In this document: piece after piece, positions 1 to 64,000 of the stretch
Layout of the letters: the number at the start of each line of letters is the position of its first letter
Position numbering within the stretch: the stretch's first letter is position 1
NCBI GenBank assembly: GCA_028698995.1
Contig: JAQVVM010000009.1
Coordinates: 10,172-74,171, forward strand
Origin: Bacteroidales bacterium
Lineage (GTDB): Bacteria; Bacteroidota; Bacteroidia; Bacteroidales; PXBB01
DNA: 64,000 bases
Direction of reading: 5' to 3'
Position numbers and translations under genes: made by a program
The notes under the pieces: generated by a model
The model's input: the letters and a program-made list of their open reading frames with translations, nothing else
Databases searched by the model: none
Told to the model about the DNA's origin: nothing

Positions 1-702
1 CCGTTGGGCCGGTAACTCCATTTATTCCGGCTGCGCCTACTGCGCCCGTGGCGCCTATTGCGCCTGTATTACCTATAGCGCCTATAACTCCTGTTACTCC
101 GGTAGCACCTTTGGCTCCGGTATTACCTGTAGCACCTACTGCGCCGGTAACACCATTTGTACCTGCTGCTCCTGTAACACCTATTGGGCCTTGTGAACCG
201 GTATTTCCTATTGGGCCTTGTAAACCTACTGCACCCGTTGGGCCGGTAACTCCATTTATGCCGGCTGCGCCTACTGCGCCTGTAACGCCTATTGCGCCTG
301 TATTACCTATAGCGCCTATAGCTCCTGTTACTCCGGTAGCACCTTTGGCGCCTGTATTACCTGTAGCGCCTACTGCACCGGTAACACCATTTGTCCCTGC
401 TGCGCCTGTTACACCTATTGGGCCTTGTGAACCGGTATTTCCTATCGGGCCTTGTAAACCTACTGCACCCGTTGGGCCGGTAAATCCATTTATTCCGGCT
501 GCGCCTACTGCGCCCGTGGCGCCTATTGCGCCGGTTACTCCGGTAGCGCCTATAGCACCGGTATTACCGGTTAAACCGGTTGCTCCTATAGCACCGGTTG
601 GGCCGGTTGGTCCTGTAGATCCATTAATTCCATCTATACCATTTGTACCTGCTGTACCTGGTAATCCTGTGTTTCCTTGAAGGCCCTGAGGACCTGTTGG
701 GC
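1..702 (-). repeat. 234-bp tandem repeats in the collagen-like stalk
   Basis: The phrase CCGTTGGGCCGGTAA recurs at 1, 235 and (as CCGTTGGGCCGGTAAA) 469, so the period is exactly 234 bp, or 78 residues and 26 Gly-X-Y triplets. Copies 1-234 and 235-468 are almost identical; the third is shorter and diverges after about 570. The unit may continue beyond the left edge. Confidence 0.8.
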
Positions 703-2020
703 CTGTAGCACCAGGGGTGCCCGTTAATCCGGTTGGGCCGGGTGGGCCTATCATGCCCATATCTCCTTCGGGACCGGTTGGGCCGGTTAATCCTGTATTA
801 CCTGTAGCGCCTATTGCACCGGTACTTCCTGTTAAACCGGTTGCGCCTATTGCACCGGTTGGACCGGTTGCTCCGGTTGCTCCATTTATGCCATCAATTC
901 CATTTGGACCGGTAGCACCTGGTAATCCTGTGTTTCCTTGTATGCCTTGAGGACCCGTAGGACCCGTAGCTCCTGGAGAACCTGGTAATCCTGTGTCTCC
1001 TGTTGGACCGATGATGCCCATAGCTCCTTGAGGTCCCGTTGGACCTATTAATCCTGTATCACCCGTAGATCCTGTCAGACCAATATTTCCCTGAGGACCT
1101 TGTGGACCGGTAGCTCCAACATCACCCTGAATGCCTTGAGGACCGGTAGGACCGGTAGCTCCGGAAGAACCTGTTAAGCCGGTAGGGCCTGGAGGACCTA
1201 TCATGCCCATATCTCCTTCCGGGCCGGTAGGGCCGGTTATTCCGCTTAAGCCCATGGGACCGGTTGGACCTACTGCTCCCGCCGGACCTGTTAAGCCTAT
1301 GGGACCTTGTGGGCCTATAGCGGCAACCCAGATGGTGCCGTTAAAATACCAAAATTGAGCATAATCTAAGTCATATACCAGTAATCCATTGGCGGGGGAG
1401 GAAATCGCATTGCGTTCTGAGGTTTTTAATCTTGGAATCAAAATACCTTTGGTGGTACTTTCCAATTCCATTATTGCACTGGGAGCTGTTATCTGAGGAT
1501 TATCGCCTACTTTATAATTTCTTACATCACTAAAGGCTATATTATTTCCATCTAAATCAACAAGACGGTTTCCATTAATAGTACCATCCGCTGTATATAT
1601 GTTATCTCCGCCACTTCCTAATTTTATCCAATAGCCATCTGAAATATCTATTGTCCCTGTTGGATTATAGAAATAGTAAAACCCCGGAGTAACACTGACA
1701 ACTTGTCCCTGACCTGTAAGCGTGCTGCCGGTGCCTACATTATACACAATCATGCCATCAAAGGCTGTTGGAAACATGCTGCCATCCAACAAATCTGTTT
1801 TGAATTCCCATTGGGTTAAATCAGTACGAGGAAAAACAAGACCTTTATTGTTGTTATTTTCAAAAGTAACCGAGGGATCATGATTGGTGGATGCATCAAA
1901 AAACGGGTTTTGATTGGGGATACTGGGATCTACCGGATTTCCTGTGAGAACTTGTGCTTCTGATTTTATCAGAACAAAGCAAATTATAAAAGTTAAAGTG
2001 ATTGACAGTATTTTTTTCAT
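1..2020 (-). CDS. Collagen-like secreted fibre protein, C-terminus cut by window edge
   Basis: Open from ATG at 2020 to the window edge in one frame (673 complete codons, no stop). Residues 1-23 form a signal peptide ending KSEAQ. Residues about 24-115 are the module shared with the two genes at 2720-5839 and 6179-11035 (starts VLTGNP, contains [20 protein letters not shown]). Residues about 115-230 form a linker region typical of Bacteroidota surface proteins ([16 protein letters not shown], then [13 protein letters not shown]). From residue about 232 to the edge the protein is an apparently uninterrupted Gly-X-Y run, about 146 triplets, with Thr very common in the Y position (GPT, GAT, GNT), as in bacterial collagens that are glycosylated on Thr. 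The function is not known; a trimeric surface fibre is inferred. The missing end probably carries the anchoring or trimerising domain. Confidence 0.85.
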
Positions 2021-2545
2021 TAAAAATCATGTTTTTATTTATATAAAAATATAAAAATAGTTATTTAAAATATGTCAATATCAAATAAAATAAATTAAAC
2101 AGTATTTGGTTGTATTTTTTGTATAAGTGGTAGTATTTTATTAATACTAGATACGCTGTTGCTTCTTTTTCAACAATTTAAGCAGGTTAATGAGAAATTG
2201 TAATAAATAAGCTTCCAAATATACTTTAAAGAAGCATATTTAGATTTTATACTTTGTAAAACAATAGAACTAAACTTTAGTCACTTGATATAAAACTTTT
2301 TCTGCTTTAAGGGTATTTATATAACGAGGGTATTCTTTTGACAACCCTTACAATGTTTCTTATAGAGAGGTTAATAATGAGTATAAGGGGAAGAAAAGAA
2401 GAAATGATTAATACTACTATCCTTTCCTACAATGCTTATAAACAGGCAATAAACTTCACTTTACAATATTCTAAGTAATCATACCACAATGGTGTATAAA
2501 AGATAGAAGCTTTGGGTTCAAATATAAATACCTATTCCTTTATTC
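2021..2545. other. Gene-free AT-rich spacer
   Basis: This is upstream of the collagen-like gene. I see no open reading frame with credible coding character, no RNA gene and no clear TAnnTTTG box facing the gene at 2020. It may be the decayed body of the gene whose C-terminal end survives at 2546-2716. Confidence 0.5.
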
Positions 2546-2716
2546 TTATTTTTGCAGCTTAAGGGCTTCAATTTCTGTTTGCTGTTGTTCAACAAGGGCT
2601 TTGAGAGAGAGAATCATCTGGTTTTGCTCCTGGATGGCTTTGAATATAGGAATAATTAAAACTTCATCATTTACACTTTGGATTAAGTCTTCATAATCAA
2701 AGAAAAAACACAATGT
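2546..2716 (-). pseudogene. C-terminal remnant of a fibre protein (chaperone domain end and coiled coil)
   Basis: In the minus strand, an open stretch of about 56 codons ends at TAA 2548-2546 and has no in-frame start that makes sense; TAA 2719-2717 closes it upstream. It reads NDEVLIIPIFKAIQEQNQMI followed by a heptad-like Gln/Glu/Leu tail. This matches the end of the S74-type domain of the neighbour ([20 protein letters not shown]), where a short globular end leads into a C-terminal coiled coil. It starts just after the stop codon of the gene at 2720-5839. I read it as the surviving 3' end of another fibre paralogue, lost by recombination or decay; readthrough translation is not supported. 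Confidence 0.6.
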
Positions 2717-2719
2717 TTA

Positions 2720-5700
2720 CTATTTATCTTCCATATTCAATAAATTCTTAATCTCATTAATTTGAGTTTTCAGTTCTTCATTGTCATCTTGAAGCTTTTC
2801 AATAGTGACTTCTTGCTCCTGAATTGCCTTAACAAGTATAGGAATCAACCCAATATAATTTATAGCTTTGTATTCAATAACAGGGTCTTCATCATTTTCA
2901 CCAGGATGTGCTCCTTTTTCAACTAAAGTAGGAAAAACTTCTTCCATTTCCTGAGCAATAAATCCAATCTGATTTCCACTAGCAAAATTCATAAATGGAT
3001 ATTCCTCTGACTTCATGCTGTATGTGACTGGATGAAGCTTAAGAATATTGTTTAAAGCACCACTGTAATCTTCTACGTCTTTTTTAAATTTGATATCAGA
3101 TACTTGTGTCCAGGTGCCGGTATAGCCACCGTTTCCGGAACAATATACGCCATAGTTTACGTTTGCCCCACCAGCATATCCATAAATGCCATATGCAGTG
3201 TTGCCTCTATATGCATACCCGTAAACTGCATAATTGGTTCCGCTCGTATTATTTTTAAAAATCCAATTTCTACTACCATAGACATTACCCGTTCCATTAT
3301 GATCCAGACTGGTATAAATTCCATACATTGCGGACGATGATGTTGATGTGCTATAAACATGTAGCTTTGAAAGAGCACTTGGTATTGTTATTCCAATCCC
3401 CACAATTCCATTCTTCAATACCGTCACAGCGTTGCTTCTTTCATTAGGATCGCCAGGTATTCCATTTCCATTGCCTATTACAAACAGGCGGTCAGCAGGA
3501 TCCCAACTCTCTGTGCTCAGCGCTGTATAATCTGTATTGTATCTCCCAAATACAGTTTCATATCCCGAAGGGGCAGTTGTATAGTGTCCCATTGCAGTGG
3601 AAAAATAACCCGAAGCAGTTGTATTGGTCCCCATTGCTGTTGAATAATGTCCTGAAGCCGTTGCACCATTTCCCATTGCAGTAGATGAACCGCCCGAAGC
3701 GATTGTTGAATATCCCATTGCAGTAGACAAACCTCCAGAAGCAATTGTTGAACATCCCATTGCAGTAGAAAATTGTCCCGAAGCGATTGTTGAATATCCC
3801 ATTGCGGTAGAAACATCGTAAGAAGAGGTTGTTCCATATCCCATTGCAGTAGAAAATTGTCCCGAAGCGACTGTTGAATATCCTATTGCTGTTGAATAAT
3901 TTCCTATTGCTTTGGAATTATAACCCATAGCCACCGAATAATTTCCTATACTATCCTTATCCCATTGAGTTTCGGTTACCCGACCTACTCTAAATGCCGC
4001 TTTATCAGGATACCACATCATGCGGGTACCAGCACCTGAGGCTGGAGTATTGCCCGGGTTTGTCGACTTGTAAGAACCAACAAAAAGCACATTGCCGCCA
4101 CCGGTGGCAGTGCCTGATGTATGTAGCAAAGCGGTAGGTACATCCGCGCCAATCCCTGTATTCCCATTCTTCAATACCGTCATGGCATTGCTTCTTGCTG
4201 AAGGACCTGTGCCATTTCCTATAACAAACAGGCGGTCGGCAGAATTAAAACTGAGTGGGGCAGCCGGGGTATAGTCTGTATTAAAATAACCAATAACTGT
4301 TTCAAATCCTGAAGGGGCATTAGTGTAATATCCCATTGCTGTTGAAAGAATTCCTGAAGCTGTTGTGTTCTCTCCCATTGCTGTTGAGGCCTCTCCTGAA
4401 GCTGTTGTGTAGTATCCCATTGCTGTTGAAAAACTGCGTGAAGCTGTTGTGGAGTAACCCATTGCTGTTGAAGAATATCCATTTGCTTTAGTATTGCCAC
4501 CCATAGCTACAGAATAGTTGCCAATGCTGTCTTTATTCCAGTGTGTTCCTGTTACATGTCCTGCTCTAAAAGCTGCTTTATCAGGATACCACATCATGCG
4601 GGTGCCTGCGCCTGAAACGGGAGGATCTCCGGGTGAAGAGGATTTATATGAACCTGTAAAGAGCACATTCCCTTGTCCTATTCCAGTGCCATTGGTATGT
4701 AGCAGGGCACTTGGTGTTGAAGTTCCAATACCGACATTACCTGTTCTGTATATAGTGTCTGTTGTATTGGCATTACCGGTCCATTTGGGGTCTGTTTCGG
4801 TGAAACCTTCAAAGGCCACATTGTTAAGAGATCGGGTGCTCAGATCGCCGTTGTTGTCAATCATTACGGCATTGGTCTGTGTGCCGGTATTCAAACCTTC
4901 GTGCCTAACAGTGCCGACAGTATGGAAATTGGCCTGCGGAGCATCGGTGCCAACCCCTACACTGTTGTCTTTCACTATAAACACATCAAAAAAGCTTTCA
5001 TTCACAGTGAATTCCCACAAGTCGGCATAAGTGTGACCGCCTGTTTGGGCAAAACTGATATAGACACCAAAACCCATGTCAATATTTGGTGTTATGGCCA
5101 TAGGTGCTGACCAGGAGTTACCGCCGTCGTTGCTGATTTCAATTATATTTGGATTCGGGCCTGCATTCTGAATGCGTACTGCATAATGAGTAGCACCTGA
5201 GGTGTTGTATCCACTGCTGTTCACACTCAAATCATTGAGACCTGTACCGGTAAATACAGCACCGGCCCATGCACCGGGTACGGATATATGCAGTTTACCT
5301 GTCGGAGAAGTTTCTCCAATACCGACATTGGTGCCATTGTTGTAAAGGATGTCATTACCTACCCAGTCGGTACCATCATGTCTCATGGTTTGTCCATCAG
5401 TTCCTTGTGGCGGGATATAACTTGCACTACTAAGCGGCATCCATTGGCCATTTGAAATATCATCCACACCGCTCGGATTATAAAAATAATAAAACCCTGG
5501 TATAACACTTACAACTTGTCCTTGACCTGAAAGTGTAGTGCCGGTGCCTACATTATATACAATCATGCCATCAAAGGCAGTTGGAAACATGCTTCCATCC
5601 AACAAATCGGTAGTGAATTCCCACTGGGTTAAATCAGTTCTCGGAAAAACAAGACCTTTATTGTTGTTGTTTTCAAAAGTAACCGAGGGGTCATGATTGG

Positions 5701-5839
5701 TAGATGCATCAAAAAACGGGTTTTGATTAGGAATACTGGGATCTATCGGATTTCCTGTGAGAACTTGAGCTTGAGTATGAAAGAACAACATGCTGAAAAA
5801 GCAGATCAGAATTGATAACTGTAAATATATATTTTTCAT
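2720..5839 (-). CDS. Fibre protein with YadA-head-like repeats and C-terminal S74 chaperone domain (1039 aa)
   Basis: A signal peptide (residues 1-24, ending FHTQAQ) is followed by the shared module (about 25-135) and a conserved region to about 375. Two long modules come next, each starting with a GIG-type motif, then [19 protein letters not shown] and a KDSIGNYS segment, which leads into 14-residue repeats of the form STAMGYxTxASG (about 445-515 and 640-760) resembling YadA/Hep_Hag heads. After about 910 the S74 (endosialidase-type intramolecular chaperone) domain begins at VSDIKFKKD, with [12 protein letters not shown] typical of the family, and it ends in a coiled coil (about 1005-1039). 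In phage tailspikes this domain drives trimer folding and then cuts itself off before the Ser; release here is inferred. No T9SS sorting domain is visible, so the export route beyond the inner membrane is unclear. Confidence 0.85.
4575..5750 (-). repeat. Segment nearly identical to 9771-10950
   Basis: About 1.2 kb covering the region after the signal peptide through the first repeated module matches the neighbouring fibre gene almost base for base, including silent positions. The signal peptides on one side and the repeats on the other side differ clearly more. Confidence 0.75.
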
Positions 5840-6178
5840 ATAACAGAAAGTAAAAAAATTTATAGAGAGATGATTTATTAAAACAAGGGAGGTGTTATAA
5901 TCGGTATAAAAAGTAAAATTATTAATTTATTTTTAATTCAACAAAAATTATTTGTTTTTTTTCTAAGCTCATATATTAGATTAAACTCCCAAATTTATGA
6001 GTACATATTACACCATAACAAGTAAAAAGATTTGTATAATCTGGATGGGTAGTAATTGACTTTTTCTAATTCTTAAATCGAAGTTGAGAAATGTAATATA
6101 AAAATCGACTGTTGTGAAACAGCTCTTAGAAATGTAGTGTGTGAGAATTTTCGTAATTTAAATACGAAAAGAACAAGT
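5840..6178. other. Spacer between the two YadA-like fibre genes
   Basis: No gene is seen. A perfect 8-bp inverted repeat (TTTTCGTA at 6148-6155, TACGAAAA at 6163-6170, 7-base loop) lies just after the stop of the gene at 6179-11035. It could act as a weak terminator, but the pairing is AT-rich. No exact TAnnTTTG box facing the gene at 5839 was found; a near match with one extra base lies in the AT-rich stretch near 5940-5950. Confidence 0.45.
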
Positions 6179-9100
6179 TTATTTTTCAACCTGCATTTCA
6201 CTTTGCAAAGCATTAATGTTCAAAAAATTTGAAATTTGAGTCTGCTGTTGTTCAAGCATTTGGTTTAATTGAAGAATATCCTCTTGCAATGTTTTAATAA
6301 TATCTTGCTGTTCATTTACAGCCTGTAATAAAACCGCTGTCATTTTGTCGTAAGCAACAGATTTATAACCATTTTCCTCGGTAACAACAAATTCAGGGAA
6401 TTCGATTTCCAGTTCCTGTGCAATAAATCCGATATGCTTTCCATGACCCTGTACTATTGAGCTGTCCTGTATGAGGTCATATCTGACTCCTCTAAGATTG
6501 GCGATTTTACCCAAAGCATTTTCAATGCTTGTAATATTGGTTTTATACCTCGCATCAGAATTGGTAAGCCAACTGTATCCAGTCTGAACCCTACCGTTGC
6601 CACCGGTTATATCGAGTTTTTGCCCTGGATCAATATTATTGATACCAAGATTTCCGTTCTTAACAGACACATTGCCTCCGTTATAAATAAAAAAATGACC
6701 TTGAGAAACACTAACACCTATTCCAGCTACGTAAGAAGTATTATTATAAAAATCAATGACAGAAAGATCTGTAGATTGTATTCTCATTTTTGCGTGTCCG
6801 GAGGTATTTCTTAAATGTATTAATTCTAATGGTGTATCTGTACCTATACCTACTTTACCATTTTTTAGAATAGTCAAAGCATTACTGCGTGTAGAATTCC
6901 CTTGTCCGTTACCCACAACAAATATTCTGTCATCTGAATCCCATCCGCCGGGACTATTAGCAGTATATTCTGTGTTATACCGTCCAAATACCGATTCATA
7001 TCCGGAAAATGCAGTTAAATTTGTTCCAAAGGTATTAGACATATAACCCTGTGCAATTGTAGAATTGCCAATTGCCATAGCATAATTGCTTGATGCTGCA
7101 TTATTATAGCCGATAGCAACAGAATAATTATTATTAGAACTATTATTATAACCCAAAGCAATAGAACTGGCACCTTTGGCTTTGGAATTGTAACCCATAG
7201 CCAGAGAATATGCACCAATACTGTCCTTATCCCATTGAGTTCCGGATACATATCCAACCCTGAAAGCAGCTTTATCAGGATACCACATCATGCGGGTACC
7301 ACTACCGGTGACAGGAGGATTGCCGGGGGTAGATCTATAAGAGCCTTCAAAAAGCACATTGCCACCTCCTATAGCGGTACTATAAGTATGTAATAAAGCA
7401 TCAGGTGTATCAGTACCGATACCAATATTACCACTCTTTAATACCGTAAAAGCATTACTCCTTGCGAGATCATTCAACCCATTTCCAATAACAAAAAGCC
7501 TGTCTGTGGAAACCCATCCGGATGAACTCTGAGCTGTGTAAGTTGTATTATAGCGCCCTATTACCATTTCGTTTCCAGAAGGGGCAATTGTTTGTTTCCC
7601 CATGGCAGTTGAAACATCCCCTGAGGCAAGAGTACTTTCTCCCATTGCAGTTGAGCTTGTACCTGAAGCAACAGTAACATTGCCATTTGCAAATGACATA
7701 GAACCTGAGGCAATAGTATTATTACCCATCGCTGTGGAAGAGCTTGCTGAGGCTGTAGTGGAAACACCTATGGCAAAAGCATAATAATTAGTAGCTTTAG
7801 TACCTGCGCCCATGGCTGTAGCATAAAAACCAATGGCTTTTGTATTATAACCTGTTGCAAACGAGTAATCTCCTATACTGTCTTTATCCCAGTTTGTTGT
7901 AGGTACATAACCTGCTCTGAAAGCTGCCTTGTCAGGATACCACATCATACGGGTGCCGGTACCTGAAATGGGGGGAGATCCGGGAGATGAGGATTTGAAA
8001 TTACCTGTAAACAGCACATTTCCCCCGCCTGTTGCAGAATCGTTTACATGCAATAAAGCCATAGGAGCGAAAGTACCAATACCGGTTTTACCGTTTTTAA
8101 GAATGGTCAGCGCATTGCTTCTTGCTGAACCAGAGGTGCCGTTTCCAACTACAAAAAGGCGGTCGGTAGCCACCCATGAGGTAGCATTTCCAGAGTAGGT
8201 AGTATTGTAACTTCCGATAACCGTTTCGGATTCTGATACAGCAGTGGTATATGAACCCAAGGCTGTTGACTTGTCTCCATTAGCTATTGTGAAATATCCC
8301 ATAGCCATGGAAGCACCTCCTGATGCAATTGTGCTTGTACCCGTTGCAGTTGAATAAGCTCCTTTAGCCATTGAATTTATCCCGAAAGCAACTGAAAACC
8401 AACCAATGCTGTCTCTATCCCAATATGGTCCATCTGCAGTGCCTGCTCTGAAAGAAGCTTTATCAGGATACCACATCATACGGGTGCCTGCGCCTGAAAC
8501 TGGAGGATTACCAGGAGAAATACCTTTAAATTCTCCCGTAAACAGCACATTTCCGCCACCTGTTGCAGAATCATTTACATGAAGCAAAGCTAAAGGGTTA
8601 AAAGTACCTATACCGGTTTTACCGTTTTTAAGAATAGTCAGCGCATTGCTTCTTGCTGAACCAGAGGTGCCGTTTCCAACTACAAAAAGGCGGTCGGTAG
8701 CCACCCATGAGGTAGCATTTCCAGAGTAGGTAGTATTGTAACTTCCAATAACCGTTTCGGATTCTGATACAGCAGTGGTATATGAACCCAAGGCTGTTGA
8801 CTTATCTCCATTAGCCATTGTGAAATATCCCATAGCCATGGAAGCACCTCCTGATGCAATTGTGCTTGTACCCGTTGCGGTTGAATAAGCTCCTTTAGCC
8901 ATTGAATTTATCCCGAAAGCTACTGAAAACCAACCAATGCTGTCTCTATCCCAATATGGTCCATCTGCAGTGCCTGCTCTGAAAGAAGCTTTATCAGGAT
9001 ACCACATCATACGGGTGCCTGCGCCTGAAACTGGAGGATTACCAGGAGAAATACCTTTAAATTCTCCCGTAAACAGCACATTTCCGCCACCTGTTGCAGA

Positions 9101-11035
9101 ATCATTTACATGAAGCAAAGCTAAAGGGTTAAAAGTACCGATACCGGTTTTGCCGTTTTTAAGAATGGTGAGTGCATTGCTTCTTGCTGAACCAGAGGTG
9201 CCGTTTCCAATTACAAAGAGTCTGTCAGTAGCCACCCAATTGGAGGCGTCTCCTGAGTAAGTCGCACTGTAACTTCCCATAACCGTTTCATAAGCTGAAG
9301 CTGCAGTAGTGTTTGAACCCATTGCTGTTGAAAAATCGCCCGAAGCTGATGTAGCAATTCCCATTGCTGTTGAACTGTTTCCTGAAGCAACAGTTGAATT
9401 CCCAATTGCAGTAGCATAATCGGCTGAAGCTGTGGCTGAGAATCCTAATGCTGTAGATGCGCCTCCTGAAGCAAGGCTGGTATAGCCCAGAGCCATAGAA
9501 GCGTAACCATCTGCCATAGCGAAGAGACCGATTGCAGTAGCGTTATTTGCTGAAGCTGAACTGCTATTTCCAATGGCAGTAGCATAATCGCCTAAAGCTA
9601 TTGAAATTCTGCCAATTGCAATTGATGCATAACCAGAGGCAACACTGTTCTGGCACAATGCGACTGAAGAAAAACCCTTGGCTTTGGTGTCATAGCCAGT
9701 TGCAAACGAATAATTACCCACACTGTCTTTATCCCAAAAAGCGCCCAACACACGCCCAGCTCTGAAAGCAGCTTTATCGGGGTACCACATCATACGGGTG
9801 CCTGCGCCTGAAACGGGAGGATCTCCGGGTGAAGAGGATTTATATGAACCTGTAAAGAGCACATTCCCTTGTCCTGTTCCAGTGCCATTGGTATGTAGCA
9901 GGGCACTTGGTGTTGAAGTTCCAATACCGACATTACCTGTTCTGTATATAGTGTCTGTTGTATTGGCATTACCGGTCCATGTAGGATCGGTTTCTGTGTA
10001 GCCATCGAAAGCCACATTGTTCAGTGTTCTGGTACTTAAATCCCCATTATTGTCAATCATAAGGGTATTGGTTTGGGTGCCGGTATTCAAACCTTCGTGC
10101 CTAACAGTGCCGACAGTATGGAAATTGGCCTGTGGAGCATCGGTGCCAACCCCTACACTGTTGTCTTTCACTATAAACACATCAAAAAAGCTTTCGTTTA
10201 CAGTGAATTCCCACAAGTCGTCATAGGTGTGACCGCCTGTTTGGGCAAAACTGATATAGACACCAAAACCCATGTCAATATTTGGTGTTATGGCCATAGG
10301 TGCTGACCAGGAGTTACCGCCGTCGTTGCTGATTTCAATTATATTTGGATTCGGGCCTGCATTCTGAATGCGTACTGCATAATGAGTAGCACCTGAGGTG
10401 TTGTATCCACTGCTGTTCACACTCAAATCATTGAGACCTGTACCGGTAAATGCAGCACCGGCCCATGCACCGGGTACGGATATATGCAGTTTACCTGTAG
10501 GAGAAGTTTCTCCAATACCGATATTGATGCCATTGTTGAAAAGGATGTCATTACCTACCCAGTCGGTACCATCATGTCTCATGGTTTGTCCATCAGTTCC
10601 TTGTGGAGGGATATAACTTGCGCTACTAAGCGGCATCCATTGGCCATTTGAAATATCATCCACACCGCTCGGGTTATAAAAATAATAAAACCCTGGTATA
10701 ACACTTACAACTTGTCCTTGACCTGAAAGTGTAGTGCCGGTGCCTACATTATATACAATCATGCCATCAAAGGCAGTTGGAAACATGCTGCCATCCAACA
10801 AATCGGTAGTGAATTCCCACTGGGTTAAATCAGTTCTCGGAAAAACAAGACCTTTATTGTTGTTGTTTTCAAAAGTAACTGATGGATCATGATTGGTGGA
10901 TGCATCAAAAAACGGGTTTTGATTGGGAATGGCAGGCTGAACAGGATTACCGGTTAATACCTGAGCTACGGTCTGAAAAATCAACAAGTTAAAAAAGCAG
11001 ATCAGTACAAATAGTTGTAAAAAATTATTTTTCAT
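6179..11035 (-). CDS. Large fibre protein with five repeated modules and S74 chaperone domain (1618 aa)
   Basis: It has the same architecture as the gene at 2720-5839 but with five repeated modules instead of two. After a signal peptide (ending FQTVAQ) and the shared N-terminal region (to about 380), each module has a GIGT motif, LALLHV or similar, [23 protein letters not shown], a run of YadA-head-like 14-residue repeats (SxAxGxxxxAxG), an ETVxGxYN segment and DRLFVxGNG. The second and third modules are an almost exact 177-residue duplication. After about residue 1400 comes a different segment ([12 protein letters not shown]), then the S74 domain from NSDARYKTN (about 1493) with [14 protein letters not shown], and a Gln-rich coiled coil to the end. 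No T9SS signal is seen. A long trimeric surface fibre is the likely product; its ligand is unknown. Confidence 0.85.
8080..9141 (-). repeat. 531-bp tandem duplication inside the fibre gene
   Basis: The phrase GCTGTCTCTATCC occurs at 8408 and again at 8939, giving a period of 531 bp (177 codons, in frame). The two copies differ at only a few bases; one change gives Met instead of Ile in the segment GYFT(M/I)ANGD. Boundaries are approximate. Confidence 0.85.
9771..10950 (-). repeat. Segment nearly identical to 4575-5750
   Basis: This is the partner of the near-identical block in the neighbouring fibre gene. Scattered single-base differences remain (for example the codons around 10000-10060 and 10510-10540). 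Confidence 0.75.
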
Positions 11036-11103
11036 ATAACTTAAGATTAAAGATGTGTAATGAATGATGAGCTATTAAAAAAGAAAGGACATAATAAGAA
11101 AAA

Positions 11104-11111
11104 CAAAAATA
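11104..11111 (-). promoter_or_regulatory. Putative -7 box of the 1618-aa fibre gene
   Basis: TATTTTTG on the minus strand matches the Bacteroidota consensus TAnnTTTG, about 70 bases upstream of the ATG at 11035. A -33 box is not distinct in the AT-rich background. Confidence 0.4.
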
Positions 11112-11325
11112 TATAAATTTATTAATTAAACAATTAATTTAAAAATTTGAATGTTTTAAAAGGCAGAAAAATTTTTTTGTCTATTTTTAATATGAAAATC
11201 ACTACAATAAAGCTATAGAAAACAAGAAGTATAGAATTTTTAAAGAGGAAATGTATTTTGTACAATTCTGTGTTTAAGTGGCAGTAAAAAATGATATCAC
11301 TTTTTATAATATCAATAAAAACATT

Positions 11326-11333
11326 TATATTTG
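11326..11333 (+). promoter_or_regulatory. Putative -7 box of the NSS transporter
   Basis: TATATTTG fits TAnnTTTG, with a start codon at 11406, giving a leader of roughly 65 bases. The stretch 11036-11405 is otherwise a gene-free divergent promoter region. Confidence 0.5.
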
Positions 11334-11405
11334 TTCCGTATATTTAATCTTAATGTTTGATTTTTAGATAATTATTTATAGTAGTTTTATACTAAATTGT
11401 ATTCT

Positions 11406-13220
11406 ATGACAACAAATAAAGAAGCCTGGGGGTCTCGCGTAGGTTTAATTTTGGCAATGGCAGGGAATGCAGTCGGTCTTGGTAACTTTTTACGCTTTCC
11501 GGTACAGGCTGTTCAGAATGGAGGAGGTGCTTTTATTATTCCTTATCTGGTGTGTTTTCTTTTAATGGGAATCCCATTATTATTTATTGAATGGTCAATC
11601 GGCAGATATGGGGGTCAATTTGGACATCATACCACACCTCTTACTTTTAACCGTATGTCCAAAGGCTCTTTATGGAAATATATCGGTGTTTTTGGCATTT
11701 TTTCAAACATAGCCATTGCTTCCTACTATTGCTATATAGAAAGCTGGACAATGTCTTATGTATATCATTCTGCAATTGGAACATTTAAGGGAATGGACCA
11801 GCATAGTGTAGCATATTTTTTTGATAACTATCTTAATATTTTTACCACAACTACAGGAATACCTTTCGAGGCTGTTTTGTTTTTTTTATTCTGTATCGTT
11901 TTAAACACATGGGTTTTAAGTCGTGGTCTGATAGGTGGAGTAGAAAAAGTGGCAAAGATAAGTATGCCGCTATTGATTATTTTTGGTGTTTTTCTTGTTG
12001 TTAAAGCTATATTTTTAAAAGCAGGTCATGAAGGAGCTATTAATGATGGCACTGTGGGATTAAATTTTCTGTGGACACCTCAGTACAGCTCACTCACCAA
12101 CCCTAAAGTGTGGCTGGCTGCTGCAGGTCAAATATTTTTCACCCTTTCTTTAGGACAGGGGTCTGTACAATGTTATGCATCTTATGTTAAGAAAAAAGAT
12201 GATATTGCCCTTAATGCCATGTCGGCAGGATGGATGAACGAATTTGTTGAAGTTGTTTTGGGTAGTGCCATTATCATTCCAATCTCAATTGGCTATCTTG
12301 GGATTGATAAAGTTATAGAGCTTACTTCAAGTGGTGGCTTAGGATTAGGTTTTAGGACAATACCCTATTTATTTCAACAATGGGGACCTCTTTTAGCTGC
12401 ATCAGCTGGTATTGCCTTTTTTGGATTACTTTTCTTTGCAGGGATAACCTCTTCATTAGCCATGGGTACACCGGTCATGTCATTTCTAATGGATGAATTC
12501 AATTGGAAACGATCACGAGCTGCCATAGCCTTTGGTGTAAGCGTACTTATTCTTGGACTACCAACAGTTTTGTTTTTTCAGAAAGGTGTGTTTGATGAAT
12601 ATGATTATTGGGCAGGAACTGTTTCTCTTGTGCTTTTTGCCATGTTTGAGGCAATTCTGTTTTCGTGGGTATTTGGCCTAAAAAAAGGATGGGGAGAAAT
12701 TACAGCAGGATCAGACATTAAAATTCCGGGCATCTTTAAGTATATTATAAAGTTTGTAACACCCATAATTCTTATTATTGTTTTCTTTGGTTCTTTAATT
12801 CGTCCTGCAAAAGATGATTGGTCTGCAATAAGACCTACTGGATGGAAATTACACCCCGAAAGTATTATTTCTCAAATACGACATGATAATATTGGCCCAA
12901 ATAAAACCTATTTTACCGATAAATTTTATACCGAAGTATCCGGAATTATTGATTCAATATATTCAGACAGTGAGAAAAATTACATTATTGTGCAGAAAGA
13001 AGACGGCAATTTTAAAACTTTTGAAACAGAATTACAAAATATTGCATCTGTTAATAAAGGAGATATTGTAAAAATCGGTGACACCATCTTTGAAGGTAAT
13101 TTCATAAATAATGTATTTTATATTGATATGTCGAGGCTTTTACTTTTACTTTTGTTTTTTTCAATTTGTATTTTAATATTTATTGCTTATCGTAAACGTA
13201 AAAAAGAAGGGACTTTATAA
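11406..13220 (+). CDS. Sodium-dependent transporter, NSS (SNF) family
   Basis: This is an inner-membrane Na+ symporter of the neurotransmitter:sodium symporter family, which moves amino acids or related solutes. The N-terminus MTTNKEAWGSRVGLILAM and the following GNAVGLGNFLRFP form TM1, whose unwound middle binds sodium and substrate in LeuT-type carriers; FxxPY-type TM2 follows (GGGAFIIPYL). I count about 12 hydrophobic segments. A soluble stretch of about 100 residues (roughly 470-570, including HPESIISQIRHDN) precedes the last membrane segment, which is longer than in LeuT. I chose ATG 11406 rather than an in-frame TTG three codons earlier because MTTNKEAW is the usual start. One base separates its stop from the next gene. 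The substrate cannot be told from sequence alone. Confidence 0.92.
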   Translation: MTTNKEAWGSRVGLILAMAGNAVGLGNFLRFPVQAVQNGGGAFIIPYLVCFLLMGIPLLFIEWSIGRYGGQFGHHTTPLTFNRMSKGSLWKYIGVFGIFSNIAIASYYCYIESWTMSYVYHSAIGTFKGMDQHSVAYFFDNYLNIFTTTTGIPFEAVLFFLFCIVLNTWVLSRGLIGGVEKVAKISMPLLIIFGVFLVVKAIFLKAGHEGAINDGTVGLNFLWTPQYSSLTNPKVWLAAAGQIFFTLSLGQGSVQCYASYVKKKDDIALNAMSAGWMNEFVEVVLGSAIIIPISIGYLGIDKVIELTSSGGLGLGFRTIPYLFQQWGPLLAASAGIAFFGLLFFAGITSSLAMGTPVMSFLMDEFNWKRSRAAIAFGVSVLILGLPTVLFFQKGVFDEYDYWAGTVSLVLFAMFEAILFSWVFGLKKGWGEITAGSDIKIPGIFKYIIKFVTPIILIIVFFGSLIRPAKDDWSAIRPTGWKLHPESIISQIRHDNIGPNKTYFTDKFYTEVSGIIDSIYSDSEKNYIIVQKEDGNFKTFETELQNIASVNKGDIVKIGDTIFEGNFINNVFYIDMSRLLLLLLFFSICILIFIAYRKRKKEGTL

Positions 13221-13221
13221 C

Positions 13222-13374
13222 ATGAAAACTACTGCTTTATTATTTATGGTCATTACTGAAGTGATAATTACAGGACTCACATTCTACTTCTTTTTTAAAG
13301 TTTTATTTATAAAACCCCGCATAGATGTTGATGAAGATTCTTATACGGAAAACGACACCCCTGTTAAACAATAA
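13222..13374 (+). CDS. Small membrane partner of NSS transporter (MetS-like)
   Basis: A 50-residue protein with a single membrane span (ITEVIITGLTFYFFFKVLFI) and an acidic, hydrophilic tail (about 31-50). It starts one base after the transporter stop, so it is almost surely co-translated. Small single-span subunits of this kind accompany NSS transporters such as the methionine carrier MetP/MetS of Corynebacterium. A longer in-frame reading from 13183 would overlap the transporter and is less likely. Confidence 0.75.
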   Translation: MKTTALLFMVITEVIITGLTFYFFFKVLFIKPRIDVDEDSYTENDTPVKQ

Positions 13375-13692
13375 TTTTTTGTATTGTTAAAATGCAGTTT
13401 AAATTTTAAATACCATCTAATTAATTATTTACACAAAGCATTGTTGTATTTGCCTGTATTACAATGCAGGGAGCAGAGTTAGACTGACATTAATATTAAC
13501 AAAGACATATTAATAATCATTAAAATCGCTGAAAGATTCGGGGTTGAACTGAGGAAAATATCTTCTTGTAAATGAGATACTTCTTCGCCTATGACAAATC
13601 AATAAGGCAAAACAATGGTAATATGGGAGTTGAAAACAATGGTAAATTGCTTGTTACACTAAAATGGACAAGTCAGGAAAGTAGCTTTACAT
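13375..13692. other. Gene-free spacer with a degenerate repeat
   Basis: No coding frame is convincing. The stretch 13567-13614 (TGTAAATGAGATA, then CAATAAGGCAAAACA) resembles part of the dispersed element at 58721-58824. Weak inverted repeats occur at 13367-13388 and 13438-13467. Confidence 0.45.
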
Positions 13693-13901
13693 AGGGTCTG
13701 CTGAAAAAGTCTGAGGTGCGCCGAATTTGAGGCCACGAGGCGAAGATGTATATGAATACTTCGAGCCGAAGTAACGAAAAAGACGGCGTGCATCAGGCTA
13801 ACACAAACACATTAAATTTCTAGAGATGCTCTTCTTTTACTAAATAAAGATATTCATAAACATCTATGAATATGTGTGTTGTGTGTTTTTCAGCAGACCC
13901 T
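13693..13901. mobile_element. MITE-like element, 209 bp, with 16-bp terminal inverted repeats
   Basis: The left end AGGGTCTGCTGAAAAA (13693-13708) is the perfect reverse complement of the right end (13886-13901). The element is flanked on both sides by ACAT (13689-13692 and 13902-13905), which looks like a 4-bp target-site duplication. Inside are further inverted repeats (ATATTCAT at 13850-13857 with ATGAATAT at 13866-13873) and no reading frame for a transposase. It has more G+C at its left half than the flanks. This fits a non-autonomous derivative of an insertion sequence; the parent family is not identified. Confidence 0.75.
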
Positions 13902-13967
13902 ACATAACCAAAGGACTCTGTTATGCATCAAATTTAAACGCTTAAGTTCCTTTTCTTATTTTTTTTA

Positions 13968-13975
13968 TATTTTTG
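13968..13975 (+). promoter_or_regulatory. Putative -7 box of gmk-nadD
   Basis: TATTTTTG matches TAnnTTTG, about 30 bases upstream of the gmk start at 14005. Confidence 0.5.
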
Positions 13976-14004
13976 TAATATTAAAGACCTCATAAAAATT
14001 CTAA

Positions 14005-14571
14005 ATGATTGGTAAGTCTGTAATATTTTCAGCCCCTTCCGGCTCCGGAAAAACAACTATTGTAAAGGAACTTTTAAAAAAGGGATTACCTCTTGAATTT
14101 TCGGTATCGGCTTGCAGCAGACCTAAAAGAGATGGAGAAATACATGGTACCGATTATTATTTCTTAAGCGTAGATGAGTTTAAAAAGAAAATTGCGAATA
14201 ATGAATTTATTGAATGGGAAGAAGTTTACAGTGGCAGTTATTACGGAACTTTAAAATCAGAGCTGACGCGTATTTGGCAAAAAGGCAAACATGTTTTATT
14301 CGATCTTGATGTTTTGGGAGGTGTTAATATAAAAAAAATATTCAATGAAAATGCTTTGGCAATTTTTATAAAACCACCATCTCTTGATGAATTGGAAAAA
14401 AGACTTATAAACAGATTGAGTGAAACGCCGGAAACACTTAGTAAAAGAATGGCACGTGCACAAATGGAGCTATCTTACGAAAAAGAATTTGATATCTGTA
14501 TCACAAACGATAATTTGGATGAAGCAATCATTAAAGCAGAAGAAGCCGTATTAAGCTTTATTAAGAAATAA
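14005..14571 (+). CDS. gmk: Guanylate kinase
   Basis: It phosphorylates GMP to GDP with ATP in the cytoplasm. The P-loop FSAPSGSGKTT sits at residues 9-19, followed by the GMP-binding region (SACSRPKRDGEIHGTDYYF, with the conserved SRxxRxGExxGxDYxF pattern) and a lid with ExYSGSYYGT. At 188 residues it has the normal length. It is followed four bases later by nadD, so the two are probably one transcript. Confidence 0.96.
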   Translation: MIGKSVIFSAPSGSGKTTIVKELLKKGLPLEFSVSACSRPKRDGEIHGTDYYFLSVDEFKKKIANNEFIEWEEVYSGSYYGTLKSELTRIWQKGKHVLFDLDVLGGVNIKKIFNENALAIFIKPPSLDELEKRLINRLSETPETLSKRMARAQMELSYEKEFDICITNDNLDEAIIKAEEAVLSFIKK

Positions 14572-14575
14572 CTTC

Positions 14576-15184
14576 ATGGGAATAGAAAGAAAAAACTATA
14601 AAGATATTACCCTCAAAACAGGATTGTTTTTTGGTTCTTTTAATCCTATACATATTGGACATCTTATAATGGCCCAATATTTTATTGAATTTACAGATAT
14701 TCAACAAATTTGGTTTATTGTATCTCCTCACAATCCGCTTAAGCAAAAAAAAACACTTGCCGATGACCATCACAGACTAAACATGGTAAAAGCAGCTATC
14801 GAAGATAACCTCAACTTCCGAGCTTCGGATATTGAATTTAAAATGCCCCAGCCATCATATACTATAAATACACTGACTTATCTTAAAGAAAAATATCCCG
14901 AAAAAAAATTTGTTTTGCTTATGGGAGGCGACAACCTTGAATCGCTCCCTAAATGGAAAAATTATGAAATGATAGTTGCAGAACATGACATCTATGTTTA
15001 TCAGCGTTTGGGAACAAAACCCTTCAACCAGACAGAATTTCCTCGAATTAAGTGTTTTGAAGTTCCCTTGCTCGACATTTCATCAAGTTTTATAAGAAAA
15101 TCCCTGAAAGAAGGAAAGGACATGAAATATTTTCTTAATGAAAAAGTATATAGTTATATAAAAGAAATGTTCCTTTACGAATAA
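14576..15184 (+). CDS. nadD: Nicotinate-nucleotide adenylyltransferase
   Basis: It adenylates nicotinate mononucleotide to deamido-NAD in NAD synthesis. The nucleotidyltransferase motif GSFNPIHIGH (about 20-29) contains the HxGH catalytic pair, and ISSSFIRKSL (about 171-180) is the family's second nucleotide-binding motif. MGGDN lies between them. Length (202 aa) is usual. The N-terminus has about 14 extra residues before the core strand. It faces infB tail to tail. Confidence 0.95.
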   Translation: MGIERKNYKDITLKTGLFFGSFNPIHIGHLIMAQYFIEFTDIQQIWFIVSPHNPLKQKKTLADDHHRLNMVKAAIEDNLNFRASDIEFKMPQPSYTINTLTYLKEKYPEKKFVLLMGGDNLESLPKWKNYEMIVAEHDIYVYQRLGTKPFNQTEFPRIKCFEVPLLDISSSFIRKSLKEGKDMKYFLNEKVYSYIKEMFLYE

Positions 15185-15190
15185 AAAGTA

Positions 15191-15209
15191 AACTCTTTTT
15201 TAAAGAGTT
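15191..15209. terminator. Hairpin shared by convergent nadD and infB
   Basis: AACTCTTT (15191-15198) and AAAGAGTT (15202-15209) form an 8-bp stem with a 3-base loop. The infB stop codon lies in the hairpin. T-rich sequence follows in the minus direction (TTTACTTTTTATT), so it can end infB transcription and perhaps nadD too. Confidence 0.55.
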
Positions 15210-18166
15210 CTCTTAATTTCAATCTGTTCGTAACCCTCAATAATATCTCCGGTACGAATATCGTTAAAACTCTGAATATTAAGCCCGCACTCGTATCCTG
15301 ATGTTACTTCCTTTACATCATCTTTAAAGCGTTTAAGAGATCCGAGAACACCGGTATAAATTACAATTCCATCACGAATAACACGAATTTTTGTACTCCT
15401 CATAACTTTACCGTCAAGGACCATACAACCGGCAACTGTTCCGACTTTGGTAATATGAAATACTTCTCTAACCTCAATGTTGCAAAGAATTTTCTCTTCA
15501 ATTTCAGGAGAAAGCATACCTTCAATAGCAGAACGGATTTCATTAATAGCGGTATAAATAATTGAATATAAACGAATATCAATTTGCTCCTTTTCGGCTT
15601 CTCTCTTAGCACCAACTGTAGGCCTGACCTGGAATCCCACGATAATAGCATTTGATGCCTGAGCTAAAGAAACATCAGACTCGGTAATAGAACCTACAGA
15701 CTTATGGATAACATTTACCTGAACTTCTTCTGTGCTCAATTTGATTAATGAATCTGCAAGTGCTTCAATAGAGCCATCCACATCTCCTTTAATAATAAGG
15801 TTGAGTTCTTTAAAATCTCCAATGGCAATGCGTCTGCCAATTTCATCAAGTGTGATGTGTTTTTGAGTACGTAAACCCTGTTCACGAATCAATTGTTGTC
15901 TTTTAAGGGCCATGCTTTTTGCTTCTTTCTCATCCCTAAAAACATTAAAGGTGTCGCCTGCTTGCGGGGCTCCGTTTATTCCAAGAATTAAAACCGGTGT
16001 TGCTGGTCCGGCCTCTTTTACAGGTATATTTCGTTCATTAAACATTGATTTTATTTTCCCAAAATGACTTCCGGCAACCAACACATCTCCAACCTTTATA
16101 GTTCCGTTTTGTACCAAAACTGTTGATAAATACCCCCTGCCTTTGTCAAGAGAAGACTCTATAACTGTACCTAAGCCCGGTTTTTTAGGATTGGCCTTAA
16201 GTTCCAATACATCTGCTTCAAAACATATTTTTTCTAAAAGCTTGTCGATGTTTATTCCTTCTTTTGCATTGATGTGCTGACATTGATACTTACCGCCCCA
16301 ATCTTCAACAAGAATATTGATATTTGCTAATTGTTCTTTAACCCTTTCCGGATTTGCAGTGTTCTTATCAATTTTTGTTATGGCAATAACAATAGGCACA
16401 CCAGCTGCTTGAGCATGATTGATAGCTTCGATGGTCTGAGGCATAACGCCATCGTCGGCTGCAATAACAATAATGGCAATATCAGTGACTTTGGCTCCGC
16501 GGGCACGCATAGCTGTGAATGCCTCATGGCCGGGGGTATCAAGAAATACAATCTTTCTGTTGTCATCTAATCTTACTTCATAGGCCCCAATGTGCTGAGT
16601 AATTCCTCCTGCTTCTCCAGCTACAACATTGGATTTTCTGATAAAGTCCAACAGTTTGGTTTTTCCGTGGTCAACGTGACCCATTACAGTAACTATAGGT
16701 GAGCGTTCTACCAGATCTTCAGTATTGTCTGGTTCTTCTTCAATAACATTATGATCCTCAACACTTATAAAATCAACTTTATACCCAAACTCTTCTGCAA
16801 CAATACTTATCGTTTCAGCATCCAATCGTTGATTGATTGAAACAAACAAACCTAAACTGAGACACATGGATATAATTTCAGTTACCTGAACATTCATCAT
16901 TTTTGACAACTCATTTGCTGTTACAAATTCAAGAACTTTGACAACTTTCAAGTCTTCTGCCATTTGCTCATTTCTTTCTTGTTGCTGCTGTTTGTCATGG
17001 TCTCTTTTTTGCCTTCGGTATTTGGCTGCTTTCGACTTCTGAGGGCCACTTAATCGTGCCAGTGTATCTTTAATTTGCTTTTGAATTTCTTCTTCGCTTA
17101 TTTCAGGCTTCTTAACACTTTTATTTTTAGTGTTATCTTTGTTGTCGTATCCACCAACGCCCTTATTATCCTTGAAAATTCTTTTTCGTTTTTTCCTTTG
17201 ATTATCTGCCCCTGAATTCTGCTGTGTTGTTGAAGACTTTTCATCTTTGCGGGTATCTTTTTTATCATTAAGATCAATCTTTCCCAAGATGGTGGGCCCT
17301 TTTAATTTTGTAGTATTGTCTTTAAAAGATTCTTTACCCTCAAATTTTTCTTTGAGTTCCGCTTTCTGTTCCGTGCTGATGATGTTATTTTCTTCTTCCT
17401 GTTCTTTTTCTTTTATTAAATCAGCTTCTTTCTTGCTTTCCTTTGTTTTTTGTTTTTGATCTTCTTTTTCTTTTATCTTGCTTTGCTTTTCTTTATCCTT
17501 TTCCTCTCTTGTTTTTCTGGCCGGTTTTGTTTTTGAATTTATCTGTGATAAATCAATCTTACCAACAACCTTTAACTTTGATTCTTGTTTGTCTTCTTGT
17601 AATGGGTTAATTCCTTCATCAACTTCTTCTATAATCTCCTCTTCTTCAACACTGATTAATTCTTCTTTAGGAGCTTCCTCAATAATAGTTACGACTTCTT
17701 CAGAAATTTCCTCAACGGGTATTTCATTAGGTGTTATAACAACTTCTGTTTTTTCAACTATTTCAGGTTCTTCAGCTTTTTGTTTTTTCTCAACCTTTTC
17801 TTTCTTATCCGGTTTAATTTCTTCTACGGGCTCTTTCTCATGCTCAATCTTTTTTGACTTGATTAAAAGCTCGTCTTTCTTCTCTTTTTCTTGCGTTGAA
17901 ATTTCAACAGTTTTAATATTCTTATCAAGGCTTACAGTTGTCTTAACTTCAACTTCCAAATTTATCTTTGAGGCATCTTCCTTTACTTTCTTATCTCCCT
18001 GAAATTCCTTTAACAAAAGTTCGTAAGCTTCTGCCGAAATTTTGGTATTGGGATTATTGTCGATCTTAATTCCTTTTTTTGTAAGGAATTCAAATGCTGT
18101 GTTCATGCCAATATTCAAATCCCTAGCAGCCTTTGACAGTCTTACTGATGTTAAATTTTCACTCAT
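15200..18166 (-). CDS. infB: Translation initiation factor IF-2
   Basis: This is the GTPase that brings initiator tRNA to the ribosome. The N-terminal IF2-N motif (about 1-60) leads into a long Lys/Glu-rich disordered stretch (about 70-400), a second IF2-N-like domain ([16 protein letters not shown]), then the G domain: GHVDHGKT (G1), DTPGHEAF (G3) and, at the G4 position, ITKID. The last is unusual because IF-2 normally has NKxD; the codon here is ACA (Thr). Domains II to IV follow, ending EQIEIKRTL. At 988 aa it is in the normal range for Bacteroidota. It is the last gene of rimP-nusA-infB, 31 bases after nusA. Confidence 0.97.
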
Positions 18167-18197
18167 AATATTATTTTTGTTTCAAAATAGGAATTAT

Positions 18198-19433
18198 TTA
18201 TTCAAACTCTTCCTTTAATATTCTTATTACTTCTTTTATCGTTCCTTCTTCCAAATCAGTTCTGCTAACAAGGTCTTCAACACTGTATTTGAGAACATTT
18301 TTGGCTGTATCTAAACCAATTTTTAAAAATTCTTCAATAATCCATTCTTCAATCTCATCACTGAACTCCATTAAATCAACATCCTCTTCTTCATAGTCCA
18401 TATGCCTGTTAACATCAATTTCATATCCTGTTAAACGAGAAGCAAGTTTTATGTTTTGTCCGTTTTTCCCTATGGCTAATGATAACTGATCCACTTTTAG
18501 CGAAACAATAGCTCTTTTATCTGCTTCAATTAATTTAATGTCTGTAATTTTTGCCGGACTTAATGCTCTTGAAATATAAAGAGGAATATTTGTAGTATAA
18601 TTGATTATGTCAATATTTTCATTATTCAATTCTCTGACAATGGAATGGATTCTTTGTCCTTTCATTCCAACACAAGCTCCTACGGGGTCAATCCTATCAT
18701 CATACGATTCAACAGCAATTTTGGCTCTTTCTCCCGGTAATCTCTCAATTTTCTTGATGGTGATAAGACCATCAAAAATTTCAGGAACTTCGTTTTCTAA
18801 TAATTTTTCGAGAAATACCGGAGAAGTGCGCGATAATACAATAATTGGGGTATTGTTCTGCATTTTCACTTCAAGTAAAATTGACTTTACATTGTCTCCT
18901 TTATTATATTTATCTGTTGGTATTTGTTCAGTTTTAGGAAGTAGCATTTCTATACCTTCATCGTCAATAACCAACATTTCTTTTTTCCATATCTGATAAA
19001 CTTCTCCAACAATTATTTCCCCTACCCTATCTTTATATTTTTTATAAATTTCATTTCTTTCAAGCTCCAAAATTCTGTTCTGAAGATTTTGTTTTATAGA
19101 TAAAATCTCTCTCCTTAATACCTGTCCAATATTAAATAATTCTGACACTTCTTCTCCTACCTCAAAGTCGGGTTCAATTTTTATAGCATCTGAATATGAT
19201 ATCTCTTTATTGGAATCTGCAACCTGTCCGTCCTCAACAATAATTCTGTTACGCCATATTTCAAGGTCTCCCTTATCAATATTTACTGTAATATCAAAAT
19301 TATCTGCACTTTCATATCTCTTTTCTAGAATTCCTACAAGTACATCTTGTAAGATTCTCATCATGGTTTCTCTGTCAATATTCTTGAATTCTTTAAATTC
19401 AGAAAAGGCTTCTACTAAATTAATGTTTTCCAT
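18198..19433 (-). CDS. nusA: Transcription termination/antitermination factor NusA
   Basis: It binds RNA polymerase and nascent RNA and modulates pausing, termination and antitermination. The N-terminal polymerase-binding domain (about 1-125) is followed by an S1 domain (GEIIVGEVYQIWKKEMLV), then two KH domains with GACVGMKGQRIHSI and AIGKNGQNIKLASRLTG, and a short acidic C-terminus with one helix-hairpin region (AKNVLKYSVEDLVSRTDLEE). 411 residues is normal where the extra C-terminal repeats of E. coli are missing. It lies 29 bases after rimP and 31 before infB. Confidence 0.97.
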   Translation of the reverse strand: MENINLVEAFSEFKEFKNIDRETMMRILQDVLVGILEKRYESADNFDITVNIDKGDLEIWRNRIIVEDGQVADSNKEISYSDAIKIEPDFEVGEEVSELFNIGQVLRREILSIKQNLQNRILELERNEIYKKYKDRVGEIIVGEVYQIWKKEMLVIDDEGIEMLLPKTEQIPTDKYNKGDNVKSILLEVKMQNNTPIIVLSRTSPVFLEKLLENEVPEIFDGLITIKKIERLPGERAKIAVESYDDRIDPVGACVGMKGQRIHSIVRELNNENIDIINYTTNIPLYISRALSPAKITDIKLIEADKRAIVSLKVDQLSLAIGKNGQNIKLASRLTGYEIDVNRHMDYEEEDVDLMEFSDEIEEWIIEEFLKIGLDTAKNVLKYSVEDLVSRTDLEEGTIKEVIRILKEEFE

Positions 19434-19462
19434 TGAACACTTTTTTTATGTGGCTTATTATT

Positions 19463-19909
19463 TTAAAATATTAAATCTAATTTGGTTTCTTTTATATTAT
19501 CAAAATCAACTCTTATTTGAATCATTAATTTCTCTTTTTTCTCTTTTTTTTCACTTTCAATCACAACAGATTGTTCATCACAGCTTAAAAGGTTCCCCTT
19601 AAGTATTTGACCATCAAGGGTTTTTATTTTTACAGACTTTCCAATATTTTTTACATATTGTTCTTTTATCTTAAATGGCATTGTTAAACCTGCAGACGAT
19701 ACTTCTAAGGCAAAGTCTTCTTTCTCTCTGTCAAGTTTACTTTCAACACATCTACTTATTTCAATACAATCATTTATAGTTACACCCTTCGGACTATCTA
19801 AGTAAACAGTTATTTTGTTGGCCTGATTAACGCATATCTCTACGATAAACAAATCACTGCCTTTGATTTTCTCTTCTATAATATGTCGTATAGTTGTTTC
19901 TTTTATCAT
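19463..19909 (-). CDS. rimP: Ribosome maturation factor RimP
   Basis: It is needed for assembly of the 30S ribosomal subunit. The N-terminal domain has VEICVNQANKITVYLDSPKGVTINDCIEISR and the linker EVSSAGLTMPFK, which corresponds to the family's conserved EVSSPGL with Ala in place of Pro. The small SH3-like C-terminal domain (GKSVKIKTLDGQILKGNL) follows. It is the first gene of the rimP-nusA-infB operon, with a promoter box at 19977-19984 and a hairpin in its leader. Confidence 0.94.
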   Translation of the reverse strand: MIKETTIRHIIEEKIKGSDLFIVEICVNQANKITVYLDSPKGVTINDCIEISRCVESKLDREKEDFALEVSSAGLTMPFKIKEQYVKNIGKSVKIKTLDGQILKGNLLSCDEQSVVIESEKKEKKEKLMIQIRVDFDNIKETKLDLIF

Positions 19910-19929
19910 TTCACTTTTTGTAATAAAAG

Positions 19930-19947
19930 AGGGGCTTTAAAGCCCCT
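19930..19947 (-). terminator. Terminator-like hairpin in the rimP leader (possible attenuator)
   Basis: AGGGGCTTTAAAGCCCCT is a perfect 18-base palindrome flanked by A-rich sequence on the left and T-rich sequence on the right (plus strand), so it looks like an intrinsic terminator in both directions. On the minus strand it lies between the promoter box at 19984-19977 and the rimP start at 19909 and is followed by CTCTTTTATTAC. On the plus strand it lies upstream of the promoter for the radical SAM gene. Confidence 0.6.
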
Positions 19948-19976
19948 TTTTCTTTCTTTCCCTTTTTAAATCGCTG

Positions 19977-19984
19977 CAAAGATA
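19977..19984 (-). promoter_or_regulatory. Putative -7 box of rimP-nusA-infB
   Basis: TATCTTTG on the minus strand fits TAnnTTTG; transcription would start near 19970 and run through the hairpin at 19930-19947 before rimP. Confidence 0.55.
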
Positions 19985-20019
19985 AAAAAAACTTTTTCAA
20001 TTAAAAAAATTATTTTAAA

Positions 20020-20027
20020 TAAATTTG
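20020..20027 (+). promoter_or_regulatory. Putative -7 box of the radical SAM gene at 20053
   Basis: TAAATTTG fits TAnnTTTG, 25 bases before the ATG at 20053. Confidence 0.5.
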
Positions 20028-20052
20028 TAGTTTTTAGAATTATTGGCTGTAT

Positions 20053-21600
20053 ATGAACAAACCCTTAACTGTTTTTTTCTTTCCAAAAGTAAATAACGAC
20101 TCTACGCGTTTTATGCCTTATTCTGTTTTACAGATGGAAAGAATGATACGTAATTTAAACACAGATATCCTCTTTATTGACGAGCAAACAGTACTTAACT
20201 ATGAGCTTCTCATTGAAAAGTATGCTGATAGAATCATTATGGCTGTTACGACTGCTGCAACAGGATTTCAGATAAAAGGAGCCATTGAATTCTCACAAAC
20301 AATTAAGAAACACAACAAAAATGCGCTCACAATATGGGCAGGCTGGCATTGCTCTCTTATGCCAGAACTGACTCTGAAAGAAGATTATATTGATTTCATT
20401 ATAAACGGGCAGGCAGAAGTACCTTTCAGAGAACTTGCCAATGCTATTTTAAACAACAAATCATTTGTTCACATTACAGGTCTTGGCTATAAAATCGAAA
20501 ACCAGATTAAAATAAATCCGAAAACCGGATTTGTTGATATTAAAGATTTTCCCGAAATAAACTGGTCGTTGATTAATCCCTCAGACTATGTTTTTCAGAA
20601 TTCCTTTTCAGAAAGATGTATCACTTACTTTGCCAGTCATGGGTGTCCGTTCAGATGTGAATTTTGTTCGCTTGCAACTGTTTTTGGTGGCAAATGGTAC
20701 AATAAGGATATTGAAACCATTATCAATGATATAAAATATCTTAAGGAAAAAGCCCATATTGATGCCATCAGCTTTTGGGATGATAATTTTTTTACAAATA
20801 AAGCCCATGCCCTTAAATTGTCTGAAGCAATTATCTCAAACAATTTAAATATTAAGTGGGAATGTTGTACTCATGCAGGCTTGTTCAACAAATTATTCAA
20901 CGAAAATGACATCAGTCTTTTTTTTAAATCAGGACTCCGTCAGGTTTTCATTGGTGCTGAATCAGGAGACGAGAACATTCTTAAAACCGTTAACAAAAAT
21001 ATTCAGGTTGATGATAATTACTTGTTTGTAAAAAACTTAAAAAAACACAATATTTCTCCTGTATTTCTGCTGATTGTCTGTTTTCCTGAAAATCCCGAAA
21101 AAGACTTAATGAATACTCTTGAAATGGTAAGAAAATCCAAAATTATTAACTCAAAGTTAAAAATACGCCTTCATCTTTTTGTCCCTGTACCACAAACCAA
21201 AATGTATGATGTTGCTCTTGAAAAAGGATTGGTTATGCCCTCAAAACTGAGCGACTATGTGTTTTTTCTTTACCGCTTTAAACCACCATGGATAAGCAAT
21301 AATTACAGTTGGAAATTAGAACTATTTGTAAATTTTTATCTACCTCTTGCCAATCCTTTTCTATTTAAGGATGCACCTACTATTACTTTTAAGATTCTTA
21401 CAGCCTTATTGAGCCTGTTTTTTTTCCCCATTACTTACCTGAGATTTCGGCTCAATTATTTTAGATTTCCATTGGAAGCTTATCTTTTCATTTATACTTT
21501 GAGATGGTTCAATAGAATTTTTAAGAAAAAACTGACATTGAATTCAGAAAGTTATCTTGATAAAAACAATCTTGGTTTTTATAACTCATATTGCGGTTAA
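20053..21600 (+). CDS. B12-binding-type radical SAM protein
   Basis: The N-terminal part (about 1-150) has the Rossmann-like fold pattern of cobalamin-binding radical SAM proteins (FPYSVLQMERMIR-like start, TTAATGFQIKGA, TIWAGWHCSLMPE), but I cannot see the DxHxxG cobalamin-ligand motif, so B12 binding is uncertain. The radical SAM core starts with GCPFRCEFC (about 197-205), the CxxxCxxC cluster motif, and continues with DAISFWDDNFF and QVFIGAESGDENIL. The C-terminal 100 residues are hydrophobic and aromatic, perhaps membrane-associated. BchE-like families modify lipids, hopanoids, tetrapyrroles or peptides; the substrate here is not known. Length is 515 aa. Confidence 0.85.
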   Translation: MNKPLTVFFFPKVNNDSTRFMPYSVLQMERMIRNLNTDILFIDEQTVLNYELLIEKYADRIIMAVTTAATGFQIKGAIEFSQTIKKHNKNALTIWAGWHCSLMPELTLKEDYIDFIINGQAEVPFRELANAILNNKSFVHITGLGYKIENQIKINPKTGFVDIKDFPEINWSLINPSDYVFQNSFSERCITYFASHGCPFRCEFCSLATVFGGKWYNKDIETIINDIKYLKEKAHIDAISFWDDNFFTNKAHALKLSEAIISNNLNIKWECCTHAGLFNKLFNENDISLFFKSGLRQVFIGAESGDENILKTVNKNIQVDDNYLFVKNLKKHNISPVFLLIVCFPENPEKDLMNTLEMVRKSKIINSKLKIRLHLFVPVPQTKMYDVALEKGLVMPSKLSDYVFFLYRFKPPWISNNYSWKLELFVNFYLPLANPFLFKDAPTITFKILTALLSLFFFPITYLRFRLNYFRFPLEAYLFIYTLRWFNRIFKKKLTLNSESYLDKNNLGFYNSYCG

Positions 21601-21664
21601 TAATTGACTTTGACAAATATTTAAAAACAATAAACATAAATTTAAACCTTCAACATTTTCCACA

Positions 21665-21672
21665 TAGTTTTG
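21665..21672 (+). promoter_or_regulatory. Putative -7 box that supports the start at 21690
   Basis: TAGTTTTG fits TAnnTTTG and lies 18 bases before the ATG at 21690. It would be inside the gene if translation began at 21591. Confidence 0.5.
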
Positions 21673-21689
21673 CTAAATATTTTAATTCT

Positions 21690-24491
21690 ATGACCAGACG
21701 ATTTTTATCATTAGCTTTAATGTTTATAATAACCTCTTTAAGCTTTTCACAGACAGGCATTAATCCCATGTCAGTATCGGGAATAAAAGGTTACTGGACT
21801 TTTGATGACTCTGCTGATATTTCAAACGCTTCCTATGGTACAGACCTTGTCCCAACAGGATATATCCGTTCTGTTGATGGCCCTTCAGCATCGAATCTTG
21901 CTGTTAGACTAGGAACCAATAGTTTTTTTCGATGCTTTCACAATATTCCCCCAAATGGTACTGGCACCCCTATAAAAGTTAATAACTATTCTTTACTAAT
22001 TGATTTCAAAATAAATCAGTTTGGTCTGTGGCGATCCTTTTTCCAGACCGATACTGCAAATACCATAACCGATGATGCTGAGGTATTTATAAGTCCCTCA
22101 GGAACAATTGGTGTCTCTGCCACTGGTTATTCTCAGCAAGTGCTCAAAACCGGAGAGTGGTACAGGTTGGTAATTTCTGTTAAATTGGGGACTTCTTTTA
22201 ACTATTATCTCGATGGTCAGCTTTTATTCAGTGGTACTTCTCAAGCAATTGACGGTCGTTTTTCCCTCAGTCCATCTACTTTACAGAATAACTTTCTTTT
22301 ATTTGCCGATAATGATGCTGAAGACAATATTTTTGACATTGCTCAGGTCGCTGTTTATGACAGAAACCTCACCCCTGTTGAAATTGACTCTCTGGGTGGT
22401 TATAACCACATAATGTCAAGTTCTCATAAAGGAATTAATACATATTTACAAACCCCTACACCTACTTCGGTTTACATCAGCTGGCATTCGTCTCAAACAA
22501 CCAATACTTCAGTTCAGTATGGTGCTTCTCCTTTGTTAGGTTTAACAGCTCTTGGAAGTTATGAAACAATTGACGTGAAAAAATGGCACACTGTTAAACT
22601 CAATGGCCTGACTCCTGATACTCATTATTATTATCGTTGTATAAGTGGCAGCGATACTTCTCAGGTTTACGAATTCAGAACGCCATTTGAGCAAAATACT
22701 TCTGGCAAACATTTGCGTTTTGTTCTTTTGGCAGACTCTCAGAGCGATATAAATATGCCTGCGCATGTGTCGAATGCCATTGAAGATAAACTTAAAGATC
22801 TCTATGGTGAATTCTGGATTGATTCTGTTTCACTATTAATACGTCCCGGTGATATGGTTGGCGATGGCAGTAATCCTGATGCCTTTGAAAAAGAATATTT
22901 TAACCCGTTTGCAAATCTTACGAGATCAATCCCCTCAATGATTTCAATTGGCAATCATGAGGGTGAAAGTGCCTATTATTACCAATATGTAAAATATGAA
23001 GATGTTTCCGACTATTCCTATCCCAATGCCCTTACAGAGCGTTATTACTCATTTAAGCTCGCTAACAGCAGATTTATTGCACTAAATACAAATACCAACT
23101 ACCAGAACAATACAGAAGTATTGTGGCTCCATAACAAATTAGAGCAAAGTAATGCAGACCCATCTACCGACTTTGTTTTTACGTTTAATCACCATCCCGG
23201 ACACTCAGAAATGTGGCCTGATGGAAATACTTCTTTTACACAGAATGATATTCACGGAGAATTGGCAAATTATCCAAAGGTTGTTTTTAATGCTTATGGC
23301 CATTCTCACAATTACGAACATGGGGTTAAAAAATCAGCTCACAATCAGCCTCAGGATTTTCATGTTCTATGTGTTGGAGGAGCAGGAGCTTATCTTGACA
23401 GATGGGAAGAATATGCAAATCAGACTGATTATCCTGAGATACAAAGTATGTATGATCATTATAGTTATGTCATTTTTGATGTAGATGTTGACAATAAGTC
23501 CTATACAGCAACAACCTACAGCCTTGGACATCCACAAAAATACTTAAATAATCTGCCATTGGAATCATGGCATTATTTTGCAAATCAGGTTCAACCCCAA
23601 AAACCTCTAACTTTGGCTCCGATAAATATTTCTTCTGTTTCCCCCACCCTCATTGCATCCCCTTTTAACGGCATTGACGAAATCATGAGTTCTCAATTCC
23701 AGATTAGTAATACACCGGGTGTCTGGACTAATTTGTTAATTGACAGCATCAGGGATTATACAAATGTTTACGGCAATTCCGGAGCACCTGATTATTTGCC
23801 AATAGATTTAAATATTGGCATTGATTTAAAAAGACTGAATGTCCCAGCTGGCAAACTCGCAGTTGGAAATATCTATGCATGGCGGATACGTTATCGCGAT
23901 AAAAATATTAAATGGAGTGAATGGTCAGATCCCGCAGTTTTTACAGTTGTACCAAATCTGATTGATAGTGCTGATTTTACTGCTGATGTCACATCAGGAA
24001 TTTCACCTCTTACGGTTCATTTTACCGATTTATCAACAAATTACCCATCAGGATGGGAATGGGATTTTGATAACAATGGCGTTACAGAAAGTTATGAACA
24101 AGACCCCATTTTCACATTTAACTCCCCTGGTCTGTACAGTGTTAAATTGATTACATTTTATGGAGCACCATTTCAATCAACAATTAAGAATAATTATATA
24201 AATATTTTAACTACAGGTATCAACTTCCCAATAATACCAAATGTGCAATTTTATCCCAATCCTTTTTCCGACAAAGTTACATTTAGCATACCCGTTGAAT
24301 GTGGTAAAAATCAAGTTTCTGTAATCATTTATGACAGCAGGGGAATTATGCTTGAAAATATTAATGAAACCCTTTCAGAATCCGATAATATAATCACATG
24401 GGATGCCGGTCAACTTCGTGCTGCTGTTTACTTTGCACATGTATGTTGGGGAGAAAACAGTCAGGTGCTTAAACTCATAAAAATTCCCTGA
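21690..24491 (+). CDS. Secreted calcineurin-like (purple acid phosphatase type) phosphoesterase, T9SS cargo
   Basis: I start at ATG 21690 (MTRRFLSLALMFIITSLSFS, a clean signal peptide); the in-frame upstream extension lacks one and would contain the promoter. Domains: LamG-like (about 25-235, with GIKGYWTFDDSAD); a fibronectin III/purple-acid-phosphatase N-type domain (about 245-330); a metallophosphoesterase core (about 340-610) with LADSQSD, RPGDMVGDG, SIGNHEGE, FNHHPGH and YGHSHNYEHG; a Fn3-like linker; a PKD domain (about 757-830, SGWEWDFDNNG); and the type A sorting domain (about 847-933, FYPNPFSDKV). The usual DxH or DxG of metal motif I appears as DSQ. It is likely a cell-surface or secreted phosphomonoesterase or diesterase. 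Length is 933 aa. Confidence 0.88.
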   Translation: MTRRFLSLALMFIITSLSFSQTGINPMSVSGIKGYWTFDDSADISNASYGTDLVPTGYIRSVDGPSASNLAVRLGTNSFFRCFHNIPPNGTGTPIKVNNYSLLIDFKINQFGLWRSFFQTDTANTITDDAEVFISPSGTIGVSATGYSQQVLKTGEWYRLVISVKLGTSFNYYLDGQLLFSGTSQAIDGRFSLSPSTLQNNFLLFADNDAEDNIFDIAQVAVYDRNLTPVEIDSLGGYNHIMSSSHKGINTYLQTPTPTSVYISWHSSQTTNTSVQYGASPLLGLTALGSYETIDVKKWHTVKLNGLTPDTHYYYRCISGSDTSQVYEFRTPFEQNTSGKHLRFVLLADSQSDINMPAHVSNAIEDKLKDLYGEFWIDSVSLLIRPGDMVGDGSNPDAFEKEYFNPFANLTRSIPSMISIGNHEGESAYYYQYVKYEDVSDYSYPNALTERYYSFKLANSRFIALNTNTNYQNNTEVLWLHNKLEQSNADPSTDFVFTFNHHPGHSEMWPDGNTSFTQNDIHGELANYPKVVFNAYGHSHNYEHGVKKSAHNQPQDFHVLCVGGAGAYLDRWEEYANQTDYPEIQSMYDHYSYVIFDVDVDNKSYTATTYSLGHPQKYLNNLPLESWHYFANQVQPQKPLTLAPINISSVSPTLIASPFNGIDEIMSSQFQISNTPGVWTNLLIDSIRDYTNVYGNSGAPDYLPIDLNIGIDLKRLNVPAGKLAVGNIYAWRIRYRDKNIKWSEWSDPAVFTVVPNLIDSADFTADVTSGISPLTVHFTDLSTNYPSGWEWDFDNNGVTESYEQDPIFTFNSPGLYSVKLITFYGAPFQSTIKNNYINILTTGINFPIIPNVQFYPNPFSDKVTFSIPVECGKNQVSVIIYDSRGIMLENINETLSESDNIITWDAGQLRAAVYFAHVCWGENSQVLKLIKIP

Positions 24492-24583
24492 TGTTTTTTA
24501 AACTATAAATTTAAAATTGTATAGACTTCTGCTGTTGAACTTTTTATAATTTCAGCGTTAAATATATCCACTTTATTAATTTG

Positions 24584-24591
24584 TATATTTG
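24584..24591 (+). promoter_or_regulatory. Putative -7 box of the TonB-like/HD gene pair
   Basis: TATATTTG fits TAnnTTTG, about 77 bases before the ATG at 24668. Confidence 0.45.
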
Positions 24592-24667
24592 TAAGCTTAA
24601 AAAACTTATGTCAAACAAAGCATTATTGGTTTACAATTTTCATGACTTATAAAAATAACCACTTCAA

Positions 24668-25114
24668 ATGCACAAAAAAAATAAAAAATTCTTAAAACTG
24701 CCTGATTTCCCCGGAGGAAATAAAGCATTAAAGGAATTTATTGGTGGACAGCTTAAATATCCTGCTGAAGCACTAAAAAACAAGATACAGGGAAAAGTTT
24801 ATGTTAAATATGAAGTTGACGATGATGGAAAAGTTACAGCTTCAGAAATTATTAACGGTTTAGGTTTTGGCTGCGATGAAGAAGCCCTGCGACTTGTAAA
24901 TATGCTAAAGTATAACAAAGTAAAAAACATAGGACAAAGGGTCAAATCAACGATGAAAATAACAATCAATTTTAACCTGCCGGTTTTACAGAATAATGAG
25001 CCCACTTATAAATTCAACTATATAAAACAAAATAAAAGGCAAGAATCAAAAGAAGAAATCAAAAAAGTGTATAATTACACTTTAAACATTAATCAACCAA
25101 AGATCAATGAATAA
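24668..25114 (+). CDS. TonB C-terminal-like domain protein without membrane anchor
   Basis: Residues about 10-105 match the TonB C-terminal domain as found in Bacteroidota (FPGGNKALKEFIGGQLKYP, GKVYVKYEVDDDGKV, GFGCDEEALRLVNMLKYN). TonB normally has an N-terminal membrane segment to contact ExbB/ExbD; none is present here, and no signal peptide is visible. The C-terminal 40 residues are Lys/Asn-rich. It overlaps the next start codon by 8 bases, so the two are translationally coupled. It could be a cytoplasmic or degenerate relative; energy transduction is doubtful. Confidence 0.75.
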   Translation: MHKKNKKFLKLPDFPGGNKALKEFIGGQLKYPAEALKNKIQGKVYVKYEVDDDGKVTASEIINGLGFGCDEEALRLVNMLKYNKVKNIGQRVKSTMKITINFNLPVLQNNEPTYKFNYIKQNKRQESKEEIKKVYNYTLNINQPKINE

Positions 25115-26342
25115 AAGATTAAACAAAAGAAAAATTGTAAACGATCCGGTTTACGGCTTTATCAGCATCCCAAATGATTTTATTTTCGATCTAATTGAAC
25201 ATCCCTTTTTTCAGCGTTTACGACACATCAAACAGCTTGGTCTCACTCACCTTGTTTATCCTGGAGCTCTGCACACACGTTTTCATCATGCATTGGGGGC
25301 TATGCACCTGATGTGTGAAGCAATAGAAGTGCTTCGTCAGAAAGGACACCTTATTAATGAAGAAGAGGCTGAAGCCGTTACTATTGCTATTCTATTGCAT
25401 GATATAGGTCACGGACCGTTTTCTCATGCTCTTGAAAATAGCCTTGTTGACGACATTAAACATGAGGATATTTCAGAATTCTTTATGTATGAGCTTAATA
25501 ATATCTTTCAGGGAAAAATTAAAATGGCTCTGAAAATATTTAAAAATACGTATCACAAAAAATTCTTACATCAACTGGTATCAAGTCAACTGGATGTTGA
25601 CCGTTTGGATTATCTTAACCGCGACAGCTTCTACACAGGTGTTTCAGAAGGTGTTATTGGCAGTGAAAGAATCATCAAAATGCTTAATGTTGTTAACGAC
25701 GAACTTGTTGTTGAAGCAAAAGGCATTTATTCTATCGAAAAATTTATTATCGCTCGGCGCCTTATGTACTGGCAGGTTTATTTACACAAAACGGTAGTTT
25801 CTGCAGAGTTCTTATTGATAAATATTTTACGAAGGGCAAAGTTTTTAATAGGTAATGGTGTTCCTCTTTTTTGCACTCCTGCTTTAAACGAATTTCTTAA
25901 AAACAAATACAACAAAAATAGTTTTCTGAAAAACAATCAGGTGTTGTCAAATTTTTCACGTCTTGACGATTATGACATTTATGCATCTGTAAAAGTTTGG
26001 TGTGATTCTCCCGACAAGACATTGGCTATGCTTTCAAAAAGGCTTATCTTCAGAAATTTATTTAGAATAGAGTTCAGCAATACACCTTTCGATGAAGAAA
26101 AACTACATTCATTAAGGGAAAAAGTTATTAAGGCATACGATCTTGATTCTGATGAGGCAAAATTCTTTGTTTTTACCGACAAGGCTACAAATAATATATA
26201 TAATCTTGCAACCGAAAAGATTAAAATTCTTCTGCGTAATAATGACGTTTTAGATATTTCAGAAGCATCTGATTATCTTGATAATCAATCACTTTCAAAA
26301 ACAGTGGTTAAATATTTTTTGTGTTATCCAAAAGATATTTAA
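25107..26342 (+). CDS. HD-domain phosphohydrolase (dGTPase/SAMHD1-like)
   Basis: The HD metal motif is clear: TRFHHALG (first His), LLHDIGHGPFSH (HD pair) and LDVDRLDYLNRDSFYTGV (final Asp), with the start PVYGFISIPNDF typical of the SAMHD1-like family. Such proteins hydrolyse nucleoside triphosphates, but the natural substrate of this subgroup is not settled. At 411 aa it has the family length. It begins within the TonB-like gene and sits 45 bases before lpxD, a neighbourhood I recall as common in Bacteroidota. Confidence 0.88.
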   Translation: MNKRLNKRKIVNDPVYGFISIPNDFIFDLIEHPFFQRLRHIKQLGLTHLVYPGALHTRFHHALGAMHLMCEAIEVLRQKGHLINEEEAEAVTIAILLHDIGHGPFSHALENSLVDDIKHEDISEFFMYELNNIFQGKIKMALKIFKNTYHKKFLHQLVSSQLDVDRLDYLNRDSFYTGVSEGVIGSERIIKMLNVVNDELVVEAKGIYSIEKFIIARRLMYWQVYLHKTVVSAEFLLINILRRAKFLIGNGVPLFCTPALNEFLKNKYNKNSFLKNNQVLSNFSRLDDYDIYASVKVWCDSPDKTLAMLSKRLIFRNLFRIEFSNTPFDEEKLHSLREKVIKAYDLDSDEAKFFVFTDKATNNIYNLATEKIKILLRNNDVLDISEASDYLDNQSLSKTVVKYFLCYPKDI

Positions 26343-26387
26343 TTTTTTATTTTACTTTGTAAAAATATTACAAATCAAATTGTCAAA

Positions 26388-27413
26388 ATGGGCTACACTA
26401 TTACACATATTACGGCACTTGTAAAAGGTTCCGTTAAAGGAGACATGCCGGATGTTGAAATTAGCCGTTTGGCGCGTATAGAAGATGCGGAAGAAGGTTC
26501 AATAACATTTCTTGCCAACATGAAATATGAACCATTTTTATATTCAACAAAAGCTTCCGCTGTTATTGTAAATGCAGATTATATCCCCACCAAAAACATT
26601 TCACCTGTTTTAATAAGTGTCCCCAACGCTTATGATGCATTTACCGTTTTAACAAATTTATTTGCTGAAAGAAAACAACAAAAATATATTGTTTCAGAAA
26701 AAGCGTCTTTGAGTCACGGTGTTATTCTAGGAAATAACGTTGCAATAGGTGATTTTTCATTTATAGGAGAAAATACGTCAATCGGAAATAATGTGGTTAT
26801 TTTTCCTCAGGTTTATTTAGGCTCAAATGTCACAATAGGAAATGACACTGTTTTATATCCCGGTGTTAAAATTTATGACAATTGTAAAATTGGCAGTTTT
26901 TGTAAAATTCACTCCGGAGTTGTAATAGGTTCAGACGGTTTTGGTTTTGCTCCTCAGCAAAATAGTGCCTTCAATAAAATTGAACAAATTGGAAATGTTG
27001 TTATTGAAGATAATGTTGAAATAGGAGCCAACTCTACCATCGACAGGGCTGCAATAAGCTCAACAATTATTCGAAAGGGAGTTAAGATTGACAACCTCAT
27101 CCAGATAGCCCATAATGTTGAAATAGGTGAAAATACTGTAATTGCTGCACAAACAGGGATATCCGGCTCAGCAAAAATAGGCAAGAATTGTATGATTGGT
27201 GGACAAGTCGGGATTGTTGGCCATATTTCTATAGCCGATAATGTAAAAATCGCTGCTCAATCGGGGATTGGAAGCAGTATTACTAAAGAAGGAGTCATTA
27301 TGCAAGGATCCCCTGCTTTCGAAATTTCACAATACCGTAGAGCTTATGCTTGTTTTAAAAATCTACCCCAATATTTCAATCTATTTTATAAATTTAAAAA
27401 AGAAGATATTTAA
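26388..27413 (+). CDS. lpxD: UDP-3-O-acylglucosamine N-acyltransferase
   Basis: Third enzyme of lipid A synthesis: it adds a 3-hydroxyacyl chain from acyl carrier protein to the 2-amino group of UDP-3-O-acylglucosamine. An N-terminal uridine-binding domain ([27 protein letters not shown]) precedes a left-handed parallel beta-helix of hexapeptide repeats ([17 protein letters not shown] and on). [22 protein letters not shown] carries the catalytic His. Length is 341 aa, normal. It opens the lpxD-lpxC/fabZ-lpxA series. Confidence 0.96.
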
Positions 27414-27547
27414 AAACAGGCTCTTTTTAATCCTTTATCCAGATTCTATTAATCAAACATAAATGACTTTTTATAATTTCCATCAAGCATTACAATTTAT
27501 TATCCTTCAATAATTAGAAAGTAGGTTTTTAATATTAATAAAAGACT

Positions 27548-27555
27548 TACCTTTG
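27548..27555 (+). promoter_or_regulatory. Putative -7 box of lpxC-fabZ
   Basis: TACCTTTG fits TAnnTTTG, 31 bases before the ATG at 27587, so lpxC-fabZ probably has its own promoter. Confidence 0.55.
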
Positions 27556-27586
27556 CCTTCATTTTTATAAACCCATTTTATTTATA

Positions 27587-28990
27587 ATGTTTGAAAAACA
27601 AAGAACTATAAAAAAGCCTGTAAGTGTTAGTGGAACAGGCTTGCATACCGGAGAATTCGTAACGATGACATTTAAACCCGCTCCAGAAAATACAGGGTAT
27701 GTTTTTAAGCGCATTGATATAAAAGATCAACCATTGATTGAAGCACAGATTGAAAATGTCTCAGACACTTCAAGAGGAACAACCATTGGGGTTAACGGCG
27801 TAGAGGTTAAAACTATTGAACACACTTTGGCGGCTCTTTCCGGTTTAAGTATTGATAATGTACTTATAGAAATTGATAATCCCGAATTACCTATAATGGA
27901 TGGTAGCTCTGAAAAATTTGTTTCAGCACTTTTGGAAGCCGGCATTAAAACTCAAAATGCTCCTAAAGAGTATTTTGAATTAGATCAGAACATTATTTAT
28001 TCAAATGAAGAACGAAAGGTTAGAATGATTGCCCTTCCATCTGATACCTTTAAAGTTTCTGTCCTTATCGATTTTGACTCTGGTGTTTTGATTCCTCAAA
28101 ATGCCATTTTGGAAGACATCAATGATTTTGCTAAAGAAATTGCACCCTGCCGTACTTTTGTTTTCCTTCATGAACTCGAGTATCTTGTATCCAATGATTT
28201 AATAAAAGGTGGCGACCTTAATAATGCCATTGTTTTTGTAAATCGCGTTATCAATGATGATGAGTTAAAAAAACTGGCCAAACTCTTTAATAAACCGGAA
28301 GTCAAAGTATTAAAGGAAGGCATTTTAAACAACCTGAAACTACGCTTTCATAATGAACCTGCTCGACATAAATTATTAGATGTCGTTGGAGATTTAGCCC
28401 TTATAGGGGAACCTATAAAAGCTCATATTATTGCCACAAGGCCGGGTCATACTTCAAATATTGCTTTTGCTAAAGAAATAAAAAAATTTATACGACAGCA
28501 AAAACTTAAAAAGAAAGCCCCCTTTTATGATCCTAATGTCAAGCCTGTTTATGATATAAACCAAATAAAAAAAATAATCCCTCACAGACCTCCCTTCCTT
28601 TTTGTTGATAAAATTCTAGACATTACTGATAATTATATTGTAGGATTGAAAAATGTTACAATGAATGAATCCTTTTTTGTCGGACACTTTCCAAGCGAAC
28701 CTATTTTACCAGGTGTTCTCCAGGTTGAAGCCATGGCTCAAGCTGGTGGTGTTTTTGTTTTAAAAAACGTACCGGATCCTGAAAATTATGCCACCTATTT
28801 CTTGCGCATTAATAATGTGCGATTCAAACATAAAGTTGTTCCAGGAGATACGCTTATTTTTAAAGTAGAATTGTTAACTCCTATTCGTAGAGGTATTGCA
28901 GATATGAAAGGAGTTGCTTTTGTTGGGGAAAAAATAGCTGCAGAACTTGAGTTTACTGCACAAATTGTAAAAAAAGAAAAAGAAATTTGA
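27587..28990 (+). CDS. lpxC-fabZ: Bifunctional UDP-3-O-acyl-GlcNAc deacetylase / 3-hydroxyacyl-ACP dehydratase
   Basis: Residues 1-about 310 are LpxC, the zinc deacetylase that commits sugar to lipid A (KTIEHTLAALSGL with a metal His, ELPIMDGSSEKFV, HKLLDVVGDLALIG with further ligands). Residues about 320-467 are FabZ, the dehydratase of fatty acid elongation (IPHRPPFLFVDKIL, GHFPSEPILPGVLQVEAMAQAGG). The fusion is standard in Bacteroidota and links two enzymes competing for 3-hydroxyacyl-ACP. Length is 467 aa with no frameshift. Confidence 0.97.
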   Translation: MFEKQRTIKKPVSVSGTGLHTGEFVTMTFKPAPENTGYVFKRIDIKDQPLIEAQIENVSDTSRGTTIGVNGVEVKTIEHTLAALSGLSIDNVLIEIDNPELPIMDGSSEKFVSALLEAGIKTQNAPKEYFELDQNIIYSNEERKVRMIALPSDTFKVSVLIDFDSGVLIPQNAILEDINDFAKEIAPCRTFVFLHELEYLVSNDLIKGGDLNNAIVFVNRVINDDELKKLAKLFNKPEVKVLKEGILNNLKLRFHNEPARHKLLDVVGDLALIGEPIKAHIIATRPGHTSNIAFAKEIKKFIRQQKLKKKAPFYDPNVKPVYDINQIKKIIPHRPPFLFVDKILDITDNYIVGLKNVTMNESFFVGHFPSEPILPGVLQVEAMAQAGGVFVLKNVPDPENYATYFLRINNVRFKHKVVPGDTLIFKVELLTPIRRGIADMKGVAFVGEKIAAELEFTAQIVKKEKEI

Positions 28991-29005
28991 TTATTAATAT
29001 AATTG

Positions 29006-29013
29006 TATATTTG
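29006..29013 (+). promoter_or_regulatory. Putative -7 box of lpxA
   Basis: TATATTTG fits TAnnTTTG, 18 bases before the ATG at 29031. Confidence 0.5.
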
Positions 29014-29030
29014 CCAAATATTTTTATTAA

Positions 29031-29837
29031 ATGAACCACGCGCTTTCTTATATACATCCGCAGGCTAAATTAGCCAAATCTGTCGTTATTGAACCGTTTT
29101 CAACCATTCATAACAATGTAGAAATTGATGAGGGCACATGGATTGGTCCTCATGTTACAATAATGGAAGGGGCTCGAATCGGGAAAAATTGCAAAATTTT
29201 CCCCGGTGCTGTTATCTCTGCAATTCCACAGGATTTAAAATTCAAAGGAGAAGACACTTATGTTATTATTGGTGACAATGTTACTATAAGAGAATATGTT
29301 ACCATAAACAGGGGAACAACTGCCAACATTGACACTATAATAGGAGATAATACCTTAATAATGGCTTATGCACACATAGCTCATGATTGTATTATAGGTA
29401 AAAACTGCATTCTCGCAAATGTTGCTAATCTTGCAGGACATATTACAGTTGAAGACTTTGCCATAATAGGAGGTTTGTCCGCTGTTCATCAGTTTGTCAA
29501 AATCGGCGCACACGCCATGATTTCAGGGGGATGCCTCGTCAGAAAAGATGTCCCTCCTTATACAAAATGTGCCAGAGAACCAATATCATATGCCGGTATT
29601 AACTCTGTTGGACTTAGAAGAAGGGGCTTTACTGCCGAAAAAATTAAGGAAATTCAAGACATCTACCGCATTATTTTCCTTAAAAGATACAATACCTCTA
29701 ATGCCCTTACTATTGTTGAAACAGAAATGCCTGCATCACCCGAAAGAGATGAAATTATTCAGTTTATTAATAACTCCTCAAGAGGTATTATGAGGGGCTA
29801 CAACACTCCTAAGTTAATAAATAATAACAATTTCTGA
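29031..29837 (+). CDS. lpxA: UDP-N-acetylglucosamine O-acyltransferase
   Basis: First enzyme of lipid A synthesis: it transfers a 3-hydroxyacyl chain to UDP-GlcNAc. It is made of hexapeptide repeats (WIGPHVTIMEGARIGKNCKI and on), with AYAHIAHDCIIGKNC carrying the catalytic His region, then HQFVKIGAHAMISGG and a C-terminal helical domain (GLRRRGFTAEKIKEIQDIYR). Length is 268 aa, normal. It is followed 33 bases later by an ABC ATPase gene. Confidence 0.97.
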   Translation: MNHALSYIHPQAKLAKSVVIEPFSTIHNNVEIDEGTWIGPHVTIMEGARIGKNCKIFPGAVISAIPQDLKFKGEDTYVIIGDNVTIREYVTINRGTTANIDTIIGDNTLIMAYAHIAHDCIIGKNCILANVANLAGHITVEDFAIIGGLSAVHQFVKIGAHAMISGGCLVRKDVPPYTKCAREPISYAGINSVGLRRRGFTAEKIKEIQDIYRIIFLKRYNTSNALTIVETEMPASPERDEIIQFINNSSRGIMRGYNTPKLINNNNF

Positions 29838-29870
29838 TTTTTTTGATTAACTGTCTATACAATACATTTT

Positions 29871-30482
29871 GTGAATATTACCGGTACAGATATCTGTAAG
29901 TCGTTCAACAACACCAAAATAATTCAAAATATTGGATTCTCGGTATCACCCGAAAAACCATGCGCCATTACCGGTCAAAATGGATCCGGAAAATCAACTT
30001 TAATTAAAATCATTGCTAATATCGTCAAACCCGATTCAGGATTACTAAACTATTATGATGATAATGCAACCTTAATTAACCACAACAATATTCATGAATT
30101 TATATCTTTTGTGGCTCCTTATTCAGAATTAATTGAAGAATTTACCCTTGAAGAACAAATAAACTTTCATTCAAAATTTGTCAAGCCTCTTTCTGGTTTT
30201 GATACAGCATTAATTATTAATAAACTGAATTTTGAAAAGCAAACTAAAATAAAAATAAAAGAGTTTTCTTCGGGAATGAAACAAAAACTAAAAATTGCAC
30301 TTGCTCTTTTTTTTTCAAAAAAAATACTTCTTTTTGATGAACCTTGTGTTAATTTTGACAATAAATCTATCGATTGGTACGGAAATACTATAACCTCTTT
30401 TTCACAAAATAAAATTATTATTGTTTGTTCAAATAATGCAGAATTTGAATATTTTTTTTCTAATCAAAGAATTGAACTTTAA
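29871..30482 (+). CDS. ABC transporter ATP-binding protein
   Basis: A short (203 aa) ATPase with Walker A GQNGSGKSTL (about 34-43), signature FSSGMKQKL (about 131-139) and Walker B KILLFDEP (about 149-156). The start is GTG at 29871; no in-frame ATG lies nearby. No permease gene is adjacent, so its membrane partner must be encoded elsewhere. The short form resembles CcmA-type exporters' ATPases. Its place after lpxA suggests an envelope role, but this is only context. Confidence 0.88.
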   Translation: MNITGTDICKSFNNTKIIQNIGFSVSPEKPCAITGQNGSGKSTLIKIIANIVKPDSGLLNYYDDNATLINHNNIHEFISFVAPYSELIEEFTLEEQINFHSKFVKPLSGFDTALIINKLNFEKQTKIKIKEFSSGMKQKLKIALALFFSKKILLFDEPCVNFDNKSIDWYGNTITSFSQNKIIIVCSNNAEFEYFFSNQRIEL

Positions 30483-30530
30483 CTAATAGAAAAAAAATAA
30501 TTGTTGTATATTTACATCTATATTATTGTT

Positions 30531-30538
30531 TATCTTTG
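30531..30538 (+). promoter_or_regulatory. Putative -7 box of the TPR-TPR-OmpA operon
   Basis: TATCTTTG fits TAnnTTTG, about 24 bases before the ATG at 30562. It supports that start against a longer reading from 30526. Confidence 0.55.
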
Positions 30539-30561
30539 TTATAATAATAAAAGCCAATTCC

Positions 30562-31209
30562 ATGCAAACAAATATAACTAATTTTGTATTAAAAAAGAAC
30601 GATGGGATTTTATTAATTATTTGGTTGTTTTTGTTAATCCCTCAATTTTTTTATGCACAAAGTGCCGACGGGTATTATCGAATGGGACTCTTTAAATACA
30701 ATATCAGAGATTTTGATGCTGCTTTATCCAATTTTTCTAAGGCTGTTGAAATAAGCCCTAATTATGAAAAAGCTTATGAAAAGTTAGGTCTTCTCAAATA
30801 TAGACTGGAAGATTATAACGGTGCAATCAATGACTTTACAATTGCAGTAGGCTATTTCCCTGACGATGCCAACTCCTTTTATTTCAGAGGAATGGCAAAA
30901 ATTCAAATAAAAAACTATACTGGTGCAATAGAAGATTTTAATAAAGTCCTCGAAATTTATCCAAATAACGAACTTGCTCTTAGTAAATTGGGATATGTTA
31001 ATTATTTGATCGAAATGTATGCAGAGTCCATTGAATTTTATGACAAAGCTCTTATTATAAGAGAAGACTTAGGCGAAGCCTACTTTTACAGAGGAATGGC
31101 AAAACATAAAATTAATGACAAGCTGGGTGGTTGTGCCGACCTCGAAAGAGCAAATAAACTTGAATATTCTGAGGCATTTGATGAATTTGTTGAAAGTATG
31201 TGTGATTAA
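30562..31209 (+). CDS. Secreted TPR-repeat protein (215 aa)
   Basis: It begins with MQTNITNFVLKKNDGILLI and a hydrophobic segment ending FFYAQS, so a signal peptide is likely. The rest is TPR repeats (YYRMGLFKYNIRDFDAALSNFSKAVEISP, then AYEKLGLLKYRLEDYNGAINDFTIAV, and two to three more), which act as protein-binding scaffolds. It lies 14 bases before another TPR gene and in the same apparent operon as the PorE-like protein. Its exact partner is unknown. Confidence 0.85.
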   Translation: MQTNITNFVLKKNDGILLIIWLFLLIPQFFYAQSADGYYRMGLFKYNIRDFDAALSNFSKAVEISPNYEKAYEKLGLLKYRLEDYNGAINDFTIAVGYFPDDANSFYFRGMAKIQIKNYTGAIEDFNKVLEIYPNNELALSKLGYVNYLIEMYAESIEFYDKALIIREDLGEAYFYRGMAKHKINDKLGGCADLERANKLEYSEAFDEFVESMCD

Positions 31210-31223
31210 ATTATTTTATTTAT

Positions 31224-32552
31224 ATGAAAAATAAATTACGAGTACTGAAAATTAATATCTTATTTCTTTTTTTTGTCTCCACTATTTATTCTCAAACAGC
31301 TGAAGAATATTTTTACAGAGCTATTGACAACGCTGGTTGGGGAAATAATATTATTGCGCTTAAAGACCTAAACAGAGCCATCCTTATTGATTCACTTTTT
31401 GCTGATGCTTATTATTACAGAGGGGCAACCAAAAGTGAACTTGGCGATTTTCATGGTGCAATTAAGGACTTCACCAGAGCTTCAGAACTCAAAACTTTTG
31501 ATGCGGAAATCTTTTACGACAGAGCACTTGCTCATATCGATCTCAGACTTTATAATGAAGGTTTTCTTGATTTTGATCAATCTATTCAACTTAACCCTGC
31601 TTCTGAAAGAACATTTTATACCAAAGCAGTATTAAGGCACTACCTTATGGCGGATTATACCGGTGCACTTGAAGACTATGCCACAACAATTCAATTATCG
31701 GAAAAAGATGCAAATGCTTACTATAACAAAGGTTTGGCAAACATTCAATTAGGTAATTTTGACAGCGCTCTTGTTGATATTTCAGCTGCTTATACTTACA
31801 ACCCATTTAATGAAGAGTATTTTTTTGCAAAAATTCAACTTAAATCTTTTATTGACTCAATAAATACTGTTAATGGTATTATTGAAAGTAATCCAAGAAA
31901 TTCTGAAGCTCTTGTAAAAAGAGCAAAACTCCGTTTAAAAATGGAACTGTATGTGCAAGCAATGGAAGATATTAATAAAGCTATTGAAGCAAACCCCAAT
32001 GATTTTGAAGCCTATGTTATCAGGGGAAATATATATAATTTACAAGGAAATTTCGCTGACGCCGTTGAAAGCTATAATCAGGCTGTTTCAAAATCTCCTA
32101 ATAATGCAGAAATATTTTTCAGAAGAGGCGATTTAAAACATCATTTTCCCAATGACTACGATGGTGCCATCAGTGATTATACCAAAGCTCTTGACATTGC
32201 TCCGGACAATATCGTTTATTTGCTTGCTAGAGGTGATGCTTTCAGAAATAAAAGAGATTACATCAACAGCATGAATGACTTTGAAAAAGTCCTTGAACTG
32301 GATTCAACCAATTTTAATGCTCTTGTTAAAAAGGGGGATTTAAAAATGCTAATAGGAGATTTTGAAGGTGCCATTGAAGTTTTCAACAAAGCTATTGAAT
32401 ATAATCCCCGAACAGCTATTTTATACTATAAGAGAGGATTGGCAAAACACAGAGCTGATAAGCTTTTAGATGCCTGTGAGGATTTTAGTTTAGCCGGAGA
32501 ACTTGGATATTATGATATTTACGAGGAAATTGGTAAATATTGCAGATACTAA
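31224..32552 (+). CDS. Secreted TPR-repeat protein (442 aa)
   Basis: A signal peptide (MKNKLRVLKINILFLFFVSTIYSQ-type start) is followed by about eleven TPR repeats (ADAYYYRGATKSELGDFHGAIKDFT and similar), which end KHRADKLLDACEDFSLAGELGY, an end very like that of the upstream TPR protein (KHKINDKLGGCADLERA), suggesting common origin. It starts 14 bases after that gene and ends 12 bases before the PorE-like gene. A periplasmic or outer-membrane-associated scaffold is likely. Confidence 0.85.
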   Translation: MKNKLRVLKINILFLFFVSTIYSQTAEEYFYRAIDNAGWGNNIIALKDLNRAILIDSLFADAYYYRGATKSELGDFHGAIKDFTRASELKTFDAEIFYDRALAHIDLRLYNEGFLDFDQSIQLNPASERTFYTKAVLRHYLMADYTGALEDYATTIQLSEKDANAYYNKGLANIQLGNFDSALVDISAAYTYNPFNEEYFFAKIQLKSFIDSINTVNGIIESNPRNSEALVKRAKLRLKMELYVQAMEDINKAIEANPNDFEAYVIRGNIYNLQGNFADAVESYNQAVSKSPNNAEIFFRRGDLKHHFPNDYDGAISDYTKALDIAPDNIVYLLARGDAFRNKRDYINSMNDFEKVLELDSTNFNALVKKGDLKMLIGDFEGAIEVFNKAIEYNPRTAILYYKRGLAKHRADKLLDACEDFSLAGELGYYDIYEEIGKYCRY

Positions 32553-32564
32553 TCTGATACTGCT

Positions 32565-35216
32565 ATGAGAAAACTATCTTGCGCTTTTTTATTATTTTTT
32601 TGCTTTTTTATGAATTCATTTTCTCAGGAGTTCACCAGAGATTATATTGAAAAATTTACTGAAGCAGACCTATTCATACATAATGATGATAATGCCAACG
32701 CCCTGAATATTCTTTTAGATATTTACAGTTCTAATTTTGACAATCCCAATATTAATTTTTTAGTGGGTGCAACTTATATGAATCTAAATAATCACGAAGC
32801 TGCATACCCTTTTCTTTTAAGAGCTTTACCGTTTGTTTCTCCTTATTACAAACAAACTTATGATGACTCTACAGCCTCTGTGTTTACACATTTTTATTTG
32901 GGCATTATCAATCAGAAAAAATACCGCTTTAATGAAGCCATCTTTCATTTTAATGTATTCAGACATTACCTGAATTCTGAATATGCCGACCATGCCCGAT
33001 ATGGAGAATTTGTTGAAGATCTGGATAGGTGGGTACAAACATGTAATAACGCACAAAAACACATTTCAACAAGAAAAGAAATTATTATTGAAAATGTATT
33101 GGCCCCTGTTAATTCAGGCTTTCCTGAATATTCTCCTGTTGTTTCGATGGATATGAAAACCATGTACTTTACAGCTCGTCGTCCCGAAAATATTGGCGGT
33201 TTAAAAGACAGGGATGATAAATACTTTGAAGATTTATACATCTCAACATATAGCGATAGCTCCGGAAAATGGGAAAACGTTCAAAATATGGGTTCAACTG
33301 TTAATACAAAAGGGCATGAAGCAACTATTAGTTTATCTTATGATGGCACTCAACTTTTTATTTACAGAGACGATAAGGGCATTGGAAATATTTACGTCAG
33401 CAAACTCGTAAATAATGAATGGTCTAAAGCCGAAAAACTCAGCATCAACTCCAGTTCTTGGGAACCACATGCCAGCCTTTCTCCAGATAATAAAACATTA
33501 TATTTTACAAGTAACAGACCTGGTGGTTTTGGCGGAACAGATATTTATAAATCCGAACTTTTACCTGATGGACAATGGTCAAGACCCGAAAATATAGGTG
33601 CAACAATAAACACAAGATATAATGACGATTCTCCTTTTATCCTTTCGGATGGTAAAACATTATTCTTTGCTTCAAAAGGACATGACAGTATGGGTGGTTT
33701 TGATTTATTCACATCTATGTTAAATGATGATGAAACTTGGACCATCCCCGAAAACCTAGGATTTCCAATAAACACTACTGAAGATGATGTGTTTTATTAT
33801 CCCACAAGCGATCCTAAACTTTTTTACTATTCCTCAGCAAAAGAAGGTGGTTATGGAGATATGGACATATACAGTGTGAGGATTCTTGATGAGAGAGATA
33901 TTATTGCCGTATTAAAAGGAAATGTTTTTGATGAGCTCTTTTTTCGGCCACTTAAAGCTACGTTTCTTCTTTATGAGAGAGAGCCCGTACAAAATTCAAC
34001 CCAACAAACTTTAGGGGATTCAACTCATTTTACCCTTACTACCAATATAAATGGAAATGGAACTGTTGAAAAAAATCCAGATCAATCAACTTATGATGCA
34101 GGTACAATCGTTTCTCTAACGGCAAATTCTGTGAATGGTTGGTCTTTTAGCGGCTGGGGAGGTGATTTATCAGGAAATGAAGCTGCGATGAATATTACAA
34201 TGGATGCAAACAAAACTGTTTCTGCTACTTTTACCCAACAACCCACACAATATACACTTACTACAAACGTAGTTGGCAGCGGAATTGTTACTAGAATTCC
34301 CGATCAAGCAACTTATAGTGAAGGAAGTATTGTAACAATAACTGCAAATCAAGCTGTTGGATGGTCTTTTGACAATTGGACAGGAGATATCACCAATAAT
34401 AATAAATCTCAGAATATTGTAATGAATGCCAACAAAACTGTAAATGCTACATTCATTCAGCAAACAGTTGATACAGTAATATCTGATTCGGCAGGAATGC
34501 AAATTGAAACACTCACTGATGCCGAAAAAGAACAACAAAGATTGCTGATTTCGGAACAGAGAAGGGAACAATTATCAAGTAGATTTGGTGAATATGTAAA
34601 AACTTTTTATACCTATCATAGGACTGGAGAGTTTTACACTAATCTTCAGGTTGGTAAAGTGTACGATATTGCTGTAATCGCTGAAGGGTATGACACTTTG
34701 TTTGATGTTATTGATATAAGTAGTTTTAATGCAAACCAGGTAATCACCCGTATGTATCTTCTACGCGTTGAAGGAACTGCTCTTGCAGAGCTTCAATTGG
34801 AAGAATTAGAAGTAGAAATTGATACTGTTCCGAAAATTATTTACTTTGAAGATATTACTGAAGTTAAAATCGGGGATAAAATCGTGTTAAAAAATATCTT
34901 ATACGATTTCGACAAGGCAACTCTTCGCCCCGAATCTATTGATGAGCTTAACAAACTCATTGAATTTTTACAACAACGACCAACTCTTCGCATTGAAATA
35001 TCAAGCCATACCGACAACAGAGGTAGCGCCCGTTACAATAAAAAACTTTCTGAACAACGTGCTAAATCTTGTGTTGATTATTTAAGTGCAAATGGAATAG
35101 ATATCAGTAGGCTTGAATTTGCCGGTTACGGTTTTGATGATCCTATTGCTACCAATGATACGGATGAAGGCCGACAAATGAATCGAAGAACAGAATTTAT
35201 CGTAATTGGACTTTAA
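32565..35216 (+). CDS. PorE-like TPR/propeller/OmpA protein with inserted InlB-type repeats
   Basis: A signal peptide (MRKLSCAFLLFFCFFMNSFS) without a clear lipobox. Residues about 25-165 are TPR-like; about 175-440 are WD40-like PD40 repeats (FPEYSPVVSMDMKTMYFTA, SLSPDNKTLYFTSNRPGGFGG); about 445-480 begin a carboxypeptidase-regulatory-like domain, which seems interrupted by two 73-residue InlB-B-type repeats (about 486-631; both read LTTNxxGxGxVxxxPDQxTY with GWSFxxWxGD) and resumes at about 665 (TGEFYTNLQVGKVYDIAVIAEGY). About 765-883 is an OmpA peptidoglycan-binding domain (SHTDNRGSARYNKKLSEQRA). PorE of the T9SS has the same TPR, propeller, regulatory-like and OmpA order. Whether it serves the T9SS is inference. 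Confidence 0.85.
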   Translation: MRKLSCAFLLFFCFFMNSFSQEFTRDYIEKFTEADLFIHNDDNANALNILLDIYSSNFDNPNINFLVGATYMNLNNHEAAYPFLLRALPFVSPYYKQTYDDSTASVFTHFYLGIINQKKYRFNEAIFHFNVFRHYLNSEYADHARYGEFVEDLDRWVQTCNNAQKHISTRKEIIIENVLAPVNSGFPEYSPVVSMDMKTMYFTARRPENIGGLKDRDDKYFEDLYISTYSDSSGKWENVQNMGSTVNTKGHEATISLSYDGTQLFIYRDDKGIGNIYVSKLVNNEWSKAEKLSINSSSWEPHASLSPDNKTLYFTSNRPGGFGGTDIYKSELLPDGQWSRPENIGATINTRYNDDSPFILSDGKTLFFASKGHDSMGGFDLFTSMLNDDETWTIPENLGFPINTTEDDVFYYPTSDPKLFYYSSAKEGGYGDMDIYSVRILDERDIIAVLKGNVFDELFFRPLKATFLLYEREPVQNSTQQTLGDSTHFTLTTNINGNGTVEKNPDQSTYDAGTIVSLTANSVNGWSFSGWGGDLSGNEAAMNITMDANKTVSATFTQQPTQYTLTTNVVGSGIVTRIPDQATYSEGSIVTITANQAVGWSFDNWTGDITNNNKSQNIVMNANKTVNATFIQQTVDTVISDSAGMQIETLTDAEKEQQRLLISEQRREQLSSRFGEYVKTFYTYHRTGEFYTNLQVGKVYDIAVIAEGYDTLFDVIDISSFNANQVITRMYLLRVEGTALAELQLEELEVEIDTVPKIIYFEDITEVKIGDKIVLKNILYDFDKATLRPESIDELNKLIEFLQQRPTLRIEISSHTDNRGSARYNKKLSEQRAKSCVDYLSANGIDISRLEFAGYGFDDPIATNDTDEGRQMNRRTEFIVIGL

Positions 35217-35218
35217 AA

Positions 35219-36196
35219 TCAATATATTCTTTTCATTAATTGATTGCCAAAATTGTACATTGATTCTTTTTTGTCTTCATCAACATTAACATACTGTAAA
35301 CTTTTTGTTGCTTTCTGATAATAAGAGCTTATTTCTAACTCTGTGATATCTTTTATCCCTATGCTGTCGTAAATATTTTTAATATTATTTATTTTTTCAT
35401 CAGGGCTTATATTTTTCTCATTGTAAAGATGCGTTAAATCTCTTCTTTTATGACTATCACAAAGTGATAATGCTTTAATAAATAAAAAGGTTTTTTTACA
35501 ACTTATGATATCTCCTCCGTTTTTTTTCCCAAACAAACTTTCATCTGAGTACAAGTCTAATAAATCATCTTTAAGCTGAAAAGCTATTCCTAATTTCTCA
35601 CTAAAATCGTAAATTTTATTTGCATTTTCACTTGTAGTTCCGGCAATAATAGCACCTGTTTTTGCACAAGCACCTAAGAGAACTGCTGTTTTTAAACGTA
35701 TCATTTCAATATAATCTTCAATCGTAACATTTTCTTGCGTTTCAAAATTCATATCATATTGTTGCCCTCTGCAAACATCTATGGCCGTTTTATTAAAAAT
35801 CTCCAAAGAAGGAATGATGTACTCGGTTTTTGTTTTAAAAAAATACTTGTATGCTATTGCAAACATCGTATCTCCGGCAAGAATAGCAATATTTGTATTC
35901 CACTTTTTATAAACCGTTTCCTTTCCCCTTCTTATCTCTGCCTGATCAAGGATATCGTCATGAATCAGAGTAAAATTATGAAAAATCTCATATCCTAAAG
36001 CAGGGTAAAGAACATCCTTGATATCTCCACCAAACATTTCGCAACACATCAAAGATAAAAAAGGGCGAATACGTTTTCCCCCAAGAGCCATGGTATAAGT
36101 TATGGGTTCAAAAAGTTCTGCAGGTTTATCTAAAAAATCCTGTGCAGCAAGCGTGCTGTTAATAATTTCAATATATCTTTTTTGATTATCTATCAA
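35219..36196 (-). CDS. Polyprenyl synthetase (trans-isoprenyl diphosphate synthase)
   Basis: It adds isopentenyl diphosphate units to an allylic primer, giving quinone side chains or cell-wall lipid precursors. Both Asp-rich motifs are present: HDDILDQAEIRRG (first) and FQLKDDLLDLY (second), along with GGKRIRPFL. Length (325 aa) is normal. The product chain length cannot be told by eye. It begins one base after the stop of the upstream epimerase gene. Confidence 0.93.
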   Translation of the reverse strand: MIDNQKRYIEIINSTLAAQDFLDKPAELFEPITYTMALGGKRIRPFLSLMCCEMFGGDIKDVLYPALGYEIFHNFTLIHDDILDQAEIRRGKETVYKKWNTNIAILAGDTMFAIAYKYFFKTKTEYIIPSLEIFNKTAIDVCRGQQYDMNFETQENVTIEDYIEMIRLKTAVLLGACAKTGAIIAGTTSENANKIYDFSEKLGIAFQLKDDLLDLYSDESLFGKKNGGDIISCKKTFLFIKALSLCDSHKRRDLTHLYNEKNISPDEKINNIKNIYDSIGIKDITELEISSYYQKATKSLQYVNVDEDKKESMYNFGNQLMKRIY

Positions 36197-36197
36197 T

Positions 36198-37142
36198 TTA
36201 ACTGCGTTTTAAAAATGTGGGATTTGTCAATATTCTTTTAATACCCTCTTCAATCGAAATAGGTTTACGATTTAACAATGCATGCATTTTACTTACATCA
36301 GGAAAACGACGATTCATATCGCCTTCAGGCAATGGAGGCATATGTTTTATTCTGGATTTGGATTTGCAAAGTTTTATAATGAGTTTTGCCAGATCAAAAA
36401 TTTTTATTTCATAATCAGACCCGATATTTATAACATCATTGATATATAAGTCATTATTAAAAGCACTTACACATGCATCTACATTATCCTGAACATAGCA
36501 AAATGTTCTTGTTTGATTGCCATCACCATAAATTGTAATATCCTCATTTTGTAAAGCAAGATTAATAAACCGAGACATTACAAAATCTACACTTTGCTTT
36601 GGTCCATAGGTATTGAAAAATCGGAAAATAGTATAATTAAGTCCAAATTCTTTCTGATACGATTTTAAAAATGATTCTCCTACATTCTTTACTACAGCAT
36701 AGGGAATTCTTGAATTAAGGGGTGTTGTGTCTTCATTTTGAGGAAGTTCTGTTGGCTCTCCATACACTTCTGATGAGGATGAAAAAAATACTCTTTTTAC
36801 AAGTGTGTTTTTTGATAAAGTCAATATGTTTTCTAAACCATGAATATCCCGAAGAACTTTAACCGGATGTTTTTGTGTTCGTTTCACACCTACTAAAGCG
36901 GCATAATGAAAAACATAATCAAAGCCAAAAGATAAAATAATAGGAGAAATGTCCTTGTAGTCATTAACATCAGCTTTTATAAACCGCCAGTTTTTTGTGG
37001 TATTTTGAGGCAAATTTTCTTTAAATCCGGTTGATAAATCATCTACAATGACAACATAATTATTCGCATCCGAAATGAGTTTTTCTGCCAGATAACTGCC
37101 TACAAAACCAGCCCCTCCTGTGATTAATATTTTTTTTTGCAT
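36198..37142 (-). CDS. NAD-dependent sugar epimerase/dehydratase (extended SDR)
   Basis: A Rossmann NAD site (GGAGFVGSYLAEKLI, residues 8-22) and the catalytic YxxxK (YAVVK) are present, with YGDGNQTRTFCYVQDNVDA typical of UDP-glucose 4-epimerase, UDP-glucuronate decarboxylase and similar nucleotide-sugar enzymes. The substrate is not fixed by sequence. It shares a transcript with the prenyl synthase gene downstream. Confidence 0.88.
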   Translation of the reverse strand: MQKKILITGGAGFVGSYLAEKLISDANNYVVIVDDLSTGFKENLPQNTTKNWRFIKADVNDYKDISPIILSFGFDYVFHYAALVGVKRTQKHPVKVLRDIHGLENILTLSKNTLVKRVFFSSSSEVYGEPTELPQNEDTTPLNSRIPYAVVKNVGESFLKSYQKEFGLNYTIFRFFNTYGPKQSVDFVMSRFINLALQNEDITIYGDGNQTRTFCYVQDNVDACVSAFNNDLYINDVINIGSDYEIKIFDLAKLIIKLCKSKSRIKHMPPLPEGDMNRRFPDVSKMHALLNRKPISIEEGIKRILTNPTFLKRS

Positions 37143-37159
37143 GACAATTCTATTTTGAG

Positions 37160-37167
37160 CAAAACTA
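37160..37167 (-). promoter_or_regulatory. Putative -7 box of the epimerase/prenyl synthase pair
   Basis: TAGTTTTG on the minus strand fits TAnnTTTG, 18 bases upstream of the ATG at 37142. Confidence 0.5.
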
Positions 37168-37316
37168 CTATTTTTTTTTTAATAAAGGCTTTCTCCTTTA
37201 ATAAATTCATGATGAATTTTGAGGATTTTATTTATTAAACATTAGGATTTTTAAAACTATTTTTATGGCAAAATCTTTGCCTTCAAACTATTATTAATAA
37301 TCAAAAACCAACAGTC

Positions 37317-38480
37317 ATGAAAAAGTTTGCCTCAATCATTCTCATAAGCACTCTTTTCTTTTTCTCATGTGTGTCATCAAAAAGGCAGTTTCGTAAGGGT
37401 AACTACGATGGAGCAATAAGAACTTCAGTAAAGAAATTGCATAAAAAACCATCAAAAGAAAAAGAAATTCTTTATCTTGACAGAGCCTACAAGTATGCTA
37501 TGCAAGCAGACAATGAGAGAATAGAATTTTTAAGAAGAAGTGGACAACCCGAAATATGGGAAGAAATTTTTTATTTGTTTTCAAAAATGAAAACAAGGCA
37601 GGAAATTGTAAGGGTTTTGCCTCAAAGCATTCTTGAAAGAATAAACTTTAACCTTGTTGATTTTGATTATGAAATAATTGAGGCAAAAAAGAAAGCTGCT
37701 GAGTTTTTATATGCACATTCTATGCGCCTTTTGGAAGAAGGCGGGAAAAGTAATGCACGGCAGGCCTATGAACAACTTTTAAGGGTAAAAAATTATTTCA
37801 GCCTTTATAGGGATGTGGATGCACAGATTACCAGGGCTGCAAATCTCGGAACATCTTTTGTTTTATTTGATATGAGAAATAATACCGGCATCCCGCTTCC
37901 ACCCTCATTTGAAAATGAAATTAAAAAAATCAGCTTAACTGAGCTTAACACCAGATGGGTACGTTATGAAACACAAAGAATTGAAAACAGACAATATGAT
38001 TACTTCGTTCTTTTAAATATTCGTGTTATTGATGTTACTCCTGAGTCTGTAAGAGAGATTCATTATACTGAAAGCAAAGAGGTTGAGGATGGATTTCAAT
38101 ATGTTCTCGATGCACATGGTAATGTTATGAAAGACAGTTTGGGTAATGATATAAAAACACCTAAAACCAAAATTATTACTTGTGATGTGATTGAAACAGA
38201 GCTTAAAAAAGCTGTAACAATATCCGGCACAATTGATTTTATCGAAGTTGCTTCTTCACAATTTCTAAGAACATCTCCAATAACTTCTCAGTTCTTCTTC
38301 GAACATTTTTTTGCAACAGCAAGAGGTAATTTAGATGCTTTAAAACAGGTAACAAAAGAAAAACTTAACAACAGACCAATTCCTTTTCCTAATGATTTTG
38401 AAATGATTCTTGGCGCATCGGATATTCTTAAAAATATGGCTAAAGATATCATCTATCGGGAAAGACAAATTCTATATTAA
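37317..38480 (+). CDS. Conserved-looking lipoprotein of unknown function (387 aa)
   Basis: A lipoprotein signal (MKKFASIILISTLFFFSCVSS) places it in the membrane facing the periplasm; Cys 18 is the lipidation site. The mature protein is Lys/Glu-rich with helical TPR-like stretches in the first half (YDGAIRTSVKKLHKKPSKEKE, SNARQAYEQLLRVKNYF) and a mixed domain in the second (YFVLLNIRVIDVTPESVRE). I do not recognise a named family. It stands alone, with a terminator after it. Confidence 0.8.
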   Translation: MKKFASIILISTLFFFSCVSSKRQFRKGNYDGAIRTSVKKLHKKPSKEKEILYLDRAYKYAMQADNERIEFLRRSGQPEIWEEIFYLFSKMKTRQEIVRVLPQSILERINFNLVDFDYEIIEAKKKAAEFLYAHSMRLLEEGGKSNARQAYEQLLRVKNYFSLYRDVDAQITRAANLGTSFVLFDMRNNTGIPLPPSFENEIKKISLTELNTRWVRYETQRIENRQYDYFVLLNIRVIDVTPESVREIHYTESKEVEDGFQYVLDAHGNVMKDSLGNDIKTPKTKIITCDVIETELKKAVTISGTIDFIEVASSQFLRTSPITSQFFFEHFFATARGNLDALKQVTKEKLNNRPIPFPNDFEMILGASDILKNMAKDIIYRERQILY

Positions 38481-38486
38481 ACACAT

Positions 38487-38526
38487 AAAAAAGAGGCTTA
38501 AATTTATAGACAGCCTCTTTTTTTTA
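38487..38526 (+). terminator. Intrinsic terminator after the lipoprotein gene
   Basis: AAAGAGGCT (38490-38498) pairs with AGCCTCTTT (38512-38520), with a 13-base loop and a T tract to 38525. Confidence 0.8.
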
Positions 38527-38792
38527 ATCAATCAGGTAAGTGAAAAAGAATTACTTTAGCAATAAGTAAGAATAGGACCAGACGTAAAAAACAAAAAAAA
38601 TTCTGCCATATATTTCTTAAAATAAGATTCATATAATATTTTCTTTGAAATTACTTCTGCAATCTTAATACATTTTTGTTAATTGTCAATAGTAATAATT
38701 ACTTATTTTATATACGTAATTTAACGTATATCATTTTGATTTATTTCATTTTTTTAAATGTAAGTATATTATCCTTAAAAAAGAAAAATATA
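38527..38792. other. Gene-free spacer before dnaX
   Basis: AT-rich sequence; I see no gene, repeat or RNA structure apart from the dnaX promoter box at its end. Confidence 0.5.
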
Positions 38793-38800
38793 TACCTTTG
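38793..38800 (+). promoter_or_regulatory. Putative -7 box of dnaX
   Basis: TACCTTTG fits TAnnTTTG, 20 bases before the ATG at 38821. Confidence 0.5.
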
Positions 38801-38820
38801 TATGCTTCTAAGAAAATTGA

Positions 38821-40515
38821 ATGGAAAACTTTGTAGTATCAGCCCGAAAATACAGACCCAATACTTTTGAAAGTGTTGTGGGTCAACAATCTATAACTGA
38901 AACGCTAAAAAATGCCATCAAAAGCAATCAATTAGCTCAGGCTTTCTTATTTACAGGACCCAGGGGAGTTGGAAAAACCACGTGTGCAAGAATATTAGCT
39001 AAAACCATTAATTGTAAAAATTTAAACGAAAATATTGAACCTTGTAACGTTTGTGATTCATGCAAGGCTTTTAATAACTCTGCATCGTTCAATGTACATG
39101 AGCTTGATGCTGCTTCAAACAACTCTGTTGATGACATCAGAAGTCTTGTCGAAAAAGTGCGTATTCCTCCTCAGGCAGTACAGTACAAAGTTTATATTAT
39201 AGACGAGGTACACATGTTATCACAGGCCGCATTCAATGCATTCTTGAAAACGCTTGAAGAACCACCAGCCTATGCAAAATTTATACTGGCAACTACCGAA
39301 AAACATAAAATTATTCCCACCATATTATCCCGTTGTCAGACTTATGATTTTAACAGGATAAAAGTTGAAGATATTGAAAATCACCTTGCCAATGTTGCTG
39401 AAAAAGAGGAAATAAAAGCCGACAGAGATGCTTTATTTGTAATTGCTCAAAAAGCGGATGGTTCACTTCGTGATGCCCTTTCCATTTTTGATCAGATAGC
39501 AACTTATTCGGGTAATAATATAACCTATCAAAAAACAATTGAAAATCTCAATGTTGTTGATGTTAATACCTATTTCAGTTTAACAGACACGATATTAAGT
39601 AAAGAGATTCACGAACTCTTACTTCAGTTGAATGAAATAATTGACAGCGGTCATGAGTTGAATCACTTTATTTTAGGACTTGGCGACCACTTTCGTAATC
39701 TGCTCATCTGTAAAGACGAAATAACCGTCAAGTTATTAGACACCACTACATCTACAAGAGAAAAATACATTAATCAGGCACGAAACTGCCATACACCTTT
39801 TATTCTTCAGGCATTGGACATTATCAGTAAGTGCGATCTAAATTTTAGAAATGCCGGGAATAAAAGATTATTAGTTGAATTATCATTAATTCAAATTACG
39901 GGTCTTTTAACTGAAGTTATTAAAAAAGTTCCTTCAGAAAAAGAATCAAAAATTGAAAATATTCTTCCAACGGTCCCAACACCAAAAACAGACAATATCA
40001 CAAATACCAAAATACAGGAAAAGCCAAAAGAAGAAAAACCCATTGTTTCTGGTTCTTCAATTTCAATAACTCCGGTTGAAGAAAAAAAATACGTTAGTGA
40101 TGATAAAGAAAATAAGCTTGTTGTTGAAGATTCTCAAAAAAACGATGATTTTTCTGAAATAATGCTTAACGAAGCATGGTCCGAGTATTTAGATTTTTTA
40201 TCAAAAGATAATCTTGACTTTAAAAGTTTTCTTTCTGTAGCCAATCCTCAAAAAATTGACAAAAATGCTTTTCAGATTAATGTCATAAGCGACTATCATA
40301 AACAAGAATTTATAAAAAATAAGTTGGCTGTCATAAGTTTTCTTAAAGCCAAATTAAATGTTGATACACTTGATATTTTGGTTCAGGTTACAAAAGACGA
40401 AAAACCAATTATTAATAAACCATTTACACCCAAAGAAAAATATGAGAATATGGCCTCTCAAAACAATGCCATAAACCATTTAAGAGCTAAATTAAATTTA
40501 GAACTGGATTTTTAA
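38821..40515 (+). CDS. dnaX: DNA polymerase III subunit gamma/tau
   Basis: It is the clamp-loader ATPase that loads the sliding clamp and, as tau, links polymerase and helicase. It has MENFVVSARKYRPNTFESVVG, Walker A GPRGVGKTT (about 41-49), four zinc-ligand Cys (NCKN, CNVCDSC), Walker B IIDEVHML and the sensor/arginine region LSRCQTYDF. Residues about 370-440 form a disordered, charged linker, then a tau-type C-terminal domain (about 445-564). A run of eight A lies in the linker at codon 421-423 and could permit a second, short product. Length is 564 aa. Confidence 0.96.
   Translation: MENFVVSARKYRPNTFESVVGQQSITETLKNAIKSNQLAQAFLFTGPRGVGKTTCARILAKTINCKNLNENIEPCNVCDSCKAFNNSASFNVHELDAASNNSVDDIRSLVEKVRIPPQAVQYKVYIIDEVHMLSQAAFNAFLKTLEEPPAYAKFILATTEKHKIIPTILSRCQTYDFNRIKVEDIENHLANVAEKEEIKADRDALFVIAQKADGSLRDALSIFDQIATYSGNNITYQKTIENLNVVDVNTYFSLTDTILSKEIHELLLQLNEIIDSGHELNHFILGLGDHFRNLLICKDEITVKLLDTTTSTREKYINQARNCHTPFILQALDIISKCDLNFRNAGNKRLLVELSLIQITGLLTEVIKKVPSEKESKIENILPTVPTPKTDNITNTKIQEKPKEEKPIVSGSSISITPVEEKKYVSDDKENKLVVEDSQKNDDFSEIMLNEAWSEYLDFLSKDNLDFKSFLSVANPQKIDKNAFQINVISDYHKQEFIKNKLAVISFLKAKLNVDTLDILVQVTKDEKPIINKPFTPKEKYENMASQNNAINHLRAKLNLELDF
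40082..40097 (+). promoter_or_regulatory. Candidate frameshift or slippage site in dnaX
   Basis: The reading frame GAA-AAA-AAA-TAC crosses eight consecutive A (40082-40089). A -1 shift there reads ATA CGT TAG and stops at 40095-40097, giving a product of about 425 residues that ends right after the ATPase core. E. coli gamma (431 aa) is made by a similar slip. No stimulatory hairpin is evident. Confidence 0.35.
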
Positions 40516-40542
40516 TTTTTTATTAATTTATTTTAAAAGACA

Positions 40543-41859
40543 ATGAATAGAAAACTGCTTTTTACACTTGTTTTAATAACAAGTTTAGCTGGGACTCTGA
40601 GAGCCCAGAGAATTTCCTTTGAAGAATATAATATGCCAAACGGTATGCATGTGATTCTTCATCAGGACAACACCACTCCTATTGTGGCAGTAACAATTAC
40701 TTACCATGTCGGTTCAAAAAATGAGAATCCTAATCGGACTGGTTTTGCACATTTCATGGAGCATCTTATGTTTGAAGGATCGGAAAATATTGGCAGAGGT
40801 GAGTTCTTTAAAATTGCACAAAATGCCGGAGGGCAGATTAATGCTTACACATCGCATGATAAAACATTTTATTACGAACTTCTTCCATCAAATCAACTTG
40901 AACTGGGACTTTGGATGGAGTCGGAAAGATTGCTTCATCTCGTTATAGATAGCATTGGCGTAGAAACACAAAGAAGTGTGGTTAAAGAGGAAAGAAGTGC
41001 AAGGTATGATAATCAGCCCTATGGTTCAGTTATTGAAGAAATTTTTGTGAGGGCTTATACAAACCACCCATACAAATGGCTTCCAATAGGTTCTGCCCAA
41101 TATATTGATCAGGCAACATTGCAAGAATTTCAGGAATTTCACAGTACTTATTATGTACCTCAAAATGCTACTCTTTGCATTGCAGGAGACATTGATGTAG
41201 CTAAGACCAAAGAGCTTATAAACAAATATTTTGCAGATATACCAAGAGGCCGCAACACAATCGAAAGGCCTAATATTGTAGAACCACCTCTTGGAAGAGA
41301 AATCAGAGATACCATTTTTGACAATATACAACTACCTGCTGTTATTCAGGCCTACCGAATTCCAGCTAATGGGACTGATGATGCTTATGCTTTGAGTATG
41401 TTGACAAATATAATGTCTCAGGGTGAAAGTTCAAGAATGTATAAATCAATAGTTGACCAACAACAAAAAGCAGTGGCTGTTTTTTCTTTCCCTTTTCCTC
41501 TTGAAGATCCGGGATTATTTTTAGTTTTTGGGATAGCCAATATGGGTGTTTCTGCTGTTGAACTTGAGCAGGCAATAAACGTTGAAATTGAAAAGGTTTT
41601 AACCGAGGGTCTCACAGACAGAGAATTTCAAAAAGCTCAAAATATGGTTGAAGCAGATTTTATTAATGGTTTATCTTCTGTGGCAACTATTGCTGACAAA
41701 TTAGCCGATTACCATACCTTTTTCAATGATGCCAACCTTATCAATACTGAAATTGAAAAGTACAGACGTGTAACACCTCAGGATATTCAGAGGGTTGCGC
41801 GCACTTACCTAGTCGAAAACAACAGAGTCGTTCTGCATTATTTACCAAAACAACAATAA
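40543..41859 (+). CDS. M16 family zinc peptidase, catalytic subunit
   Basis: A signal peptide (MNRKLLFTLVLITSLAGTLRAQ) leads to the inverted zinc motif HFMEH (about 69-74) and the distal glutamate region VVKEERSARYDNQPYG, so this half carries the metal. It resembles pitrilysin/processing-peptidase proteins. The next gene encodes the non-catalytic half, as in paired M16 proteases of Bacteroidota, and both are exported. Length is 438 aa. Confidence 0.92.
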   Translation: MNRKLLFTLVLITSLAGTLRAQRISFEEYNMPNGMHVILHQDNTTPIVAVTITYHVGSKNENPNRTGFAHFMEHLMFEGSENIGRGEFFKIAQNAGGQINAYTSHDKTFYYELLPSNQLELGLWMESERLLHLVIDSIGVETQRSVVKEERSARYDNQPYGSVIEEIFVRAYTNHPYKWLPIGSAQYIDQATLQEFQEFHSTYYVPQNATLCIAGDIDVAKTKELINKYFADIPRGRNTIERPNIVEPPLGREIRDTIFDNIQLPAVIQAYRIPANGTDDAYALSMLTNIMSQGESSRMYKSIVDQQQKAVAVFSFPFPLEDPGLFLVFGIANMGVSAVELEQAINVEIEKVLTEGLTDREFQKAQNMVEADFINGLSSVATIADKLADYHTFFNDANLINTEIEKYRRVTPQDIQRVARTYLVENNRVVLHYLPKQQ

Positions 41860-41860
41860 T

Positions 41861-41866
41861 AGGAGG
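41861..41866 (+). promoter_or_regulatory. Strong Shine-Dalgarno site before second M16 gene
   Basis: AGGAGG lies 9 bases before the ATG at 41876. Such sites are rare in Bacteroidota genes, and none of the other starts I checked in this window has one. It probably boosts re-initiation after the preceding stop at 41859. Confidence 0.6.
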
Positions 41867-41875
41867 ATTAAAACA

Positions 41876-43933
41876 ATGAAAAATATAATTATTTCAATTT
41901 TATTATTGATTCCTTTTTTTACTTTTTCACAAATTGACAGAAGTATTAGACCGGAACCAGGACCAGCACCTCAGATAAATATTGCAGATGCACAATCTTT
42001 TACCCTTAATAATGGGTTACAGGTTTTTGTAGTTGAAAACAGTAAACTTCCTACTGTTTCTTTTTCGTTTATTTTTGATTATGACCCTCTCCTTGAAAAT
42101 GAGTTATGCGGTCTTTCTGACATTACAGGACAAATGCTTAAAACAGGAACAAAAAACAGAACAAAGGAACAAATTGATGACGCCATTGATTTTATAGGTG
42201 CCAGCATATCTACAAGCTCCGGTTCATTATATGCATCTGCTCTTTCAAAACATACTGATATTCTTGTGGAAATTATTGCAGACATTCTAATAAATGCCAA
42301 ATTCACACAGGAAGAGCTTGATAAAATAAAAACCCAGACAATTTCGGGTCTTGCTTCATCAAAAAATAGTCCTGAAGAAATTTTAGAAAGGTTAAGAAAA
42401 AAATTAGTATATGGCAATAACCATCCCTATGGACAATCACCTACAGAAGAAACAATAAACAATATTGAGTTAGACGACTGTATAAATTTTTATACGACCT
42501 ATTTTCGCCCAAATATTTCTTACCTTGCAGTTGTTGGTGATGTTAGAATCGATGTTATAAAACCCATACTTGAAAGATATTTGGGTCTTTGGGAAAAGAA
42601 AGAAGTGCCCACACACACATACGAAACTCCTCAAGCTCCAACCCAAACCAGAGTAGCTATTGTTGACAGACCTGCTTCAGTACAGTCTTCTATTGCCGTT
42701 GCATTTCCTGTTACTCTTAAACCCGGAACACCGGAAGCTATCAGAGCAAGAGTAATGAATGGTATTTTAGGAGGAGGTTCAGCACGTTTATTTTACAATC
42801 TCAGGGAAACTCATGGTTTTACTTATGGTGCTTATTCTTCATTATCTACCGATAAACTGATTGGAAATTTCAATGCCTCAACAGATGTCAGAAACTCAGC
42901 TACAGACAGTGCTGTCAGAGAAATACTTTATGAAATCAACAGAATAAGTAATGAGCCGGTAGGACTGGAAGAACTTAACCTTCATAAAAATGAACTGGCC
43001 GGTGGGTTTGCTTTATCTCTTGAAAGTCCAAGTACAATAGCCCGTTTTGCCTTGTCTATAGCTCAATATAATTTACCTGCAGATTACTATAAAAATTATT
43101 TAAGAAACCTTGATGCTATAAACGCAACAGATGTTTTAACTTCAGCAACCAATTTATTGTCTCCTGATAATGCCTACATTATTGTTGTTGGAAAAGCTGA
43201 TGAAATAGCTGATAAACTTAAAAATTTCAGCAGTGATGGGCAAATTAACTACTATGACGAGGAGGGGAACTGGTATGATCCTGCTTTAAAAATTACTCCT
43301 GCTCCTGCCGGAATGACAGCAGAAATCGTAATTGAAAATTACATCAATGCCATAGGAGGCCGAAGCAGATTATCCAAAATGAAAGATATCTCACTGAAAT
43401 ACACAGCTTTAATTCAAGGAATGAGTGTTAACTTTGATATTTATCAAAAATCCCCCAATAAGATGCGAATAGAGATAGCTGCAAGTGGGATGATATTTTC
43501 AAAACAAGTTTTTGATGGTGAAAAAGGCATATCGGAAGTTCCTATGACGGGCCAAAAAGAAGAGCTGGAAGATGATCAGTTAGAAAGCATGAGATATCAA
43601 GCTACTATGAATATGGAGCTTAATTACGCACAATACGGTGTTAATCTGGTTTTATTAGGTATTGAGAATATTAATGAAAAACCTGCATATAAAATTCAAC
43701 TTACCTATCCCAACGGAGACGAAACTTTTGATTATTATGATGTTCAAAGCGGTTTAAAAATCAGAAGCATTAGTGAAAGCGGTCAAACTGAATATGCAGA
43801 ATATAAAGCTTTTAAGAAAATTCTTTTCCCAACAATTATGACTCAGGAGTTACAGGGACAAAATCTTCAACTCGAATTACAGACTGTTGGAATAAATAAA
43901 AAATTAAAAGACGATTTCTTTAAAACCAATTAA
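41876..43933 (+). CDS. M16 family peptidase-like protein, non-catalytic subunit with C-terminal lipoprotein-sorting-like domain
   Basis: A signal peptide (MKNIIISILLLIPFFTFS) is followed by an M16 fold whose zinc motif is lost (LCGLSDITGQMLKTG where HxxEH would be), so it is a partner of the upstream catalytic protein. The R/Y pair that holds substrate in such subunits is visible in the second half (RETHGFTYGAYS). Residues about 485-685 form a LolA/LppX-like lipid-handling domain (IENYINAIGGRSRLSKMKD) fused at the end. Length is 685 aa. Confidence 0.9.
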   Translation: MKNIIISILLLIPFFTFSQIDRSIRPEPGPAPQINIADAQSFTLNNGLQVFVVENSKLPTVSFSFIFDYDPLLENELCGLSDITGQMLKTGTKNRTKEQIDDAIDFIGASISTSSGSLYASALSKHTDILVEIIADILINAKFTQEELDKIKTQTISGLASSKNSPEEILERLRKKLVYGNNHPYGQSPTEETINNIELDDCINFYTTYFRPNISYLAVVGDVRIDVIKPILERYLGLWEKKEVPTHTYETPQAPTQTRVAIVDRPASVQSSIAVAFPVTLKPGTPEAIRARVMNGILGGGSARLFYNLRETHGFTYGAYSSLSTDKLIGNFNASTDVRNSATDSAVREILYEINRISNEPVGLEELNLHKNELAGGFALSLESPSTIARFALSIAQYNLPADYYKNYLRNLDAINATDVLTSATNLLSPDNAYIIVVGKADEIADKLKNFSSDGQINYYDEEGNWYDPALKITPAPAGMTAEIVIENYINAIGGRSRLSKMKDISLKYTALIQGMSVNFDIYQKSPNKMRIEIAASGMIFSKQVFDGEKGISEVPMTGQKEELEDDQLESMRYQATMNMELNYAQYGVNLVLLGIENINEKPAYKIQLTYPNGDETFDYYDVQSGLKIRSISESGQTEYAEYKAFKKILFPTIMTQELQGQNLQLELQTVGINKKLKDDFFKTN

Positions 43934-44031
43934 TTTTCTGTATAAAGCCATTTTTCTTTAAATTTACAAAAAGTTGCTATTGCTGTAACTTTTCAAAATC
44001 TCAGATCGTCATAGTTATAGAATTTTGAAAA

Positions 44032-44517
44032 ATGACCACAGCTGAATTCAATATTTGTGTTGACAAATTTGCCGACAACGTTTATCGTTTTATTCTTAAA
44101 AATATTAAGGATGAGGATAAGGCTAAAGATGTTGTGCAGGATTCTTTTGAAAAAATGTGGCTCAAAGTTGATGATATAGCATTTGAAAAATCGCGTTCTT
44201 ATCTTTTTACAACAGCCTACCACACAATGATAGACATGATAAGAAAGGACAAGAAAAAAAGTGATTTTGATGAGATTGAGCCTTATACACAAGGTTATAA
44301 ACAAGAGTATATGGGACTGAAAGAAATTATAGAAAGTGCATTGGAAAAATTACCCGAAATACAAAAAAATGTTGTTTTGCTAAGGGATTATGAAGGATAC
44401 AGCTATGAAGAAATCGGACAGATTACCGGACTAAATGAAACACAGGTTAAAGTTTATATTTACAGGGCACGTTTGACAATGAAAAATTTTATAGGTTCTC
44501 TTGAGAAAATTTTGTAA
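44032..44517 (+). CDS. RNA polymerase sigma factor, ECF-type
   Basis: Region 2 (FADNVYRFILKNIKDEDKAKDVVQDSFEKMW) and region 4 (LPEIQKNVVLLRDYEGYSYEEIGQITGL) are both present in 161 aa, the length of ECF sigma factors. The gene ends six bases before a membrane protein with anti-sigma features, so the two probably form a regulatory pair. Its regulon is unknown. Confidence 0.93.
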   Translation: MTTAEFNICVDKFADNVYRFILKNIKDEDKAKDVVQDSFEKMWLKVDDIAFEKSRSYLFTTAYHTMIDMIRKDKKKSDFDEIEPYTQGYKQEYMGLKEIIESALEKLPEIQKNVVLLRDYEGYSYEEIGQITGLNETQVKVYIYRARLTMKNFIGSLEKIL

Positions 44518-44523
44518 TATATT

Positions 44524-45624
44524 ATGAGCATAAACAAAAACAACTACGAGCTTTATTTTATTAATTTTCTTGATGGGAAGTTAAAGCATTCTGAAATTGA
44601 AGAGCTTAATGCGTTTTTGCTTATACATCCTGAACTTAAGGAAGAGCTGGAAGAAATGCAGGAGTTCGGGGTCGAATTAATAAGCGAAAAAGAGGAAATT
44701 ACTTTTAATAAAAAATATTTATTAAATAAATCTATTTCTGACAAGGTTTTAATTTCAGAAAAAAATATTGATGAGTTTTTGATTACTTACCTCGAAAACG
44801 ATCTTGAAGATTTTGACATCAAGCGGTTAGAGTTATTTTTAAAGGAAAATCCCATTTTTACAAAAAACTTTGATGCCCTTAAAAAAACCTATCTAAAACC
44901 AGACTTAACAATCAGTTACAAAAATAAATCAGAACTTAAAAAATTTGTAATCAGTCGTCATGTAAAAATGCGAAAGCTTATTTATACATCCGTCAGTGTA
45001 GCTGCTGTTATTACTTTACTATTTAATGTTTTTCTTTCTGATTTCCCAACATTAAACACCTACAATTATGGACGTAAGGTATCAAAAAATGATATCCCAA
45101 AAACAAACCACATAGCAAATCAAAATGATATAACTGTTAATCAAGATAATGAGATTGCTGAAGTTCAAATTAATCGTGGTTTCAGAGCTGAAAAATTTGC
45201 AGATGATTCTTCTTTAAAACCAAATTATGCTACAAGCAGAAACAGTTCTACTCTGGATCTTACCAACAGCTCCTATCTGGCATATGAAAACAGAAACGAG
45301 TTTTCTGATATTTATCATTACATTAAACAGTCTGAATACAATCAAATAGATGAAGATTTTACAGATGTTGTTCCTGATGCCCCCAGAAAAGGCTTTATAA
45401 GATACACTGCCGAAAAACTCTTTGCAGGGAACAATAGTTCTTCGGAAACAGGAGAAAAAACAGGTTTTGGATTATGGGATGCTGTTGACATAGGTACTTA
45501 TGGCATCAATTCTCTTGCAAATAAAGAGATAGTAAATGTAAATGTGAACGAACAAAACAACAAAAGGAGCATCAATTTGGCCTTAGGAGATAATTTTTCT
45601 TTCAGCAGAAACAATAGGAAATAA
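44524..45624 (+). CDS. Probable anti-sigma membrane protein with duplicated N-terminal domain
   Basis: Residues about 5-45 (YELYFINFLDGKLKHSEIEE) and about 80-130 (IDEFLITYLENDLEDFDIKR) are two copies of the same helical domain of the sort found in Bacteroidota anti-sigma proteins. A single membrane span (about 158-175, SVSVAAVITLLFNVFLS) separates this cytoplasmic part from a low-complexity periplasmic region of 190 residues. No HxxxCxxC zinc site is present. It is six bases after the sigma factor gene. Its signal is not known. Confidence 0.7.
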   Translation: MSINKNNYELYFINFLDGKLKHSEIEELNAFLLIHPELKEELEEMQEFGVELISEKEEITFNKKYLLNKSISDKVLISEKNIDEFLITYLENDLEDFDIKRLELFLKENPIFTKNFDALKKTYLKPDLTISYKNKSELKKFVISRHVKMRKLIYTSVSVAAVITLLFNVFLSDFPTLNTYNYGRKVSKNDIPKTNHIANQNDITVNQDNEIAEVQINRGFRAEKFADDSSLKPNYATSRNSSTLDLTNSSYLAYENRNEFSDIYHYIKQSEYNQIDEDFTDVVPDAPRKGFIRYTAEKLFAGNNSSSETGEKTGFGLWDAVDIGTYGINSLANKEIVNVNVNEQNNKRSINLALGDNFSFSRNNRK

Positions 45625-45676
45625 CTTCCCTTTGTACCACATTCTTTTATAAGCGCTGTAGCTAAAAATTTTCTAC

Positions 45677-47002
45677 TTATTGTTTTACAATCCTTCTGAC
45701 AACAATTCCTGATTCTGTATTTAGCAGGACGTTGTAAACACCTTGTGCCAAATTAGGCAGATCAACAGAAAAATCAGAATTGTCGCTTACTTCTTTTGTA
45801 TAAACAATTCTTCCCAAAACATCTACAATATTAACAGTATTAATCTTTAAATTGCCCAATTGAAAATGTAGAATTTCCTGAACAGGATTAGGATATATAT
45901 ATATATCTGAACCAAAATTATCAGAAAAAATATCTGTTGTAGAAATATTTAAGGAACCACAATATCCTCCATAAATACAACTGTTATGCAATAAATCGAG
46001 GCAAACGGTATAATTCCCTGCACTGGGAAAAGAATAATAAAGTGTTTGGTTGTGCGTAGGTTGAGCAGCAGTGTTTATACTCCAATTACGGGTAAGTGTT
46101 CCTCCTAAAGGAGAATTGTCGAGCCTTCGCGATTCGTCAGTAAATGTATAATTCAGCCCTGTATGTGTGTGTGTAACCTCCATCAGAATTGGTGGACAGA
46201 CATAAAGACTTGCACAAACGGGTATATAAGCACAGCCATTTGCATTAATATATTGGCAGACCTCGTATGTACCCTGATTGGTAAAAGTATAATTCATATT
46301 TTGTGTCGTTGCAACACTGGCCCCATTGATTTTCCAATTGTATGTAGGGTTATTTATAGTCCCTGTTGAAATATTGGTAAAAGTATATGTTCCTCCATTG
46401 GTTGTGCTGTAATTATAATTTTGAGTAAAGGATGGGCAAATGGTTGTTAGAACCGAATAACATTTTTTTGCAAAAGTGCAGCCGCCCGAAGTAAGGGTGA
46501 GGCAGACCTGATGATTGCCCGAAGTGGTAAATGTGTAATTAAAACTGCTGGCCGTTGAAACAGCAGCTCCGTCAATTGTCCAATTATAAGTAGTAGGATT
46601 AACCGTTCCGGTGGAGCTGTTTACAAAAGTATAGGTATTGCCATTGTTGCTGCCAGTAAAATCGACATTTACAGCCGGACAAATTACAATATTGATTGTT
46701 TTACAAATTGGTGGAAAATTACACCCTGAAACAGGATCGGTAATTATTTCACAAACAGTATAAGTACCTGAACTTGGAAATTGATAATGTAAAATATTAT
46801 TGGTGCCTGCATTGACACCGTTTACTTTCCACTGGTATGATTGAGCAGTAGTTAGACCAACGCCATATGAAACATCATAGAAAGTATACCAGCCAAAACC
46901 GCCTGACTCTGGATAATAATTAAAATTACCATAAATATTGCATTGAGAGTACACACCAACACTTAGAATAAGTGCAGAAACAATGAGTATTTGTTTTTTC
47001 AT
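45677..47002 (-). CDS. Secreted PKD-domain protein, T9SS cargo
   Basis: After a signal peptide (MKKQILIVSALILSVGVYS) come about four similar PKD-like domains (each NYTFTTSGNHQVCLTLTSGGC or similar, about 90 residues apart, with two Cys each), then the T9SS type A domain (about 365-441, IYPNPVQEILHF and QGVYNVLLNTESGIVVRRIV). It has no enzymatic motif. It is likely an adhesin or structural surface protein. Confidence 0.85.
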   Translation of the reverse strand: MKKQILIVSALILSVGVYSQCNIYGNFNYYPESGGFGWYTFYDVSYGVGLTTAQSYQWKVNGVNAGTNNILHYQFPSSGTYTVCEIITDPVSGCNFPPICKTINIVICPAVNVDFTGSNNGNTYTFVNSSTGTVNPTTYNWTIDGAAVSTASSFNYTFTTSGNHQVCLTLTSGGCTFAKKCYSVLTTICPSFTQNYNYSTTNGGTYTFTNISTGTINNPTYNWKINGASVATTQNMNYTFTNQGTYEVCQYINANGCAYIPVCASLYVCPPILMEVTHTHTGLNYTFTDESRRLDNSPLGGTLTRNWSINTAAQPTHNQTLYYSFPSAGNYTVCLDLLHNSCIYGGYCGSLNISTTDIFSDNFGSDIYIYPNPVQEILHFQLGNLKINTVNIVDVLGRIVYTKEVSDNSDFSVDLPNLAQGVYNVLLNTESGIVVRRIVKQ

Positions 47003-47354
47003 GCTTTTAGTATTTAGAAGTTGATTTTGGATAATAGATATTTAATTTATAAACATCAAACGCTTTTATTTTTCAAATTTAAAAAAAATTTCAAACAAAT
47101 CAATTATTTGTATTTTATATCAACTTATTTTTTCAGCAAGAAGGCATTCTTCTATCAGTTCAATCTCTTAGGAATTATTTCTAAGCTGTTCTGCAGCCTT
47201 TGTTTATATGTTATTCAACCTTCTCAACCCTTCTTTTAGTATTAATAACTCAATACCTTGTGTTTAAAAATGTTTTTATAATATTTAATGAAAGTATTTT
47301 AAGGATTTTATATATTTGCATGTAAATAAAAATATTTTTGAACAAATATAGTAT
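47003..47354. other. Gene-free divergent region
   Basis: AT-rich DNA between the PKD protein gene and the NfeD-like gene. A TAnnTTTG box occurs for the rightward gene at 47311-47318. I see nothing else. Confidence 0.5.
47311..47318 (+). promoter_or_regulatory. Putative -7 box of the NfeD/flotillin pair
   Basis: TATATTTG fits TAnnTTTG, 36 bases before the ATG at 47355. Confidence 0.5.
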
Positions 47355-47924
47355 ATGTTAGAATTTTTTAATACCATGGACCCTTATCTGAAAATACTGT
47401 GGTTCATTAGCATCCCTGTATCGTTTATTTTTATCATTCAAACGGTCCTTACTTTTGTAGGCATGGATTCATCGGATGGAGCCTCTGCTGATTTCGACGG
47501 TGACATGGATGGAGGGGATATGCCCTTTCAATTATTTTCATTGCGTAATCTCATTAATTTTTTTCTTGGTTTCAGTTGGGGGGGTATAGCCTTTTATGGC
47601 CATATTCAGAATAAAATTTTATTAACAGGCATTGCTTTACTCATAGGTATCGGAATGCTGATGTTGTTCTTTTTTATTATCCGACAGATCATGAAATTGT
47701 CTCAGGATGGTACTATGAATATTCAAACTGCTGTTGGAGAGACTGCTTCGGTTTACCTTACCATACCTGGAAATAATAAAGGAAAGGGGAAAATTAATAT
47801 AAAAATTCAGGAAACACTTCGAGAAATTGATGCCATGACTGATGGAGAAACATTGCCAACGGGCACTATGGTAAAAGTTGTTGAGGTTATAAACGGAACT
47901 ATGTTTAAAGTTGAAAAAATCTAA
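47355..47924 (+). CDS. NfeD-like membrane protein with OB-fold
   Basis: Two to three membrane segments (ILWFISIPVSFIFIIQTVLTF; LINFFLGFSWGGIAFYGH; LLTGIALLIGIGMLMLFFFII) precede a C-terminal OB-fold domain (about 120-189, GETASVYLTIPGNNKGKGKINIK). This is the short YuaF type of NfeD, which works with flotillins. It is 5 bases before the flotillin gene. Length is 189 aa. Confidence 0.8.
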   Translation: MLEFFNTMDPYLKILWFISIPVSFIFIIQTVLTFVGMDSSDGASADFDGDMDGGDMPFQLFSLRNLINFFLGFSWGGIAFYGHIQNKILLTGIALLIGIGMLMLFFFIIRQIMKLSQDGTMNIQTAVGETASVYLTIPGNNKGKGKINIKIQETLREIDAMTDGETLPTGTMVKVVEVINGTMFKVEKI

Positions 47925-47929
47925 ATAAT

Positions 47930-49510
47930 ATGAATGAATTGTTTTTAATTATTGTTATCGTTGTTGTTGCATTTATAACAACAGTTACCCTTTTATCAAG
48001 GTATAAAAGATGTCCATCCGACAAAATCTTAGTTGTATACGGCAAAACGCGAAGGGCCAGTGGAGCAAGTAAACAAGCTTCATCAAAATGTATTCATGGT
48101 GGAGGTGCATTTATATGGCCTGTAATACAGGGATTTGCCTTTTTGGACTTAAAACCATTTTCAATTGAAGCCAACCTGACAAATGCCTTGAGTCGTCAGA
48201 ATATCCGCGTTGATGTACCATGTCGGTTTACAGTAGCAATATCAACAGAACCCGAAAACATGTATAATGCGGCTGAACGTTTGTTAGGATTATCAATTGA
48301 GCAAATACAGGAACTGTCAAAAGACATTCTTTTCGGACAGCTACGTTTGGTAATTGCCACAATGACTATTGAAGAAATAAATTCGGACAGAGATACTTTC
48401 CTTACCAATATTTCTCAGAATGTTGAAGCAGAATTACGTAAAATTGGTTTAAAACTCATCAATGTCAATGTCACTGATATCCGCGATGAGTCCGGTTATA
48501 TAGAAGCTTTAGGTAAAGAAGCTGCTGCTAAGGCCATTAATGAAGCCATTGTAAGTGTTGCAGAACAGGAAAGGATGGGAGAAAGTGGAAAAGCAGAAGC
48601 AGACAAGGATAAGGATATTAAAATTGCTCAAGCCCGCAGAGATAGAGATATTCAGATTGCCAATGCAGTGAAAGAAAAGGAAATTCAAATTGCAATTGCA
48701 GTGAAAGATGAAGCCATTGGAAAAGCCGATGCAGACAGGGATACTCGTGTTAAAACATCATTGGCAAATGCAACCGCTGTTGAAGGAGAAAACACTGCTA
48801 AAGTTACTATTGCCAATTCCGAGGCTTTAAGGCGCGAAAAAGAAGCTGAAGCCCTTAAAATAGCCCTTACCGCTGAAAAAGTACAGGCCGCCAAAGCATT
48901 ACAGGAGTCGTATGCTGCCGAAAAGTTAGCTGAAAACGAAAGAGCTGAGCGTGAAAAATCAACACAATTAGCCAATGTTATTGTTCCGGCAGAAATTCAG
49001 AAGCAAAAAGCTATTATTGAAGCACAAGCCATTGCCGAAAAAATCCGTGAACAAGCTAAAGGAGAAGCTGACGCTATTTTTGCTAAAATGCAGGCTGAGG
49101 CAAAAGGTTTGTTCGAAATCCTTACCAAGCAAGCTGAAGGCTACGATCAAGTTGTTAAAGCTGCCGGTGGAGACCCCACAAAAGCATTTCAGCTACTCCT
49201 TATCGAGAAACTCCCCGAACTGGTAAAAACTCAGGTTGAAGCGGTTAAAAATATTAAAATTGACAAAGTTACTGTGTGGGACTCTAATGGAAACGGTGAT
49301 GGCGGAAAAACATCCACAGCAGGTTTTGTTTCGGGTCTGATGAAATCGGTACCCCCTCTTAACGATCTTTTTGATCTTGCAGGTTTAAATCTCCCAGAAT
49401 ACCTTGTTAAACAAAAAGAAATTGCAGCGAAGAAAAATCCTTCACAGATAAAAGAAAAACCTGATTCACAAACAACGGACACCAATTCAGAAGAAATTAA
49501 AAAAGATTAG
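47930..49510 (+). CDS. Flotillin-like SPFH/band 7 protein
   Basis: It has an N-terminal membrane anchor (LFLIIVIVVVAFITTVTLL), an SPFH/band-7 domain (about 30-200, including IEEINSDRDTFLTNISQNVEAELRKIGLKLINVNVTDIRD) and a long Ala/Glu-rich coiled coil (about 210-410, AEADKDKDIKIAQARRDRDIQI), then a flotillin C-terminal tail. It resembles Bacillus FloT (YqiK). Such proteins form membrane microdomain scaffolds. It is co-oriented with the NfeD partner. Length is 526 aa. Confidence 0.9.
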   Translation: MNELFLIIVIVVVAFITTVTLLSRYKRCPSDKILVVYGKTRRASGASKQASSKCIHGGGAFIWPVIQGFAFLDLKPFSIEANLTNALSRQNIRVDVPCRFTVAISTEPENMYNAAERLLGLSIEQIQELSKDILFGQLRLVIATMTIEEINSDRDTFLTNISQNVEAELRKIGLKLINVNVTDIRDESGYIEALGKEAAAKAINEAIVSVAEQERMGESGKAEADKDKDIKIAQARRDRDIQIANAVKEKEIQIAIAVKDEAIGKADADRDTRVKTSLANATAVEGENTAKVTIANSEALRREKEAEALKIALTAEKVQAAKALQESYAAEKLAENERAEREKSTQLANVIVPAEIQKQKAIIEAQAIAEKIREQAKGEADAIFAKMQAEAKGLFEILTKQAEGYDQVVKAAGGDPTKAFQLLLIEKLPELVKTQVEAVKNIKIDKVTVWDSNGNGDGGKTSTAGFVSGLMKSVPPLNDLFDLAGLNLPEYLVKQKEIAAKKNPSQIKEKPDSQTTDTNSEEIKKD

Positions 49511-49569
49511 TTTCCTTTCTCCGTTTCTTTTTGAACTAAGGTTGTGAGATAAGTTAAATATATTTCAAA

Positions 49570-51789
49570 TCAGAAAGTAACATTGGTAACTTTACCACTT
49601 ATTGTAAAAGTCTTTTTCAGTGTTCCTCCCGAATATGTACCTCCGGTATAAATACCATTGTTAAGAGTACCGGTACAGGTGCCTCCGGTGTATATTTTAT
49701 ACTGTGCTCCGTTTAATATAGCCGGTGATGAAAAGATAATGGAATAATAACTTCTTACGGGTTTAAATGTTATCACATCATTACCCGATGCATCCTGAAT
49801 ATGGAATAATGTATTGGCAGCAACACTTGTCTGAGACTTTGCTATAATTGAATATTGTACTGATGTTGTGCTGAAACCCTCTGTCATATTAGAATTTGTG
49901 CCAGAAATAACAACTGTTCCTGCCGAAATTGTAGCAGATCCATTCACATCCAATCCTACTTCCGGTGAAGACTGGGGACCATGAGCAGCAACCGTACCAC
50001 CGGTAATCTGAATGCTCCCATTGCTGTCAAGAGCATCACCATTAGATGAGCTGATGTGTACATTGCCACCGGTAATTTTCACAAGACTTCCGTCATTTGT
50101 TTCACCCCCATTACCAAAGGTACCATTTAGACCATCATCTGTAGATGTTACACTAATATTACCATTATTAATAGTGATGTTTGGACTTTCAATTCCTTCT
50201 TTGGAATTTACAATGATGGTCCCGTTATTTATGGTAACAGAAGTTGTTGACTTAATTCCATCGTCAGTTGAAGTGCTGCTCAAATAACCAGTGTTTATAG
50301 TTACAGCACCATCAGAAGTAATCGCTTTTGCTTCAGCATAATTGCCATTTGATATCGTTATTCTTGACCCAGATGTAGTTATCTTAACATAAGGGCTTGA
50401 AGAGGCATCTCCTACAGTAAAAAAGCCATCCGTAGAAATACCTTTACCCCCGGAACCGGAATTTGAAAGAGTGACACTGTCTCCCAAAATACTAAGATTG
50501 CCATTAGTTGAAATACATGTGGCTGTATATGCATCAGCCTGACCACTCGAGTTGGTGTATGTTGCACCTATTCCGGAACATGTAATTTTTAAAACACCAC
50601 TCAGCATGTTGATATTTTTATCACACGAAATACCTTTGCTAGCCTTTCCCGTAGCAGTTATAACAATATTGGAACCATTGATTGTGATATTGCTGTCACA
50701 TTTTATGGCTGCACAATAGGATGGATTGAAACCAGAACCCGATGCTTCTAAAACTGACATTCCTGTGGTGTTAATAGTGATATAGCCTCCACTCAGAGTC
50801 ATTTGTTGCCTCGATTTGATACCTTTTGACTGGTTGCCGCTCAAGCTTAGATGCAATGTTCCTCCTGAAATTGTCAGAGTGCTGTCACAAGTCAAGGCTT
50901 TGGAATCAGCAGCAGCATTTGTTGTTGTTATCTGCCCTCCTGAAATAAACAATTCGCCCAATTCAGCATCAATAGCATCACCTGCAGCAGTTACCTGTAA
51001 TGTACCACCATTAATAAAAATGCCTTCTCTACCATGTATGCCATCTTTTACTGCACTCACTACTGTAATAGCACCTTCGTCAAATTGAAGATAATCATCA
51101 CTGCAAAGAGCATGTTGTGCATTGCCTTTACCTGTTATTGTCAGAGAGCCTGTGCCTCCGAACAGAACTTGTCCTTCACTGAAAAATGCAGCTTTCTGAT
51201 CTTCGGGGAATCCTAAAGAATCTAAAGCGGCAACAGCATAATTAATTCCATCAGTAAGACTACTGGTTGTTCCCGAAAGCAATGTGACAGACACCTTGCT
51301 GCCCGTTTGTACATTAATGGCAGGGCCTGTGGGATTTGTCATAGTTACACCATTCAGAAGCAAATTGAAACGCTTGTCGCTATAAATTTTAAAATTACCG
51401 TCTGATGTGGTTCCGGAAAGCATGTAATAAATATCACTGGTCTGAATGGTTGAATTAATAATTACCTTCCCTCCATTTACGTTAACGGTAATACCTTCAA
51501 AAGCATAAGGATTCTCTATTGAAGTCGATTGTCCATTGAATGTAATAAAAACTGTATCGGAATTTGGTCCAAAAGTAATGCTGTCTATACTTGATACCGG
51601 ATATTCTGTAATCGAGTCATTTATTACAAAATAAGCAATGGTTTGGGTATTGTCGAAAAAGATACTGTCGGTAGCAGCAATGGGTGCGCCAAGAATCATG
51701 TTGTCCGATTTATGGATGTACATTTTCTCCTGTGCTTTTAAAAACATACAGCATAAAATGGCTGTAAAAAACAAAAGAATCTTTTTCAT
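49570..51789 (-). CDS. Secreted carbohydrate-binding beta-helix protein (Cthe_2159-like)
   Basis: After a signal peptide (MKKILLFFTAILCCMFLKAQ) there is a short module (KMYIHKSDNMILGAPIAATD, ending IDSITF) and then a long parallel beta-helix with repeats such as LTISGGTLHLSLSG and ITINGSNIVITATG, resembling the carbohydrate-binding domain family of Cthe_2159, which binds acidic sugars. A T9SS domain is not seen at the end (SGKVTNVTF). Length is 739 aa. Its ligand here is not known. Confidence 0.75.
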   Translation of the reverse strand: MKKILLFFTAILCCMFLKAQEKMYIHKSDNMILGAPIAATDSIFFDNTQTIAYFVINDSITEYPVSSIDSITFGPNSDTVFITFNGQSTSIENPYAFEGITVNVNGGKVIINSTIQTSDIYYMLSGTTSDGNFKIYSDKRFNLLLNGVTMTNPTGPAINVQTGSKVSVTLLSGTTSSLTDGINYAVAALDSLGFPEDQKAAFFSEGQVLFGGTGSLTITGKGNAQHALCSDDYLQFDEGAITVVSAVKDGIHGREGIFINGGTLQVTAAGDAIDAELGELFISGGQITTTNAAADSKALTCDSTLTISGGTLHLSLSGNQSKGIKSRQQMTLSGGYITINTTGMSVLEASGSGFNPSYCAAIKCDSNITINGSNIVITATGKASKGISCDKNINMLSGVLKITCSGIGATYTNSSGQADAYTATCISTNGNLSILGDSVTLSNSGSGGKGISTDGFFTVGDASSSPYVKITTSGSRITISNGNYAEAKAITSDGAVTINTGYLSSTSTDDGIKSTTSVTINNGTIIVNSKEGIESPNITINNGNISVTSTDDGLNGTFGNGGETNDGSLVKITGGNVHISSSNGDALDSNGSIQITGGTVAAHGPQSSPEVGLDVNGSATISAGTVVISGTNSNMTEGFSTTSVQYSIIAKSQTSVAANTLFHIQDASGNDVITFKPVRSYYSIIFSSPAILNGAQYKIYTGGTCTGTLNNGIYTGGTYSGGTLKKTFTISGKVTNVTF

Positions 51790-51913
51790 GTATTTTTTTT
51801 TATAATTTATTTTTAAGTTTTGTCTTAAGTTTTATTTTTAATAAAAACATCCAGTCTAATGAAATAATTCACCTTTCAAATCATCATTTGAATTTTGAAA
51901 AAATTCAGACCTT

Positions 51914-52405
51914 TTATAATTTAAAAAATTTACCAATTTGATTATTAAACTCAATTAAATATAACCCTTGTTTAAAATGTGACACATTAATTGTACAACT
52001 TTCTGAATTAACCTGCTCCTGCATCAATAAAGCGCCATATAGATTATAAATTCTCACAAAATACGTTCCTTGAGGAATATTTCCCAAATTCAGTTCTGAG
52101 TTTGTAGGATTGGGATATACCAGCAGTTCATCAGAAACAGGCTCTGAAACATAAAAATCTGCATGAAGAGGTGCTCCTTGAAACAAGACACTGCGAACCT
52201 CACTGAGAGTGAAGTTTTCGGTATTTCCATTGGTATATTTAAGCAATAGATTTCCACTTGGAAACGTTAAGTTTTGAACTGTGTTCAGTGGCTTATTATG
52301 CTCTGTTCCATTAAACATCTTAATTATAATGGATTGTGAAAAAATGCTTCGGATGCTTAAAAAGCTTAAAAGTTGTAACACTATTAAGAAAAATATTTTC
52401 CTCAT
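51914..52405 (-). CDS. Small T9SS-sorted secreted protein (163 aa)
   Basis: A signal peptide (MRKIFFLIVLQLLSFLSIRSIFSQ) leads to a 60-residue module (IKMFNGTEHNKPLNTVQNLTF, ending LSEVRSVLF) of the same type as the N-terminus of the neighbouring beta-helix gene, then a T9SS type A domain (about 95-163, VYPNPTNSELNLGNIP). It has no catalytic motif. It lies 125 bases upstream of that gene in the same orientation. Confidence 0.8.
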   Translation of the reverse strand: MRKIFFLIVLQLLSFLSIRSIFSQSIIIKMFNGTEHNKPLNTVQNLTFPSGNLLLKYTNGNTENFTLSEVRSVLFQGAPLHADFYVSEPVSDELLVYPNPTNSELNLGNIPQGTYFVRIYNLYGALLMQEQVNSESCTINVSHFKQGLYLIEFNNQIGKFFKL

Positions 52406-52598
52406 ATATCTGGCTTTTAGTAATTACGATAAAAATTCAATGATAAAAGTAACAACTATTGTTAATGCTATATTGCAAAATAGGTGAACTGCTATTTTTT
52501 GAGCGTGAAAGTTATATATTCTTAGTAAAGATTTTCTATTGCACACTTAATTAGGGAGTTGCAAATCTAAAAAAATGCGCAAAGCTTTATAAAGATTT

Positions 52599-54410
52599 TT
52601 ATTGAATTATAATCTTTTCTCTTTTAATTGGCTGATTATTAATTTTTATTTCTAAAATATAAAACGAAGGTCTTACTTGAATATTAAACTCCTTTTGATA
52701 TGTTCCTTTAAAACGAACCAAATCCTCAGCATAAGCTTCTCTACCTAAAATGTCAAAAAGAGAAATTTGTATATCGCTGTCCGAAATAGCATTAAATGAT
52801 AAATAAAAATTACCGCTATTGGGATTAGGATATAAAGAAAAATCTTTAATACTATTATCAATCTCTTCAAAACCGATATTATATGGCTGATAATAAACAA
52901 TATCTGATTTGCTAATACAACCTTGAGCAGAAGTAGCAGTAAGAGAATACAAACCGGCAGTATCGATATGACATTTTTGTGAGGTTGCACCGAGAATCGT
53001 ATCACCATTAAGGAACCATTGAATATCAAAACCTGCAATTAAAGTTTGCAAGGTATCACCAATACGCCAGAAAGTAGGCTTTGGAGGATTATTATAAATA
53101 TTAATTTCTAAGGTATCGGATTGTGCCCAGCAGCCATTAGTTGTATCTGTTGACACAACGAAGAACTTACCGCTGTTGAACACCCACATGGTTTGAAAGT
53201 TCTGTCCTAAAAGGAGAACTGTGTCTTTAAACCATTGATATGAAGGCGCATTATCTGCAGAAAGCAAGATTGAATCATTCTGGCAGGCACTAAGAGCAGG
53301 AGTTGCTATAATAACAGGAACAGCGGGTTGCGAATAAACAGAGACAGTAATGGTGTCCAAATATTCAAAAACAGGTCGGGTTGTTGTAAAGCTTAAAGAA
53401 TTGGAGCCTGAAGTTAAAGTTGAACCGGGGTTTATCCCACTAAACTGAAATGTTGTACAATGTTCATAGGTTGATAATGCATCCTCATCCCACACTTCAA
53501 TTGTATAGTTTTGAAAGTGATTAAGTTGTAAATTAGGAATCGTGAAGCTTACCGGAGGATTTTGATTTTCAACAATAGGGGACTGAAATAAAATATTGCT
53601 TCCAAGATCAACAATTTTAATAAACAAATCCGGTTTACCTAAAAAATCAGAACAACTTGTTCCAAGAATTGTTACATTATTCATATAATTGAAGTGGACA
53701 GTATCAACAATGGTTTCACAAACCACATTGTATTGACCGGGATTGCTATATGTAATGGTTGATGGTGTTTCAGATTGACTTGAAGAACCATTTCCAAAAT
53801 TCCAACTGTATGAAAAACCAGAGTGCCCGTTACTGGGATGATTGGTAATAAAGTCCGTTGTTACACTGCCACAACCAATAGTATTGGTTAAAGAAAAACT
53901 TGCTGAACCGGAACCGCCGGGTACTATGGAAATTGGTATAGAAAAAGAATCATCAGATGTCTGACTGCCAATTACTGTATTAACATAGGCTCTTACAAAA
54001 ACAGTAATATAGTACTGTCCTGCAAAAACCGGAGTGCCGCAAATTTTAGCACAACCATGTTCTGTTGTAGGAGGATTCTGACTAGGAAAGAATGTATTAT
54101 TAGCCGAACTAGACTGGAAACTCAAACCAAAAGGAAGACCTGTAACACTTAACACTTCAAGCTTGGTAAGGGTTACATCTGTTCCAGAGCTATGGGTAAA
54201 CTCAGCGGGCAGATAAAAATCAATATCAGCATCATAATACTGGGTTGTGAAACCAACCGGCATTGTATCAGGACTGATGCCGGGAGCAGCAGGAGATATA
54301 ATAAAACTCATGTCTAACTGACAACCGGGACATTGTGCTTGGACACGGTTTCCAAAAACAAAAAGTAATGATACGATAATTAACCCTGATAAAAAGTATT
54401 GCTTTTTCAT
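52599..54410 (-). CDS. Secreted Ig/PKD-like protein, T9SS cargo (603 aa)
   Basis: After a signal peptide (MKKQYFLSGLIIVSLLFVFGNRVQA) it contains an N-terminal Ig-like region, a PKD domain (about 195-250, SYSWNFGNGSSSQSETPSTI), Ig-like regions and the T9SS domain (about 525-603, LYPNPNSGNFYLSF). No enzyme motif is visible. Confidence 0.83.
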   Translation of the reverse strand: MKKQYFLSGLIIVSLLFVFGNRVQAQCPGCQLDMSFIISPAAPGISPDTMPVGFTTQYYDADIDFYLPAEFTHSSGTDVTLTKLEVLSVTGLPFGLSFQSSSANNTFFPSQNPPTTEHGCAKICGTPVFAGQYYITVFVRAYVNTVIGSQTSDDSFSIPISIVPGGSGSASFSLTNTIGCGSVTTDFITNHPSNGHSGFSYSWNFGNGSSSQSETPSTITYSNPGQYNVVCETIVDTVHFNYMNNVTILGTSCSDFLGKPDLFIKIVDLGSNILFQSPIVENQNPPVSFTIPNLQLNHFQNYTIEVWDEDALSTYEHCTTFQFSGINPGSTLTSGSNSLSFTTTRPVFEYLDTITVSVYSQPAVPVIIATPALSACQNDSILLSADNAPSYQWFKDTVLLLGQNFQTMWVFNSGKFFVVSTDTTNGCWAQSDTLEINIYNNPPKPTFWRIGDTLQTLIAGFDIQWFLNGDTILGATSQKCHIDTAGLYSLTATSAQGCISKSDIVYYQPYNIGFEEIDNSIKDFSLYPNPNSGNFYLSFNAISDSDIQISLFDILGREAYAEDLVRFKGTYQKEFNIQVRPSFYILEIKINNQPIKREKIIIQ

Positions 54411-54513
54411 TTGTTTGTTTTTTTTAAATACTTGCTGAAGAACAGCCTATTAAATGTTTAAATTTTCTATTAAGATTTAAATAAGAATGGAAATTTTGAC
54501 AATATTTTTTTTG

Positions 54514-54521
54514 CAAATTTA
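54514..54521 (-). promoter_or_regulatory. Putative -7 box of the 603-aa T9SS cargo gene
   Basis: TAAATTTG on the minus strand fits TAnnTTTG, about 105 bases before the ATG at 54410. Confidence 0.4.
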
Positions 54522-54572
54522 TAAATAATTATTAATCAGAGAATTAAAAAATAGTTAAAATCAGACTCAATT

Positions 54573-57428
54573 TTATTCTTTAATTAATCTAATAACAACA
54601 AGAGGTTCATTTTCCCTTTCAATTAATAAAAAATATGATCCTTCATCCATGTTTAATGTTTTTAATACTGTTTGCCCATCGGAAATTCCATCCATGAGTT
54701 TTTTTCCTAAAGCATCAAAAAGTTGAAAAGAAAATGACTTTTCTGTTATCAAATAAAGAAAGTCTGAGAATGGATTGGGATATACAGAAATATCAGATAA
54801 ATTAACATCTTCTATTCCAGAATTTGACAAGACATGAATATAATTCTCTTTGACCAATGTATCTGTTCCACACAAACTATTGTAAGCAATCAGGCTAACC
54901 GTATAATCACCAGCTGAATTATAAATGCAATATGGGTTTAAGTCGTTTGATGTAGTACCATTGCCAAAGTTCCATAAAAAATTATCAGCAGCTATAGTAT
55001 TATTTAAAAAAACCACAACTGCATCAGGCAGAAGGTAAGCTGTATCATAAGCCACAAATTGTGCAACGGGATTTTCATTAACATGGATATGAGCATTTAA
55101 AGTTAAAGTGTCAGCTCCATAAGGGCCATGTGCTATAAGGCTAACATTGTAAATTCCTGAAGTATGATACACCACTTCGGGTTCAAAATCATTACTGAAA
55201 CCGGGTACTCCTCCCTGAAAATACCATTCAAAGCTATCAGCATATGATGATTGGTTGTAAAAAACCAATGTGTCATTCATGCATATATTTGTACTATTTG
55301 TTGTAAGAGCAGCAACAGGCGGCGATCTAAATGACCACCAAACGGCATCAAAAGCAACAGATTGACCACTGACACCGGTAGAATCTCCAAGGTAAACACT
55401 ACTGACCAAACTTGTGTCAAAAGCATAAGTTCCGAGCGAGACCCACATATTGTTATAGTTATTTTGGTTTATTACAACAAGTGTATCTCCAGAAGCATGT
55501 TTAATTTTATATCTGGCACCTGTAGCATTGGCATTTGAAGATGGAATAAATGCAAAGACTTCATATTGACCGGAACAGGGAAGGTTGGGTTCCCATGTAA
55601 CCCAACAAATATCACTGAGTGTCGCCATGGTTGTGGTGTACCAAAAATGATTCTGATAGCCGCTGTTTTGATCATGAAAGTAACGCATGTGAGAAGTGTT
55701 TTGGCTGTTATTCATATGAAAACCACTTTTGTAAAACAAATCATCAATAATGGTATCATTATAAGCAACATGAGAGCCTTGTGAAGTAATTGTCCATGCA
55801 ATATATCCATAAGAGCCATTATAATCAAGATTCTGGTATCCATTATTATGTCCGGGCCAGTCATAATAAGCATTTTGTCCATCATAGCTGGGATAACCAG
55901 GGGTATTTTTATTGCCATAGGGGTCGGAAAAGATAAGTGTTTGTTGCCCGACAACATATCCCTGACACAAAATGAGATGCCCTGAACTTGTTAGCATAAC
56001 GCACATTGAGTGCGGAAAAGAGGCATCAATTTCATTTTTCGTTCTGGTAAAAGTGCATGAACTTGTCCAATATTGAATAGAATTAAAATAATGCCCTGTG
56101 ATATAATCTATCATTTTTGAGCTGGGAGAACCAAGTCCCCACATAAAGCCGTAGCCTCCATAAGCATTGTCCCCTCCGGAGGTTTGGGAAACGTTTTCAT
56201 AATAATAAGTGTTAAGGGTGTATTTTTCTGACACATAAGCGCCATAATTACTTGTATGAGAATAGGGAGAACCGCACTGAATCGGCCATGGGGGCAGACG
56301 ATTAAAATAGGCAAACGCCATAACCGCAGTTGCAGGTGCACAAGAGCCATAACCATAATGAGAATTTGGTGTATCATAAACCTGATGCACATAAGGAATA
56401 GTACCCGGAATACGCACTTCCTGTTTATTTTGCGGGGTGTTGTAAAAATCAATATCTAAAAAATCCTCATGTACATAAAATGATTTTATATCATACAAGA
56501 GATTGTTATCAATTTCAGCTGTTTCTATGCCTTTTCCTTTGTAAGTATGATAAACTATTGTTTGTTCATCAACAAAAGAAGGCTGCATTTCAAAAATACT
56601 ATCTGTTTGTGTTAATTTTTTCTGACCTTCTCCTTTGTAATCAGAAAGAAAAATATCTGAGTGTGTGAGCATATCATTTGTTACAATTGTTTTATAATAA
56701 ACAATATGAGTAGCATCAGGAGACCACTTTGGAGCAAGACCTTGTCCTAAATCATAGGTTGTGTTGTTTTCAAGATCATAAACAAAAACATTATCCGACT
56801 GGTATATGATTTTTTTTCCATCAGGTGCCCATTGAGGATAGACACTCATCCGGCCTGATGTGGAAATTAATTTTTCTTCGTTATTTAGAAGATTCCGTAA
56901 AACCAATTCATCGTGGGCATTGCTGTAAACAACGAAATGTGCATCAGGAGAAACAGCTATTATATTTGAATATGCTCCAAGATAATACGTCTGAACATCG
57001 TTTTTATTTAAAATAAAGAGTGTTTGTCCGATCGTAAAACAAGGACTATTATTCGCTGTAAAAACAACCTGTCCACACTGACTCACAGCCTCATGTAATA
57101 AAATTATCTCATCCTCGGCGATATTATAAATGGCGGGTGTTTGTAAGGCATTTTCGTTTATAAGCTTAAACCCTATCATTTTTTTATCAGGAGAAATATT
57201 AAAATACCTGCCACAACCGGGGGAAGAAATTAATTTCTGAATATTTCCATCTGAAATTTTATAAATAGCATTGTTATAGTTGTCTGTAACAATAAAACCA
57301 TTGGGAATTGCTGCAGGATTAAGGAAGTATCCGGATGTTTCAGAATTATCCACATTATTTGTGTTAATCTGTGCATTAACATAAATTATTGTTAACAGGA
57401 AAAATAGAATAAAAGAAATTTTCTTCAT
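54573..57428 (-). CDS. Secreted C39-like cysteine peptidase with propeller, golvesin-like and PKD domains, T9SS cargo
   Basis: After a signal peptide (MKKISFILFFLLTIIYVNA) a TolB-like WD40 propeller (about 40-320) is followed by a C39-like peptidase region (about 340-545): YGYGSCAPATA carries the candidate catalytic Cys (about 361), SSGHLILCQGYV the His (about 483) and FSDPYGNK the Asp. A golvesin-like C-terminal domain (about 550-700), two PKD domains (about 703-785 and 786-865) and the T9SS type A domain (about 880-951, VYPNPFSDFLYL) follow. It is a secreted papain-like hydrolase; substrate unknown. Length is 951 aa. Confidence 0.85.
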   Translation of the reverse strand: MKKISFILFFLLTIIYVNAQINTNNVDNSETSGYFLNPAAIPNGFIVTDNYNNAIYKISDGNIQKLISSPGCGRYFNISPDKKMIGFKLINENALQTPAIYNIAEDEIILLHEAVSQCGQVVFTANNSPCFTIGQTLFILNKNDVQTYYLGAYSNIIAVSPDAHFVVYSNAHDELVLRNLLNNEEKLISTSGRMSVYPQWAPDGKKIIYQSDNVFVYDLENNTTYDLGQGLAPKWSPDATHIVYYKTIVTNDMLTHSDIFLSDYKGEGQKKLTQTDSIFEMQPSFVDEQTIVYHTYKGKGIETAEIDNNLLYDIKSFYVHEDFLDIDFYNTPQNKQEVRIPGTIPYVHQVYDTPNSHYGYGSCAPATAVMAFAYFNRLPPWPIQCGSPYSHTSNYGAYVSEKYTLNTYYYENVSQTSGGDNAYGGYGFMWGLGSPSSKMIDYITGHYFNSIQYWTSSCTFTRTKNEIDASFPHSMCVMLTSSGHLILCQGYVVGQQTLIFSDPYGNKNTPGYPSYDGQNAYYDWPGHNNGYQNLDYNGSYGYIAWTITSQGSHVAYNDTIIDDLFYKSGFHMNNSQNTSHMRYFHDQNSGYQNHFWYTTTMATLSDICWVTWEPNLPCSGQYEVFAFIPSSNANATGARYKIKHASGDTLVVINQNNYNNMWVSLGTYAFDTSLVSSVYLGDSTGVSGQSVAFDAVWWSFRSPPVAALTTNSTNICMNDTLVFYNQSSYADSFEWYFQGGVPGFSNDFEPEVVYHTSGIYNVSLIAHGPYGADTLTLNAHIHVNENPVAQFVAYDTAYLLPDAVVVFLNNTIAADNFLWNFGNGTTSNDLNPYCIYNSAGDYTVSLIAYNSLCGTDTLVKENYIHVLSNSGIEDVNLSDISVYPNPFSDFLYLITEKSFSFQLFDALGKKLMDGISDGQTVLKTLNMDEGSYFLLIERENEPLVVIRLIKE

Positions 57429-57496
57429 AGATAAAAGGGTATAAATATTTTATTAAAAAACACAAATAGAATATACAGACTATTATTAACTTAGCA

Positions 57497-57504
57497 CAAA
57501 ATTA
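57497..57504 (-). promoter_or_regulatory. Putative -7 box of the C39-like peptidase gene
   Basis: TAATTTTG on the minus strand fits TAnnTTTG, about 70 bases before the ATG at 57428. Confidence 0.4.
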
Positions 57505-57543
57505 CAAAGCTTATTTGATATAAAATTTATTTTCATTAAAACT

Positions 57544-58674
57544 GTGATTTCTGAAGCGTCCATTTTTAAAAGAGGTCTAAAAAAAAAGATTAAGAAAGGC
57601 ATTCTTTTCTTTTGGTTTTTTATTCCTGTTGCTTTTGGTTATTGTCAGCCGGATAAAGGTTCTTTTTTTTTAGATGCAAAACTGAGCAGTACTTATGTGA
57701 TGCCTCACCATAAAAAAATGGCGCATCTTGTGAATGGGCATTACCTATTTCCTGAAATCAGTCTGACTAAAAAAACAAATGGAGCTAAATACTGGCACAC
57801 ATTATATGATTTTCCTTATTATGGCTTGTGTTTTCATTACAATAATTTTGCTCAGAATAAATTTTTAGGCAATGCCTATGCCTTATATCCATTTATTGTC
57901 TTGCCTCAACACATTGGAAAAAATCACAAAATAAGTTTTCGTTTTGGCAGTGGTTTAGGTTATATTACTAAGCCCTATGACAGAATTACTAATTATAAAA
58001 ATGTTGCTATTTCTACCCATTTAAATATTTGTATTGCTTTTAGTCTGGAATGGGAACAAAGATTAAGTAATAAATTACGATTTTATCAGAGTTTAGGTAT
58101 TGTACATTTTTCAAATGGTGCATTAAGAATGCCTAATACAGGCATTAATTTACCATCGATAAGTATCGGTGCACGTTATTTAATATCTAAAGAAACTCCG
58201 TTATTCGACCAAGTTTCTGTTCCTGAATTTGATAAGAGTTTTTATCCCAGTATCTCTATAGCCGGAGGGATTCAGGAAATTTACCCCACTTATGGAAAAA
58301 AATATCCTGTTTTTTCCTTGAATGCCGCCTATAATTATAAGCTTTCTTTAAAGCGGGCTTTCGCTCTTAATCTTGATTTGTTTTACAATTTTTCAAACTT
58401 TGAAACTTTAAGCCGAACGTCTATTGATGTCAAAAACTATGAGGTTATAAGACCCGGTATTGGTCTAAGCCAGGAGCTTTTTTTCGACAGAACTTCCTTT
58501 GTTTTTTTGGTTGGATATTATTTATATGCAAAAGAAAAAAGTGACGGGCATATTTATAACAGAGTCGGTTACCGTTTCAAGCTGAAGGACAATCTGTTTT
58601 TCAATTTGACATTAAAATCGCACCTTTTCAGGGCTGAGTTTATTGAATGGGGAATCGGTTACAGGTTTAAATAA
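57544..58674 (+). CDS. PagL-like acyloxyacyl hydrolase / outer-membrane beta-barrel
   Basis: The start is GTG at 57544, since no in-frame ATG occurs before the signal peptide (KGILFFWFFIPVAFGYCQ). The mature protein has alternating beta strands of an outer-membrane barrel. LGIVHFSNGALRMPNTGIN contains the HxSN motif of PagL, the lipid A 3-O-deacylase. The protein is longer (376 aa) than classical PagL (about 150), with a second strand-rich half (FSLNAAYNYKLSLKRAFALN). Activity on lipid A is inferred. Confidence 0.75.
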   Translation: MISEASIFKRGLKKKIKKGILFFWFFIPVAFGYCQPDKGSFFLDAKLSSTYVMPHHKKMAHLVNGHYLFPEISLTKKTNGAKYWHTLYDFPYYGLCFHYNNFAQNKFLGNAYALYPFIVLPQHIGKNHKISFRFGSGLGYITKPYDRITNYKNVAISTHLNICIAFSLEWEQRLSNKLRFYQSLGIVHFSNGALRMPNTGINLPSISIGARYLISKETPLFDQVSVPEFDKSFYPSISIAGGIQEIYPTYGKKYPVFSLNAAYNYKLSLKRAFALNLDLFYNFSNFETLSRTSIDVKNYEVIRPGIGLSQELFFDRTSFVFLVGYYLYAKEKSDGHIYNRVGYRFKLKDNLFFNLTLKSHLFRAEFIEWGIGYRFK

Positions 58675-58720
58675 AAGCCTTGTCTTTGACGCTTTCTTTT
58701 CAGCCACATGCTTTTTTACT

Positions 58721-58824
58721 AGTGCTAAGTTAAGTGTCATTCTGAACGCAGTGAAGAATCTATATTCCTGTAAATGAGATATTTCGCTTTGCTCAATAGG
58801 GCAAAACACGTTTAACTTAACACT
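58721..58824. mobile_element. MITE/REP-like element, 104 bp
   Basis: AGTGCTAAGTTAA (58721-58733) and TTAACTTAACACT (58812-58824) are inverted copies matching at 12 of 13 positions. Between them is TCATTCTGAACGCAGTGAAG, a phrase I recall as part of a dispersed palindromic repeat in Bacteroidota, followed by a segment resembling 13567-13614. It sits between two convergent genes. No target duplication is clear. Confidence 0.5.
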
Positions 58825-58843
58825 CGTTTCTTATATGCACTAA

Positions 58844-60253
58844 TTATCTGTTCAGGTATATAAAAAAATCAGCTATCATTTCTTTAGTTCCTGCTTCAAA
58901 TATCTGAAATATAAAATCATCAGGATAGGTATTAAGAAGAAAAAGTGCGTGTTCAAAAATATCCTTCGGTAGTTTGCTTTTACAAAAATCAATTTTTATG
59001 TAAAACTCTTCTTTTCGTTGCGTTAGAGTATCTGGATTGTATTTTTTTTCGATATATTTCTTCAGTAATTTTTCCTTTAAAGAAGGAATTAATCCCTGAT
59101 TATTTTGTGTATTACTTTCACGCATTTCAGCCATTAAAGCCCACTGGCTAATTTGACTGACAAATTCACGAAAACGGGAATTATTGTTTTTACTTATAAG
59201 AGTATCTGTTGATAATTTTTTATTTTCATAAAAACGAGAAAGCTCAAAAAGTTCTTCAGAGGGTAAATTCCAAATTGTAACAGAAGGTGGCACCCAAACC
59301 GTATGTAAAAAAACTTCAATACCCTTTTCGTTGAAATAGTTAAAAACATCATGAATTTCAAACCTATTTAAACGCAAGGGGCAAACCCAAATGTAGAGTT
59401 TTGTATTTTTCTGTTTACAATATGTATCAAAATAGTTTAAATGCTCAAGTACTTTTTCTAAGGACGCATTTTTTCTAATCTTCGCATAGGTCTCTTTGTT
59501 GATGGAATCGATAGAAATCGAAAAATCGAAAAATCCTTTTTGTATGATATTTTTTATTTTATCATTCAGGATGGTTCCATTTGTTATAATATTTATTTTG
59601 ATATCGGGATTTAAAGCCATCATTTTTTCCCATATATCATAATATTGTTGCACAAGGAAAGGTTCTCCTCCTGCAAAACTTGCCTGGGAAAGATGGGGAA
59701 TAAATTCCTCAAGCTGGCTTAAGATTTTTGTATCATAGGGATTTTTATATGGTCCGTATAGAGGAGATCTGCTTCTAATGGAAGATGAATTATCAGCATT
59801 ACACATGACACATTCAAGATTACATGTGTTATCCATGTCAAATTCCATCATACTGGGAAAGTTCTGATTTGTTTGAGGTAAATGATCAAACATACGGGCC
59901 TTAACAGTTTTAAATTCCTTATTTAAAATCTGATTTTTACAAACAAAGCAGCCCCACGATAAATCATTGTTTTTTATTTTGTTTCGCAATACATCAGCTT
60001 CTGCACTAAACCAAATTTCTTTAAGTGTTTTCTGGGGATAGTGACCAAGAATGGCCTGACGGTTGAAACAGCAAGCCAGAACAGCCCCATTATTTGAAAG
60101 AAGCATAGATTTGTAAGGAGCATGACACAAAAATTCAGTCTGCTTTTCTTGTCTTGTTTTATTGTAATCTGATAACCACGAAGGTATTTTTGCCTCTTCT
60201 TTTTCAGAAACGCAAAAGATATTTTTTTTTATTATTTGTTTAAAAATATTCAA
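58844..60253 (-). CDS. Radical SAM protein with N-terminal twitch-type Cys domain
   Basis: The core cluster motif CNLECVMC (CxxxCxxC) lies at about 145-152, with SFAGGEPFL and INIITNGT further on. An N-terminal segment with several Cys (LCHAPYKSMLLSNNGAVLAC, then GCFVCKN) fits an auxiliary Fe-S (twitch/SPASM-like) domain placed before the core. Its start is 3 bases after the stop of the AOR gene, so the two are co-translated. A radical SAM gene (cmo) next to AOR is known in Pyrococcus; whether it matures the enzyme here or acts on another substrate is inference. Length is 469 aa. Confidence 0.85.
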   Translation of the reverse strand: MNIFKQIIKKNIFCVSEKEEAKIPSWLSDYNKTRQEKQTEFLCHAPYKSMLLSNNGAVLACCFNRQAILGHYPQKTLKEIWFSAEADVLRNKIKNNDLSWGCFVCKNQILNKEFKTVKARMFDHLPQTNQNFPSMMEFDMDNTCNLECVMCNADNSSSIRSRSPLYGPYKNPYDTKILSQLEEFIPHLSQASFAGGEPFLVQQYYDIWEKMMALNPDIKINIITNGTILNDKIKNIIQKGFFDFSISIDSINKETYAKIRKNASLEKVLEHLNYFDTYCKQKNTKLYIWVCPLRLNRFEIHDVFNYFNEKGIEVFLHTVWVPPSVTIWNLPSEELFELSRFYENKKLSTDTLISKNNNSRFREFVSQISQWALMAEMRESNTQNNQGLIPSLKEKLLKKYIEKKYNPDTLTQRKEEFYIKIDFCKSKLPKDIFEHALFLLNTYPDDFIFQIFEAGTKEMIADFFIYLNR

Positions 60254-60256
60254 ATC

Positions 60257-62017
60257 TTATTTTTCAATAATTTTCTTTGCATATATGAGTGCTCTTTCGA
60301 TGTAATCCCTGCTGATATAACCTGTAGGAGCTTTGGTTTCATAAACCCTGTCGGCTAATTTTAAATTTTCGAAAGAAAAACCTTCCCTTAATTTAAACTT
60401 AAATTTTTCGCTATGGATTTCTCTTCCAAGACGTTTTAAATCTTCGGCAGAATATTTAATGCCCATAAGTGCAAGAAGCTCACTGATGAGGTTCATGTCC
60501 TTATATATGGCGCGTGAAAAAAAACAAACGACCAAACTTGATAGTATTTGACGCACACCTTCTTCTTCAACAAGTTTGTCAACGATTTCTTCCGGACTTA
60601 CTTCTTTTTCCATCAGAAGAGATTGATCAAGAGAATATCCCGCATTACAAAGATGGCTGTGGCGGGCAGAAAGCAAATAACCAAGGTGCGAAGCAGGGCC
60701 GGTATGATAACCGGACATTTCATTTTTTCCGTGAGCTAAAGCAAATTCTTTCCCTCCGTATATTTCGGATGCATAAACCACTCCTCGTCCAAGAGCTTTA
60801 TAAAAATCATTCTCCTGTTTGATAATTTTGGCCAGCATATCAACATAGGCTTTTGTATTGTTCCATGCAGGTTCTACTCCTGCTGTTTCAACAGTGCTGA
60901 TAAGTTTCTTTTCAAACATTTCAGTCGCCCAAGCAAGAATAACACCTGCCGACATAGCATCCATTGCATACTTTTCGACTTCTTCAATAAGAATGAGAAT
61001 ATCTTTAGCATTTTCAATTCCAAGCATAGTCCCCAATGAAAAAAGGGGCTCATAATCGTAACCAACATAAGTTGTTTTGTAAAAATAAGGAGAATCTTTA
61101 TAAGACTCCCTTAAGTTTGCAAGGTGAACACAGGCTGTAGGACAATGCGCACAAGCAATACGTTTGCCAAGATATTTTTCTGCAATATTTTCCCCTGAAA
61201 TTTCTTTTGCTTGTTCAAAAGATGTTTGCTGGAGATTTTTTGTAGGTAAGCCACCCAAATTATTGAGGGCCATGACATTAATAGGAGTACCCAAATCATG
61301 GTATTTACGCATCACTTCTGAATTAACGGCCTGATCGTAAATCTGTTTATAAAGTTGCTTGTATTTTTTACTGTCGGTAACTTTTAAACTTTGTTTTCCT
61401 GAAATAATGATGCCCTTAAGCTTTTTACTTCCAAAAACGGCTCCAAGACCTAAACGACCAAAGTGTCTGTAAGTTTCGGAAACCACGCAAGCATAGCTTA
61501 TCATTTTTTCACCGGCAGGTCCGATGCGCAAAATTGTACGATAGCCGGCTCCCTTTTCCCTTTCTCTCATGATACGGGCGGGTGTCAAACTACTGTTCAT
61601 ACCCCACAAGGTTGTAGCATCCTTAAAAAATACCTGATTGCCCTGAACTGAAACGTAAACAGGAAAATCACTGGCGCCCTTAATAACAATAGCACCATAA
61701 CCTGCTAATCTTATGGCAATGGCACTGCGTCCTCCTGCATGACTTTCGCCTAAATCGCCGGTATGTGGTGATTTGAACATGGCAACCGTTTTTGATGCTA
61801 AGGGAAAAACTCCGACCAGTGGTCCTACTGCAAAAATAATGGGATTATCCGGTGATAAAGGATCTATACCCATCGGACATTCTTCCAGTAACAGTTGTGT
61901 GGCTACACCTGTGCCTCCTATATACTTGTCAAACAAATCTTTACGGTCAGTAATCCAAAATTTTTTGTCTTTTACATCAATATATAAAACTCTTGATATT
62001 GTATCCTGATAAACCAT
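60257..62017 (-). CDS. aor: Aldehyde:ferredoxin oxidoreductase (tungstopterin)
   Basis: It oxidises aldehydes to acids with ferredoxin as acceptor, or the reverse. It has the AOR N-terminal fold (YIGGTGVATQLLLEE, FKSPHTGDLGESHAGGRSAI) and four Cys ligands for the single Fe-S cluster (CAHCPTAC at about 286-293 and SHLCNAGYSLD at about 457). The Asp-x-x-Gly-Leu-Cys motif of archaeal AOR is not obvious, so this belongs to a divergent AOR subgroup and its substrate is uncertain. It lies 21 bases after the ferredoxin gene. Length is 586 aa. Confidence 0.9.
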   Translation of the reverse strand: MVYQDTISRVLYIDVKDKKFWITDRKDLFDKYIGGTGVATQLLLEECPMGIDPLSPDNPIIFAVGPLVGVFPLASKTVAMFKSPHTGDLGESHAGGRSAIAIRLAGYGAIVIKGASDFPVYVSVQGNQVFFKDATTLWGMNSSLTPARIMREREKGAGYRTILRIGPAGEKMISYACVVSETYRHFGRLGLGAVFGSKKLKGIIISGKQSLKVTDSKKYKQLYKQIYDQAVNSEVMRKYHDLGTPINVMALNNLGGLPTKNLQQTSFEQAKEISGENIAEKYLGKRIACAHCPTACVHLANLRESYKDSPYFYKTTYVGYDYEPLFSLGTMLGIENAKDILILIEEVEKYAMDAMSAGVILAWATEMFEKKLISTVETAGVEPAWNNTKAYVDMLAKIIKQENDFYKALGRGVVYASEIYGGKEFALAHGKNEMSGYHTGPASHLGYLLSARHSHLCNAGYSLDQSLLMEKEVSPEEIVDKLVEEEGVRQILSSLVVCFFSRAIYKDMNLISELLALMGIKYSAEDLKRLGREIHSEKFKFKLREGFSFENLKLADRVYETKAPTGYISRDYIERALIYAKKIIEK

Positions 62018-62038
62018 ATTTAAACCGGTATTAATTAA

Positions 62039-62437
62039 TTATTTAGTTACTAATTTTATGACATTATGTGGACAAAAACCAACACAATAACCACATTGAA
62101 TGCATATTACAGGTTTATTTTCTTCCTTGTTCCAAAAAACGGCATCAATTACACAAGTTTGCTGACATAATTTACAACCAATACATTTGGTTTTTTCTAA
62201 ACGGACACCTCCTGTTGACTTTGGTATAAGAGCATTGGTCGGACATACCTTTGCACATGGAGGATCGGCACAAGCTCGACAAACAACAATAGTCATGTCT
62301 CCTTCGAAACCGCCCGCTGTTTTAACCCCAATACATGAATTTGATAATCCCCCATGCCCGTCGCGACGTGAACATGCAAACATACAGCTCTGACAAGCAG
62401 TACACCTTTTATTGTCTATTACAGATAATTTTTTCAT
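62039..62437 (-). CDS. Four-cluster ferredoxin subunit
   Basis: Four [4Fe-4S] binding sets are formed by CTACQSCMFACSRRDG, CRACADPPCAKVCP, CIGCKLCQQTC and CIQCGYCVGFCP in 132 residues. The protein resembles the small electron-transfer subunit of AorAB-type enzymes or DMSO-reductase-type FeS subunits. It is the first gene of the operon and probably carries electrons to or from the AOR gene downstream. Confidence 0.93.
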   Translation of the reverse strand: MKKLSVIDNKRCTACQSCMFACSRRDGHGGLSNSCIGVKTAGGFEGDMTIVVCRACADPPCAKVCPTNALIPKSTGGVRLEKTKCIGCKLCQQTCVIDAVFWNKEENKPVICIQCGYCVGFCPHNVIKLVTK

Positions 62438-62603
62438 TTATTTTAAACTGTGATTATTTCCCCCAGATCTCATCTTCTTTATAGTTTCAAACTACAACTC
62501 TCAATTCAAAGACAATCACCTGATAATTGTGTTTTTGAATTTTGCAAAATTAAAAAAACAAACACATTAAAAAAACAATTACTTTTATAAATAAAAAACG
62601 ACA

Positions 62604-63659
62604 ATGGCTCTATTCAGCATACATAATATAAAAATTTCAGGCATAGCTGTGGGGGTTCCCAAATTAAAAATCAATAATTTTACCAACCCTCTTTTGCAGG
62701 AAACAGAAAGAGCTCTGTTCATAAAAACGACTGGGGTAGAATCTGTCAGAAGGGTTGAAAATAAATGTCTTTCCGATCTGATGGTTCCCACTGCCCAAAA
62801 ACTCCTTTCAGAACTCAAATGGCAAGCTGCTGATGTCCATCTGTTGATATGTGTTACTCAAACACCCGATTATCCAATACCTCCTACAGGTATTATCTTA
62901 CAAGACAAGCTAAAAATGGATAAAAAGACCCTTGCTTTTGATATAAATCTGGGATGTTCCGGTTATGTATATGGCTTATCTGTTGCTGCATCTATGATGA
63001 AAAGCACAGGTATAAAGAAATCTCTTTTGTGTGTAGGGGATATATCTTCGAGTTGTATCAGTAAAACAGATAAAAGCACAACCCCTCTTTTTTCTGATGC
63101 AGTCAGTGTTACAGCTTTGGAATATAGAGATGATTTAAATTTTCCTATGACATTTAACCTGCAATCTGACGGTTCGGGTTTTGATGCCATCATAATTAAT
63201 AATGGTGGCAGTAAAAATTATATTGATGAAAAATCCTTGCAAGAAATTGATCGAGGTGGGGGTGTTATAAGAAAAGATATTCACATGACTCTTGATGGTA
63301 TTAAGGTTTTTAATTTTGCTTTGAGGGAGGTTGCAACTAATATTCAGGGCTTGCTTGACTTTTTGAAGAAAACAAGTGATGATTACAATTATTTTATTTT
63401 TCATCAAGCAAATTTGCTGATGAATGAAAGCATCAGAAAAAAACTTAAGTTGCCGGAAGAAAAAGTGCCCTATTCCATTAAAGATTTCGGAAACACGAGT
63501 TCTGCAAGTATCCCTGTTACAATAGTATCAAGTCTGAAAACACATTTAGAGAATAAATCCAATCCATTAATTCTGAGCGGCTTTGGCGTTGGTTTGTCGT
63601 GGGGTTCAGTCAGCTTATTATTAGATAATATTGTTTGTCCAGATATAATTGAAATCTGA
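62604..63659 (+). CDS. 3-oxoacyl-ACP synthase III-like (FabH family)
   Basis: It is a ketosynthase of the KAS III type, which condenses an acyl-CoA with malonyl-ACP. The catalytic Cys (NLGCSGYVYGL, about 118), His (FHQAN, about 266) and Asn (GNTSSASIP, about 296) are all present in 351 aa. Since this organism presumably has another FabH, it may serve a special acyl chain. It is divergent from the AOR operon and lies 7 bases before the next gene. Confidence 0.9.
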   Translation: MALFSIHNIKISGIAVGVPKLKINNFTNPLLQETERALFIKTTGVESVRRVENKCLSDLMVPTAQKLLSELKWQAADVHLLICVTQTPDYPIPPTGIILQDKLKMDKKTLAFDINLGCSGYVYGLSVAASMMKSTGIKKSLLCVGDISSSCISKTDKSTTPLFSDAVSVTALEYRDDLNFPMTFNLQSDGSGFDAIIINNGGSKNYIDEKSLQEIDRGGGVIRKDIHMTLDGIKVFNFALREVATNIQGLLDFLKKTSDDYNYFIFHQANLLMNESIRKKLKLPEEKVPYSIKDFGNTSSASIPVTIVSSLKTHLENKSNPLILSGFGVGLSWGSVSLLLDNIVCPDIIEI

Positions 63660-63666
63660 TAAAAAC

Positions 63667-64000
63667 ATGAATGAACAATTAATAATTGATGCCTTTATAA
63701 ATCAATTCAAAGATAAATTTCACGAACAGATTTCCGTTGATCAGACATTCAATATATCCGGTGGATGTATCAATCAATGTATAGGTTTAAAAGGTTCTTC
63801 GGGTGTGTTTTTTCTAAAATGGAACTTTAAAAATGCGTTTCCTAATATGTTCGAAGCAGAAATGAAAGGACTGGAATTATTAGAAAACACCCAAACCTTA
63901 ACCATTCCTACGCCCCTCTTTGTTGGATATACAGGGAATTACTCGTTTATTGCCATGAATTATATTACAGCAACAAACCGAAGGGAGAACTTTTGGGGAA
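63667..64000 (+). CDS. Fructosamine/ketosamine-3-kinase-like protein, cut by window edge
   Basis: Starting at ATG 63667, 7 bases after the FabH-like gene, the translated 111 residues contain ISGGCINQC, VFFLKWN (the Lys of the kinase ATP site), MFEAEMKGLELL (the conserved Glu) and IPTPLFVGYTGN, which fits the N-lobe of fructosamine-3-kinases. Such enzymes repair glycated amines. The C-lobe with the catalytic Asp lies outside the window. Confidence 0.75.
   Translation, partial: MNEQLIIDAFINQFKDKFHEQISVDQTFNISGGCINQCIGLKGSSGVFFLKWNFKNAFPNMFEAEMKGLELLENTQTLTIPTPLFVGYTGNYSFIAMNYITATNRRENFWG

Follow-up and report, generated by a model that had tools for sequence, protein, structure and literature searches.

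The mosaic adhesive trimer (MAT) superfamily of Bdellovibrio bacteriovorus comprises 21 members in which an invariant domain of ~130 aa directly follows the signal peptide and is continued by variable trimeric rods and tips, with an S74 end in 13 of the 21 members, and the solved MAT structures cover the C-terminal parts (PMC10769870). Judged by this described plan and not by sequence, MAT appears to be the closest described counterpart of the fibre genes that we analysed in a stretch of 64,000 nucleotides from a Bacteroidales genome (the window). Like MAT, these genes belong to a large paralogous family in which a signal peptide is followed by an invariant base (a module of 112 residues here, the MAT domain being beta-rich) and in which the ends are exchangeable, some carrying the S74 motif SDxxxK and some lacking it. 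Unlike MAT, they occur in a host of the Bacteroidota rather than the Bdellovibrionota, their rods are of the collagen and YadA-head types, and a link to the T9SS is suggested here, whereas no surface partner is known for the MAT base.

Other systems share single parts with these fibres. The YadA-head repeats and trimeric rod types recall the trimeric autotransporter adhesins (YadA, BpaC, Ata), but the base is N-terminal here and there is no autotransporter C-terminus or YadA anchor, the latter reaching the cutoff in neither of the two YadA-head proteins of the window in a Pfam scan. Gly-X-Y rods are also the hallmark of Lcl of Legionella and of SclA/SclB of streptococci, and one copy in the same genome (C98a) has an Lcl_C end; in contrast to these proteins, our family has no LPXTG anchor and a different N-terminus, and it is the collagen repeat alone that lifts the SclB model over its cutoff. 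The S74 chaperone-protease end with its serine-lysine dyad is shared with phage S74 tailspikes and fibres (endosialidase, T5 L-shaped fibre) and with the ICA domain of MyRF, from which the present proteins differ in having a signal peptide and a cellular surface setting. Finally, the genes of T9SS type B sets (PG1035-PorP-PorE; SprB-SprF) adjoin fibre genes that carry a related, generic head domain, in this genome as well as in others, although the window-family fibres lack the CTD of type B cargo. Excerpts of two papers describe type B CTD proteins as binding PorP-like proteins at the surface, together with PorE (PMC9143113), and as depending on cognate PorP/SprF proteins (PMC12618676); such fibres are not mentioned in these excerpts, and a search of the literature on collagen, S74 and T9SS fibres in Bacteroidota returned nothing on this family.

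The fibre design is already known from another phylum, and what is new is the T9SS surface-complex partner that the gene neighbourhood suggests. As the best explanation of the whole, with a probability of roughly 0.6, we propose paralogous fibre adhesins that are exported by Sec, built on a common module and probably held at the surface by T9SS-delivered complexes. In this model, the invariant N-terminal module of the mature protein would be the base, to which a rod and an end are joined, both of them exchangeable; an S74 end would promote folding of the trimer and afterwards release itself by self-cleavage, while Lcl_C, Fib_succ_major or glycine-rich ends could be adhesive tips. The head domain would act both as N-terminal trimer cap and as cell-proximal end, and T9SS-delivered complexes would hold, and perhaps carry, the fibres at the cell surface. 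For the window fibres we infer trimer formation, cleavage, surface location, adhesion and T9SS docking. What a MAT-type base binds on the cell is a question left by the Bdellovibrio work, and the head-domain operons described below name Bacteroidota candidates for the anchor (a type B CTD protein, PorP/SprF and a PorE-like protein) with which it becomes testable. If the model is true, the T9SS would gain a role in displaying proteins without a sorting signal, and the family would amount to a mix-and-match display system.

Three consecutive fibre genes in the window

The first-pass annotation had described a signal peptide and about 110 shared residues in three consecutive genes, and the comparison bore this out with ~112 mature residues that are roughly 90-97% identical (Table 1). 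Its stalk assignments agreed with a Pfam scan, which placed collagen (PF01391) in gene 1 and YadA_head (PF05658) with Peptidase_S74 (PF13884) in genes 2 and 3. In gene 1, the signal peptide is followed by the module, a second short head domain and the collagen rod; beyond the window the gene runs to about C64:8306, crossing a 100-N assembly gap that ends one base before the window start, and its far end, outside the window, is an ALK_LTK_GRD glycine-rich domain. Gene 2 has, after its signal peptide and module, beta-rich linker domains and then YadA-head repeats and an S74 end, and gene 3 runs from signal peptide and module to YadA-head repeats and its S74 end. No T9SS sorting domain (TIGR04183, TIGR04131, PF18962, PF13585) was found in the three window proteins, in line with the absence of this signal noted earlier.

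Table 1. Fibre genes of the window and their component features (window coordinates).
Feature	Position	Strand	Remarks
Fibre gene 1	2..2020	-	673 aa within the window; cut by window start
Gene 1 module	1619..1954	-	mature Q23 to about 134
Gene 1 second head domain, generic (short) form, after module	1316..1516	-	
Gene 1 collagen Gly-X-Y rod	2..1315	-	146 unbroken triplets inside the window
Fibre gene 2	2720..5839	-	1039 aa
Gene 2 module	5432..5767	-	mature Q25 to 136
Gene 2 YadA-head repeats	3470..4540	-	period 42 nt; outer limits approximate, from translation
Gene 2 Peptidase_S74	2921..3100	-	predicted self-cleavage before S914 (codon 3098-3100)
Putative S74-type C-terminal tail remnant, directly 3' of gene 2	2546..2716	-	DYEDLIQSVNDEVLIIPIFKAIQEQNQMI...; weak, E 0.006-0.014
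Fibre gene 3	6179..11035	-	1618 aa
Gene 3 module	10628..10963	-	mature Q25 to 136
Gene 3 Peptidase_S74	6386..6559	-	predicted self-cleavage before S1493 (codon 6557-6559)

The S74 matches of genes 2 and 3 were above the cutoff (E = 2e-14 and 4e-16), the motif S-D-x-x-x-K is intact in both (S914/K919 in the 1039-aa protein and S1493/K1498 in the 1618-aa protein), and the tail after S74 reads as a coiled coil. In MyRF, cleavage occurs just before the serine of the S587/K592 dyad (PMC8326128). The dyads of the window proteins align with this pair and with phage S74 domains, which upholds the earlier assignment of an S74 domain to two of the proteins. Because the dyad is intact and aligned with that of MyRF, cleavage and trimerisation are to be expected, as a prediction, of the S74 members of the family. 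A search behind the family copies for displaced tail remnants of the Rhs-like kind gave a single weak case, the one 3' of gene 2.

An invariant module on exchangeable rods and ends

In the genome (4.47 Mb in 119 contigs) the module occurs 14 times complete and twice cut by contig ends. Six of the complete copies stand in tandem on C64, four lie on C98 and two on C28, while C83 and C49 carry one apiece. Of the cut copies, one lies where C49 ends and the other where C50 starts. C64 (reversed), C49 and C50 may form a single array, as their ends fall in the repeats. What follows the module varies from copy to copy. The collagen rod ends in ALK_LTK_GRD in C64d and in Gly_rich_2 in C83a, while four copies (C64b, C28a, C28b and C50a) combine long collagen with ends that have no Pfam match. 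A YadA head with S74 is present in C64e, C64f and C98c; C64c has an S74 end but no YadA head, and the SDxxxK motif of S74 occurs in four family members of this genome. C98a joins a YadA head to fn3 and Lcl_C, and C49a joins fn3 to Fib_succ_major. A scan with the Pfam models found no T9SS sorting domain in the copies outside the window.

The first residue of the module is, in every complete copy, the glutamine that signal peptidase exposes, in agreement with the Q-rule of Bacteroidetes (PMC5837995). Among the copies, both the signal peptides and the DNA upstream of them have diverged, and a shared promoter was not apparent, the similarity upstream being short or patchy except for ~109 bp common to C28b and C64d. 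Past the module, windowed identity drops sharply in pairs with differing rods. Over all copies of this genome, the module retains about 83-100% amino acid identity (mean 91%), while its fourfold-degenerate sites differ by 33% on average. In the most diverged pairs up to about half of these sites differ at 82-88% amino acid identity. The median dN/dS was 0.10 over 91 pairs, and pairs with dS >0.8, of which there were 17, likewise had a mean of 0.10. By these substitution patterns the module is under purifying selection, and the identity kept despite synonymous divergence points to selection on the mature module and not to recent copying alone.

These figures also bear on the possibility that the N-termini are alike simply because tandem repeats were recently duplicated and underwent gene conversion, without modular function. 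Some pairs are indeed near-identical in DNA (98% for C64d/C28b), and the assembly contigs break within these repeats. However, the divergence of fourfold sites up to about half, at a median dN/dS of 0.10, largely refutes such an origin, and a module with sharp boundaries recurs in other genera at 29-62% identity, which together leave this explanation very improbable. The first-pass proposal of a common base on exchangeable rods is supported by the 14 complete copies with their differing rods and by 40 related loci with other rods: this is a real, large and modular fibre family, with one base and exchangeable rods and ends.

Relatives of the module and their predicted fold

The 40 related module loci, found with one genome per species, belong to other Bacteroidota, for the most part Chryseobacterium and further Weeksellaceae. 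In nearly all of them the module directly follows the signal peptide and has different rods behind it, so that the recurrence at the N-terminus before other stalks, as anticipated from the window, is seen well beyond this genome; by their sequences, these proteins continue with collagen, with S74-like, FISUMP-like or C1q/TNF-like ends, or with a short conserved end. The distribution is patchy: a profile search found the module in 6/395 Bacteroidota genomes, two of the matches (in G214, and one in G305) being weak and close to the generic domain; with a single sequence as query, it was found in 0/40 sampled other genomes of the order.

The idea that this was a new type of module stood in part. 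The module matched nothing in Pfam, NCBIfam or PHROGs, and a PDB sequence search gave no match either, but hhalign comparison with the generic Bacteroidota head domain gave 95.8% and 96.8% (E = 7.5e-9 and 2e-10), which makes the module a longer version of this head domain, an N-terminal domain that occurs across the phylum. The pattern of the generic domain is GIGTxxPxxSAxLxxxSTxKGLLIPRMTxxQRxAIxxPAxGLxVYxTxTxxFyyyxGxxW. It was present in 47/198 sampled Bacteroidota genomes, about a quarter, with a seven-sequence profile, and it lies inside the first 75 residues in 68/73 proteins. No Pfam model matched it.

The AlphaFold model of the module had good confidence over residues 39-112 and was mostly undefined over residues 1-38, and the generic head domain (pLDDT 85) was modelled with three strands that correspond to those of the module. 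Searched against PDB and BFVD, the fold of the module model had no clear match, and VIA gave no good one either. For the generic head model, the best matches were the N-terminal residues of phage Mtd, phage hyaluronidase, tailspike domains and the trimerisation domains of collagen XV/XVIII; these matches are individually weak (Foldseek E 0.15 or worse at probabilities <=0.97; VIA Z <=4.8), but that they agree on trimer caps is suggestive. The head domain, of which the module is a long variant, probably serves as an N-terminal trimer cap and as the cell-proximal end of the fibre. Collagen, YadA head and S74-linked repeats are rod types that form trimers in known proteins, and by their domain types the fibres are most likely homotrimers.

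Several of these features would also be met in the tail fibres of a prophage, a tailocin or a contractile-injection system. S74 and some of the stalks match phage tail-fibre families, and the generic head domain has partial, weak-to-moderate PHROG tail-fibre matches, reaching E 4e-8 in some members. Against such an origin, every complete copy in this genome carries a signal peptide, the genes downstream of the window fibres are the housekeeping genes gmk, nadD, infB and nusA (named from their sequences), and no relative of the module was confirmed in 2.9 million viral contigs. We therefore regard a phage origin as exceedingly improbable and retain the reading as cellular surface fibres.

T9SS genes beside head-domain genes

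SprA is encoded in the genome, and its T9SS CTD matches number at least 150. SprA is present in 47/47 genomes that carry the head domain, a co-occurrence confounded by phylogeny because the SprA-negative genomes listed are nearly all of one family. With profiles built for this analysis, 4/72 generic-head proteins end in a T9SS signal themselves, so the head domain would be no substitute export signal in those proteins. The same kind of profiles, with representatives confirmed by TIGR04183, TIGR04131, PF18962 or PF13585, served for the scan of neighbouring genes. At ten initial loci of the generic domain, T9SS CTD genes adjoin the head genes. Forty further loci that had not been used in forming the idea showed a CTD in 13/77 adjacent genes compared to 14/304 distant ones, that is, at a distance of three or more from the head gene (p = 6.6e-4), and in 13/43 co-directional neighbours compared to 1/37 on the opposite strand. 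Over all fifty loci, which include loci from related genomes and are not all phylogenetically independent, the counts were 20/98 adjacent and 14/338 distant (p = 1.8e-6). The gaps between head genes and their CTD neighbours are mostly short, or the genes overlap.

Five operons place a type B CTD protein and PorP/SprF beside generic-head fibres. In G210, a fibre with head, collagen and S74 is accompanied by a type B CTD protein, PorP/SprF and an OmpA/PD40 PorE-like protein; G162 keeps this order with another fibre, including the OmpA/PorE-like gene, and G065 has two head fibres, a type B CTD protein, PorP/SprF and then a cut gene. The remaining two operons, on C37 and C88 of the present genome, consist of a type B CTD protein, PorP/SprF and a head fibre, and they are the two best matches in this genome of a partner profile taken from other genomes, which had no match in four Chryseobacterium-like genomes.

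This tendency of head genes to stand in operons with CTD proteins, and sometimes with PorP/SprF and PorE-like proteins, is the reason why we propose holding by T9SS complexes. The first-pass annotation had left surface attachment and export side by side; enrichment beside T9SS cargo points to docking on surface complexes placed by the T9SS, and a free-standing export signal is not favoured. Tentatively, and at rather less than even odds, the gene neighbourhood suggests that the module and the generic head are a docking end, and that T9SS-delivered complexes of type B CTD, PorP and PorE proteins carry or hold fibres without a T9SS signal, one anchor accepting any trimeric rod. Because the window genes have no T9SS partner as a neighbour, and none was found beside the module genes of the Chryseobacterium loci, docking of the module itself is something that we infer, and for the window family it would take place in trans.

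The module could instead be an N-terminal trimerisation cap and nothing else, the fibres reaching the surface and attaching there by another route (e.g. release, or contact with lipid or polysaccharide) and the T9SS neighbours reflecting shared surface regulation without contact. In favour of this, the best fold matches are trimerisation domains, and most arrays of the module family have no T9SS partner. Short-gap, co-directional operons with type B CTD, PorP and PorE-like genes nevertheless suggest a physical set, and the very strong conservation of the module across differing rods suggests a common partner over and above trimer formation, which is an argument rather than a test. On balance we consider a cap without docking rather unlikely. 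For module genes proper, the neighbourhood speaks for docking less strongly: three module operons outside Weeksellaceae start with a CTD protein (L025, whose CTD scores under the curated cutoffs, L051 and L028), and in the present genome a CTD protein lies within the array on C49.

Tail-like stretch behind gene 2 and family copy number

Directly past the stop codon of gene 2, a fibre gene of the window, begins a stretch with weak similarity to an S74 (chaperone-protease) coil, which reads as if it were an older, displaced tail. Such a possible remnant was found only behind gene 2 and behind no other copy of the family. The number of copies may be underestimated, since the ends of three contigs of the source genome (C64, which contains the window, C49 and C50) fall within copies of the fibre family, and an assembly gap interrupts the rod of gene 1.

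Coordinates of the features discussed
Feature	Location	Strand	Remark
S74-type C-terminal coil-like stretch, ~56 codons	window 2546-2716	minus	E 0.006-0.014
100-N assembly gap in gene 1 collagen rod	G000:C64:10072-10171		ends at base preceding window position 1
1574-aa head-domain protein	L115 (G065), 3997-8721		sole Pfam match Imm33
3 tandem head proteins	L112 (G166), 4415-12283		T9SS-CTD-like C-termini
Secreted head-domain proteins	L113 (G057), 5884-6528 and 6722-7366		C-terminal phage Tail Collar domain
5 tandem head-domain genes	L111 (G204), 5586-16488		~700 aa each, similar ends

Head-domain proteins among T9SS genes

The head domain, a shorter Bacteroidota relative of the window module, occurs at some loci beside T9SS genes. 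At L111 the array lies directly downstream of a type A cargo gene, and at L113 such a gene starts 17 nt after the Tail Collar genes (PF07484, matched in the one protein scanned). The L115 protein, whose Imm33 match is above cutoff (E 1.8e-9) though no single stretch passes, shares an operon with type B sorting-domain (CTD) and PorP/SprF genes. The L112 ends were called with a profile built in this analysis; in the one of three proteins scanned with Pfam, the C-terminal domain was FlgD_ig-like and was preceded by S74, so that the predicted self-cleavage would remove the sorting domain together with the S74 fragment.

Short gene pair in Chryseobacterium

Chryseobacterium loci (such as L026-L034 and L036-L042) carry a conserved pair of short genes (~215 and ~240 aa), at one syntenic position throughout the genus. 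The second encodes a module protein, often ending in ...SPSMSVVYP.GTYDYV.EY.K.
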